A DNA stretch of 64,000 nt from Polytrichum commune (taxonomy: Eukaryota; Streptophyta; Polytrichopsida; Polytrichales; Polytrichaceae): positions 31,262,144-31,326,143 of the forward strand of contig OX485809.1 of the NCBI GenBank assembly GCA_950295325.1. The letters run 5' to 3'. The first letter of the stretch is position 1. Each line of letters starts with the position of its first letter. The position numbers and the translations under genes are program-made. The notes under the pieces are model-generated. The model did not search any database. It was not told where the DNA came from and saw only the letters and a program-made list of their open reading frames with translations. This document shows positions 1 to 64,000 of this stretch, one piece after another.

Positions 1-1430
1 TTGAAATTTGAAAGTCGGAGGCTGGTGAGATTCATTCAATAAAGGGGCGTGTGCGCGGCATCGAATCATTCAACGTGATTCTCAACTCCTCGAGTGAGCT
101 TGTGAGGAGGAGTACTTATAACAACTACTCACTCACTTACTTGTCTGTCTGTTTTTCTGTCTCTCTGTCTGTCTGCCTGGTTCGACCAGTTAGTAATATT
201 GTGGGACGTGCAATATTAGGTCTTTGTGTGGAGTGAGGTGCACATGAGTGTGTAAGGCGATTGGGGTAGGTAAAATGGAGCACTCGGCTTAAAATGTGGA
301 ATATTGGTGACTGGTAGGTGTGCCTGTACCTGCGGCCTTTGCAAATATTTGCTCCTTCTGGGAGATCAGGCATGGCCCACTTTCACCGTTGGGGGGGGGG
401 GGGGGGATTCTTTTGGCCATCATGTCGGTTGCGTTGTGTTTGTCTTTCCTTGACGGCCGACTTATTTGTGTGGCTTCCTCTTGGCCGTCCTCATTATAGA
501 AGCCACTTGTAGCGTTCACCATGTCACATGCTATGGATATAATAGGGTCGGAGGCCTCCAAAGGTAGTACTAACTTACTGTTGTCTCCGACCTGCACAAT
601 GATGGTCATGGGCGTGACCCTGGTTGGCCGCTTTAGACCAGGTAAACAAAAGGGGGGAAAAGGAGGGAAGGAAGAAAATAAGGACACCTAAAAAAACCCA
701 TCCGGAAAGCTCGCTTTGGATCATCATAAAAACGTTCGCAATTGGACATGGTGGGTTATCGCCATCATTAACAGTCCAAGGCGATGTGTTAAACCCCTCG
801 TTGAATACGCACCGGGATTGCTTTGTAAGCAAACATGACAACATCTAAGATGAGTTTCCTTTATTCTATTCACTTAAAACCTCATATCGCCCTCCTGACA
901 TAGCATATATGCAACCATGATTCATATATGTGTAGCCCATCATGCATATGTTTCAATATGAACAAGCACATGCAACACCGTTTTTGTAAAACCATGTACA
1001 CTATAATTTATATATGACCAGATCTGACTTACAAAATATCATGGTAGGAAAGTCGTCAAGGCCTTGCTTTGTAAGTATTCTATGCCGGAAGCTGGTGAAA
1101 ACGTTTAGGGCAAGCATGCCTCATTTCTAATTTGATTCCTTATCTTTGACTAGGCACCTCGAATTGAGTTGTGTGTGATTAGGTGTACGTGGACCCAAGA
1201 ACGGACACCGCAAAGACATCATGTGTTTAAAAGGGATTGGACTTGGGCGCTCAAACCCATGTCTTTACAAAATGGGGGGGAGACCCATAACAATGAGACT
1301 TTGATGATGAACAAGATATTCAACCAAGCTCCCAAATCACAAGGAAAAAAGGCTCGGTCGTGTACTAATTAACTGCATTGTGAATATCCCAGCAGTGAAG
1401 TGGCATGGGCCGGTCGGGGAAAAGTAACAA
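1..1430. other. Gene-free left end
   Basis: I see no supportable gene here. Open frames on both strands near 137-844 have no recognisable domain and run over simple sequence. A degenerate TGTC-type microsatellite lies near 138-178 and a run of 16 G at 391-406. Positions about 1165-1330 resemble the dispersed repeat seen again at 21225-21520, 32430-32540 and 63790-64000; they share wording around a 'gattggact' core and a following 'gggggga(g/c)' segment. Confidence 0.6.
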
Positions 1431-1439
1431 TATATAAGG
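1431..1439 (+). promoter_or_regulatory. Possible TATA box
   Basis: TATATAAGG stands in front of GC-richer DNA, as a plant core promoter would. No recognisable coding exon follows within 1.5 kb, so it could serve a non-coding transcript, a decayed gene, or nothing. Weak support. Confidence 0.2.
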
Positions 1440-3300
1440 CCGCGCTGTTCTACCTGAGCTCAATATGCCCATTGAACAGATCTCACCACCCTAATTTATT
1501 TATTTGATCACAATGGATCAGCACGATCGAGCAAGGCTCGTGAGACGGACGGACGAACGAACAGACAGGCAGACGACTGACTCCAGGGTGTGGCCATCAT
1601 GGTCGAAATTGATGATCATGTGTCTGAGAGCCCGTCAATTTTTGTATACACATTAAGACCGTTTCATCACGTCTCGTGAGATCGATCGAGTACCTATCTA
1701 CCTACCAACTACTCACTCATGACCCATCCACCCAACTACTGTTGCTCAGCCTCCAGTCGTACCCACCAAGCTAAGTTAAGGGAAGGTAGTGGGAGGCTTC
1801 AGGCCGCCTGCCAAGCGTAGACTCCATGTAAGGAGGTTAGTGTTGGTTGAAAGACACGGCCCCTGACAGGGCAGGGCAGGGCAGGGCAGGGCACGACACT
1901 CCACTCTGCAGCACTACCTTAACTTACATACTCACTCGATCAAGCTCATCACCACTGCGCCCGCCCGCCCGCCCGCCCGGCTCATCCTTCTGTCTGATCG
2001 GGATCTGCCTGCCTGCAGTCAAATATGCAAAGCCAAGAGTCTAAATTCTGTGTGTCAGTGTGGCCATCTGCACAGGGCATTGGACCCAGCCTGCCTGCCG
2101 GCCGGCTTCGTCAAACCCCGGGCCGTGTCAGGTATATTTTGTCTCCTCCGCAAACTACAATGCCGATGCCGATGCCAATGCTGGCCCATGGCTCTTGTAC
2201 CTGGAGCGAGTGAGCGAGCAAGGCTGATCGGACTGGGGCAATGCTTGCATTGCTAGGTGTTGCAATGTGAGCAGTAAGTTAATTCCCACGTCACAGTGGG
2301 AGTACCGATTTTCTTGACCTTGTTGTCTGATCGCAAGCACGGCAGATGCTTGCTTGCTTGCTAGCTGCTTGTGGCTGCTGCTGCTGCTGCAGCAGAGCTC
2401 TGACCAGAAGGGAACGGAAGTGGGGCGAATTAGACTAGCTGGCTGGTGGGGTTCCGTATGAGACTTGCGGCTCACCACATGGCTCCATGATGGGCAGGAG
2501 TCGCCAACTAAACAGGGAGCTGGCTGCAACCCACCCTATGATAAGCCATGCAGGCAGTCGTCAGATGCACTTCTCATTAACTTATGCATCCAAAAGAGTG
2601 CGTTGCAAGCATGCAGCATTTGTGCTCCGCAATGCCATTTACGACCCCCTCACCTTCCTGCAGCGTATTGCGCTCTCGTTAGACCCTCTACTAAGTTGTA
2701 AGCTTTCTAGAGCTCGGTCGTTATTGTACCTAAAGGAACCATTGTTGCTAAGGGTTTTGAGATCGCATCACTACGGTAGCCATGTTTAGTGATTTTCATG
2801 AATAAGAAATAATTATCGTTGATTTAGAATCTGGAAATTTCAAGAAATTGTGATAAATTTATGCAACAAATTTAGAGTCCAAACTTTCAAGATTATATCA
2901 AGAATAAATTTACACTATGAGGTAAGGAGAGGAGTTTGAACAAAATTGACAATTTCGATCAAAACGATATGAAGTTACTGTACATCGTGTTGTATCGACA
3001 AAGGGAAAACCGAGTTCATTCTTGATTTTGAAATTTTCCTGTTGAACAACCGTTCTTTTCATATTGGAATAGGGTCAATGCCATTGCCAAGAAAATGTAA
3101 TGAGGAACACAATGATACCTATTGTGACCTTCCTAGCACCTTCCTTTAGAATAAGTTTGCTTTCAAGAGTCATTCATAAGCTGAAAAATGGCTTCTCAAG
3201 AAGTCAAAGGGTTAACTTGGTTTGTGGGCCTTATGTGGTCACTCTTCTTGACCCCCCCCCCCCCCCGCACGGGGGGGTGGACTCTTCATTGAAGACCTAA
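1440..3300. other. Gene-free, microsatellite-rich stretch
   Basis: This segment is more GC-rich than its surroundings. It holds a drifting GACN-type tetranucleotide tract near 1549-1583, a GGGCA pentanucleotide array at 1868-1893, a CCCG array at 1959-1979 and a short CTG tract near 2373-2393. At 3252-3277 a run of 15 C is followed by GCAC and seven G, which could fold into a hairpin. Open frames at 2025-2789 lack any domain I recognise and look fortuitous. Confidence 0.55.
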
Positions 3301-5084
3301 ATGATATGCGTGGGTCACTATGAATTAAACCCTCTACATACGAGAATTTTATAAAGAAAAACAAATGTATACGTACTAACAACAAGCTAGAAAATGGACT
3401 CATGTATTTATACTAAGCTTTATAGGAGGTAGTCGACACCTTCCAATCGACAAGGATCACCATACATATGAGTCGCATTGCTAAATATCATTCATTGTGT
3501 CATGAAGACCACTTTGACACCCTAGGGATTAACTCCCTTATAGAGATATGAACTACATACAACAAAGGGGTATTTCTAGGGAGACCTTGAAGTGGTCTGC
3601 TTATTCATGTGACATTTCATATAATTGATGAACATCTTTAGAATATACTTGAAACGTCTTGAAAAACAATTCTAGAATCCTATGTACTATATGTTACACA
3701 TGTTATAAAATCTACTCGTTTGATTTCATTCCACCTATATTATTTCGCATGTGATTCGTAATATCTTTCAAAGATTGACTTGACTTCCTCGAGCTTTGAC
3801 ATAAAGAACACAAGCAATGATACGTAGCCACACGTCTCCTCCGGCTCTTGACATGTCATTTGGTATGTGTCATCTAGGCCCCTTTTATTCCTAGAGACCA
3901 GACACACACGACAGAGCATGTGGGATAGACCAAAGGTCCTTCCAGCGCTTGCGTTTCTTTGCAGTTATACAGAACAATGGACATGGGGAAGTATGGCCCA
4001 CACTGATTGTGATATATAAATATTATATATATATATATATAAAAGGTCGAGGCCTCAATAGTTGACTAGGTCCATTTAACTGCTCATTAGGGTCGTGTAA
4101 TGTCAACATGGATGAGATTTATATTTTTTAGGTGAACGGAGTTAAGGTGTAAGGTTGAGGCATCTATAATCAATAAAATAAGAGAGCTTGCATCTGTTTA
4201 GGAAGAGCAATACACCTTAAACTTCGTAATATCAACCTCCATAATGTCACACACTCTCTAGTATCCTGACACCCTAGGGAACGGATGCTCGTAGTTCATA
4301 TCTCACCCCTTACTGTCACAGTAATTTTCTCTTCCTTATATCACGAAATTTGTCATTAATCCAAACCACCCAAGAAGTCAACTCACACCCTCGCATTGCG
4401 CCATGTGTCAACATGTGGAGTGTCAACATGTGGAGTGTCACCTTCTTATTCTTATTCCTATTCTTCTTCATCTACCACTTGTTGAATGTTGGTGCATGTG
4501 TCTGCCACATTGTCTGGGAAGGCCAAGTGGAGTGGACCACACTAGCGTAGGTGACATGAGAACGAATTCAAATTGTCCTCACATCTCCTTTGTGTTATTC
4601 CATAATGTCACATGCTACACTAATTCTAGAGTATCAGGCATCCATGTTAACACTACAAAACTCTAGTTGCCACAAGTGTGATACTACGGAGTTTAGAGTG
4701 TAGTGGGGTATTATTATTTTCTTTCGAAGAGAAACAAATTATGAGGAGGATGCATTTTTAATTAAAAAATCGTGAATATTCAATAACTTTCTAAATGAAA
4801 AAGTGAAAATGGATTGTGTGCACAACAAAGACTCTTATCTTTTGCATAATTTATATTTTGTGTAGGTAGTGGAGGCATTCACCAAATCAAATTGATAACC
4901 TTAGTATATATATGTACATGCTATCTAGCGTATTATTACTATTTCTTCTCAAGTCTTGAATTTGAACCGGTTATTTCTCAAACGCAACCCATTCATCTAT
5001 AACTAGCCCAAAACTACTGGTCGGTTCTTGTCGTTCATTGGATATCTTATGTATGGGGGAGAACCAACTGCTACAGTCAAATAT
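3301..5084. other. Gene-free AT-rich stretch
   Basis: I find no gene, RNA gene or complete transposon. A TA dinucleotide tract lies at about 4021-4040. Confidence 0.5.
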
Positions 5085-5450
5085 GATATTTAGTGTCACC
5101 ATTCCTAGTTGTCTTGCTCAATACTAATTGTAACCCGTGGTTTAGTGTCACCAACACTAAATGTTAACCCGACATTATTTGTCATTCCTTGTAAAAAAAA
5201 TTGGGCGATTATAGATTCACGGTGTTACAACTACTGTACTGTCAATACCAAGTGATTTTTCATCCATGACAATGTTTCATCACAAGTTTGTTGACAAGAG
5301 CAGGTAGGGTTTTGGGCCAATGGATGAACTCATCCCTCATCCATGTAATATTTGTTCATTTGTCATAAGAAAGTGTCCTCCGAAAACTTACCACAGTGAC
5401 GTAAACGATCATATGACACTAAACATCGCACTTAGTGCAGTTACAGATGA
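5085..5450. repeat. Dispersed repeat, copy 1 of the TTTAGTGT family
   Basis: This segment is related, with indels, to 14410-14770. Both begin with a TTTAGTGYCACCA block, then carry 'gtcttgctcagta'-like and 'tgtcattccttg' blocks, a 'catccatgacaa' block, a 'cacagtga' block and a terminal 'atgacact...ttagtg' palindrome-like motif. It has no open frame of note. The family is unidentified; it could be a non-autonomous DNA element. Confidence 0.55.
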
Positions 5451-5530
5451 ATTGGTTGAGTTTGAGAAAATAACTGGCCCAAACTCAAGGAACTTGAGGG
5501 AAAACACCGACCCATTTTAGAGGAATTTGC

Positions 5531-5556
5531 AAACAAACCAAACAAACCAAACAAAC

Positions 5557-5588
<32 letters not shown>
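5531..5588. repeat. CAAAC-type microsatellite plus A31 tract
   Basis: Several AAACC/AAACA units lead into an uninterrupted run of about 31 A ending at 5588. It could be the tail of a retroposed RNA or a plain microsatellite; no retrotransposon body was recognised just upstream. Confidence 0.8.
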
Positions 5589-5591
<3 letters not shown>

Positions 5592-6350
5592 CACAATGCA
5601 ACAAAGAGAAACCGAAAGATGTCAGCGCATAACCGGTTGGCCTCGGAAACACTACACTAAATAGGATATTTAGTGTTTCATTATATTTAGTGTTGTTACC
5701 ACCCTACCCTGTTCAACACTAATTTTCAATTACTTAACAATCAATGTTAGACATAAACGTGCCGCTACCTTTCCTACTGCCACCTCCCTTCCTAGTGAAG
5801 CATGGATGTCATTGAACTTCAAATTTTAGGGTTGGCGTCCCACCCCTCTGCTCGTTGATCTCTCTTCTGTCATTCTTTTCTTTCCCATACCCTTACTAAC
5901 ACTAAATTCGTACATGTAACTTCCACATATCACCATAGTTGATATTGAGTGTAACTTTGAGTTTACATTGGATGTTAGTTACTTACGTTAGGGTTATTGA
6001 CATTTCGCGTATGCGTTTGTATTTAGTGAATGAAACACTAAATATCGTTTTCAGTGCAGCTCGGATCTTGAGCGACGAGGCTCCACAATCTGGCCGGACA
6101 CTGGAGGTCAGAAGATTTGGCAAGGAAAGTGAAGTCAACAACACCATCTTGTAAGTACCTTACTCACGGGAAAATTATTAGTACACCCTCCCTGCCACTT
6201 CCAAAGTGAGCTTGAGTGAGTGATTGAAATGAGGAGGAGCCTGCAATCTCCGTCCGTCCATCCGTCCGGTGCCCTAGACTTTCCTCTTTTAGTGCACCCC
6301 ACAAAGTCCGAAGCTAGGGCGGGAAATTTGGGGGGGGGGGGGGGTGAAGT

Positions 6351-6870
6351 TTCATGGCAGCTAATTAATTAAGGGGCGGTTTACGCCATGGACCTTGAAG
6401 TTGTTCCAAGGCGCTATAAAATTTGTGATTGGTTGTTGCACTTGTCCCGGGACCACTTCCGGTTTACACCAAGGGAAGAGTGAATGTCAGAGTGGCCATG
6501 GAGTTCGAGGTCACCGGAAGATGTATTTTGAGGCCTACCTACATCGTCCACTGACGTGGTCCAACAGGTTTTGGGGTGGGAGAGGTGAAAGAGGTGCTCT
6601 CGTAGAAAATTTCATGGCAGGTAATTCATTAAGGGGCGGTTTACGCCATGGATCTTGGAGTTGTTCCAAGGCGCTGTAAAATCTGTGATTGGTTGTTGCA
6701 CTCGTCTCGGGACCGCTTCTGGTTTACACCAAGGGAAAAATGAATGTCGGAGTGGCCAGGGATTTCGAGGTCGCCAGAAGACGTATTTTGAGGCCTACCT
6801 ACATCGTCCACTGACGTGGTCCAACAGGTTTTGGGGTGGGAGAGGCGAAAGAGGTGCTCTCGTAGAAAAA
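6351..6870. repeat. Two-copy 260-bp direct tandem duplication
   Basis: Positions 6351-6610 and 6611-6870 are two highly similar direct copies with a period of 260 bp, both starting TTCATGGCAG. Each carries the block AAGGGGCGGTTTACGCCATG, which is also the left terminal inverted repeat of the element at 6371-7226. The open frames inside (6395-6679, 6655-6900) repeat the same peptide because of the duplication and have no known domain. Confidence 0.9.
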
Positions 6871-7226
6871 TGCAAGGAGGGGCCCATGGCAGAGAAATGA
6901 TGTTATAAGAAGAAAAAAAATTAATGAACTTTTCTGGGGGGAAGAGAAAATGAAGACAAGAGAATGGTCAAACTTGATTTCATTTCATTTTATTTTCTTC
7001 TCAAAACTTCCCTTTTTGGACATATATTAAAAAAACACACTCACTTTTGGTGCATGGTCATTCCTCTTGGTCCACATTTGGTTTACACCTAGTGAGGGGG
7101 TCCAAAGGCTTCGTAAATTGATTGTTTAAGAAATTGGACCATGGATGTTGGACCATCAAGTCGCACCATGGAAGAAGGCCATCTTCCATGGTCCGATTTC
7201 ATGGTCCATGGTATAAACCAGCCCTT
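6371..7226. mobile_element. TIR element, non-autonomous DNA transposon
   Basis: The left end, AAGGGGCGGTTTACGCCATG followed by GACC, is an imperfect inverted repeat of the right end at 7203-7226, which reads GGTCCATGG, then TATAAACCAGCCCTT. The ends resemble Tourist/PIF-Harbinger style termini, but no clean target duplication is visible. The interior is non-coding, unusually rich in CCATGG sites, and includes the 260-bp tandem duplication of the left end. Superfamily assignment is inference. Confidence 0.6.
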
Positions 7227-7739
7227 CTATTTCTACATTCTATTTCTTCCTCTTTTTGTGTGTCATCTATTTGAAATGAAGTGCCATCAAATTAAGGTGG
7301 ACTGCTTTATGTGAACTTGGGTTTTTGTGAACTGAAGTGGCGAACTAAAAAGATGAATGTCCGTTCATGGTTTGTGGGATTTGTGCATGCGCTCATAATT
7401 GCGAGGGCTTCTAACATCACTTGTCAAAGTGAGTAATCTTTGTAAAAGTGATTCTTGGTCTCAGGGTTTCTTGCACACTGTTTCGCCAACGTTTTTCAAA
7501 GTGAAAAATGATCCTAGAAAAGTTTCAGAAGTTCAAGGACATGTTAATTATTTGATAGATGCCTCCACTATATGTGCAAAATATGCATCATGAATTGACT
7601 AAACCTTTAATACACATACAGTTCACTTTCACTTGCCAATGAGAATTTAATCATTGAACTCTTTTTTCATTTATAGCATGTAACTCACGATTATATAAAA
7701 CAAACAAAGACAAGAGCATAATAAGTTAGCCACAATCCA

Positions 7740-8110
7740 ACGAGGACAGATACTCAAGGAAGTTCATGAACGTTCCAAGAGCTTTTAGCTTGTAAAGAGC
7801 AAGAATCCTAATGCAAACCCTAACAAGAACATACATAGTAGTCACTAAGGACTATGACCATATGACACTAATGGATGAACACGTGAATCGGATAAAACTA
7901 ACAAACCTATTGTCAATTTTTTCCCTAAACCTTAGGCCCCCATTTGTACATCTACCTTTACTTCAAGCAAATCAATAACCTATCTAGATGCACACACTAG
8001 AGAAAGATAATATTTCTCCCTTATGTATACCATGTACATTAATACCTCAAATAATACCCCTTCTTACACTCACGTTAGTGTGTACGTGGTATGAAGAGTC
8101 CACCCCTGGG
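7740..8110. repeat. Dispersed repeat, unbroken copy
   Basis: Read on the minus strand, this segment matches 23755-23880 and then continues into 24690-24900 with no gap. It is therefore the uninterrupted copy of a repeat that is split by an 809-bp insertion at 23881-24689. Matched blocks include 'aataataccccttcttacac' and 'aagtaaaggtagat'. The repeat itself has no recognised coding content. Confidence 0.8.
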
Positions 8111-8356
8111 ATAGCAGTTTGACTACTTTGTCACAAATTCATCAATACATTACTTTCATATGTGAAAAACATGCTAAATATTGGAACCATGACAATGAAA
8201 TTTAAAAAAAAATTCAGATTTTGACCTAGGAACAACACATCAAGGCACAATGTCACTCTATCAGACTATCTCTCCATCATGTTTGCGTGATGTTTCCTAT
8301 TTCAATACCATTTTTAAATCGGTAACGAGATTTCTTGTAGATTGCCAAGCCAGCCC

Positions 8357-8602
8357 GGCTAGGGATTCGTGGCACTCAAGTAAAATCATCCATCCAAGAT
8401 ATCGTGGATGAAGTGGCTCCAATAAAAAAAGCCCCCCTATGGGGTTGAGGGCCGATTCATTCGAATGTGATGTCATTAGACTAATTCGGGGCCTTTGACT
8501 CTATTTCCGGAATCAAATTGCCCAAAAATAGCCATTTAGATGATTCCTGCGTTTTTTTCATCTGCATGGATGATTTTACTTGAGTGCCACGAATCCCCGG
8601 CC
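8357..8602. mobile_element. 246-bp MITE with long TIRs, Mutator-like
   Basis: The two ends are inverted repeats of about 37 bp with few mismatches. The left end starts GGCTAGGGATTCGTGGCACT and the right end is its reverse complement ending CCCCGGCC. The flanks AGCCAGCCC (8348-8356) and AGCAAGCCC (8603-8611) match at 8 of 9 bases, as expected for the 9-bp target duplication of Mutator-like elements. The interior is non-coding; the frames crossing it are fortuitous. Confidence 0.8.
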
Positions 8603-8611
8603 AGCAAGCCC

Positions 8612-9960
8612 TACGAAACGTTGTCATCCAACTAAACAAATACTTCACCACTCCAACGATCATGTAGCCTCACTCCTACAATACACAAGGTACGCATGCG
8701 TCTTTGATTACTTTTTCTGAATCGGACGCCTATGTGTGATTGGTGTTGTGGCTCATCGAGGATCGATGAACAAACATCATCATAAAGACACGTGTTTTCA
8801 CTAAAACGACTGAAGCGTGTCTTCAATCTTTGCATCAACTCATCCACACTCCGTAAGTGAACATGATTGGGAGGACTTGTGTGTTCACTTAAGCCCAATC
8901 AGCAAACACACACTTCCAATAAACCATAACTAAATCAAAGGAGGCCGTCCAATCTCCAACACGGACCTTGGTGATCGCGTCGTAGATTCGCTAATGCGAC
9001 GCTGAAGGTTTCGTAGTCTAAATCTAAACCTAATGGGAGCATGACAATCAAACACTCCCTTCCCTTCCTTCCCGTTGCTTCCCTTTGCTTCGCTGCAAAG
9101 GCCATGGCCTTTGTGTTGGCCCAGCTCTGTCGCCGAAACCCTCACAGAAAGAGCATAACACATACAGTACCAAAGTTAAGAGGATCGGTTTGGGAGTTGG
9201 CAAACTGACACGATTTCTGAGCAAAGGAAGTCTAGCCTGCAGTCCTCTCGTACTTGCTCTTCAGCGTGTCAGCTCCGCCATCTTGAGTCATACTCTGTGC
9301 CTTTGCCTTTCCTTTCTGGGACACTTCAAAAGCCCATGGAATGTACCTACGTACGCAACTCTCTTTTATATATATATATATATACATGTGTGTGTGGATG
9401 TGTGACGAGGTACTTATTCTCGATCAGGACCCCATTGGCAGTCTACGGGGTATTGGAATTTCGACCAGGTTCGGATTGAGTTTCGATTAGGGTGAAACCC
9501 ATAGTGTCGTGACACATGTTCTAGTTTTGAATGCTGGAAGTGAGCAGGAGTGAGCGGACAAAAAGTGAACGGTTATGGTAGACTGTAGACACTGGTAATA
9601 CGTTTCGGTCAACTTTTGACTTCCAAAATTCATAATAAATTTTCAATGAATTGAAGAAAATTCGTGTTTTCTTTCTTGCTTTCTTTCTTTCTTTATTTTG
9701 GCAATCCTCTTGATCTTTTTTCATCTTCCTACACAGGGCGGTTTTGCACCACCGTATGCTTCTCCAGATCTGGCGCGAGATCTCGTAAGTTGATTGGGTA
9801 TGGGTGTCTCTACTCTATGTATGACACGCTCTTTCGGAACGTGCTGGGGCGAGCAAAATGATGAGAAGGGGGCAGTCTGAGGCAGGCAGCAGGCAGGCCA
9901 GCCCACTGGTGAGCGGGCAGGCTGCTTGATATTGGGAAATATACAAGGCCCGTTTTTTGT
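8612..9960. other. Gene-free stretch
   Basis: No supportable gene is present. A TA dinucleotide tract lies at 9366-9384 and a CTTT tract near 9666-9698. The open frames here show no domain. Confidence 0.5.
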
Positions 9961-10137
9961 TGCAGTGTCTGCTGGGGAGATTTTTTGGGTGTAATCAGTC
10001 GAGATCCGAGTGTTTCCAAGTCCAACCGGTTGCATGTTGACATCTTTCGGTGCAGTGTCCGGGGCAGATTTTTTGGGCTCAATCAATCAAGATCCTAGTG
10101 ACTCCAAGTCCAACCGGTTACATGCTGACCATCTTTT
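9961..10137. repeat. Two-copy 90-bp direct tandem duplication
   Basis: Copy one starts TGCAGTGTC at 9961 and copy two starts with the same word at 10051. Both contain GATTTTTTGGG and end near CCAAGTCCAACCGGTT, so each carries one AACCGGTT palindrome. Function unknown. Confidence 0.85.
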
Positions 10138-10364
10138 GTGGGTTTTTTCTTTCTTTATGCGTTTGCAGTATATTCTCTAGATTCTTTAAACTGATGGGTA
10201 AATCTTCCCTGGAGTCTTGCACTTCAACCGGTTTCTTCTCAACCTCAACCGGTTGATCTGTAACTTAAGCGGCCACTTGTCGCCATGCATTCATTCGGTG
10301 TTTCTTTATTCATTCGAGGTACATTGTTCTCTCTAAGTCTCTCTATAATTGACTGCAACCGGTT
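10024..10364. promoter_or_regulatory. Cluster of five AACCGGTT palindromes
   Basis: The 8-bp palindrome AACCGGTT occurs at 10024, 10112, 10226, 10247 and 10357. Two of these come from the 90-bp duplication; the other three are independent. The word is the core site of Grainyhead/CP2-type factors in animals and fungi. Whether any plant factor reads it here is unknown, and no gene is recognised next to it. Confidence 0.4.
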
Positions 10365-10559
10365 ATTTCTGCGACTCGAACTGCTTCATCTGTAACTCTG
10401 AGCGGCCGGTTCTCCCTGTTCATAGGTTTGGTTGTAATGTATTCAACTGCCAGGTGTTCCAAGTACCTCAACCACGTGGGGGACTCCAGGAGCCTCGGCA
10501 GTCGGACTATAAAGGTTTTGATGGGTGGAGACCACGAACTTCAGTTGAAAGGTCCAGGG

Positions 10560-12130
10560 TACACTAAAGCTGCCTTGATTGTTATTATAGGAGCTCACTG
10601 CCTGCACTCACTCATCGATCATCACTGGGCACAGAGAGAGCCCTCTTTGATCATTGGGTATGTGCACCTATCACCGATACTTAGGTGGTGCACGGCCAAG
10701 GTTTTCGTGGCAGCCATGCAAATTGAAGATAAGAACGCTTGGAGATAGATTTTTTCTATCGACTCTGCCATGGGGTAGTCCGGGGTGGTTTTTGAAATGG
10801 GTCAAAAGTCTGGCAATCCATCAGAATCAGTCACATATGTGTTGTGATTCTATGGTGTCAGTAACTCACTCATCAAGTGGCGTGCAAGTGAGTGTTGATG
10901 TACAATGGTCTCTAAAAGGAGCCAAAGTCTGGTCTTGACTAGATAACCAACTGGAATTAGTCACGTGTCTAGGATGATAATAATAGGGCAGAGCACTCTT
11001 GCAACTAGCAACTTGTTTTGATTTTTTGGAGCAAACTTGACCTTATCAATGAGCATCAAAGATCCCAAATCAATCTCCACCATTTATGGTATTTTAATGT
11101 CATATGTGTAATGACTTGTCTATGCTAGGTTACATTAATGGCCAACAACTTGATCATTAGTGTGATCTCATGACACTTGGCATTAGTATGCTCAATAATA
11201 TCTTCCTCTTGCATATTAAAATGTAAAAACATGACACTTGGCATTTGTGTGTTCAATGATATCTTCCTCTCACATACTAAGACATAACATCATCAAATCA
11301 AGCACTTTAACGTGTTGTGCTAAATATCACATTGTAAATAGTCATGCACCTCAAAAAAATTCTTTATGTTGACAAATGATGACATTATGGCAATTAATGA
11401 ATGTGACACTACTAGGCCACTTAGCCATCTAGTTCAGACCATTTTCCAGTAGTACATGTGACAATTCATATCATAAACGTTGTTGTGAGATTAGGTCATA
11501 AAGTTGCTTTACTTACAATAAGATCGACGTATTACGTGGATCAAAATTGGACGTTGAGAGCTCTATCATTGATCATAGGATATGTCAACCTATCACCAAC
11601 AGATAATGCATGGCCAAGACTTCGTGGCAACCATGCAAGTTGAAGGTGTAAATGTTCGGAGATTTTTACTTAAATTTTTGGAGCAAACTTGACCTTATAA
11701 ATTAGCATCAAAAACCCCAAATTAGTTTGGTGAGACCAAGCTTGTGGTTGTATTCTACTAGGCGTTCCACTACATTACCACATGTGGGTTTTGTTGTCTC
11801 CACAACCCAGTAAAACAGTTGGTGGGTGGAGATTATGAAGGTACACGAAGTTGTTGACGTTATTAAAGGAGATTTGGTGTATTTCATGGGTCATAAGTGA
11901 GCATTGAAAGCTCTTATCTTTGATCATAAGGCATGCGAGCATGTCACCAGTAAACAATGCACGGTCAAGGATTTTTGGCAGCAATATAAGTTGAAGGTAC
12001 GTAGACATTGAGTACTCCTTGTAGCTCAACTATTCCTTTCTTTAAATGAGGAAACTTGACCACATAATCAACATCAAAGACCCCAATTTATGAGTCTAGT
12101 GAAACCCGGCTTGCTAGTGTATTCGGTCAG
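10560..12130. repeat. Three degenerate copies of one repeat
   Basis: Three related segments follow one another. Landmarks are a 'gatcat-gg-atgtg' block, a 'gcacggccaag' block, a 'tggcagc' block and the word AAACTTGACC at about 11033, 11686 and 12052, each followed by 'catcaaagacccc'-like sequence. Copies are diverged with indels and encode nothing recognisable. Probably an old non-autonomous element; family unidentified. Confidence 0.6.
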
Positions 12131-14409
12131 TCGAATGAGATGGAATCAGTGTGAAAATCAATATATGGCGCTGGAGGGTTGCGATGGTAATAAATCCGTT
12201 TTTCAATCACTCTTCACACATACCTTAATAGACTCTCTCACGCTTGTGGGGTTAATCTACAACTTCATTCATGATGAGACTTGTTAGCCTTCGGGATGTA
12301 CATGGGATGATCTTCATGTGGTCACCCATGAAATTGAACATGGTTGGGACTTTCTGCTGCCATTCATTGCCCTGTATTTTGTTTCGATCTTTTTGACGGT
12401 TATTGGAGGAGCCTGACATGTACATTGCAAGACAAAGACAAGTACTTGGGTAAATCTGACACCAAACTTTTACCCTTCACTTCATCTTCACTTGGAATGT
12501 TTTTACATGCTCCATTTTCCACACAACTTGTGTGACTAGGTACTACGTAGGTGTAGAGTAGAGAGGAGTTCTGGCAAGTACACCTGAGATGCTGGAGTTC
12601 GCCACTAAGCTTTCTCCTGAAGTTACTTTGCTGGTTCACTTAAATCAGTGATTGATTAATCTCCACATTAATAGGTTTAATGGGTAATGTAGTAGTGAGG
12701 TCTACACTAATTATGGCATTCAGTGTCACTTACGTTTTCAGTCAAAACACAATATGACAATGTGATACTATAAACAATGTACTTTAAAGTCCCCAATGTC
12801 TAAAGTAATGCAGAGGAGAAATCACTGAGATCATAACATTACTCAAGTGGGGTCCTACGGTGTTGGGAATTTGTTGAGCATCATGTCCCTCTTGTTCTGA
12901 ACTTTCCTTACAAGATGAGCAGTGTTCACTCTGGAAATTGTTCGTTGACATGAAGCCAAATCCAAGGGTTACCCTATCGAAACCGAGCCAATATTTATTT
13001 ACATGTTCTTGCTCTGTAACTTCATTGTTGCATGGTAATTGTTTGCATCTGGCTCCACAAATGGAAGCCGACACCTACTAGACACATCGACTGAAAATAT
13101 TAGACATGATTACCAACTGGGAATAAAGTGGGGTTGTCCCCCTCTCACTATCCACTCTATTGATTTTCCACTTCAAAAATCACTATAGCATTTTGAAATT
13201 AGTGCAATCCACATTAAATCCAATAAGTGGTGTACATGAATACGTACTTGGCAATGCAATTTTCCTCCATTCGTGCTTCCATAACATTACTCAACGCTTC
13301 GTGGGTGTCCTCTTTCTATTCTCACTTTTTCACATTTAAGCCTACGTGTAGAGTCGCATATTAATGATGTTGGACGCTTCCTTGATTTCATATGATTGTG
13401 ACATATTGTACAATTCTTGAATTCAGTGTAAAAGCTAAAAGATTGTGAGCATCCCATCCACTTTGGTCCGGGGGCCGACAACTGTGATGCTAGTGTTCAA
13501 TAATGTTATGTCACAAGAACACCACCGACATCTAACACTCACGCTTGTCTTCAATTCAAACTCTAGTGAGTATTTTCCATTCAACACGGGACCTTTCATT
13601 TCTTTGTTGGAACCAAAAAGAAGAAGACAAAGAGGGTTGTGCTTCAAATGGTTCCAAAACATGACGTACCAATCCACACATTATCCTATCCCACGTAACA
13701 TTATTCAACTGTTATCCACCGTTTCATTTTAATAATACTCATTGGCAATGCTTCAGTCGAATCTCACCCGTTTCTCAAGTTAAATCTACCTATTGACAAG
13801 CATCCATAAGGTATAACTCGAGCACCTTACATGACATATTCCTAGCCCCACCCAACCCCATCACTCAATTAAATAATGTTATGCACAACATCATTATAAC
13901 AATTTATTGGTGGTGAGAATGGGAGACCTTTACAGATGATCTATTACTTCGCATGGTAAATCAATAATGAATAGTCTGGAATATTCCTTCTATCACATAA
14001 GATGTGCTAGGATTCATTACGTAAAGATCGATGCTGATGCAATAAGAAAACCGATCTACAGAGAACAGTTCAAATCAAAACCCCCTCCTTTGTTTCTATT
14101 TGTCCACACAAAAAAATCATGATCTTATGCCACGTTTTCAACATGTGGAACAGTGTCCAGGGAGATCTTGGGCAAAATTGTCCGGTGAGATTCAAGTGTT
14201 TCCATGGAGATTTTCACATCGCCGATCATTCTTGAGGATTATATTAAAAACACATCATAAATTAGTACAAAGAAAACCGAAAGATATAACCAATCGAGAC
14301 CCAAGTCTGTAACTAGCGATTAGATCTCCTCTTCTTACATGTGGAATCTGTTGAATGGATATATCTGCAAGAAGATGGGGAGCGGTTGTCAATACAGACA
14401 TACACAAAG
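12131..14409. other. Gene-free stretch
   Basis: No gene or identifiable element. Short open frames around 12090-12639 and 13287-13732 have no domain and overlap on both strands. Confidence 0.5.
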
Positions 14410-14770
14410 TGCACTAAGTAGTGTATTTAGTGCCACCAATTCTATTTGTCTTGCTCAGTAGTATTTGTCATTCCTTGGAAAAAAAAACACTTTGGGCATC
14501 ATAGATTTACAATGTAGCAAATAATGTCACTTATTAAGTGAGCTTTCATCCATATTTCAATCATCCATGACAACATTTCACTACAGAAAATGTAAGGATG
14601 CATAATATACCAAACTTTGTCTCAATAATTGGCATTTAGATGAACTACAAGTCAGTTGAGATGTCATCATTTGTGAACTTATTCCTGGAAGTGTCATTAG
14701 AAAAGTTATCACAGTGATATAAAATACTATATGACACTATAATACAATATTTAGTGTAGTTGATATCCCA
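14410..14770. repeat. Dispersed repeat, copy 2 of the TTTAGTGT family
   Basis: Same family and orientation as 5085-5450, with diverged sequence. It ends with a near-palindrome of the form 'gacact...aatatttagtgtag'. Confidence 0.55.
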
Positions 14771-15072
14771 TCCTCCAATCAATACCAGTGTTCATGCCCA
14801 GTTGCCATATGCACATACACTGTGGCATCACTTATTTACCCTTGCTCATTTAATACCTGTTGTATAAACCATGAACCCATGAATATGGAACTCTAGAATA
14901 ATTATGTTTTTGACAAAAACCTCTTTGATCCAATACCACATGAATTTTAAATACTGTAAACGAACCTCACATAACAACTCGTTGGGTCTTTTACCAAGAA
15001 CTTTCAAAAAAATGTACATTTTGAAACCCGAACACATACACTAAGTTAGTTAGGTTTTGCAAAGGTGTCAAC

Positions 15073-15078
15073 AAAAAA
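15073..15078 (-). terminator. Pol III T6 terminator of tRNA-Val
   Basis: Six consecutive T on the minus strand start 16 nt past the discriminator base of the tRNA, the normal RNA polymerase III stop signal. Confidence 0.85.
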
Positions 15079-15094
15079 GAGAATTTATCACTAT

Positions 15095-15167
15095 GTTTTC
15101 GCCCGGGTTCGAACCGGAGACCTTCAGTGTGTTAGACTGATGTGATAACCAACTACACCACGAAAAC
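15095..15167 (-). tRNA. tRNA-Val (anticodon AAC)
   Basis: The minus strand folds into a complete cloverleaf. The acceptor stem GTTTTCG pairs with CGAAAAC. The D arm is GTGT/TCAC with loop AGTTGGTTA-like bases. The anticodon stem TCAGT/ACTGA encloses loop CTAACAC, giving anticodon AAC. The T arm is TCCGG-TTCGAAC-CCGGG. The discriminator is A (15094), and no CCA is encoded, as in nuclear tRNAs. Both internal promoter boxes are intact, there is no intron, and a T6 terminator follows. It is very likely functional. Confidence 0.97.
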
Positions 15168-15969
15168 TGGATGTCAGAAGCTTGTCTCTTTTCGTAATAG
15201 TAACATTTTTCCTTCACTTATCTGTAAACTACTTGAGTCGCAATATACTTGGAGAGATTCACTACAGCCTTTCGTTATACCAAGTGACCTCAAAATTCAG
15301 AGATGGAAGTTTATGTAGGTCTCATGGCCGAAGCCTCATTCAGTACTTTTGTAAAACTACTTGGTTGATGCATCATGCAGGCAGTCACAATGACCAGAGC
15401 AACCACCACCAGCAGTTGCAGAATAAATATATGTTGCAACTACATATATAGATTCAATTTCAGTGTGATGCTTAGCAATGTACAGATGGCGGATTACAGC
15501 ACCAAAGAGGTGATATACAAGTAGTATGAGTACCCTTGCATGCCATGGCGCAATCAAATCCCAAAGTTCGACTGTACACCCTTTGGTAAACTTCTTCCCT
15601 GGAGCTTCAAAACACAGTTCCATTGGGCATATTAAATGGGCCCATTTGAATTGCAGTCACACTTCTAATCTTGGAGGATAAGTACTCACTTAATTTGGAG
15701 ATAGAAGGACTAATAGCACCAGGCAGAAACTCTGCGTAGCTCTAAATGATGCAACTCTTAGAAGAGCACCACATCAATATCTGACATGAAGGAGACTGAT
15801 AATCATGAGAAGAGAGCAGAATTTTACCTCAGCCTTACTGGGAAAAGAGAGTAAAGGCTGTAGTGAGTCTCCTGTCTGGGAGTAAACGTAATCACTCAAA
15901 TGCATGTTTCTGTACAGTTTCTATCCAAAAGGTCAAAATCAGGTTTCCAGGATACAGATCCAGAAAGCA
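15168..15969. other. 3' flank of the fucosyltransferase gene
   Basis: This lies between the tRNA and the fucosyltransferase stop codon. It probably includes the 3' untranslated region of that minus-strand gene. No other gene is seen. Confidence 0.5.
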
Positions 15970-18900
15970 TCATACAAATATAACTTCAAGTTTGAGACAC
16001 CGCTCCTTCTGCACCAACTCTTTCAATCCTTTGTCACCACCAAAGCTCCAGGTATAAAGGGCCTCCCTTTGAGTCAGACTGGCAGGGTAAATTTTGTATA
16101 TCCGTAAATTTGAATCTCCCCTTATTACCTCTGGGCGCTCTGTCTTCCAGATTGGAACATGCTTCAGCGCTGTGAACTTGTCAAGCACAGCCTGTATCAG
16201 ATTGGAAATGGTGAGGTCGATATCTCTGCCAAGGAAACAATAGAAAGAGCATTAGGACCTTGAAAAGGTTAAAAACGAGCAAAGAGATATGTGACAAATA
16301 TTGGTGGAAGAATAATACCACAAACTCTGATCACAGGATCACAAACAGAAGAAACGTCTCAGCTGCATGGTGGGGTTATTGACCAAGTCGCAATAGCAGA
16401 CCCCTGTTGTTAACAAATTACAGAGGATCAACTGCGGATGGATGATGAAAATTACACTAATATAAAAGATGGGGGTTTAATTCCAACAGCACCATTATCC
16501 TGGTTTGACTATAACTGCAAAAGGAAAGTCTTAGAGAAAGTCTAAGAAAGAAATGCCAGACAGGAAGGGTGTTATGTCAATAACAAGCTTCAGTTTTTCT
16601 AAAGAAATTTGATTTGGTGGCTGTATATGAAGATTAACTGATCAGCTACAGGGAGTGTTAAATGATGTATCCTTGAATGCTATGAACCAGAACGTGATCA
16701 TACAAACTGTTGAATACAAATTGGACCCAACACACTCCACAAATTCTGCAAGTTCCAAAACAACTCGCTTTGACTCAAAAGTTCATTCAGATATCCTTTC
16801 AATTAAGATCATAACAGGAAGAAACTATGGTTGTACCCTTGCAACAGGGTACACAATGATAATTTTAGATGTGGAATCTGGTCATTTATGCATGTCAGAG
16901 TACATTTTTCTAGCAACTTTCCTATTACTAACAATTGGTGTTTACAATTTGGAACAACGAAGAGCTATGAAAACAGCTATACATAGGTTGAATATGCAAT
17001 CTTCCATGCCTGGCGACAGTTTCTATATACCAATCAAGTTCAAGCGTCAAAAGTTGCCACTTCTCCCCAGTGATGACATCAATTCTGGATTTGGTGCAAT
17101 ACAACGTTTTGGTTCCCAAATAGTAGCAAGCATTGGTACGATCCTCCACATCAAGTTCCCACCACAGCTCAAAGACTAAGGATGAGATTTACATCATACA
17201 CTTTCTTCCACCATTGTTGCTCCTGAAAGTGGGAACAAGATTTTCCCTCTAACTAAGGTAAAGCAGAGCATAGTTGGAAAGATATATCTTACTTGATAAA
17301 GATTGACTCCATCTCAAACCGGCCCCGCTCCCGCACATATAAGTGGTGTAGGGTGTAGCCTGATTCACTGGTGCACTTGCAAGGTCTATTGGCAGCAGCT
17401 ATCTCCTCGTGCAAGCGCAATTTGGTGGCTAAATGAATGCACAGCCTGCACGAGGAATGCACAGCAGCCATATCCACCAAAGCTAGAAAAGAATCTGAAG
17501 GGCCATCAAACTTCCATCTGCACAATTCATCCCACAAAGGACCTCCAATCAGTTCATAACTTTGACACTGGTGAAGCCTCCGAGAGAAGGTGAACTAGAG
17601 AACCTGTGATATGAAATCAGTTGATCTCAAGAAGCTAACAACGATAAACACGGGTAGATTGGTATCTGGTTAAAAAAAGTGGGTTAGGTGTACTATAGAG
17701 GGGTAGAGTGTTACCAATAGTCTTAAACACATATTGGTAACTGTTGCTTACATCTCTCACACACATGCACACAGAAACTTGCAGCACTAACTGGGGTAAA
17801 TTCAGCAATCTTCCAATATTCTGAATATCTCCGCATCACCAGTTCACTTTGTTGCGTGTGCTTATATATGCTAATTTCAACTGACCCAAACAAGGACCTA
17901 TTGCCCACCACTCACAAGATGGACATGAGTCACAGCCAGTTGGTTACTGTTTCCTCACCAAAAGCCTACAGTGTGTGATCAAACTGCACATGATAAAAAC
18001 CGAGACCAGGATAAACGCCTGCACAAGTCTGTACAAATGGCTCCAACTGCGATTCCAATGATGATCGATAGATGAAGACCTACCGAATAGTCTCGTTATA
18101 TGCAGTTTCATTGCTAGCAAGATATTTTATCCGCGCTGCTGCAGCCTTCACTTCACTTGTGTCCTTGATAAAAATCAAGGTATTTGGACCAGGTGCAAAT
18201 TCGTCAATATTTGGAGGTCCAACTACAATTGGAATTGTACCTGCAAGTCCCAGGGTTGCCTTCAGTGCTAGGTAACTCGTACGACAGCCAGTCAAAGACT
18301 AAAAAAAACCAAAAACAAAAACTGAGAGGATTCCAAACACTAACACAGATGACCTTATGGTCAATGAACTAGCAACGATTCCCAAGCATGTCGGACCATC
18401 AAATATCTGATCTCTGTCACTGCCTTCCAGTCAAAAATGAGCAGTTCAGGGTATCACACTACCAAGTTCTTTTTCAAATGATCACCAAAGCAGAAATATA
18501 CTACACTTTGACTAGAGGAAAGAGAGTGAAGCAGACCCCAAACTTCACAATTGAAAGGCAAACAGTTCGCAACTGAAATGCAACCAATAGCTATTTACTA
18601 AACAATACACACCTGCCACAAGAGCCTGAAAAAATTTCTCAGTGACGTAATCTTCAACATTAGAGTTCTCAAATGAAAGGCTGAACTTGTAATCTCGAAG
18701 TGCCTCCACCTTGTTGACCCCTACAAAATATCCAACTGCTTCATCAAGAATGCTGATTTGATGATTCATCCGTTGATTGCACCTATTGTAGCTACGCTAA
18801 GCATCCAAGAAACACCATAACCAACCTCATGTATCCACAAATTCTAGGCCAAACTTGGTGCATAGGATGAGGACTTATCAGCTGCCAAAGTTCCTGTAAT

Positions 18901-21900
18901 TAATTAGATCCAAAGGCTTGCATCAGTTGAATAAATAACAATCCTACTTAAACTGATGCCCTTGCTCCCCTTCAAGCCTATCATGTTTTTCTAAAAATGA
19001 GAAGCCCTGCTCAGAATTACCTTCTCTATTAGCAAATATGAAATCTAAGGAACCTGCTGACAGTAAATGAATCACGGAATGCAGGGGATACCTCGGCTAC
19101 CAGGAACATTTTGATCGCATAACCCATATGAATCCACTGGGACTCCCTCACTCTGTAACATGCTCATGATCTGGAGACGATCATTTCGAGCCCCACAATT
19201 GGAAATAAATGCAGCTGCAAGTGCTTTTTTTGTCTTTTTCTTAGGGGGATCCATGAGTGGATACTCTGCCCAAGAGAAATACCCCACCGGAACATCTGAC
19301 TTTAGACTTGTTGTCATCGCCACTGTGATTCCATTCCTGCATGCAACTGTGTAGGTTAGAGAAAATTTAATCTGCCTAACTGGATCTCTGCCGATAATTT
19401 TTTTTAAGTACACATTGTATGCGAGTATGGATGTAAATTTAGTATAGACAGTAAAAAAATCATTCACATAAATAAGTCTACTATATTAACTGTAAAATAT
19501 CATTGTTTGAGTAATATTGCATGTGATAACATTCAAGATAGTTATTACTATATTAGGAAGTTAGTACAGTCCACAACAATGTGGATACCACAAAACAAAA
19601 AAAATTGCTCCATACTCGGAACGTCTCACCATCAATAGAATGGATAAAAGTTTAGCGTGGTCCATAAAAATACTTCAAGACTTTTGGATGTACTCAGAAT
19701 CATTGCGTTCATGCTAGACCAAATATTCGGTGTAGTGAAGCTGTGTGATTACGATTTAGATTGTCAATGTATATTGGAAGTTTTTAATTGTGGCAACTAG
19801 ATGGCCCTTCAAGAAGCCTGAAGTGAAGGCCACCCTTATATAAATTGTATATTAATATTGGTACAATGTTCCAGTGAGCCCAGTCCACCAAAAAAGAGTA
19901 TTTGTTTAGTTGTTTGAATGTTTGAGCTTCCAAGCTTAGATTCTCATGATGTTTGAATATTGCTCAATACCTATTCAAATGAAGTAAACGAAAAGGTTGT
20001 GTTACGGCTCTCAAACATAAAATTCCGCCTGGCCATTTGAACACAATGAACCCCAAATTTCCTCCGCATTGTCATGGCCTAAACATCTGACAAGTGGCAC
20101 ATTACATGACTTAGGTAGTTTTTTGAAGGTTTAAACTACCTCCACTAACAAACACCACACAATGATTTCAATAAGCAGAAGCCATCATACAGACAGTATC
20201 TAACCTAGAGAACTGCAAAGAACCTCAGCAATCCACCTTTAACTCTATACACCATAACCTTCATCAAGCATGCAAAGACAAGTGGCTGGAACCCTCAAGA
20301 ATTATGTAGCTCATCATAAATGAAGCAGCTCAATAAGTGAAAAATAAGGACAAAAAAACAAGAAAAGGAAGGAAGAATAAAGACAAAGAAAGAAACAATA
20401 AACACAGAAAGAGGGAAACAGATTGTAAGTGATGAATCTAAGAAATGAGATGGAAAGTCAAAATAATAAATCTGATGCTTGTAGACAATTTAGCTTCCCA
20501 TGTGAAGGCAGGAAGGAGCTTGACCAAGACATTTATATGTTTTGGGCTACTCACTTGAAGCCTCCTATGGCACACCACTTTGTATGAGCCCAAGGCCCTA
20601 CTGAAGACCAATCAAAGCACTCCATGACATCAAAGGACAGACTCAACTCATGACAGATTGCACAAATATAGGAATTGTATATTGCATAATAATATAACAT
20701 TTTGTACGTGAATCCTTACTTGTGTGCGTGGTCAATGTCATTATCAGGAAAATAGGCTGAAGACTCCATTGAACGCAAGACTTGAGCAGCTGATGTGAAG
20801 TCGCGGAGACCAAATTGTGCATCCGGTACACCCTCACCATTTCCTTTGAATACACAGGGAACGGCACATTTATCCCACACCTATTGTGCCACACGCTCCA
20901 AATCAGAAAGGTAGGCTTACAATCAAAATCAAAAGGCTTCACACACATTAATGGACATCTACCATTGGCACAAAACAGTTGTAAAAACCATGTACACTGG
21001 TCAGGAATCGGAAAATTGGATAAAAAACAAGACATGACTACATGTGTCCTCATGGTGTGCACACATTATATTTGAAACAGTAATTGGTAAAAACGAAAAG
21101 TCAAGCCTGTCCATCTCTCCCACTCTCCTCCAACTTAAAGCAGAATTTGAGACAGAGCTCATAATCAACTGAAGTTAGCGACCTCCATTAAGGTAAGCGG
21201 GCCTAATTTGGTCACTAATCGTAAATGAACACCTATATTTGAATGGTGTGTGATTAAGTGTGAATCTAAGAACGGACACCAAAAGGGCATTATGTGATTA
21301 AAAGAGATTGGACTCCATGTTCAAAATTTGTTAACCATTCTAGGCTCAGTAATTAACATCATTGGGGGAACCGATATGACTATTTAACGGACACGAGAAT
21401 CTTCACTTTGATAATGAATAAGTATACATGTGAGCTTAACAAATTATGAGGAAAATTGGCTTCGGGCACGGTTTGGATGTGCTAATCATCTCGCACTACC
21501 TGCATGTTTCATATTCTACAAGAAGTGAGTGCAGAGCTAAAAGTGTCTGTTTAATGCCCAATTACCTAACCTCATAGGTCGAAACACAAATGCTCTTCTA
21601 ACCAGCAGAGTGCACTTGATGAGCTACATAATCTTAAAGCTGGAACCGTAGCAGCAGAAGCAGCAGCAGAAGAACATGACTTTATCAGCTTGCCAGAGGC
21701 TTTGCAATATATACTTCAAATAAAATAACTTACATGAAGCTTACATAAACCATCTCCCATTGACCCCTGACCACTTTTGGAGCCCTATTTGGGCCTCTCA
21801 TTACATACCATATTTTGAAATTGTACAACATGAATATAGATTGTAATGTGACTTTTTGGTAGATACCGATAGCTTGTTGTCTTGCAAGCTTATTATTATT

Positions 21901-22792
21901 CTTGACACCTAGACACAAACTGACTTGGAAAGAGTTTGATGAAAGAGAGAATACACAACTAGTAAGGGTGGCTTAAACCCAAGGACTTAACCCGGAATAG
22001 TGCTTGGATGGGTGATATTCCTAGCACTTGATTTCTGATGCACCCTGCCACTATGTCCACCCCATCATAGTGGGGGTATCCGAGTGAACGGGGTATTCTC
22101 AACCAACCATGCAAGAACCTAAGGGATTACATATAGACTTAGATCAACTCCAAGATGAAGAATTAATACCATAATTTAGGCCGGGGGCAACATAGTAGTC
22201 ATCTTAATATTTTTTCTTTCTTTCTTTCTTGCATAGCTAGTATGAACATGCTAAAAGCATTTAGGGGCCAAAGAATCGAGAATACCTCCGTTTCAGCCAT
22301 AGTGACAAGCACGGGCTGCTTGGTGAAGTTACGAGAATATGCAACTTTGTCAGCCTGCTCCAGCCACTCCTGGGAACAAACACCATTTTCATTTTCTTCC
22401 CCTTCGCCCGCGGTCACTATGACCTCTTCTTCTTCCTTCCCCTCATCGGATGCAACCACATTCTTGGTTTCCTGGATCGGCAACTCAAGAGCCCCACTCT
22501 CTTGAAGTGGGAGGCTCTCTGTTCTAGGGTTCAGGAGTTTCGTAGCCGCGGAGGAGTATACCGACGTGGCAGGGGTGTTCAAAATGTCCAAACGAACAAT
22601 GAATGCGCACTCGATGAGTACCACAGCTAACACGGCCCAGAGTACCGATCTCCCCCACCGCGATCGCCCCGCACTCGTTGCAAATGATCGCTGAGGAGGC
22701 AGGGGTTTCTCCCCCCCGCCTTCTACATCTGCCTCCACAGCAACAATAGAGCTCGCACTCTCGTCCCTCCTGCTCCGCCCCTCCCCCTTCAT
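15970..22792 (-). CDS. FUT11: Golgi core alpha-1,3-fucosyltransferase (GT10)
   Basis: Seven exons, minus strand: 22792-22286, 20880-20720, 19336-19092, 18720-18613, 18240-18084, 17517-17293, 16225-15970. All introns are GT-AG, phases agree, and the product is 552 residues. Enzymes of this family move fucose from GDP-fucose to the Asn-linked GlcNAc of N-glycans in the Golgi. The sequence predicts a type II protein: a cytosolic tail, a membrane anchor at about residues 49-67, an acidic stem (about 120-145), then the GT10 domain. GT10 marks are [10 protein letters not shown] followed by VDSYGLC (exon 3) and the donor-site signature [10 protein letters not shown]...EDYVTEKFF...[11 protein letters not shown] (exons 4-5). 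The C-terminal HSSCRLC and PCKC cysteine motifs and the [10 protein letters not shown] block (exon 6) are typical of plant core fucosyltransferases, as is the ending LKLEVIFV. Length is near the plant norm of about 500 residues, with a longer N-terminus. Start is the first ATG of the frame before the anchor. Whether it is the FUT11 or FUT12 counterpart cannot be told. Confidence 0.95.
21225..21520. repeat. Dispersed repeat in fucosyltransferase intron 1
   Basis: This block resembles 63790-64000 and, more distantly, 32430-32540 and 1165-1330. Shared words include 'gattggact', 'aaccattctaggctca' and 'gataatgaat'. It lies inside the intron between exons 1 and 2 and encodes nothing. Confidence 0.5.
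21998..22046 (+). pseudogene. 5S rRNA-like 3' half
   Basis: The segment TAGTGCTTGGATGGGTGAT... to TGATGCACCC follows the 3' part of plant 5S rRNA (GTACTAGGATGGGTGACC, CCTGGGAAGTCC, GTGTTGCACCC) with substitutions and small indels. The 5' half is not clearly present. It lies in fucosyltransferase intron 1 on the opposite strand to that gene, and is probably part of a 5S-derived retroelement (Cassandra TRIM or SINE3 type) or a stray pseudogene. Confidence 0.5.
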
Positions 22793-23204
22793 AATAACTA
22801 ACAAAAAAACAAAAGGAACCGAACCGAACCGAACTGAAGCTCACTCCTCCTGCGCTCGCTACCTTACCGTGGGGGGAACTCGATCCTCAATTGAGCTGCC
22901 ATTAAGCTATAGAGCATGAAAACTGGAAAATTTTGGTTTGGTTGAAGACTGGTAGATTGTGATGATGTGGTGCTTGTGCAACACCTGCATGGGGTGAAGT
23001 TCGGTGCAGGTGATGCTTGGAAATGCGGGAGTGACGAAGGAGCTCTGCCATCGCTGCTGCGGAGAGCTTTGCGACGCAATGTTTTTTTTTCTTCGCTTGA
23101 CTGACTGACTTGAGTGACGAGAGGAGTCTGACTAGAAAGTCCTCCACTAAGCTTAACCTTAGGGACTAGTTGGTTTAGTTTAGTCCACACTAACAAGTAA
23201 TCAC
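22793..23204 (-). promoter_or_regulatory. 5' leader and promoter region of fucosyltransferase
   Basis: This lies directly upstream of the fucosyltransferase start codon. Pyrimidine-rich tracts and GC-richer sequence fit a 5' untranslated region. The open frames here (22864-23196, minus) look like leader sequence with no domain. No clear TATA box is identified. Confidence 0.4.
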
Positions 23205-23600
23205 CAAATAAGTAAGGTAGGTACGTCTAAAATGGTTACTTTTGCCAACTACCATAGGCCCCACTTCTCCAAGGATATGAAACATATGATCAACTTAGAG
23301 TGAGATGGTTACTGTACCAAATCCAAGTAGCCGCTTTTCTCATCACTTTTGGAGTTCATATGAATATCTTATTCATTGTCAAAGTGAAGATTCTAGTGTT
23401 CATTAAATGGTTATATAGGTTCTCCTAACTATGTTGACTATTGAGTGTGGAATGCTTTTCATATTTTTGAGCATGTAGTCCAATCTGTTTTAAACATGTA
23501 TAATTTTGCCATCCATTCTTGGAACCACACCTCATCGCACATCCACTAGAACAATAATGTAGGTGTCCGGTTAAGATTGATAATTGAATTAGGCACGTCT
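23205..23600. repeat. Copy of a degenerate multi-copy repeat
   Basis: This matches 31884-32290 in the same orientation through blocks such as 'aaaatggtta', 'gaatatctt(a/g)ttcatt', 'tgaagatt', 'gttgactattgag' and 'gtctaccttaa'. Further relatives lie at 62669-63310 and 58405-58613. No coding content. Confidence 0.65.
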
Positions 23601-23754
23601 ACCTTAGTGCAGTAATGCTTGGTGTGCACTCCATTTCCAAGTATGGTGATAGTGTGTTTCTTTGATGAAACTATTACCATGATTGCCAAGTTTGAAGATG
23701 TGATGATCAAACAAAAGGTTGGAGGTAATCAATGAGTAGTAGAAGTCTATGGCC

Positions 23755-24900
23755 TCGGGGGTGGACTCTTCATACCATATACAAACTAACATGAGTGTAA
23801 GAAGGGGTATTATTTGAGGCATTAGCGTACATAGTGTACATAAGGGAGAGGTATTAATTTTCTCTAGCATGTACGTTTAACCCCTAAGTGCCCTTGACCA
23901 AAAATTTCGGCTCGTTTGTGTGTGGGTGGGTAAATTCCTTTGACCGCGTAAATTTTTTTGGCGGGCAGTATGGAAGGGCAACTTTTGGATTGAGGCATTT
24001 TTGACCAAAAAGAGTAAATATTCGATTTTAGAGAGGGTCACAAAGGCATATATGTCCGTGATGTAGGGAATAGGTGGAGAAAGTGCTTTACTATTTCCTC
24101 AATGTTTCAACTAATTGGACTATTGTACTTGTTTTTGACATCCAAAGAGTTCTCATTATTCATTTCTTTTGAAAAGTGTCATAGTGGAAAGAGCAAAACA
24201 ATTCCGTATTTTTGACCATCAAATATTAGTATTCACAATTACCAATGTGAAGTAATTTGCAATATCAAATCGTCAAGTGTTAAAATAAAGAAAATGCATT
24301 TCAAGAATTGCAAGGAGGATTGCGAAATGATTGGGATAGCTCTATATGCATACATAGGGTCTTTGGAATCACATTTTCGTATTCTTTCACATGTTGGAGT
24401 TGTTCGTGTCACCTCAAACTCCTAAAAACACTTATGAGCAAATCATACCAACATTGTGGGGAGGGGCGGCATACAAAAAGAAGAATGTATACATTTCTCT
24501 TGTTTGAATCTCCCAACTCTTATGCAATCTCGGTCTCAAAATTGGTATGCATACTAATAAACAAGTTCTTTAAACATCTATACGGTTAGATTTTGGATAA
24601 AAGACAAATTCCTCCATTGGGGATTGTATTAAAGCCATGCACATATTTCTTAGGAAAAGTGCATTCCGAAAGGCTTGGGCACTTAGGGGTTAAGAAGGAT
24701 ATTAAGAGTTTGGAAGTAAAGGTAGATCTACAAAAGGGGGACCTAGAGGAAATTTTGACAATACATGTGTTAGTTTCATCCAATCCACAATGTCATCCAT
24801 TGTTGTCATATGGAAATAATCCTCAATGACTCCCTTGTCAATTCTTGTTCAAGGTTAACATTTGGGTTTTAGGACAAGCTAGAGGTTACTGGAGTGCTCG
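23755..24900. repeat. Dispersed repeat split by a TTAA-flanked insertion
   Basis: The two parts, 23755-23880 and 24690-24900, together match the unbroken minus-strand copy at 7740-8110. Everything between is inserted. The right part keeps the words AAGTAAAGGTAGAT and TGTTAGTTT(C/T)ATCC. Confidence 0.8.
23881..24689. mobile_element. 809-bp TTAA-flanked TIR element (piggyBac-like or mariner-like)
   Basis: The ends are perfect inverted repeats CCCCTAAGTGCCC and GGGCACTTAGGGG, each flanked by TTAA (23877-23880, 24690-24693). TTAA duplication with termini starting CCC is the hallmark of piggyBac. Because TTAA is palindromic, a TA duplication with termini ACCCCTAAGTGCCC (Tc1/mariner style) fits equally well. 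The insertion is real because the host repeat is uninterrupted at 7740-8110. The interior shows no transposase motif I recognise; an open frame at 24308-24589 has no domain. It is presumably non-autonomous. Confidence 0.75.
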
Positions 24901-25974
24901 TGGGCTCCCTTGAGTTATGGTCTCTGGATTGTGGTGTTACGGTAGTGTTCATGAAAAACAACATTATTCCCAAGACTTTAGTGTAGTTGTTGTAGGGGAG
25001 GAGGGGATGAACTTAGTGAACCTTACCATGCCACATGTTATTTGTAGCACATGTACTTTTGACTAACATGACTTTTGCTAACCATAATCAAATCAGAGAG
25101 GTCCGATTGTGATGATGCTTCATCGTAGCTTTGCTAATTGCAAAACAAGTTTCATTTTGTATATTATTTTTAGAAGTTGGAGATCATAGAAATAAACTAA
25201 ATAACACCCACATACCTTAGTAAGCTTTTGCAAGTTAAAGTCATGTTAGACTAGTCTACACTAATAATCTACTATCATGGCAATTTAGTAGTGTACTCCT
25301 GTATTTTTTTTGGAAGTGGGAGACTTACATGCCACATTAAGGTGGGCAAGACTGTGCTACAGGACAAGTCACAAAGACCACTCTAATTAACATTGCACAC
25401 CAATTTTGACCCTTAATATCCCTAAGGTTTTGTATATTTTCAAGATCAATTGTAAAGTGAGATTTGCAAGCTTGCTTTATGAAACATTCATGAAGCAAAT
25501 ATATTGAAACAAAGTCAAAGATCATTTCCATACAGTTGGGCCTTTTAAATAAGGTCATGAGCTTTGTATAAGCATATTCAAAGCAAAGACTTAAGAAAAA
25601 AACTTCATAAAACGGGAGATGACATTAGTTTGCATAGACTTTTTGTAGATATATTCATCTTATAGAAACTTATAATTTATATTAAAATCAAAATGAATAA
25701 TTATAATTGTATGTATAACATGTGATCAACATGTTAATGAAATCAAAAACTTGTCATTCAATGCATCATGTTTCAATTTTCTTTTGTCTTGCATGCATAA
25801 TCACTTTGGTGATACACATACCAAAATTGAAACAAGAATGTTTGACATGAACAGAGAAATATATCACCAACAATTCTTCTTTGGAAATAAACACCATTCC
25901 AGGATTGAAAGTCAATGTGACTTTGAGACCATAATGTGGTCTCAAAAAAACCTTAAGGGTCAATGTCATAATAA
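24901..25974. other. Repeat-derived intergenic DNA
   Basis: No gene. About 25030-25225 is a reverse-oriented relative of the repeat at 58405-58613 and 62918-63310; it shares the word AATAACACCCACATACCTTA, the reverse complement of the start of those copies. Confidence 0.5.
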
Positions 25975-26369
25975 AGGTTGGTTCACACTAGGTCCTGAGT
26001 CCCAAGTCACTTAAGGTAAATCCATGCAATCTTTGCCGTTGAGAGCATGGAAGTTGGGACTTACCACTTCACACAGGGTCCCAAGTCCAAGTCCAAGGTC
26101 CCAAGTCCCAAGTATGACATGGATGTCTACATGGCAACACTTTTCGAAGGTGAGGCTTGGGACTGGTGTTGAGAGTTGGCTTGAACAAAAAGCTAGGCCC
26201 AACTCTTGACACAAGTCCTGCGAACAGTTATGCTTAAAATAATTGAGATCCGACTTTAACAACAATTAACCATTTTTAATGATTTCTTGAAGCTCAAAAG
26301 TTGGGACTTTGCCTCCATGTCAAGACTTGCTAACATGAATGGGACTTGGGACCCCATGTGAACCAGCCC
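25975..26369. mobile_element. MITE family B, complete copy (Tourist-like)
   Basis: The left end AGGTTGGTTCACAC and right end GTGAACCAGCCC are inverted repeats. Both flanks are TAA (25972-25974, 26370-26372), the 3-bp target duplication typical of PIF/Harbinger elements. The inner words 'tcccaagtccc', 'gttgggact' and 'caacacttttcg' recur in the copies at 31200 and 31506. It is non-coding. Confidence 0.8.
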
Positions 26370-26372
26370 TAA

Positions 26373-28369
26373 ATCAGATTTGTAGTGTAGCCATGCATAA
26401 CAATGGGCCGGACGCATCCATCACCTATCGCTCTCACTGAAGAAAAGCATAAACAACCAAGATATTCAAGTTCTAATATATACATATACAGATAGCTTCA
26501 AGAATCTGAGTTATTCTCTATTCTCTTTCTTGGCATGTCATTTTGATTCATGATCTGAAAAAATGAAAGAAGAAAGAAATAATAATCGAATGAAAGCTGC
26601 AGTGCACTTCGTGTATGTCACCTTTTACAAGAAGTTTTAATCTGGAGCAATGTGATCTTCCTCCTCAGACCATTCCACTTTCATGTTTACTTGGTTTGCT
26701 TCCAACCAATGGAGGGGCAAGCATGTATATCTTCTAGGTAAAGGACAGTGCAAATGCACTAGGACATACACAAATCTCGCTTCAATTGTGAGTCATCTTG
26801 TAATGGAGTTATTTGTCACGTGTTTTTTCATGCCATGTCAACTACCGGGGCACAAACAAGCACTTTCTAGTCCAGAGTCGACAAATGTTGTATTTTCAAG
26901 TATAACAGAAAATTTAGATGCATGTAGCAGTTGTTTCCATTTAACACAAAATTAAAAGCATTCAATTTCCATCGCATGTCTTCAAAGAAATAGCTCAAGC
27001 TCTCATTACGCTAGGCTTGCTGTGGTGACTACATCTCTAAGCACATACCCCTGCGCTGAAGTGACCTAAAACACCCAGAAATGTAAGTCCCATCTTCTCC
27101 CGAGAGTTTCGCTGATATTGAAGGATACTCTTTTCAATCACATGGAGGACTAAAAGTTCTCTATTAATCAATAAGCTGACATTAGGCCAGGCCTCATTAA
27201 ATTAGGCGTTCTATAAATAGACACATAAATTGCATAAAAAATTTAGAGCAGCGCGCATAAATTAAGAAGAAAAAAAATCGAAAATGCGACGGTCGTCCAC
27301 GCTGATTAGAGCTTTCTCACTGTCAACACAATAAAACACACCACACACAACGCCATCCGAAACACGCTCCAGTTGTCCAATTCCAAGCACTTTCCAGACA
27401 TTTCTTGAAAAACGCCTGTTTTAGGTACCCTGGGGGCAAGGCGCACATAAATTAAGCTAAAATATTGAATTTATGCGATCGACTAATTTTATGAGGCCTG
27501 CATTAGGCTCTAGTTCTCACAGTCATAATTGCCAGACAACAAGGCGTTATTTCACAAATCAAGCACTTCCAAATACGTGTGTGTGGGCCAAATTAGGCAT
27601 TACTTCATCGATTGTCATAAAAAACGCCAAAGATATCATGTGCCTTGTTGGAATCTCTTAGAAGATACTATGGAAAATATGATTGGGCAGGAACGTGATC
27701 AATATGACCTGAACATGCAATAATACTCCCATGTGATATTACTCAAAGTGAAAAGGGGCAGCTGCTCAACATTGGTGGTGATGACTTACAAAGTTAGCCG
27801 AAGCTGAGTCAAAGGGACAAAAGAGATCCTCAGTTAATCAGGAATAAATCCCTCCACAGGAAAACCCCAGCTTTGCACCATTACCCAAGCACTAAATTAA
27901 TGAACTCAGTCAGTCTGAGATGCAGATGAAGGCAAAATTTGATCCAATAAAGTGTAAATTCTTACATGCTTTACTCCACTACTAACTTTAGTCTCTTTTT
28001 CCGCGCTGGTTAATCAAAGCTGTTCGCACTACCTTGCTGAGAAGACATACAAAATGTGAGCAAAAACCTCCTCACTTGCTGCAAGTAGGACCCAGATGTC
28101 TGGGAAGTGCCAAACTAACTACAACCCTAAGGAATGGAATATAACTGTCCCCTCCCCAGTGGAACAATGATGTTGTCACCAAATTACTCACACTTTTACG
28201 TATGTGTGTGATGAGCGTATTCTACATGGAGGAATGGTCCTCTGAATGCATCATCATCGATGCATCAATTCGTGCAATCTACAAGTACACACTCCAGAGA
28301 GGAAAACTCTGGGCTATCCAAATAGCTTGGGTGCCAAATTGGAGGTAAGGGTAGGATATCCCAACAAAT
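26373..28369. other. Intergenic DNA 3' of MPH1
   Basis: No supportable gene. A strong TATA-like word, CTATAAATAG, sits at 27211-27220. The block GC(G/A)CATAAATTAAG occurs twice (about 27258 and 27445), hinting at a decayed element. The part nearest 28370 should contain the MPH1 3' untranslated region. Confidence 0.45.
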
Positions 28370-30277
28370 CTACTCAGGCTTGGCAACAACTTCCTGAACA
28401 GCTTCTTCAACAGCATCAGACGCATCAGACACCGCAGCCTGCACAGACTGGATGGCGACTTCGGGCTTGGCAAGCGACAAGTCATCTGCAAGGGGTGGGG
28501 ATTCAGGAATGGGTGGCACAGGGGCAGAGGACGTACTACTGAACTTGGCAACATAGAAGCTCAGAGGAGGCCCAGAATATGTGGTTCTGTCTGCAGGTAC
28601 GGGTGCATTCTTTGACAAATACAACAGGATGGAGGCAGCACTTGCCACTACAATCAAGGCAAGTCCACCTGCAACGGCCAAAGATTCGTCACTTCCTGAC
28701 TGCGAGCCGTCCCTCTTTCCAGTGCTGATAGCATTCTCCGCCACATAAATTGTTGGCTGTTAATACAAAATGCCCAATTACACATGATGTAAGTAAATTG
28801 CCTTAATGCAAGTGATGACGTACAAACACATCCAAATGCACCCCGACCCAAGAACAAGAAAGCAATCGCGGACTAACACATCCAGGTGCCAGAATGTGAC
28901 ACTCATTCATGCAGAACTCACGCAGGAAAGGTGGCCAGCTCATAACGGTGACCAACAGGTAATTGATATTTGTTTTCTCTTATTTTTGGCCGTCGGTGAC
29001 CATTTCACAACCAGATGGGCTTCTTCACATTTTGGGATAATTAACATGAGATGAGATGATCGCCCCAACCAAAATAAAGAACGTGACTATGGACACACAC
29101 ATCCAGATTCTAAAATGTGACACATATACAGGACTCCCGCAGGAAAAGTGGCCTGCTCGACATGGTTATGACCAACAGGTAATTGATGTCTGGTTTTTCT
29201 TAGTTTTTGGCCAACAGTGACCAATTCATCACCATTAAATGAGGCTCTTCAAATTTTGGGATGACAAACTTCAGATGAGAAGGTCAACCCTGCCAAGAAC
29301 AAGAAGGTGATTCCGGACAAACACATCCAGATTCTAAAATGTGACACGCATACAAGCCTCCCACATGAAAGGTGGCCAGCTCGAAATGGTGACCCACAGG
29401 TAATTGATGCTTATAAAAAAAAATAAAAAATAAAATCGTTTTTGGCTGACGGTGATCATGTCACCACCATCAAATGAGCTTCTTCAAATTTTTGAGGTCA
29501 CCAACTTGAGATAAGGTGAGATGGTCGCCCTGACCAAGAAAAAGAAGAAGCGACAATTTCATTGTTTATCCATTCGTGACCATTTCGAATTCCACATGCC
29601 ATAATGAAAAGATGTAACTGACCTCAACAGCATAAATGTTGGTCTGTCCTGCTGTGTCCTTCTCCACATATCCAGTCCACTTTCGCTCCGTTCGAGCCAT
29701 GGGAGGGAACGTTCCGGCCACCTTGGTATTCTCTTCCACCTTCCACTCCATACTTAGCTTCCCCACCTACATACACCACCATACATTCGAACCATGACAA
29801 CACCATCATCATCCCCATGGGATGGATGACCTAACAAACACCATCTAAAACCCTCAATCCCACGACTCTCGACACCCCAGCAACTCTTAGTTGGTCTTCC
29901 ACACCAACAATTCTCCACCCATTCTCACAATCCAGATCCCCCGACCAGGTCATCATAACCCCAACCCCCCTAATTCAAATCCCAAAAAACAAAATCCACC
30001 AAACCCCTCTCACTTGCTTCCCGAAGTGCACATTTTACAAGCACAATTCCTCCCACAACTCCTGCTCCACTCCAAATGTACAACGAGGCGTTCCACTTAC
30101 CTCCTTGACGGGTGCACATTCCTCATCGTTGCAGTCTTCAGGAGCTTTGACTGCACAGATCCTCAGCGGGGCTCTAGTCTGTGCCGACTTCCCAGCGGGC
30201 TTGGTGAACAATGCCCGGGTTCTCCAAGACCCGGTGCTGGGGCTGCAGGCAATCATGGACTGGGCCACTCCTGCCAT
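28370..30277 (-). CDS. MPH1: MPH1, thylakoid protein for PSII maintenance in high light
   Basis: Three exons, minus strand: 30277-30101, 29766-29623, 28756-28370. Introns are GT-AG in phase 0 and the product is 235 residues. The family (Arabidopsis At5g07020, from memory) is a thylakoid membrane protein that helps protect and repair photosystem II under strong light. The sequence shows a Ser/Thr/Arg-rich, acid-poor start (residues 1-42) typical of a chloroplast transit peptide. A conserved stromal or lumenal block follows (CNDEECAPVKEVGKLSMEW, then KWTGYVEKDTAGQTNIYAVE and PTIYVAENAIS). One membrane span lies at about 132-155 (LAVAGGLALIVVASAASILL). The tail is Pro/Ala-rich and acidic, and length matches the Arabidopsis protein as I recall it. 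Start is the first ATG in frame. Intron 2 holds a three-copy 222-bp tandem array. The poorly conserved C-terminal tail is usual for the family. Confidence 0.92.
28848..29552. repeat. Three-copy ~222-bp tandem array in MPH1 intron 2
   Basis: The word ACACATCCAG recurs at 28876, 29097 and 29321 (periods 221 and 224). Each unit also carries 'aatgtgacac', 'ggtggccagctc', 'acaggtaattgat' and 'tttttggc'. Copies are visibly diverged. The array lies wholly inside the intron between MPH1 exons 2 and 3. Confidence 0.9.
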
Positions 30278-30639
30278 GGCCAACAACTGGGTAATCTAGC
30301 AAACCAAGGTGTGCTACAGCTGAAAAAACAACGCAAGAAGGCAAGGCAAGGTGAGCTACAATGACGCAATCGAAGTGGAAGAGGTTGTGGGTTGGTGATG
30401 GGGATTGAAAGAGGAAGGAAACAGCGATTGGTGGTGGTGGTGGTGATGGTGTGTGAGAGAGGAAAAGGTTTTGGGTTCGGAAAAGGTTTTTGGGTTTTGG
30501 GGCGAGTAGGGAGCTGGTGTGATGTGGAGGCGTGGCAGCCACCCACATCCCATCCCACCCCATTCCACTTGTTAGATTTTCCATCTCCCTACTTGGGACC
30601 ATATATTTTGATGGGCCTACCACAAGGGTAAGTTACTTT

Positions 30640-30670
<31 letters not shown>

Positions 30671-30708
30671 AAGGATGGGTCTCCCACTGCCTTATGGAAA
30701 CTTAATTA
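30278..30708 (-). promoter_or_regulatory. 5' leader and promoter region of MPH1
   Basis: This lies upstream of the MPH1 ATG on the minus strand, up to the nearest MITE. It contains a GGT microsatellite near 30431-30449 and an AAGA/GA tract near 30642-30673. I cannot point to a confident TATA box. Open frames on both strands through here are simple-sequence artefacts. Confidence 0.4.
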
Positions 30709-31196
30709 GGGCCACTTCACACACGAGCCAAAGAGCCGTGACCATGAGATTGTGAGAGCCCAAAAGAAAGTGTCCAAAGGCCATCCCAACACACCTCCAA
30801 CATCATGTAGTGTGGTCACGGACCCTCAAGTGTAGTGTGATGTCATATGTGACCAGGCCCTCAACCAAATGCTATTTCGATGAATTTCTATTCATGCGGG
30901 TCCTCACACATGATAAAATAGAATAAATCAATGGTTGTGAGCGTTTGGAGTGCCATGGTCTCTTAGCTTTGTGTTAGGCATGTCTCTAAGAGGTGGTTTT
31001 TGAAAATAATCCAAGTGACCATGAAACATGATCCATTCGATGCCATGTAGACTTTACATCCATCTTGCATTCACATACTCCGTCGGTCCCTCAAGCGTAG
31101 TGTGAAGCGAACTTGGACCGGCTCTGCCTTTTCCACCAATGAGAGTGCTTGAAGTGTAATGGGGACGGGCTCTCGGTCTTGTGTGTGAAGTGACCC
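30709..31196 (+). mobile_element. MITE family A, copy 1 (Tourist/PIF-Harbinger-like)
   Basis: The ends are inverted repeats GGGCCACTTCACACAC and GTGTGTGAAGTGACCC. Both flanks are TTA (30706-30708, 31197-31199), the PIF/Harbinger target duplication. It is 488 bp and non-coding. It matches the copy at 36005-36507 in the same orientation and the copy at 51570-52153 in reverse. The right-hand TTA is shared with the left end of a family B element. Confidence 0.92.
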
Positions 31197-31199
31197 TTA

Positions 31200-31498
31200 G
31201 GGCCGGTTCGCATGGGTCTTGATTCTAAGTCCCAAGGTCTATGCACATGATTTTAGCCTCGTGGAAGTTGGGACTCACCACTTCACACGGGTCCCAAGTA
31301 TGACATAAATGCCTACATGGCAACACTTTTTGGAGGTGAGGTGAGGTGAGCTCGGGACTTGTGTTGATAGTTGGGTCGAGCAAAAAGCTAGATCCCACTC
31401 TCAACAAAAGTCCCACGAATTGCTTTTGCATAAATTGATGAAGATTCAAATTCAATGATGATTAATCATGTTTTAATGATGTCTTGAGGCTCAAGTTA
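31200..31498 (+). mobile_element. MITE family B, 3'-truncated copy
   Basis: It begins GGGCCGGTTCGCATGGG directly after TTA and follows the complete copy at 25975-26369 as far as its 'gctcaa(aa)gtt' block, then breaks off. The right inverted repeat is missing. A second family B copy in opposite orientation begins 8 bp later. Confidence 0.8.
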
Positions 31499-31505
31499 AT
31501 ACTAA

Positions 31506-31876
31506 GGGAAGGTTCACATGGGGTCTCAAGCCCCAACATGGAGGCAAAGTCCCAACTTTTGAGCTTCAAGATGTCATTCAAATATGGTTAATTATCATTA
31601 AAGTCGAATATTCATTATTTAATGTAAAAATATTCTTGGGACATGTGTTGAGAGTTGGGTCTAGCTTTTTGCTCGACCCAATTCTCAACACAAATCCCAA
31701 GCCTCGCCACCAAAAAGTTTTGCCATGTAGGCATCCATGCCATAGTTGGGACTCAGGACTTGGGACCCCATGTGAAGTGGTAAGTCCCAACTTCCATGCT
31801 CTCAACGGCTGAGATTGCACGGACTGACCTCAAGTGACTTCGGACTTAGGAGTTGGGATTTTGTGTGAATTGGCCC
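31506..31876 (-). mobile_element. MITE family B, inverted copy
   Basis: The ends GGGAAGGTTCACATGGGG and GTGTGAATTGGCCC are inverted repeats of family B type. The body is the reverse complement of 25975-26369. The left flank is TAA; the right flank is TTG, so the duplication is imperfect. Together with 31200-31498 it forms an inverted pair that could fold back. Confidence 0.8.
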
Positions 31877-31883
31877 TTGAGGT

Positions 31884-32540
31884 AGATGGCCCCTAAAATG
31901 GTTATTGCTTCCAACTCGCTCACTTCTCCTAATATACGAAACATGTGGATAGCAAATCCAAATCAAGGCCATAGCCACTTACCTCGTGATTTTTTACCTT
32001 GTATGAATATCTTGTTCATTATCAAAATGAAGATTTTCATGCTCATTCAATGGTCATACATGTCCTCCCCTCCCCCAAAATAAAATAAAATAAAATAAAA
32101 ATCATGCTGACTATTGAGTTAGGAATGATTATCATAATAGTTTAACCTCTTGTAAACACATGTCTTTTGGTGTTTGTTCTTGGAGACATGACTAACCACA
32201 TACCACTCAAATTTAGGTTGTCTAATCGAGATAAGGACCTAATTAGGTATGTCTACCTTAAAGCATACTTCGAAGTATGTGATGACCATTCTAGTAGACG
32301 AAACTTTTTACAAAAAGTAGATAGATAGGCCTACTTTGGTTACTGCAATTCATTGGACACCTATTTACCAGTCTAATCTAGTCAATTTATGTCATTAAAA
32401 GGTCAACGTGCTATTTTGATATGACATGAAAAAGACATGTGTTTAAAAGAGATTGGACTACGTGTTTGAAGTTTGTTAATCATTCTAGGCTAAACAATCA
32501 ATATAATTGGGTGGACCTATGCGACCTTCTTATGGTTCAT
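31884..32540. repeat. Copy of a degenerate multi-copy repeat
   Basis: 31884-32290 matches 23205-23600. The continuation to 32540 joins the 'gattggact...aatcattctaggct' block found alone at 21225-21520 and 63790-64000, so this is the longest copy in the window. It contains an AAAAT pentanucleotide tract at about 32077-32099. Confidence 0.6.
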
Positions 32541-33899
32541 TGCCGGTGGATTTTGTTGATTCGTAACAAATCGAGAGTAGCTCCAAACTTTGTTGGAATT
32601 TAATTGGGCTTCTTCGTATACATTTACGAACACATAAAAGACTAAACCTCATGAATCCAAGTAGTTTAAGGTAGCAAACAACAACAAAATAACCAATTAA
32701 GGCCCATCGACCTTAGGTCCCATTGGGGCCCTCATAATCCCCGAAAAGATTCTCAAAGATGAATTTACAGCTTTGATCAAGGATGAAGCGTCATTCATTC
32801 ACGTGAACCTAAATAATAAGTAGTTTGTGTTTTCACTTAATTTGTTGTGTATGTCCAAACAACATATGCCCAAACAATAATAAGAATAAGAATAAGAATA
32901 AGAATAATATTGACAACTTAAAGTCAGAGATGGTTTATGGCCTTTATGACGAACTCCGAAGTGCTCAATCATGAAAGTTTCAACTACCGTTTTTGGGCAT
33001 ATTCTAAATACATATTCAATTTTTAGATGTTCTATAGACATACATTTCAAATATCACATGTTCTATGCACGTATATTTCTATGCACAATATTGAACTAAA
33101 GAGGAGGATGGGTAGATTATGGGTTGGGTTGGCTTCAAATTCGGTGTGTATGCAAGAAAGAGAAGAAAAAAATGCAACTTTTGTTTAGTTGCCCATGATG
33201 ACCCCCAAGTAGGCTAGTGATTGCAACACTTGGATGCTTGGGAATGGAAGGTGGTTGTGTGCACACATATAAAAGAGCAATCTTCTTCAAGAGGACTTCT
33301 CCTTTGCACTAGTGCAATCACAAATTTGTACTTGAGCCATGTGGCTGGAGAATACTTCACTTTCATCATGACATAGGACCTTTTTGTTTTTACTTCCTTA
33401 TGTTGAATATCTTTGTCATGGGAGAGTGGTATTACTGCTAACAATTAGGGGACCCAATAAACTACAACCTTGTCCTGCTGGCAACAACCACAAAAGACTA
33501 CATAAACCATGTAAAGTATATCTTAATACAAGACTTGCATGTTTCTCCCACTGCTTCTGAGTTGCACACATTGCTTTCATTCGATTTGCCAAGTCTTGGG
33601 CAATGAGTGTCAATGAGTCAAGAAACTAGCACCATGCTTGTGGGATGTTTGTATCTCCTCACAGTTGTTGAGTTGAACATATTGATAAGTTTAGAGTTTG
33701 GTGTCATCAAAGTGAGGGTTAAGCATTAATTTCAACATCAAGCTACGAAAATTGACAATTTTGTGCAATCTCAAATTTTTCATGTGGTAACTTAGCCTAT
33801 CTTTTGTGTGTCTAGGAGAATTCCCTTTGCAAATTGCGATACAACTTTCAAATCTCCCTCTATATCATCAGTTTGTGAATATGTATGTCTATATTTTGT
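32541..33899. other. Gene-free stretch
   Basis: No gene recognised. An AATAAG hexanucleotide tract lies at about 32879-32907. The open frames are short and lack domains. Confidence 0.45.
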
Positions 33900-34540
33900 G
33901 CAACCACACGAAAGTAAATGGATGGATGTTATGATGTTTTGTTAGTGAACAAAATTGGAGACACTCATTTGCTTGAGCTAAAGAAGGAGGCCCTTGATCT
34001 TACATATTATAATATACATCTTTGACCGTGATATTGCAACAGGTATTGGCCTATGGGCCTAGCTCAAAATGGAAACTTGTTGACGTTGGCTTGCAATTGG
34101 GGTTAAGAGGTGTTATGTTATGAAGTGAAAATGATCTTAGAGTCCATGAATCCAAAAGGCTAATGGAACTAGAAATACCTCATGATGATTTCAATTGGGC
34201 TAATTCCCTAGAGTGTTGGAGTTGCAGCAACTTATGTGAGATAGAGACTATTGTCAACTTGAAAATCCAATTTAAAAAAAGACACGAGGCTTCAAAATAC
34301 TACATTCTCGAATAGTGGTGGAAACTCAACTCTAATGTGGTTATACAGGGGACACTCAACATAAAGTGTGCCTCGTTCTCAACTATATTATGAGAACAAA
34401 ATTGAGATACTCTATCAACTCTAGAGATAGAGATAGTTGACCACCATCCAATTTCTATTGGAAGTCTAAGTTCAAGGCACAATAAGCAACAACAATCTTA
34501 CATTGTGGTCTCATTATGGTGGTGTCAACATCTTATTAAT
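33900..34540 (-). pseudogene. Decayed LINE-type reverse transcriptase C-terminus
   Basis: Minus-strand translation gives VSQFCSHNIVENEAHFML followed, after a frameshift, by a Pro-rich 'CP' block and 'FPPLFENVV'-like residues. The layout (Cys..Cys, then His-x4-Cys followed by Pro-Leu-Tyr) is the zinc-binding C-terminal region common in plant non-LTR retrotransposons; the first Cys appears lost. The segment aligns along its length with 50700-51260. Stops and frameshifts make it a dead fragment. Confidence 0.6.
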
Positions 34541-35079
34541 TAGCCTAATATATCTTTGAATGGTGTGACTGGTCTAAAATAAACCTCTCATTTTCAAAAT
34601 GATCAGATCTTCCTTTTTTTATTTAAAAAAAATCACTACTACTACTGTTACTACTACTTAGTATTCTTACATAGTGTAATTAACAATACTCATTGGTTAG
34701 TGTTATCAAAAGATGTTTATTGAATATTCGAATAATTCTGAAATTAGAAATTAAAAATATTCCATCTTCATATTTGCTCGGTGCAAGGATAATAACATAA
34801 CTTATTACAATCATATCAAAGTATCATCTTATGTTTTGGGAGGATTTTTCCAACTTGTGATTTGAAATATGGAATCAAAACATTCCACAACTTTTTATGA
34901 ATGAAATTGTCAAAAATTGCATGAATATGCTCCTATTTGGATGAAAAAAAGATGACATTACCATTCACATTTGGCTTTATCGCTCCAACAATTCTTGCCA
35001 ATGTGGCCATCTAGTTTTTTTTCTTCTTAAAGTCATCAGTCAACACTAGTATTGGATGACAAAGTTATGTTGAATATTG
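34541..35079. other. Gene-free AT-rich stretch
   Basis: Nothing recognisable apart from AT-rich sequence and a short ACT trinucleotide tract near 34635-34659. Confidence 0.45.
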
Positions 35080-35203
35080 TGATGTCGGCATACCAAGGCT
35101 ACTACATGTAGGTCTGATCCCCATTGGAACTCTACAGTTAAACGCCTTTGGGCCCATATAATATTGGGACGGGTGGCCTCCTGTGAAGTCAATCAAGACA
35201 CAA
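35080..35203 (+). pseudogene. 5S rRNA-derived sequence, near full length
   Basis: The segment follows plant 5S rRNA across most of its ~120 nt. It has CATACCA near the start, then TGATCCCCATTGGAACTC, CAGTTAAACG, TTTGGGCCCATATAATATTG, GACGGGTGGCCTCCTG and GAAGTC. These match GATCCCATCAGAACTCC, CAGTTAAGCG, CTTGGGCGAGAGTAGTAC and GATGGGTGACCTCCTGGGAAGTCC in the functional gene. Internal promoter regions are altered and no T-rich terminator follows directly, so it is unlikely to make functional 5S rRNA. It may be a retropseudogene or part of a Cassandra-type TRIM. Confidence 0.8.
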
Positions 35204-36001
35204 TGGTACAAGAACACTAGTGCTTTATTCCCCCCCCCCCCAACTCTTTTCTTGAACAACTTTATACCTATGTAAATGAGGTTCTCTACACCTAAAAAAT
35301 GCATGTGGAGTAATACCAATATTTTATGGGTGATACCACTATAATTGTTATACATTTGTTCTATTTCATACTATACTATACTATTTTATATATATATATA
35401 TATACATACTCACAAATACACAAAAGTAACATTTTAATGTTATTGTCATCACAATGGCTAAAATGTTTACTTATGAAATCTTATTAATTAAAATTAAAAA
35501 TCCACATTATAATTGGCAAATACACCATTAAGGCCCTAACCTACTATCAAAGCATGACTAACTAGTGCATTATGAAGACAACACTCACTTGCGCAGCTTG
35601 TGAATTGCTTGTTGAAATTGTTATGGAGATGTGTTTGAAAGCAAATTCCAAGATGGTTGACTATAGTTTGGTGTTATCAAGGCTTGCATCTTAGACCGTG
35701 GGATTGTATTGTAATCCTCTTGGACCCACTCGAGGTTTTAAAACTTATAAAAATGAACCACAAGATTGATGATTTTTTGTTGGTTGTATAACCCAATTTT
35801 CAGCACCTCTAATAATTCATACATCATAAATTGTTAGGTCCTAGTATATACTAATATAATGTTAATATGATAATCTACAAATCACAAAATGTAGCATTAT
35901 TCCTAGATGCATGATAGAGTATAAAATTCTACAAATTTGAGTCTCGGCACACTACGATATACTAAAATTAAGGAGAGTGAGCAACATGCCGGAGGTAAGT
36001 C
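35204..36001. other. Gene-free AT-rich stretch
   Basis: A run of C lies near 35229-35240 and a TA tract at about 35389-35405. I see no gene. Confidence 0.45.
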
Positions 36002-36004
36002 TTA

Positions 36005-36507
36005 GGGCCACTTCACACACGAGCCAAGAGCTGTGACTATGAAACTATGAGAGCCCAAACGAAAATGTCCAAAGTCCATCCCAAGACACCTCCAAAATCA
36101 TGTACTATGGTCACGGACTTTCAAGTGTAGTGTTAAGTCCTATGTGACCGGGCCCTTAACCAAATGCTATTTCAATGAATATCTATTCATGCGGGTCCTC
36201 ACACATGATAAGAATGAATAAATCAACGGTTATGAGCGTTCGGAGTGCCATGGTCTCCCAATGGTTTTGTGTTAGGCCTACCCTCCAAGAGGTGATTTTT
36301 GAAAATAATCCAAGTGACCATGAAATGCGATCCGTTCGATGCCACGTAGGAATCCATGTAGACTTTACAACCATCTTGCATTCACATACTCCGTTGGTCC
36401 CTCAAGCATAATGTGAAGCGAACTCAGACCGGCTCCGCCTTTATCACCAATGAGAGTGCTTGAAGTGCAATGGTCACGGGCTCTCAATCTAGTGAGTGAA
36501 GTGGCCC
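36005..36507 (+). mobile_element. MITE family A, copy 2
   Basis: The ends are GGGCCACTTCACACAC and GTGAGTGAAGTGGCCC, with TTA on both flanks (36002-36004, 36508-36510). The body aligns with 30709-31196 over nearly its whole length, with an extra 'ggaatccatgtag' segment. Non-coding. Confidence 0.92.
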
Positions 36508-36510
36508 TTA

Positions 36511-37361
36511 TGCACCAAGGACATACACACACGGTTGCATGGAGCAAAGCTAGTGTGAGGATTTAAAGGCATAATGGAGGATGAGAGATTGAAGTTTTCT
36601 TCATTACAATGTTTAAGAATATTTGGAAATTTTATTTTTGATGATTAATCTCAATATTTGATTCTCAAATCTCTTTGTGATGTGGGCTTCATACCCGCCT
36701 AGGTATATACCCGGTCATCTACCTACCACCAGCCGATAGACATAACATGTAAGAGCAAACTTTTTTTTTTGGTGCCCTTTCTATGAGGGTTGTGCAACCT
36801 TGCAAAAACCAAATTGTACATGTTATATTAATCTTTGAATTGAAACTCATAACTCATCGTATGCATAGGTGCAATCTCCTAGTTTGGCTCGGGCCCAAAC
36901 AACTTCACTAATAATAAGGTGTGTGGTCTTATTGCAAGCACTTCCAACTCCACAAACAAACACAACTGTGGATTGGCTTGGGAATTGCCTCATTCGCTAA
37001 GCAATTGCAAATCGCATAGTATGCATTTAAAGTCTCATTATTGATGTTCAATCGCAAAAGTTACAAGAGATCAAGTGAAGATTATCTTCCTCTTGAAGTG
37101 ATCACATGTGCCCTCCCGATTGTCCAATGTTCATTACAACACATGTTTGTAGAGCATCCCGGCTCATGGAGCCACAAATGGGCCTTTACCATCAGCTCTG
37201 TAGACCTTTTAAAGGAAGATCGTATGGTCCATAATTGGGTCCACACACACACACACACACACACACATATGTATATTCTAAAATCTTATTGCCCACCACT
37301 TATGTTATAGAGGATCCTTTCTCGAAAATCATTTGACCCCATACACTGGAGAGCTGAAGGG

Positions 37362-37405
<44 letters not shown>

Positions 37406-38429
37406 TTCTACAACATAAATTGGTGGATAATAAGGTAGGGTCCAATTGAGCGCTTGAACAAAGTGTGAACAATGACACCCGGGCCAATCTTTTGTCCCCC
37501 CAAAATGCATCCACATCATCGGGCCAATGTGTGTGCCATGTACACTAAATATAATTTAGAGTGTATTTTACTATTTGGAATTACACAATGCTAGAAGTAT
37601 TTACTTTATGTCTCATTTTTTTACCAACAATTGTCAAAATGGTTTTTTGGACATTATAGAACATTAACATCTCTACTTGATAAGAAACTATATCGATAGT
37701 AAAAAGACACAACATTGTGTAATTCCAAACAGTAAGTGACACTAAATATCATATTTAGCGTAATTCATCAGATGCAGCTTCAGACTTGCCGACCACCCTA
37801 ATTGGACAAGCAAGAGCGTTCCTCCACTGGAGAAGTTTGAGCCCACCCCCCAAGCGAGACCCAAAACTTCTTCATCTTGTCCGCCGAGGTGGTTGCTGTG
37901 GTTGGTGACATGACGGGTTGACGAAGTGAGCAAAACCCTAGGTTTGAACAACCTATGAACCTTTGACAATCTTTTGTCCAAGTGCTCGTCTGAACTGGGC
38001 CTAAGTATATGTGATATACAGGAGCTTTGGGAAAGGACGGAACATGCGATCTTGCTTGGAACCAATTAAAAACAAGCCAATATAGAGGCCCATTTGTAGC
38101 TCCATGAGTGGGGATGCTCTTATGGTGTTTGTTCTTATTTCCAAGCGTTGCCATAAAATACGAAGTCAAATAAAATAGGTGTCCAATTGACTTAGAAAAG
38201 TGACCACATAAGGCCCACATACCTTACATACAGTATGATAACCAAAATACTCTACTCCCTCGCCTCCACCAAGTTTGAAACTTTGAAACTCCATACGAAT
38301 TTTGAACGCCTCTAAGGGAAGAACGCGAACGGACAAATAATTACCCGCGCCACATGTACCTGGGCGGTACATTCTCCGTAACGTCGATTGTGGCAGCTCC
38401 CCCACATGTTCACGACGCGTACATTTGAG
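36511..38429. other. Gene-free stretch with CA and GA microsatellites
   Basis: A CA dinucleotide tract occupies 37242-37268 and a GA tract of about 19 units 37365-37403. A near-palindrome 'gacactaaatatcatatttagcg' lies at about 37739-37761. The open frames near 37742-38519 (minus) have no known domain. Confidence 0.45.
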
Positions 38430-39743
38430 AACGTGGGGTGGGGGGGCGATGGCAGAGAAACAAAAACTGGAGGAGAGAAACGGAGCTCCCTCAAGCCATG
38501 AAACTTTTCCCATCGCCATCGCTCAGGCTTCGTGTGAGCAAGAAAACCTCAAAAATTCCACAAGAAGAAGGATGTGCTCAATGTTTGCAACGGAGGGAGT
38601 TGTACAGATCTTGCGCAGGAAGAAAATAGAAGTGGAGTGTTCAAGGCCGGATCACGAGAGTGTTTTTTTAATTTTTTTCGTCGGCATCGCTACGGTTTTG
38701 GAAGGAAGGAAAACCTAATTCATCTCGGAGGGAGAGGAGTTTCACGTAGGCTGAAAGTATGCGTGTTGTTGTTGTATCAAGGGAAGGAAAACAATGTGGA
38801 GTGCGAGCCTGGTGAGACTCGTGGCCGTTTGTTATGTGGACATTGCTGGTAAATTTGGAAGGAAGGGTTAAATCTTCAATTCTGTGAGTAAAGTAGGCTA
38901 GCAGTACATTTTGGAGGCTGCACATGCACTATATTTGAATAGACATCGCTGTTTTGGTTTGGAAGGAAGGGAAACCTAAATGTGAAGGTAAATAGGATTG
39001 AAGGAAGTAGACGTCAAAGTTTGGTGGAGGAAGGGGCGATGGGAGTGAGCTTTTTCGTTGACATCGCTGTTTTGGAAGGAAAGTAAGAAAAAGCATGTAT
39101 CGGAGGTTATACTATAGTAGTTCAGTTAGTTGTGGAGGAAAACTTGTCCCAGAGCAAGTTAAATGAAGTGTTCGGATGATGATGCGTAGTAAGGGTGACG
39201 AGAATGACTTTAATTTATCATCTCCATTGATCCTTCGGAAGAAGGAAAACCTAATTCTGTAAGGAACTGAGGATCCAACTGGAGTGCTCGGGAGTGAGCT
39301 TCTTCGTTGACATCAATGTTTTAAAAGGAGGGCAAGAAAAATAAATAATATCGGAGGTTATATAATAGTAGTTAGTTGTGGAGGAAAAGCGGCCTGGAGC
39401 AAGTCACAAATTAAAGTGTTCGGATGATGATGTGTTGTAACGGTGACGAGAATGAGTTTTTTTTCATCTCCATTGATCCTAACTTCGGAATGAAGAAAAC
39501 CTAAATCTGTAAGGAAAGTACTTACTTACGGTGAAAGGATCATACATCGAGTTTGGGGAGTTGGTGTGGAGGAACTGAGGATCATACATAACGAAGGTTG
39601 TACAATAATAGGTAGTTGTGGAGGAAAAGGGAGCAAGATAATTGAAGTGCTCGGATAGAAAGTACGCATACGGTGGTAGGGTACATCGAGTTTGGGGGAG
39701 TTGGTGTAGAGGTTTCACTGAGGATCCAACTGGAGTTGTCGCG
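38430..39743 (+). promoter_or_regulatory. BRP1 5' leader and promoter region with internal repeats
   Basis: Immediately upstream of the BRP1 start. A 249-bp unit is duplicated in tandem (the word GGGAGTGAGCTT at 39041 and 39290), with shorter related pieces on both sides. Recurrent elements are 'ttcgttgacatc', 'ttggaaggaagg', 'gtgttcggatgatgatg' and 'gtgacgagaatga'. Open frames here (for example 38425-38718) are not supported as exons. No confident TATA box. Confidence 0.45.
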
Positions 39744-42700
39744 ATGCCCAAGGGGGATGAGAGTGGAGCTGACGATGAAGAGGACCGGGAGCTGAAACTT
39801 CTCAGCGCGGCCATAGCTATGGCGGAGGCCAGCACGGGCGACGAGGATACGACAGAGAACGAGGAACCCCCGCACCCATCGACGCCCCCCATCCCGAGTG
39901 ATGCGAAGGAGGGAGAGCAGCAGAAGGCTGATGCTGCAATTCTCAATCCGATCGCTGTGGAGATCGCAGCGACGATGCTGTCGGATGGAGGAGGAGGGGT
40001 GGCCATGACGCCGAAGCTGTCAACGGGGTCCATGCGCAGGTAGGTCCACACATGTCTGCTTTGTGTGTGACAGAGAGGTTCATCATTGGTTGTAGATCGT
40101 TGTGTGTCTCGGTAACAGGGTTCATTATATATCAGTCTTTGAGACTTTGAAGCTGCCTCTGGGGCTCCTTGTCGTTGATTGTTTCAACGTTGGCGAGATC
40201 CGTTATCAGGGTGAAGAATTAGGGTTTTGGGTTAGTCCACGGGTACATGAATGCAGAGATGAAAATTAGGAATTCGATGGGGACACACAATCTTCGGGTG
40301 TACTCAGTAGGACTCAATGTATCCGAATATGTGAATGGGTAACAGGATTCATTCTATCAGTCTTTGAATCTTTAAAGCTGCTCTGGGGCTCTTTGTCGTT
40401 GATTTTTGGGACGTTGGCGAGATCCGTTTTCAGGGTGAAGAATTAGGGTTTTTGGTTGGTGTACGGGGTATATGAGTAGAGAGATGAAAGTTAGGAATTC
40501 GACGGGGACACAGTCTTCGGGTGTCGTCAGTAAGGAGTTGTTGTATCCAAATATATGGATGGGTAGCAGGATTCCTTGTTTTGGTCTTTGAGGATTTAAA
40601 GCTGCTTTGGGGCTCTGTTATCAATTATTGCAACGTTGGTGAGATTTGTTATCAGGGTGAAGAATACGGGTTTTTGGTTGGTGCACTGGTATGCCATTAA
40701 AGAGATGAAAATCAGGAATTCAATGGGGGCACAGTCTTCGGGTATAGTCAGTAGAACTTCGTGCACTCTCTCTTTAGTTATTTTATTTAAACAGCAACAA
40801 TATTTTTGCTAGAAGAGGGTCTCAATACTCTCGACCACTGCACACTCTGACCATAAAGGATGTTTAGTTTGTTAGTGGTGAATGATTTCTACCGGTGATA
40901 GGCCGCCCTTTCCTTTGCAGTGCCCATTTTACCAGTCTTGTTTTCATTTGAGGTTCAGATTTTTTGTGAAACCAATCAGGTCATTCGATCAGTATGAGGA
41001 CCTTTTAATTCTTCATTGCAGCAATTGTCAGATGTTGTGTCCATTGAAGGGGTTTACATGCCCCAAAATAGTGTTCTTTAAACAGAGTTACCTGCTATTC
41101 CTGGTCGAAAGTTCATGAGCTTGTGCTGACTATCGTTAGACTGGATATTACAATCAGTGATTCTAGCTCCCATGTACTGTCCTACTATAGATAGTCTGTG
41201 ATTTGATTTGGGAGGCAAAAGTGGATTGGCAGGTCCACCTTGTCAGAGCTGTTCTCTAGCAAGAGTTTGGGTGAGGTAATTGAGCATGTTCTTGTGCAAT
41301 CCTGTTAGATATTAAGCACATGGGCATAAAATGCGTTGGGTTGACTCACTTGTCACTTCACTTGATTGCATATGAATGATAAGAGATGTCACAAACTTTA
41401 TTTCTTGTTCCTGAAAGGTGTTTCTCAATTGTAACATGGTGTAACAGGTGTGGACTCTGTGGAGGAAGTTCTGATGGTGAACGAGCTGCAGACCCCCCTT
41501 CAGATACTCTGGTTACTCAAGGCAGTGTTAGCTCTCAGCTGCTAGATGAGAATTGTCCTGCAGATGGAGCTTCTGAAGGCAGAAAAGCAGATGGCTTTGG
41601 GGCAGACAAGGGTTGGCTTGGTCGGCTTTTGGGTCCTCTTGGTGAACATGTTGGTGTTTCTGGAGCTTGGATTCATGAAAATTGTGCCATCTGGAGCCCT
41701 GAGGTTTGTTCCCTATTGCAAATAGGTTGATAATATGACTACTTGTGACAATAGTGTCCATTCTCATTGGCTTAAAGTTCTTTGATGGGATTTCCAGGGA
41801 TGTCATTGTTAAGTTCAAACGTGTCTCATCATATCAGTATTTAGATCTTGTAGCATCCAATCATCTGCTCTAAGCATCACACAAGGAGTCTATGCTGTGT
41901 CCAAGTCTGTGACTACATTGATGCTAAAGGAATGTAGTGGAGTAAACTGTATTCATTGAGCACACTAAAGTGACAAAAAATATATCTATTTTATATGTGT
42001 AGGCTTGACCTCTTGCCCCATTGCTGTGTATTTTATCTGCATACATTTCTGGTACCCTTCTGAATTCAAAGCGAGTTTGCTGACTTGTTGCATCTGCTCA
42101 GAATGATAGTGATGAGGGCTTAATACATTGCTTTCACATGTTCTCTTGAGTACTATGACCTTCCAGGTTTGATATTGCCTTCAAGTTTGCATGTGCCTGT
42201 GGTTGTTCTGTTGGTGCAGGTGTATTTCTCAGGAATTGGCCGTTTGAAGAATGTGAAGGCAGCAGTTCGACGGGGCCGTTACCTTCGATGCAGTCGCTGC
42301 AATCATCCAGGGGCAACCATTGGATGTCGAGTGGATAGATGTCCTCAAAACTTCCACTTGGTGAGCTCTACAGAGGACTTTCTGAACAACTTCTCAATTT
42401 AATTTCATTTGGTGTGTTGGAATTGGAAATGTAGATGATAAGAGTTATCAAATATGCAAGAATCTGCTTAGACCAGTGAAGATTTTATCAAGTGACTTGG
42501 AGTTGGCAAGTATGTATTTGTCTGAGGTTTACCTTTTATGTTACTGTATCCCAGCCATGTGCACGGGCTGAACAACTTCTTGATTTTATTTCATTTTGTG
42601 TGCTCGAATTGGAAATATAGATGATAAGAGTTATCAAATATGCAAGAATCTGCTTATAACAGTGAGGATTTTGTCGAGTGACTTGGAGTTGGCAAGTATA

Positions 42701-45700
42701 TATTTGTCTGAGGTTTAACTTTTATGTTACTGTATCCCAGCCATGTGCACGAGCTGAGGGCTGCATGTTTAACCATCGAAAATACCTGATGGCCTGCTAT
42801 GATCACTCTTACTTATTTCGCCGCAAGCGCAAGAAGTCTTTCTGGAACTCCAGTAAGTATGGTCATGGAGGTGTTACAGACTCAGCCTGTTTAAATTGGA
42901 CGCCAAAGATATCAAAAGCACAGAGGCGTGCAGCAGCATCAGCTGCACGATTGAAGGACGTTGAAGCTGAAGAGAAGTACTTAGATAAGTCTGGGGAGGA
43001 TGAAGAATTTGTGAGGCGGGAACGCAAGCGTTTGTTGCGGGACCTTGCTCAGATAGCTCCAGTGAAATTGGGAGGAACTACAAGTGAGAAAAGCCTAGGT
43101 GCTGGTGGTGATGGATGGGATAGTGTCGCTGGATTGCAAGATGTGGTACAATGTCTCAAAGAAATGGTCACCCTACCTTTACTATATCCAGAGGCTTTTC
43201 AAAGGTATTTGCTTTCACATTCCAAAGTGACTTTGCTGGAAATTTTGAAGACGCCTCTTTTGGTAGATCTTTCTTATCATCATTGCTACTTCTCATTTAA
43301 GCACCATCTTGTCTAGTTCATGCAATAATATTTTTGAACTAGTTATAGGTTTGAGTGCTAGTGAACACTTGATTGGAGTTGTCAAACAGTTATGGAGTTG
43401 CAAGTTACAGGGTATACCCTAACTTGACCCTAGACCTGTGTACATGTTACTTTGGTGGTTGCAATTTGTTTATTGCTAATTTATTTTTTTATTTTTTTGT
43501 GAACAGGCTGGGCATTTCACCTCCACGTGGGGTGCTCCTACATGGTCATCCAGGGACTGGAAAGACTCTGGTTGTACGGGCTTTGGCAAGTGCATGTTCC
43601 CGTGGAGGGCAACAAGTTGCTTACTTTGCTCGAAAGGGTGCAGACATTCTGGGCAAATATGTAGGTGACTCAGAACGCCAGCTACGGCTTCTGTTTCAAG
43701 TGGCTGAGCAATGCCAGCCTGCAATCATCTTCTTTGATGAAATTGATGGGCTGGCTCCAAGCAGGTGTGGGGATCGGGACCAGACACAGAGTTCTGTTGT
43801 CTCGACTTTGTTAGCTTTGATGGACGGCTTGAACTCCAGGGGTTCAGTTGTTGTTATTGGGGCTACAAATCGTCCTGACTCTCTTGATCCAGCTCTTCGG
43901 CGACCAGGAAGATTTGACCGAGAAATATACTTCCCTCTTCCGTCAACTGCTGACAGAGCTGCTATTCTGCGCCTTCACACCAAGACGTGGGTACCTGCAC
44001 CATCTCAAGAAATTCTTTCTATTGTGGCCAAGGCAACACCTGGTTTTGCTGGTGCAGATTTGCAAGCTCTTTGTGTAGAGGCAGCCATGACTGCTCTTCG
44101 AAGGGTGGTACCTTTGAAGGAGATCTTAAATTCTGCACAAAGGGGGATTTTGGAAACTAAGCTACCTTCTCTTCCGCCAATTCAGGTACTTCAAATGACT
44201 AGATGTAGTTTTTGGAATTGGTGTATTGGAGCCTTCTAGTGAAGTGAAAGTACATTAAGATTGATTATTTGCGAGTTATCATTCTCACATTTCTGTTTGA
44301 TGTTTGATGGTTCATGTTTCTGGACTATGTTTTGCAGGTGAAAGCAAAGGACTGGGCATCTGCAATAGCTCACGCCCCTCTACCTTGCTCTCGAAGGCAG
44401 GCTTCAACTTCTTTGACTCAAGTTCCAGCTGCTCCTCTTCCAAGGCACTTGGTCCCCACACTTCTACCAATCTTGGTGGAACTACTGGTCACGCTTGGTT
44501 GTGATGCTCGAGTGTCACTCCCACCATCACTCTCAAAGGCCTTATTCTTAGTGGAGCTTGCTTTGAAAACTGTGAGATCTGGAAATACTCTGAATGGAGG
44601 TAATACATGCAGAGTTTCTGGTCCTCCTGAGAATTGGCTCACTATGGTTCAAACTTGCTTCAAGCAGAACCCAACACTTGCAAAAGCCCTAGAGAATGGG
44701 CTTACCAGTGCTGGCATCATAGCGGAGACATATGATGCATCCTGCTCTACACGACCAGTATCAACTATCCTCTTTCCAGATAAAGTTATCAATAGCAGTG
44801 AGAATTGCTCTGTTGATATAAATGGTGTTGGCGACAATCACACAGGGGACCAAACTGCTAGTTCCACCACGAAAGTCTGTATCAATGAACCTATAGATGA
44901 GGTTACTACAAAAACAAACTGGCAAGGAGGCACTTTTCGGATCTTACTTCTTGGGGATGGAAAGCAAGGTCAAAATTATGTTGCAGGGGCATTCATTCAT
45001 GGTTTTGAAGGGCTGGCTCAAATGTGGACTTTGAGTCTTCCAGCCATACTTATGGAAGGAGGTGGAGATGTGGAACAGGGTCTTATCTACATAATAGGTC
45101 AGTTTCATGAAAGAATACAGAGGATCTCTTAGTTGGTACAGCTGCGTTTTGTAGATTTTATAAATCTTGGTTGCAGCTATGAAACAACATGTTTGCATCT
45201 GCATCATCACTGTACAGTAGGTCAATTGGCATCTTCCTGAAATTTCTAATTAGAGCACTCTTTCATTGCTTAATCTATGTTATTGTCCTCATCATGGTGC
45301 TTAATGTGTAACTACAAGGTTTATTTCATAACTGTGCAGGGGAGGCTAGGCGCAGTGCTCCCTGTGTTCTGTACATGCCCAAGATAGAAGACTGGGTTGT
45401 GAACAGAGAGGGTGATGGTAAAGAGAACACAGATTCTCCAAACAATCAGAATAATAGTGCGTCTAAGAACCATTTTTCCAAAGGCAGATCTCAGAAGGAT
45501 GTTCAGCATGATGACTCAACGGTCTTAGAGGTTTCAAATGCTTGGAAACTGATGAAACAGCAACTGCAAACTATGCCACCTGATACTCAGCTGATGCTTA
45601 TGGTATGTACTTGTGTGCACCTGTTTAAAATTAGTAGGACGACCTCTCATGAATGAACTTCCTAAATCCTAAATGTTGAAGTTGTTTCAGATATTGGGAG

Positions 45701-48700
45701 ATCCCAAAGGAGTACTCTTTGTGTCTCCTGTAGTCCTTGTCCACTTCTGGTGCCTGTGGTTCTCATACATGTGTTTGTTGACAGGCAACTAGTGAGGCTG
45801 GTTTTGGAGCTCTTCCTTCTGAAGTCACAGATTTTTTTACTCCTTGTTTGGCAAGATCTTTAAGCAAGGGTGCTCGATTGCCAGCTCAAGTGACTCCATG
45901 TGTCTGTATCCAGCTTCCCTCTTATTTTGATCGGAAAGTTGTTCTTGACAGAGCTTCTCAAGATATAGTGAGAGCTCTGGCCACTACATTTAAAAGCCGG
46001 GTGGCTAGGCTTAGGGAAGAGTACAACGCAGGGTGTTCTGCAGAGAAGCCAAAGACTGTTACATCTGGGGGTGTGAAATTATCTACGTCTGTCCAGCGCA
46101 TGATTGCTGATAGGGTGTCTCTGTTAAGGTCACGTGTACAGGCAGATCTAGGAAAAGACTTGAGGAATATAGGTCAAGATTGGGCAAGGAACTTTGGTAA
46201 AGACACTCGTAGTACGTATGCAAATGATTTAGCTAAGGTGTTTGGAATAGATCTGGGTAGGGGTCTTGGTCTTGATTTGGAAGTAGAAATCAAGGACTTG
46301 GGAAGTGGTCTAGTTGATGACATCAACAATGAAATGAGAAGTATTGACTCGGGGAGAAGTATCATGGGAAACAACTTAGTTCAAGAAGCTTCAAGAGTTA
46401 ATGCTAACCAGCATGACGATATTAAAACCTTCAATGTTGAAAGCGAACCTCAGCAGTCCAAACATGTCAAATCTACACGGTTTACCAGCTTAGTAGAGCC
46501 AAATTCTCTTTTCAGTGCACCTCTCTCTGGTGCGAGTAAACATACAGAGAAAGTTGACAGTTTCAGAGGTACAGTTCTTCTTAACTATCTCTTTAAACAT
46601 CTGTATGCTGTCTATTCTCAGTGCCAGGCTCCTGAGAAGAAGATTATCAATGCTACAGTTTCTTATTATTGCTGCCCTACACTTCATAGTGTATGAGATT
46701 GTGTACTGAATTTGTATGGTCACTATATAGGACGAGTCTCAAATTTCTCATAGCATCCTTGTTAATACTCTGTCAAATGGATGTGTTTCTCAAGGTACAT
46801 GCGGCACCGTAGATCTTACCACTGGTATCCAAACTCAAAGCCACCCAGTTGGAATAGAGGAGATCGAAAGGCAGCCTGCATCTGCTCAAGTAGGTGCAGA
46901 AAGGACCGAGGCCTCTAAGCAGCTTGTCACCAATGACACATCTGTACCATTGTTAATGGAGTGCAAAGCGCTCCAGAGTGCAATTTCTTTTTGTGGTTAC
47001 CGTCTTCTTCAGGATCCACAGCTAGCAGAACTGCGCAGTGCCACTACTATGCTGAGGGTAGTGCCAACCTTTAATTTAAATGATTGCACAAATGACGGCA
47101 TTGAGACTTTTGATTGGGAAACTCTAGAGTTCCGCACCAGCAATGGACTCGAAAAGGTCTCTGATCCTCAATATGTTCGAGGACTAACAGCGATTGGTCT
47201 GAAGGCACAAAGAGGAGTTTATCAAACTGGGCGAGAGGTTGAATATGAATTGCACCGAGTGATTGAAGCTCTTTATGCTCGAGTTCAGCAAAAGCTTAAC
47301 AGTGGGAAAGACAGTCTTCAATATCTCCATCTGACATCTCAAGCAGCTACTTTACTGGACATTATGGCCTCTTGGGTCCATGAAGTGCACAAGTGAGTTT
47401 TGTCTCTTGGATGAGGCTTTTGTCCCTTGGATTGCACGTTGGAAATTATTCTGGAAATTTTGCAAGTACTGCAGCTGTTTGATGATGTGTTAGAACCTGT
47501 TGTATTCTGCAGTTTGACTTATAGGCATCTTTGTTGAATTCTCAGCCCAAAGTATTTCTATCTACAATGTGATTGCAGTTGTACCTCAGCAAGTGTTAAT
47601 TTTCTCTTATTTCAAGTAGGAAGAAAAATACTAAGTATTGCATCCAATGATTTGACTTGGTCAGGTTGGAGGTAGCTGCAAATATGCATAATTTACCCAT
47701 AGCAAAGAGTATCTTAGAGTTCTCATACGAGGAAGAACAACTTCAAGATTGCAGTCCTCAACATCCACAGGATGTAGATGAAGACAATGAAGTTGAAGCT
47801 GTTAACGGACACCATGGCCAGGAGCCTGCTGCAATGGCAGCAGTAGTTGCCTATGAAGGTGGTAGTGAGGCTATAAATTCCTTGGATGAATGCAGTCCAC
47901 CTCTGCAAAATTTTAAAACGAACTGTATTTTAAAGGTAAATGGCTGTACCCAGAAGCAAGTAACTTCTGGTTCAAGTGCTCATCCCATCAAGAAGGTTGG
48001 TTTCATTGATGACATCCTGAAAACTTCAAGAATTATCAGTGAGGGGACGGAAACAGATGGCAAGTTCAAAGGATTGTCTGAAAGGGGAAATTCCAGCGGC
48101 TGTGGAGGTCAGGGAGGATTTGCCGGCCCTGCATCAGATGATGGCAGAAGCAAGGAGCCAGTGTCGCCAGCCAGTAATGTAGTGCATCATCAGCAACAAT
48201 CTGAAGCTGCAGGAGTTCTAGCTGGAAACAGCCAGCGCCCGTTATTGTGTAATGCATTACAAACGGCAGAAGCTTGCTTGGAAGACAGGACTCCAAGTCA
48301 TACCTCAGCTCCTATGGAGGGCTCAACATCTACCTCTCCTGTGTCAAAGAGGAAAACTTTTCCTCAGGCTGTTTACTTCAAAGCTGACTGTCTACGCCAG
48401 CTAGAGCTTGCGGTTAAGGAGTTCTTAAGTATGTCATGCAAAGAACAGGGTTTAGGAGCCTCACTTGAAGCATTACATGACCTGGTCACTGGATGTGCAG
48501 CATCTGCACTCGCAGCTTCTCAGAATGTATTGTGCAAGTCTGAGAAGACAAAAATTACTCACCAGGTTATTTTGCACTGGGCAGGTTTGACCTGCCATTG
48601 TGGAAGTGATAAAGCAGTAGAATCACCTGCCAGTACCAGTGGGGCAGGTGAAACTCCAAAGCAACCATCTTTCCATACACCTCCACCTGCCATTTCATAT

Positions 48701-48997
48701 GACTCTACCAGTTCGTATCTAGACGAACTTCAGAGATTCTCCAGAAAGAGGAAAAGATCAAGATCAAGATCAAGGAGTCGGGTCAGTGATATTCTACCTT
48801 CACCAGCAAAGAAACCCACAACTTCGACTCCTGGAGCTCCTTCTGTGCTACCACTCCCTTCTCCAATGGGTCTTATGTCACCGCTGAAGCAGACAAATAG
48901 CAGCATAACTTACACTTGTCTACGGCCTGTGACCAGGGTTGTGTCAAACTTGATACCAAAGTTAAGAGTGGACAAAGAAGCGAGAGGAGATCAATGA
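39744..48997 (+). CDS. BRP1: BRP1-like chromatin ATPase: extended PHD + AAA, ATAD2/Yta7-related
   Basis: Ten exons: 39744-40039, 41448-41703, 42220-42360, 42741-43204, 43507-44185, 44338-45097, 45340-45602, 45785-46568, 46795-47392, 47665-48997. The product is 1857 residues. All junctions are GT-AG with consistent phases; the exon 8/9 join (acceptor at 46794) is the least certain. Arabidopsis BRP1 (At3g15120, from memory) partners the bromodomain ATPase BRAT1 to prevent silencing of methylated genes. Order: acidic N-terminus; extended PHD finger at about 99-250 (CGLCGG, WIHENCAIWSPEVYF, CSRCNHPGATIGC, then CARAEGC and YLMACYDH); AAA domain at about 345-640 with Walker A GHPGTGKT (~399-406), Walker B IIFFDEID (D463, E464), sensor N507 and arginine fingers in RRPGRFDRE. 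A second, degenerate AAA fold lies at about 805-975. A C-terminal basic KRKRSRSRSRSR tract is probably a nuclear signal. No bromodomain is seen, as expected for BRP1. Confidence 0.93.
40110..40752. repeat. Three-copy ~225-bp tandem array in BRP1 intron 1
   Basis: Units start near 40131, 40356 and 40577. Each contains 'gtctttga', 'tttaaagctgct', 'ggggctctt', 'gttgg(c/t)gaga', 'cagggtgaagaat', 'gagatgaaa' and 'cagtcttcgggt'. Copies differ by about 10-15 percent by eye. The array is intronic. Confidence 0.9.
42382..42753. repeat. 186-bp tandem duplication copying a BRP1 splice acceptor
   Basis: 42382-42567 and 42568-42753 are direct tandem copies, both starting CTGAACAACTTCT. The unit includes the 3' end of BRP1 intron 3 and the first bases of exon 4, so the acceptor TGTATCCCAG|CCATGTGCACG exists twice (exon starts 42555 and 42741). 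Only the downstream acceptor keeps the reading frame; the upstream one leads to an in-frame stop within about 20 codons. Confidence 0.93.
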
Positions 48998-50699
48998 TTG
49001 ATTCATACTTTGAAAAGACGTCATGGCACCTTTATGGACATCATTGTGGATAAGCAAGGGAGCTACATTCTTTGAAGGAGCCAGAACCAGCTATTTCTTG
49101 TATCATACTGCAATCAATATGCACGTGTTGTTAACAGCAATCAGCTGCAGATTTTGCCATGGAGAACATCGCTTTACATCGCTTCAATGGTAAATATGTG
49201 ATTCACCTTCTAAAATTTGAATGCCCTCAGCTCAAACTGGTGTTAGTTGGACAAATTGTTTTCAGTTGTGTATGGCTCCTGACTTACATTTGAATTCAGA
49301 ATTTGTGATTTGAAGTCTGGTGGTAATAATTTGTCTCCTCTGTTTTGCAGCTTTTTCCTAGAACATCCTGCTTCCAAAGTAGCACTATCTAACGAGCAAC
49401 AAACTTGGTAAGCCAACAATACACTCATCATGTGTTCTGGTTGAGAAACTTCTACTAATACTTTCAAATCATGAATTCAATTCCGGTCTGTTATTAGTGT
49501 CAGTTGATGATGACAAACTAATAATAACTGGTGGTCTTTTCCAGTGAGCAGATCATTATTGATTCTACAAAAGCTGCACCATTGTGCAGGACCTGGGTTG
49601 CCAATAATCTGGGGATATTTACTGTCAATGATACTTGATGACGAATGATGTCTGGTGCCCAATGTTACCGAGAACAATTCATCAAATTACTTGTCAGTAT
49701 CAGTTGATCATTTTTTATAAAATCCACAGCCTGAAGTAGCACAAGGCTAATCCTTGGGACTATCCACGAAGATCTTGGATCCAATGAGGAGCTGAACCTG
49801 TTGTGGCACTCAATTTTGTCCAACACATAGTAAGGTTAATTTTATTTGAGAAAGGTTTCTGTATATTAATGCCATTTTAAACCATCATCAAGGTGCAAGT
49901 GCCAGGTGTTTATTATGGTATTTTGAGGACTTCTGAGCAATATTCGTTTAACCAATCAGTCTTTGCTTTCATTGACCTTCACTTTGGCACATCAACACTG
50001 AAACATATTGACTTGAAAGACATGCAGTTAGTAGGTGAAGTTTGTGGAATGGTATTTTCTACGAATGCCAAACAAGGTCTTCCTTTTTCCATTTTTTAAT
50101 CTGTCTCATTTGTGAGTCATGGAAGTCCCAGGCTGGTTTCATCAGCCCTTTTTTGTATGTTGTGTTTTACATGACTCACCTCAGACTCGACTTTGTAAAT
50201 ATTATGAAGATTTATGGGCAGGCCATAGGTTCAAACCAATGTTGGACCGGTATATAGGTGAATGCATAGTATCAGTAATCAACATCAGTGATGGTATCAA
50301 AGAACCGACATGTGGGTATCTAAATTGTAGTACTAGTCAAATATCCATACTTGGTGGGTATGTCAAGATGGGAGAATCTTTATATGTTGAGTTACTATTT
50401 GGGTCAATGCCTTTCTAAACCATATTGATATTAAGATGATTTTACCTAGATATGAAAGTTCTTGCATAGTATGTAGCCTTGAATGGTATTGAAAACAAAA
50501 ATATTGTTAAATATCCACAGGCTACTGGCATCAAAAAGTGTGAATCCTCATTATAGATACCAAATGGTATTAAAAAAAAGACGATACCAGTCCAATACTG
50601 GTTTAGAAGGTTGGGCATTGGCAATGTTAGAAACTGGCCAGTTGGATACATTCATTTACTGCATCTGAACAATATTTGACACTCTTTAAAACGTTGTAA
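48998..50699. other. BRP1 3' flank
   Basis: This contains the BRP1 3' untranslated region; its end is not identifiable. There are no domain-bearing open frames in the rest. Confidence 0.45.
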
Positions 50700-51260
50700 G
50701 ATTCTAGACTTAAGAAGCTCAACGTCTTCAAATGGCTCAGCACATAAAGGGTTATGAAGTGAAATGAAATTGATTTTAAAGTCCGGGAAGCCAAAAAGGC
50801 TAATGGGACTAAAAAATTATCAAGATGGTTTCAAACTAGCCAATTCTCTGAAGTGGTGGAGTGTGGTAGCCTCCATGAGACAGAGGCTAATGTCAACTTT
50901 CATGGTCCAATTGAAAGATAGCCTTCGGGCTCCCTTGAAATACTTTTTCAAATAGTGATGGAAACTTAGCTCTAATGGGGTTATATAGGGGACATTCCAA
51001 TATGAAATGTCTAATTTCCAGTTGCATTATAAGAGCAAAAGTAGCATAGTCTAGTATCTCTAGAGCCAAGGATAGTCATCCATCATCCAATTTCAATGGC
51101 AAGTGTGTGTTTGAGGTGCTGTAGGCAACAATGATTTTGCGTTGTGGTTGCTTCAAGTACAATCCACATTCATATTTGAGAAAATCCTTAAGGTGGAGGT
51201 AATCTCGTTTGTTCCTAGAGTGACAGAAAGAGTTCCATTGTTTAGCAAGAAAGCCTCCTT
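50700..51260 (-). pseudogene. Decayed LINE-type reverse transcriptase C-terminus, second copy
   Basis: Minus-strand translation near 51070-50945 gives LGSRDTRLCYFCSYN. After a stop and one-base shift comes HFILECPLYNPIRAKFPSLF. This is a Cys-x2-Cys...His-x4-Cys zinc motif with the following Pro-Leu-Tyr typical of non-LTR retrotransposon C-termini. The rest of the segment aligns with 33900-34540 ('caatttc(t/a)atgg(g/c)aagt', 'aatagtg(g/a)tggaaact'). It is broken by stops. Confidence 0.65.
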
Positions 51261-51569
51261 GATATTATCATATGCTATTTTTTATGTGGTTGGGTTGTGT
51301 TGGATTTTTCAATGAGATAGACCCCATGATATCTTCCACATGGTGGTCAATTTGTGCCACATGTTAAATCCTTGTTCAACCAAGTTTCGGGAAAGTGAGG
51401 ATGCTTTACTAACTAATAAAGAGGGGCATAGGTGGGCAAGCCATTATTGAAAGCCCATAGTGAGCTTGAGAGCGTATGATTCTATGGATATAATTCAAAT
51501 GAGGTTGGGCTAGGGAATCGTTGGACTCTACCTGCAGTTTTAGCATTCTCCACCATGCTATGCAACTTA

Positions 51570-52153
51570 GGGCCACTTCACACACAAGGTTGAAGGCCCT
51601 TGACCATGGCAGTGTAAGAGCTCTCATTGGTCAAAAAGGCGGAGACCATCCAAGTTCACTTCACACTAGGAGGTAAAGGCCTAAAGGCCCAAAGAAAAGT
51701 TCGTGGATGAAAAGTCTACATGGAGTCCTACATGGCTGGTTGTGGATAAGGGTGCATGGTCTACCGGAATTTGCGTCCAGCCCACCTCCAAGAGGTGGCT
51801 CTGACGCAAATTCTGGGAGACCATGATTTTTTTAATATTTTTCCAGCAGGACAGATTTGAGGACAGACTACATGGTAGATTCCAGAACAGATTCCAGGAC
51901 AGACAAACACCACCAAGTAATTATCTTAAATTGATAAACTTGGAGACATATTATATTAAACCAAATCCTCCCCTCTTTTTCCGCCAACAAAATATGCAAT
52001 GGTCCCGCAACATGGTTCATTCTCACTTCACACTATGCTTGAGGGCCCAAGACTACATAAAATGGCTTTCCCAACACCCATGGCCTTTGGATGAGAGTCA
52101 AGGGTCCTCACCATTACAAGGTCACGGCTCTTGGCTCATGTGTGAAATAGCCC
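51570..52153 (-). mobile_element. MITE family A, copy 3 (reverse orientation)
   Basis: The ends are GGGCCACTTCACACAC and ATGTGTGAAATAGCCC, with TTA on both flanks (51567-51569, 52154-52156). The body is related to the reverse complement of the copies at 30709 and 36005, but at 584 bp it is longer and more diverged, with an internal segment of its own around 51780-51950. Confidence 0.88.
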
Positions 52154-52156
52154 TTA

Positions 52157-53820
52157 TATGTTCAGCTATGATGATATTTCCAAATGATTATTGGATTCAA
52201 TTATGTAAGTAAAGAAAAGATAAATATTATAAGTTCATTTAATTGAGGATAACCGTGATCCCACTATCCTTAGAAATATACTCTAAACTTGCCAGGTTGT
52301 CAACTGCCTCCTGTGCTTTGGCGCCGGCCTGTCAGCCTACTGTCTCATAACTATATATATATATAAACTCTATAATCCATCCTTCACAACTATCTTTGGG
52401 TTACATATCCTGAGACATCCTTGGTTTAATGTTGACCCTCAAGGTTTTTGCAAAACAGCAATAGTTACTTGTTCACACAGATGCAGAGCCTAAACTCTCC
52501 ACCACGTTAAAAATCGTGAAGGAGTGTAAAGTATCTTAGATTTTCATTTTCGTGACAATACTTGTGTTCCATTCTTAGAGACATTTGACCACTTTACAAC
52601 GGTATCAAATGGGGTTACACATCTTATGTAATATGTGGTCTACATCTGTGCTTCAATGATAGATTAATAGTTGATACACTCTTGCATGTAATTTTCCGAA
52701 TTGGTCTATGAAAAACACACCCCACCAAGTGTGCTTGAGGAGGACAAGAGATCCATAAAAAGAACCATTCAATAATAATACTGTACTTTTCACTGACAGT
52801 TTATGTATAATCAATTAATAGAAGATGTATAAATAACTTAAGGATTGAAAACCACACAGAAGTAGATTTCAGACTGAGGTTCATTATGCTTATTGAAAAC
52901 AAGCTGAAGAATTGTATTGCCTCAACTGAGCCTACCAACTTACTATGAGCATTTTCTGTCCAGAAGTATGTGCAGCACTTGTTGAATTCATGAGCAATTT
53001 TGGCTTACCCAGAGGACATACGGAGACTGTCAGAATGTACTATGCTCTGTGATACCCAGTGAACAAGCTTTTCTTGCAATTTTTCTCCTTTCTTGAGACT
53101 TGAGTCACAAAAGTCTGCTTACTGAAGGGAATCTTTTAATATTGTTTTGAATTACTCTCTCAGCACTAAAGATGAAGGAATGTTCCTTCAGGTGTTCTAT
53201 GAAGAACTGATGATGCATCCTTACAAAGTTAGATTCACATCAACTTCCACCTCTAGTAGCCAAGAGCACTCTGCACAGACAATAGTCAGCTGTACTCAAG
53301 GATGCGCAAGAGCAACTACAATGGAAAATAGGTTGCTACTTCCATGCCTAAAACACAAGAGTTAGAATCTATCCTCTTGATAAAACTAGGACAATTGTTG
53401 GTCGACAACTGATTGCCAGTCAAGGATGCCCATTATCTTTGCAAAAGATTCCGGCATTCATTCAACGAGCATTGAGAAATATCAATGCATCAGTCACATT
53501 CACCGTCCTTGGCAACCTGCAGCCAATCCAAAACCCCGATAAGAAATAGAAATAGCAATCTGCTTGTGCAGAGCACCATATTTAAAGACTACAGAACTGA
53601 CATGGTTGACAGAGCTAGTAGGCACTTCAGACCAATTTGGTTCTGCATACCAAAATATACTTCCCTGAAATCTTGAGCAGGGAATGGACAGTATTTGTCC
53701 CCATCAGTTACAACTCTAGTTTGTGATCAATCTATACGTCACTAGTACTTGGACTGCATAACTGCGGCAGGCTATCCTAGAGATGATCACAAGGAAAGGA
53801 ATCCGTCTCAAAGGTTCACA
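52157..53820. other. Gene-free stretch between convergent genes
   Basis: No gene recognised. A TA tract occurs near 52353-52365. The 53147-53676 frames lack domains. The right part may hold the 3' end of the minus-strand gene that follows. Confidence 0.4.
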
Positions 53821-54048
53821 AGTTAACCAGATCATCTGATAACAAGATGATTACAAGGAAACAAGACATTGAAAGCTGCAGATGCACCAACATGAAACTC
53901 AGGACCTTCAAGAAGATACTCAAACTGGGCAACAGAGGCCCATCTTTCACCCATTAATGCAACAATGTAAGAGAACAACTGGGGCATTCACAGGACCACT
54001 CAAGGGGTTGATGAAAGACCATAGGCAAAGAGAAATGAGGATATCAAC

Positions 54049-56536
54049 CTGAGGCCGAGGAGGAGCAACACCAGCGGCATGCTCAAGCTCCTGTATCCTT
54101 TTCTCCAATTGAGTGTAATATCCCTCCACCTAGCCATTCCAAACTTTCAAGATAAGTACTCTATAATGAGCACTGCTTGCCTCCTCCTATAGGATTCAAG
54201 GATGCCAAGAAAAGAGCACAGATGCAGTTTTAAAAACCAACTTCTCTGTTCCAATTTATAATCTCAACAATTCCTAGACTGGTTGTAAGCCGGCAAAAGC
54301 TTCTGCAACAAGAGCATTACATTTGCTTCTTTGCTTGCATAATGCCAAGTCAAACACAAATCTCACAGCTACAAGTTGATCAAACTGTCCTACTGTGAAA
54401 TATCTGTTTTAAAGACATCCATAAGGCAGCCTCAAACATAGCTGCTCAAACACTAATGCCTCGCATGATTGGTAACACATGCTGCGGACATGTCAAGCAT
54501 AAATGACTGATTGACCTGTAAACTGTGGTCCAATGCTGCAACCAAACAACAGGCTAACATACTTGAGCAAAACTTCAAAAGCGGTCCACATATCTGTAGG
54601 TAGATAAGCCTGACATTGTAGACATTGCATAGCACTGACACATCATTAAAACCCTGAACCCAATGCACACCACAGATCAAACTGAAATGTCTGTACCAGT
54701 GACTCTACATTTTGTGACCAGCTCAAAATTTGTGCTGGAGCACAATAAAGAAGAACCACCAAGGGTTTCCTCTCATGGGGTTTGCATGTGCAATCTCACT
54801 GCAACTCTGGCACACTTGATCAAAACATCCAGATCCAAAATCTTTGACTGAACAAGCAATACTCTGAGTTCACATAAACTCTTTGATCAGTGCCTATAGA
54901 AGTAGCTTGGGAAGTGTCCAATAAATGCCGTCATACTCTGATTTTTTGCCATCAGGCAAAGAGGCTGAGAACCCAAACATCAATTTTCATACAAAACCCT
55001 TCTTTTCATCACAGTCACAACCAGCTCCACACCTGCTCCACCAGACCCCAGCCATGTCCCAATTTCCACAGAAACTGCTGCCAACATCCCCGGCCTTGAG
55101 ATAACAATGTCCTATCCAGATCCGCCACAAAGTGCCACCTACCTAACATAATTCCTAGGGGGAAGAGATCCTAAACTACACAAAATAATCGGTCAATTCC
55201 TCAAACCCTAAAACCCCAAAGGGGTATGAGGAATTAAGGAGAAGTGCCCCAACCTTGACACAAAAATGGCCTCACCTCATCCACCACAACATGAAAATTC
55301 CACCACCCTAAAAGAATTCCTAGAAAACTTTCTTCAGTCCAGGGAACACTCAAGGAGTGATTCCACCATTTAGACCGATCTCCACCTTGAGACAACGAAT
55401 GGCTTCACATTATCCACCACAAAATGCTGTCACCTTGCAGACATTCCTGATCCGTACAGGCCATCACGCCCTTGAAACAATCCATCCAAACCCCAAATCA
55501 CAAATGAGTGATTCCAAAATTCAGACCGAGCTCAACCCTGAGATAACGAATGCCTCCCATTTTCTACTATACATTTTGGAGACATTGAACGGTGATCACA
55601 GACGTGGTAAGGGAGGCTGGTGACGTTCAACCTTCCAGACAACCTTCCCAGCCGTCGCAACCGCATGGCCTCGGAGACTGATTCGTATGCGCGAGTCCAA
55701 GTCCAATGCAAAACGCCGTCACCCTCTAAACAATGACATTCCTCAGAAGCCCTCTCAAGCCCTTGAAACAATCAATCCAAACCCCAAATCACAAAGGGTT
55801 CTCCCAGAATTTAGACCGATCTAGAGCTTAACACAACGAAAGGCCTCACGTTATCTTTTATACATTTTGGATATGTCGAACGGGGATGTTGATCGTACGG
55901 GCGGTGAGGCCGTCGGCCGTCGACTCCATTATATTAATTCATAAGCGCAGGTGCAACGGGCCGAGACGGCATAGCCCCAAACTACATAGTCCACTACATA
56001 ATGCCGTCACCTTGCAGATATTCCTGTTCCTCGCAGCCCGTCCGACGACGTTGAAACAATCAATCCAACCCCCAAATCCCAAACGAGTAATTCCAGCAAT
56101 TTAGACCGACCTCGCGCTCGTCGCAGCGAGTAGCCTCACATTATCCACCAAATAATTCCGTCCCCTTGCCATGCCCTCCCCACTTCCTTGAAACAATCGA
56201 TGAATCGATCGAAACCTGAAAACCCTAACGCCCGCGAGGAGTGATGCGCAATTTGAGTGCGAATGGGGGATATGATGGAATGTAGTACGTTACCTCATCG
56301 GAGAGGATATGGTGGCTGCCCCACACGTCTCTTTGCAGCTGGTACATGGCGATGCCGGAGGCCACAGCGAATCCCGTCAAAAACGAGGCGGCCCGCACTC
56401 GGAACATCGTGCTTGCTTCGAGCCCTGTGATGCTCCCAACACTCGCCTCCTCTTTCTCCTCTTCGTCTTCGTCTTCGTCTTCGACTGTCTTCAGACCCAA
56501 GATCATCCATCCTTGTGGATGTTTCTCCATCTTCAT
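54049..56536 (-). CDS. Small single-span membrane protein, function unknown (3' end unresolved)
   Basis: Two exons are clear on the minus strand: 56536-56294 and 54129-54049, joined GAG|GTG in phase 0 with GT-AG borders. They encode about 108 residues. The first 43 are acidic and contain a GAC/GAA microsatellite-coded Asp/Glu run. Then comes MFRVRAASFLTGFAVASGIAMY, a likely membrane anchor preceded by basic residues, and a coiled-coil-like stretch YYTQLEKRIQELEHAAG. Similar short plant proteins often start at the Met of MFRVRA (56407), so that ATG may be the true start. A possible third exon from 53978 (70-bp intron, open for about 50 codons) is weak; alternatively the frame runs through exon 2 to a stop at 53947. 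I do not recognise the family and assign no function. Confidence 0.6.
55330..56210. repeat. Tandem array (~290-bp unit) in intron 1 of the small membrane protein gene
   Basis: The word TTGAAACAATC recurs at 55472, 55763, 56051 and 56188, so the periods are 291, 288 and a shortened 137. Each unit also has 'tccaaaccccaaatc', 'ttagaccga', 'acaacgaa', 'cctcac.ttatc' and 'tgccgtcaccttgcagacattcct'-like blocks. Moderately diverged. Confidence 0.85.
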
Positions 56537-56696
56537 CCGATAGTTATCATCCGGTTATGTGGATGAATGACTCATCGCGCATGGTGACAGATCATCATGC
56601 GTCTCGTTCCACGGCTCAGCCTTCGTGGCATCTAATTTGGGTGACCTCATCACTCGTGGATGAAGGGCCTTTATGTGTTGTGCAAGTTCTCGGTCA

Positions 56697-58143
56697 AGGA
56701 GGGGCTCGGGCTAGAGCTCATGTCAAATTTGTATGGGTCCCGCCATGCTGAGTCATGACCCCATCATATATTTACGAACTTTTTAAGGGAGGGTGTCAGG
56801 GTTGGGGCCTGCGATCCAACAGCCCTTGGTAGCTTCGTTTGTGGGGGGGGGAATCCCAACCGAAAATTTGTTGTCCGTCCCGTTTGACTTTCAACAAGCA
56901 TTTCCTCTTGCATTTTTGAAGGTCACTTATCCACAAAAACCCATATTGAGTGCACTTCACTTTCAAGGTCCAAAATCCAATGTATGTTCACTTCCCTCTA
57001 GTAAATAAACAATTAATTGGGATTTCATTCCGAAAGTGAAACCGTCAATCAAGCATGAAATCAACTTGGAAGTCAAAAATATTGCAAATTCCTCATTGGC
57101 ATTAAAGACCTTGACTTACCATTTGAAAGGGTCTTTGTCATTTTAAAATGAAACTTAAAATAGTGTTCTACTTTTAGTTTGTTTATTTTATGATAATCCA
57201 GCTAATTCCTTCTACTTGCACAAGTATTCATGTAAACTCAAACTAGTTAAGTGTGATTAAATGTATTTAGGCATATTAAGCCTAGTTTAATGTAAATGAG
57301 TGCAAGGCCTAAGTTCTATAAGTATTCATAGAAATTCGAACTAATTAAGCCTGATTAAGTGCAGGTATGCACAGTAAACCTAATTTGGCATAATGAACCC
57401 TAAACAAGAGTATTTAAGCACGTTGATTTGAATGTTTTAATTAACGAATTACTTACTTAAAGTAAGCACATTTTTATTTAATTAGTCTTAATTACTTTGG
57501 TAGGCATACTTTTATTTAGTAAGGATTAATTAGGTGCATTAAGTTCAATTAGGCTTAATACGCTTAAATAAATTGAATTGCACTTAATTGGTTTGAATGT
57601 GTATGAATACTTTTGTAAGTAGAAGGAATCAACAAAAAAAAAAAGCACACTATTTTAAGTTTCATTTTGGAACGACAAAGACCATGTCAAACGCTAAGCC
57701 ACGTAAAGTACAAGGTCCTCAATGCTAGTGAGGATTTTGTAATATTTTTTACTTCCAAGTTAACTAAATGCTATATTGACAATTTCATTTCAAAAATTAA
57801 ATTCTAGTCAATTGCTTGGTTTTTAAGGGGAAGTGAACACGTATATTGGACTATGACCTGAAAGGCGAACTACACTTGATATGGGTTTTTGTGGACAAGT
57901 GGCCTTCAATAATGCAAGGGCAACAAATAAATTGAAGTTGGGTGAGGTGGGTAACAATTTTTAGTTGGGATCATAATATTTTTATTTATTTTAAGGGGGG
58001 GGGGGCTGCCCCATAGGTGTTGGATTGTAGGCCTCCACCTTGACACCCCTCCACATGAAAGTTCGTAAATATATGATGAGGTCATGGCACGATAGAGCAG
58101 GGCCCATGCAGTGTGACATGAGCTCTAGCCCAAATCCCAAGGA
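56697..58143. mobile_element. 1.45-kb near-palindrome, foldback-type element
   Basis: The left arm (from about 56697) and the right arm (to about 58143) are inverted copies through a centre near 57415. Paired landmarks are GGGCTAGAGCTCATGTCA with its complement near 58105-58130, ATCATATATTTACGAAC (56763-56779) with 58061-58077, CCACAAAAACCCATAT (56931-56946) with 57879-57894, and CCTTCTACTT near 57212 with its complement near 57620. Weaker pairing on 'attaagcctagtt' blocks continues to the centre. The arms are about 700 bp each and non-coding. No target duplication is certain. Confidence 0.85.
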
Positions 58144-58404
58144 GGGGGTTATAATTATATGTTGGAAAGTAATCCACTCGTCAAGGGGTGGAGACTTTAA
58201 GTAGGTGTCAATGTATGTATGTACATGTGTATGTATGTATGTGTATTATAAGGACCCACCTCTTTACCCGCCGCAACCTAGCATAAATTTTTAATGGAAT
58301 AGGTTCGTCATCCATTTCGGCTAAAGTCAACTCACCTTATGACATTGTTTATTGTATACATCTACTAGGAAAAAGTTGATGTGGGGTATCATGATTTCTC
58401 TTAG

Positions 58405-58613
58405 CAATATACTAAGGTATGTGGGTGTTATTTGGTTCGTTTTCATGTTCTCCAACTTCTACCAATTAGATCTACAAAACGAAACTTGTGTTGTTGTACC
58501 AAATTTACAATGAAACACATGCAAAAACATGACTGAAAATTGGGACCCCACCCCTTTGCTTTAGTTATGGTTATCAGAAGTGCACATTTGTTGAGTTCTA
58601 ATTCAATACATAG
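58405..58613. repeat. Left part of a repeat split by the Copia insertion
   Basis: It begins AAGGTATGTGGGTGTTATT at 58413, as does 62918. This left part plus 62669-62917 aligns with the unbroken copy 62918-63310, so the repeat was tandemly duplicated and one copy was later interrupted at 58613/62669. Confidence 0.7.
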
Positions 58614-58873
58614 TTTTAAGACACCACCATCGACAACGACTGGGTGTCAGTAGACCCAACTTCGTCATCATAGGATGTTATCTTGGGACTATAGGCATGT
58701 TATCTTGGAACTATAGTTACCAACGAGGCATGTTACCTTGGAAGTATCAAACCTTCTATATCTATCCGAGTAAATGGTTAATAAAGAAGAAGTGACCTCT
58801 CGTTCTCGTGCTCTCTTGCTCATAGACTTTTACCCATCATTAATCCCTCTCTCGTCTCATCATTTTCGTAACA
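58614..58873 (+). repeat. 5' LTR of the Copia element
   Basis: About 260 bp, matching 62386-62668. It starts TTTTAAGACACCA (consensus TGTTAGGACACCA in the other copy) and ends near CGTAACA. Shared blocks include 'cataggatgttatcttgg', 'gaggcatgttacct' and 'agaagtgacctctcgtt'. The following CGTTATCATCAC word resembles the sequence often found just inside plant Copia LTRs. Confidence 0.88.
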
Positions 58874-58954
58874 CGTTATCATCACAAAAGCTCTAACAAA
58901 TGTTGTTGTTTTGAGTTTGGTGAGTTTTGTAAGAGTGGTATATTGCTTAAGTGT

Positions 58955-59705
58955 TGTGAGGTGGAAGAGAGAAAGATGTGGTGCTTGTGAGGATCATGAT
59001 TCAAGGAAGTAACAACATACAAATGTTTCCTTAGGCAGGGAATTGCTAGGGTACACCAACCTATTTTGTGACTTGTAGAGCTAAATTTTCATAACACCCT
59101 CTTTGATGATGTATGTAATTTCATTGATATCAAGTATAGTTTGCACGTCTTTGGGTGAAGCGATGGTGAGGTGGTTGCAAAAATGCTCAAACTTGTTGTG
59201 TGGTGATCCCTTTATCACAATGTTTGCAATCTTATTATATGTGGAAATGTAGGAAATTTTGGATTTTCTATTCTCAAACTCCTCTCAAATGAAATGATAC
59301 AATATGTCTATATGAAAAATGGTCAATCATAATATGTTATCAAAATATTTGACAACATATTTGTCATATGGATATATTGTATCATTTCATTCCATAGAAT
59401 TTTGAGGATGGAGAAAATTATAATTTGTACATTTCCACATATGATAAGCTTGTAAACATTATGATCAAGGGATTACCACACGACAAGTTTGAGCATTTTT
59501 GCAACCACCTCACCATCGCTTCACCCAAAGACGAGCAAACTCTACTTGATATCAATGAAATTACATACATCATCAAAGAGGGTGTTATGAAAATTTAGCT
59601 CTACGAGTCATGGAACAAGTTGTGTAGCCTAGCAATTCCTTTGTATATTATTATTTCCCTGGATCATGATCCTCACAGTCACCACACCTTTCTTTCTTCC
59701 ACCTC
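58955..59705. repeat. Inverted duplication of the Copia gag region
   Basis: The left arm, about 58955-59330, is the reverse complement of the right arm, about 59340-59705, with a loop of only about 10 bp. A 30-bp block is perfectly paired: 59159-59188 with 59491-59520. The right arm in the plus sense reads as gag-like protein (KLVNIMIKGLPHDKFEHF, then IASPKDEQTLLDINEIT), so the left arm is the inverted copy. Part of the left-arm sequence occurs a third time, in direct orientation, at about 59709-59800. Confidence 0.9.
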
Positions 59706-59959
59706 ACTGGGATTTTAATTTTTTTTCTATCCTCAAACTTCTCCTGAACGAAACGATACAATACATCCATGAGATAAATGGTTTGTCGAAATCTTTTATT
59801 AAAATACTGCAGTTAATCGCTAGACCATTATTCATGAGATCCAATCTTCCTACTTCCACATAGGGCTATGTTATCCTTTATGCATAATCATTGGTTCATT
59901 TAAGACCCTCCATGCTAGAATTCACAAGACCTTCATAAATAATATTTGGTCAAGTACCT

Positions 59960-62220
59960 AGCATGAAACACATGAGGATTTTTTGTTGTAAGGTGTTAGT
60001 ACCCATTCCTCCCCCACAAGGAAGCAAGATGGGCCCTCGAAGGAAAGAAGGGATATATGTTGGGTGTGAATCACCTCACATTATTAAATACTTAGATCCT
60101 TTAACTGAAAAATTATTGCAATGTAGTTTTGTTGATTGTTTCTTCAATGAGGATTCTTTTTCTATGTTTGGTAGGACAACTAAATCCATGTAGATATTTA
60201 AACTTCAATGTCTCATCTACTCCAAACATGTTTCCCATATCCTCGCACCCAAAAGTATGAAAGAGAAGTTGAATGCATTATGCATTTGAATCAATTAGCA
60301 TGTAGACCACCTAATTCATTCAATAATGTTGTAAATGTGACTAATTCACATATTTCTATTGCCAACATTCATGCTCGTCTTGTGAAACACGATGTTCAAA
60401 CCACACCCATGAAAAGAGCTCGTGGGAAAGATCTTCAATTCCGTAAACAACGTACCCATGTAGAGGTACATGCCGCACGTGAGGGTGTGTTTTCTAAGCA
60501 TTGAGTGGGATGATTCTAGAAGACAAACACTAATTGATTCAACTTAAATTGCAATCAACTTTGTGAAGACATGAAAGATCTTCAACCTCCAAAACAATGT
60601 ACCTAGGCAGAGGTACATGCGGTGTGTGAGGATGTGTTTCCAAGCATCGAGTATGATGATTCTAAAAGAAAACACTAATTGACTCAATAGGGATTGCAAG
60701 GAACTTTGTAAAGACATGAAAGATCTTCAATCCCGCAAACAATGTACTTAGGCGGAGATACATGCCGCACATGAGGGTTTTGTTTCCAAGCATTGAACAC
60801 GATTATTCTAAAAGAAAAAACATTGGGTGTTTCACTGAGATATTGTAGTCAACCTTGTGAAGACACAAAATGTTTTTGAACCCCACAAATAACATACCGG
60901 AGTGGAGGTACATGTGGCACACGAGGGTGTGCTTCCAAACATTGAGTTGGATGACTCCAAAAGAGGAGTGCCAGTTGATTAATCACATATTGCAATAAAT
61001 TTGTGAAGATGTGAGAGTTGTGGAACAATACACATGTTAACCTAGATAATACCTTTTTGTTCCATGTATCACAACACTTGGATGATGATTGGGATCCAAC
61101 TATTGTAGCCAAGGCTCGTAGGCAAAGTGATTTGTCTATGTGGGGTGAAGCCATGCGATTTGAACTAGAGTCTTTGAGATCATAAAATGTGTTTGGTCTA
61201 ATTGAGACTACACCAAAAGGGCTTAATGCAATGGTTTGTAAATGGGTGTTTGTGAAGGATGATATAAGTTTGGAAATGTTTTCCGGCACAAAGTACAACT
61301 AGTTGCCCAAGGCTTTATCCAATGAATGGGCATTAATTATGAAAAAAACGTATTCACATGTGATGGATTCAGTTATGTTCATGAGGCAATCTTCCACGTC
61401 GGAGTTTGTACACTCGCAAGATCCTTAAGCATTTCTCAATGAATGCGGCTTGCCCACTAAGTTCTCCAATGGTGGTATGGCCATTGGACATAAAGAAAGA
61501 TGACTTTAGACCATGCAATGAGGGGGATAAATGTTTGGGACCCGATACTTTATATTCGGTAGCAATACATGCATTTGGCAAATTGCATTAGGCCTAACAT
61601 TGCATTTGCCGATAATTTATTGGTTGGATTTAGGGCTAAGCCAACAAAATGGCATTGGAATGATGTCAAACTTATATTGCGATACCTCAAGGGCATAGAG
61701 GATCTAGGATTGTTTTATGGAGTTAGAGGGGATAGCAATATCAAAGGATACATGTATGCATGTTACCTCTTTGATCCACATCAAAGGAAATTTCAACACA
61801 TGTTATGTTTTCCTCATACAAAGGGCAACAATATTTTGGAAGTCAACAAAGTAGAGTCATGCAACCACATCTTTAAACCATTCAAAAACTATAGCTTTGC
61901 ATGTGGCTTCATGTGAATGTGTTTGGTTGCGATTGATTGATGGCTTCAACAAAGATTATTGTGAGTTTTCAAATGTTCCTTCTACTCCAACGGCTATTTA
62001 TGAAGAGAATGCAACGTACATTGCTCAAAAAATGAAGGACTAGTACATCAAATAAGACCAAATCGAGCACATCTTACCAAAGTTTTTTTTCACTCATTAA
62101 CTATTAGGATCATATAGATGTGAAACATATTAAGTATGTTGATAACCTAGCACACTTATTTACTAAGCCATTGCCAACCGCTAGGCATAGACAAATTGTT
62201 AAGGGAATGAGGGTGCTAAG
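59960..62220 (+). pseudogene. Copia pol remnant (integrase C-terminus, RT, RNase H)
   Basis: Fragments in shifting frames. 59963-60193: integrase C-terminal region with RKEGIYVGCESPHIIKYLDP. About 61090-61370: RT start with NVFGLIETTPKGLNAMVCKWVFV after an in-frame stop. About 61406-61591: a PLSSPMVVWPLDIKKDDFRP block. 61569-61916: late RT/RNase H with LANCIRPNIAFADNLL, KLILRYLKG and DLGLFYGV. Near 62100-62220: the tail corresponding to the usual 'HIRS..N.ADLFTKALP' end. It is interrupted by many stops and is not functional. Confidence 0.88.
60424..61010 (+). repeat. Four-copy ~147-bp tandem array inside Copia pol
   Basis: The word GATCTTCAA or its variant recurs at 60430, 60577, 60722 and 60872 (periods 147, 145, 150). 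Each unit carries 'gaggtacatgccgcac', 'gagggtgtg', 'ttccaagcattga' and 'gattctaaaaga'. Copies have diverged, so the amplification is not recent. Confidence 0.9.
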
Positions 62221-62378
62221 CTTTTCATTCTTATTGACATGAAAACAATCATGTCTAGACCCTTCCACTCTCTTTTCCTTCACTGTAAGTTTTTACCTCA
62301 ATTATGATAATTTTTACTACAATAAGATTTTTAATAAGGGAATGTAATGTGGAGTCTAAAACAAGGCTCGTTGTGTTT

Positions 62379-62385
62379 AGGGGAG
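62379..62385 (+). other. Polypurine tract of the Copia element
   Basis: AGGGGAG directly precedes the 3' LTR start TGTTAGGACACC, the usual plus-strand priming site for LTR retrotransposons. Confidence 0.8.
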
Positions 62386-62668
62386 TGTTAGGACACCATA
62401 GTCAACGATGACTGGGTGGCAATACACCCAACTTTGTTGTCATAGGATGTTATCTTGGAACTATAGTCATGTTATCTTGAAACTATAGTTACCCATGAGG
62501 CATGTTACCTCAAAAGTATAAAACCTTCTATATGTATGTGTGTATATATATATATATATATGAGTAGGAGATTAATTAAAAAGAAGTGACCTCTCGTTTT
62601 GGTGCTCTCTTGCTCTTAGAGTTTTACCTATCATTATTCTCTCTCACAACTCGTCATTTTTTGTCACA
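62386..62668 (+). repeat. 3' LTR of the Copia element
   Basis: Starts TGTTAGGACACCATAG and ends near GTCACA. It differs from the 5' LTR by many substitutions and a TATG/TA microsatellite expansion at about 62533-62562, so the insertion is old. Confidence 0.88.
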
Positions 62669-63310
62669 CAACAATCCTCCCAATTGTACTAAGTATAGAG
62701 TAGTTGGTAATATTTGGAGATGTTTGCTTTGTGGTCCAATCTCTTCCAAACATGCGTTTTTGTGATGTTTGCTCTTTGGTCCTCACCGAACCACATACCA
62801 ATCATAATCTAGAGGTCTGATTAAGAAAAGTAACCCCATAACACCCGCATAACTTATACAAGATGACCCTAGATACAAGCTAACTATCCTCTTCACGATA
62901 TTATGAAAGAGGACCATGTAAGGTATGTGGGTGTTATTCGGGTTGTTTTTCATGTCTTCCAACTTCTACATATTAGATTTACACAACAAAACTCGTATTG
63001 CATTAGCAAACCTACGATGAAACATATGCCAAAACCATATTGAAAATCAAACCTCCCTTAATGTAGTTATGGTCATTGGACAGGAATGTTTGTTGATTTT
63101 CTTAACTGGATACATAAGTCTTCTCAATTGTGTTCACTGGTGAGTGTAGAGTAGTTTTTAGTGTTTGAAAACATACTCCAACCTCTTTTCAACATGTGTC
63201 TTTATATATTTGCTCTTTGATCCTCATTGAGCCACATACCAATCAAACATAGAAGTCCAATTAAGAAAACGAGCCACTTAAGACCCATGTACCTTATATG
63301 CATTGAAAGG
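62669..63310. repeat. Right part of the split repeat plus an unbroken tandem copy
   Basis: 62669-62917 completes the copy broken by the Copia element. 62918-63310 is the next, intact copy; both contain 'gtgtagagtagtt', 'ccaacctctt..aacatg(c/t)gt' and 'ccacataccaatca'. More distant relatives lie at 23205-23600, 25030-25225 and 31884-32290. Confidence 0.65.
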
Positions 63311-64000
63311 TAGGAGATCTCGAAAACACACAAACAACTACACCATGTTAAGGGAGTTTTGTAATTCGATGTTCCACACTACGTGGTTGGATGACCTGTT
63401 AAACTTATTATTCATTATGATATTTGTTTCTCCTATCATCGTGGTTGAGCTCTCTACGAAAAGACAAGGGCAATTGTGTCTATAGAAACCCTAGATTTCC
63501 CCTATACCATGGTGTAGACAAGAGCCAATAATGAGTTGATATGTCCAGTTCAAGTTATCGAGTTTGCAATACAGGGTGGTAATTGTAAAATATACAAATA
63601 CAAATACAAATATAGAAAATAATAGACTACATAACGATATATATAGCTGTATTTGTATAGTTATATGCATTTATATTGATATATACATGTAATTACATAG
63701 TAAAAGAATTGAATAATAATAATATTTAGTACTTATCTATAAAACATATCAATATCTATAGTTGCAAAATATATGAATATCTATATACCCAAGTCTATAA
63801 AGTATGCTAACCATCATAGGTTCAACAACCAAGATGATTGGGGGGACACCAATACGACCACTTGATGAGCACGGAAACCTTCACTTGGATAATGAATGAG
63901 ATATTCATAACGACTATGAAAACCATGAGGCAAATGACCATAGAGACGATTTGAACTTGCTAATCATCTTGCACCAATTGTGTGTTTCGTGTCCTATGAG
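63311..64000. other. Right end, gene-free, AT-rich
   Basis: 63580-63800 is an AT-rich tract with repeated 'acaaatacaaata' and 'tatata' words. 63790-64000 is a copy of the dispersed block also seen in fucosyltransferase intron 1. No gene. Confidence 0.5.

Follow-up and report, generated by a model that had tools for sequence, protein, structure and literature searches.

Among plant transposons, MULEs are set apart by TSDs of 9-11 bp combined with long TIRs, which typically measure 100-500 bp and usually surround an internal sequence (PMC3310237). MuTAnT, a MULE foldback family of Medicago truncatula, has 9-nt TSDs, often lies near genes and has (TA)n microsatellites as targets; 90 % of its elements measure 200-300 bp, the extremes being ca. 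200 bp and more than 1.6 kb, the mean TIR is 47 bp, and the terminal GGGG of the 16-base TIR mask, GGGGTTTGCTAGAACA, is often partly lost (PMC4486113). The Mutator/Foldback elements FARE of Arabidopsis and Tm1 of the root-knot nematode carry composite TIRs (PMC3169594, PMC4486113). Those of Tm1 consist largely of 13-15 bp tandem repeats, duplications of 8-10 bp were recorded for 45 of the 53 complete elements, and part of the family carries a putative transposase gene (PMC3169594). In maize, a hairpin RNA has been proposed for Mu killer, a MULE-derived palindrome beside a gene which carries transposase gene sequence and whose silencing effect has been demonstrated; transcripts have also been reported that contradict the earlier read-through model (PMC3440606). 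Finally, engineered G:U hairpin-RNA transgenes break the DNA palindrome and retain the RNA pairing via G·U pairs (PMC9263138). In the main text of the pineapple MULE-MITE paper, we found no terminal sequences for comparison (PMC8449440).

The locus described here is a near-palindrome of 1.44 kb (Table 1) that occurs as one copy in the 64-kb window, i.e., the whole stretch of DNA that was analysed. We consider it probable, with considerable room for doubt, that it is an old, non-autonomous foldback-type DNA transposon which consists almost entirely of two ~700-bp TIRs and most likely belongs to the MULE superfamily. It resembles plant long-TIR MULEs in having TIRs of hundreds of bp and a putative duplication in the 9-11 bp class, but differs from their typical members in its longer arms with almost nothing between them (PMC3310237). 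With MuTAnT it has in common the foldback of long TIRs, the non-autonomous character, G-rich termini with GCTAGA nearby, a putative 9-nt duplication and the proximity to a gene; however, its ~700-bp arms far exceed the mean MuTAnT TIR, its target is purine-rich, and the likeness of the termini is partial, the kinship being putative (PMC4486113). The foldback architecture is shared with FARE and Tm1 (PMC3169594, PMC4486113), although a single pair of sub-repeats 98 bp apart stands in place of the tandem repeats of Tm1 and no domain was recognised in 6 of its 17 ORFs (PMC3169594). As in Mu killer, a palindrome capable of a proposed hairpin RNA lies beside a gene, but the present element is known from sequence alone (PMC3440606), and where the G:U transgenes were designed, it shows only a modest statistical skew (PMC9263138). 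The near-palindrome is real, of a known general kind, and probably an ordinary, old element.

Table 1 Positions of the near-palindrome, its parts and other features within the window
Feature	Position	Strand	Details
Direct repeat CAAGGAGGGG, left copy (putative TSD of 9-10 bp)	56695..56704	+	covers four bases at the outer end of the left arm
Left arm (TIR)	56701..57406	+	begins GGGGCTCGGGCTAGAGCTCATGTCA; arm alignment 500/645 identical; inverted pairs I1-I9
Inner sub-repeat of left arm	57222-57288 and 57320-57386 (span 57222..57386)	+	direct repeat D1, 76 % identical
Unpaired centre, 26 bp	57407..57432	.	inner limits of lenient local alignment
Right arm (TIR)	57433..58138	-	reverse complement begins GGGATTTGGGCTAGAGCTCATGTCA; arm alignment; 18-bp outer motif
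Right copy of direct repeat CAAGGAGGGG	58138..58147	+	shares one base, its first, with the outer end of the right arm
Possible first coding exon of a small protein	56225..56536	-	ORF; gene status inferred
Old, decayed Copia-type retrotransposon	58612-62660	+ (SH3-like domain)	LTR-like copies 58612-58866 and 62384-62660, 82-83 % alike
Second near-palindrome	58956-59707		89 % identity over 360 aligned columns, 100 % in bin 59076-59135
Third near-palindrome	31225-31849		280 aligned columns, 83 % identical; GTCCCAA motifs repeated

A preliminary description of this DNA had reported two inverted arms of ~700 bp at this place, with pairing that weakens towards the centre, and both features stand. 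When 56701-57406 is aligned globally with the reverse complement of 57433-58138, 645 columns are free of gaps and 500 of them (77.5 %) are identical (K2P 0.275); the arms differ by 96 transitions and 49 transversions, and there are 25 gaps, none longer than 23 bases. Local alignment of slightly enlarged arms gives a score of 1605, with 537 of 674 columns identical, whereas 100 shuffled right arms average 532 (sd 33) and reach at most 614. The inverted arms extend over the full length of the element. On another scoring scale the element region reaches 304 versus at most 42 for uncentred 1650-bp tiles of the window, a weak control because the tiles are not centred on other palindromes. A chance origin of the pairing is excluded. 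The repeat search gave ten inverted pairs for 56000-59000, and nine of these (I1-I9) sit entirely inside 56701-58138. With strict gap costs the alignment halts at inner limits of 57290 and 57544, and the innermost ~250 bp are therefore more weakly paired; gap-free identity there is 76-81 %, with many gaps required. TRF did not report the two sub-repeats of the left arm, 67 bp each and 98 bp apart, as a tandem array. Each arm also holds a poly-G run (56843-56851, 9 bases, and 57995-58005, 11 bases). As both lie on the + strand, they are not paired with each other, and each may have lengthened on its own once the palindrome had formed.

The outermost inverted pair (I7) joins 56701-56725 to 58114-58138. 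How sharp the termini appear varies with the gap costs: strict costs set the outer limits at 56708 and 58131, 7 bases inside on both sides, and under lenient costs the alignment drifts ~50-57 bases beyond the termini, through gappy sequence, to 56644 and 58189. An outer motif of 18 bp, GGGCTAGAGCTCATGTCA, is the same in both arms and is absent elsewhere in the window at up to 3 mismatches. Beyond it, GGGGCTC on the left faces GGGATTT on the right, which differ by transitions only; the proposed termini of the element read GGGRYTYGGGCTAGAGC. Where the preliminary description had seen no clear target duplication, the decamer CAAGGAGGGG forms an exact direct repeat at both arm ends and is a plausible TSD of 9-10 bp. 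When two 24-base terminal windows are compared in this way, a shared stretch of at least 9 bp occurs in 49 of 20000 random pairs drawn from the window and in 20 of 20000 composition shuffles of the flanks (~0.1-0.25 %).

Two readings of the duplication can be given. In one, it spans 9-10 bp and the left TIR is short of its outermost bases, a loss that is frequent in MuTAnT elements (PMC4486113). In the other, the TIR starts at 56701. Because the GGGG of the left TIR is also part of the direct repeat, the strictly abutting duplication would then be just AAGGA, 5 bp and not MULE-like; an abutting 5-mer match is found in 279 of 200000 random pairs. Both readings predict the identical empty site. 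It also speaks against a duplication that, by our own arithmetic, a perfect 9-bp repeat next to arms that have diverged by 22 % would survive in only ~0.1 of cases if both decayed equally.

The resemblance to a foldback transposon, already remarked upon in the preliminary description, is thus strengthened by a flanking repeat that had escaped it. Being made of little besides its inverted arms, the element is of foldback type, if mobile: the arms make up nearly all of it, only 26 bp remain unpaired at the centre, and the predicted fold lies far below those of shuffled sequences. The arms of ~706 bp, 77.5 % identical in gap-free columns, agree with the long TIRs of MULEs and exceed their typical length. 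We tentatively file the element with the MULEs because the size of its 9-10 bp repeat falls in the published range. At the right TIR end, GGGATTTGGGCTAGAGCTCA, the MuTAnT mask scores 16, a value reached by 27 of the 127,960 window positions and, among those starting with GGG, by 9 of 1,380, itself included in both counts. The left end matches weakly (389 of 127,960 positions and 84 of 1,380 GGG-starting ones, again itself included), and unrelated positions of the window outscore both ends, the best reaching 18 versus 16 for the right end. The MULE label is therefore thinly based at the termini, which are consistent with the filing without proving it. None of the features of MULE or foldback membership failed outright, and we call the element a probable MULE-like foldback, not a member of a named family.

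No Pfam domain (E≤1) and no MURA-type transposase was found in the 6 ORFs tested among the 17 of at least 40 aa that overlap the element. Rfam gave no match inside it and two sub-threshold matches to miRNA models outside, in the TATG-rich stretch 58195-58250. As expected for plant DNA, the 18-base terminal motif had no exact match in viral contigs, nor a different 22-base motif of the arms in bacterial and archaeal genome contigs. The Copia-type retrotransposon nearby was considered as a part of the palindrome, but it does not belong to it, as its LTR-like repeat begins near 58612, ~470 bp past the right terminus.

We infer that the element was once mobile. A transposase supplied from elsewhere would have excised it and pasted it into a target of the form ...TCGGTC-AAGGAGGGG-GTTATAATT..., which lies upstream of a small ORF at ~165 bp from its first ATG, and this insertion would have duplicated 9-10 bp of the target. 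The element would then have become immobile, and its arms, (near-)identical at the start, would have drifted to their present identity. If the arms did begin identical, the insertion is old, because the K2P distance between them is 0.275 (22 % divergence). Plant substitution rates were assumed to be 1e-9 to 7e-9 per site per year, at which the age would be some 20-140 million years; gene conversion between the arms, or arms that were unlike from the outset, would alter this estimate. CpG dinucleotides are depleted (21 observed versus 47 expected), as is usual for long-methylated repeats, and of the 96 transitions, 14 occur in a CpG context in one arm or the other.

The long dsRNA hairpin which, according to the preliminary description, would form upon transcription is borne out as a fold prediction. 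RNA of the + strand folds at -637.7 kcal/mol, as compared with a mean of -345.8 (sd 11.5, lowest -370.0) for 30 dinucleotide shuffles of the same strand, and thus ~25 sd below them. The - strand reaches -593.2 kcal/mol, so that the + strand is better by 44 kcal/mol. In the + strand fold, the longest uninterrupted helices measure 26, 23, 22 and 21 bp, as compared with 29, 23, 22 and 21 bp in the - strand fold. When a palindrome decays, a transition in either arm gives a G·U pair in the RNA transcribed from one strand but an A·C mismatch in the RNA from the opposite strand. In the present arms, G·U pairing is kept in the + transcript at 61 differences and in the - transcript at 35 (p=0.01); six gap settings gave splits between 45:22 and 62:38 (p 0.002-0.021). 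By thirds of the arm it is uneven, at 27:11, 16:19 and 18:5.

As controls we used 9 of the 24 inverted-repeat pairs of the window, aligned over slightly enlarged coordinates and partly dependent, two of them sharing an arm and one overlapping the third near-palindrome; the 15 pairs left out comprise nine from the three near-palindromes and six others. Pooled, these controls split 58:58, against which the skew of the element is borderline (Fisher p=0.053) and its excess of transitions has a p of 0.017. Two short, closely spaced hairpins among them lean the opposite way (1:6 and 1:2). The two other near-palindromes split 16:9 and 16:11, neither being significant alone. The skew is therefore a weak lead that selection for RNA pairing, a transcription-linked mutation bias or chance might each account for. 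Should strand-skewed decay hold over many copies, it would provide a simple sequence test for hairpins kept for their RNA.

How else might such a structure have come about? By analogy with Mu killer, it could be a transcribed long-hairpin locus that is kept for siRNAs against related transposons or the neighbouring gene. The very stable + fold with its long helices, its advantage over the - fold and the skew in G·U pairs would all suit this idea, and because the adjacent ORF is oriented away from the element, a divergent transcript might run into the element from its left side. However, the longest single helix of all belongs to the - strand fold, the skew is uneven along the arm and borderline against the nine controls, strand-biased mutation or chance would produce it as well, and what Rfam returned was sub-threshold and lay outside the element; we hold such a locus to be improbable. 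Somewhat more doubtful still, on the analogy of the engineered transgenes, is a natural G:U hairpin, i.e., an old foldback beside a gene, transcribed from the + strand, whose RNA pairing would have been selected while the DNA palindrome decayed; it would be a long-lived source of small RNAs and, like those transgenes, would itself escape silencing.

The structure might also be an inverted duplication of one ~700-bp repeat, produced by two opposite insertions or by break-and-copy, with no TIR transposon involved. The window holds two further near-palindromes, and as the one at 58956-59707 lies between the LTR-like repeats of a Copia-type element, it seems that in this genome sequence other than TIRs can also undergo inverted duplication. 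Moreover, the direct repeat may be due to chance at the frequency given above, and the lenient alignment runs past the proposed termini. Against this, the outermost inverted pair stops at 56701 and 58138, exactly where the direct repeat of 9-10 bp lies, and the inner arm contains a pair of sub-repeats, a possible trait of foldback TIRs. On balance, we regard such a duplication as rather unlikely, with a claim to be taken seriously. An assembly artefact, in which one stretch was falsely duplicated in inverse orientation, had been named in the preliminary description as an objection to the whole structure, and errors of this kind do happen in large plant assemblies. However, a false duplicate is expected to be near identical, and the arms differ in 145 of 645 aligned columns and by 25 gaps; divergence of 22 % leaves this explanation barely credible.

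On the reading as a MULE-like foldback, which we prefer, the locus is another old insertion near a plant gene and mainly useful for repeat annotation of this genome. The neighbour, called a small membrane protein gene in the preliminary description, is a small ORF that is divergent from the element, with its first ATG at 56536, a second candidate ATG (MFRVRAASF) at 56407 and a likely splice donor, as judged by eye. It has no match in Pfam or PDB. The element had been placed ~160 bp upstream of this gene, in agreement with the ~165 bp now measured to the first ATG; by position, it would occupy the likely promoter or 5' leader. Three further proposals, namely a new family, small RNAs and regulation of the gene by the element, are not supported by the present evidence. 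Directly downstream of the small ORF, 55350-56200 carries degenerate repeats with a period of ~290 bp (ATTTAGACCGATCTC... / CTTGAAACAATCAATCCAAACCCCAAATC...), which possibly lie in an intron.

By its gene content, the window appears to be land-plant nuclear DNA. It carries an AAA-ATPase gene, which presumably resembles an Arabidopsis protein, and a tRNA-Val, together with a weak match to a GT10 glycosyltransferase just below the Pfam cut-off. The Copia-type retrotransposon contains a retroviral-polymerase SH3-like domain at 59939-60193 (E 5.5e-11); as this domain is on the + strand, the retrotransposon reads away from the palindrome. Within it, a degenerate ~147-bp repeat is present in about four copies (60426-60940), and the second near-palindrome sits just past its 5' LTR-like repeat. 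Both arms of this near-palindrome hold one and the same short reading frame (KFEHFCNHLTIASPKD...), in opposite directions. A dispersed repeat of ~220 bp with TAAGGTATGTGGGTGTTATT, 81-83 % identical, occurs at 58387-58612, 62885-63116 and 25045-25248 (-), the former two copies flanking the retrotransposon, one per side. Inverted relatives of the right side of the third near-palindrome are found at 25993-26088 and 26274-26329. Finally, tandem duplications of long period (186-260 bp, 76-92 % matches) were noted at 6350-6869, 28848-29409, 39041-39516, 40111-40753 and 42382-42757, the last of which overlaps an ORF of the AAA-ATPase region.
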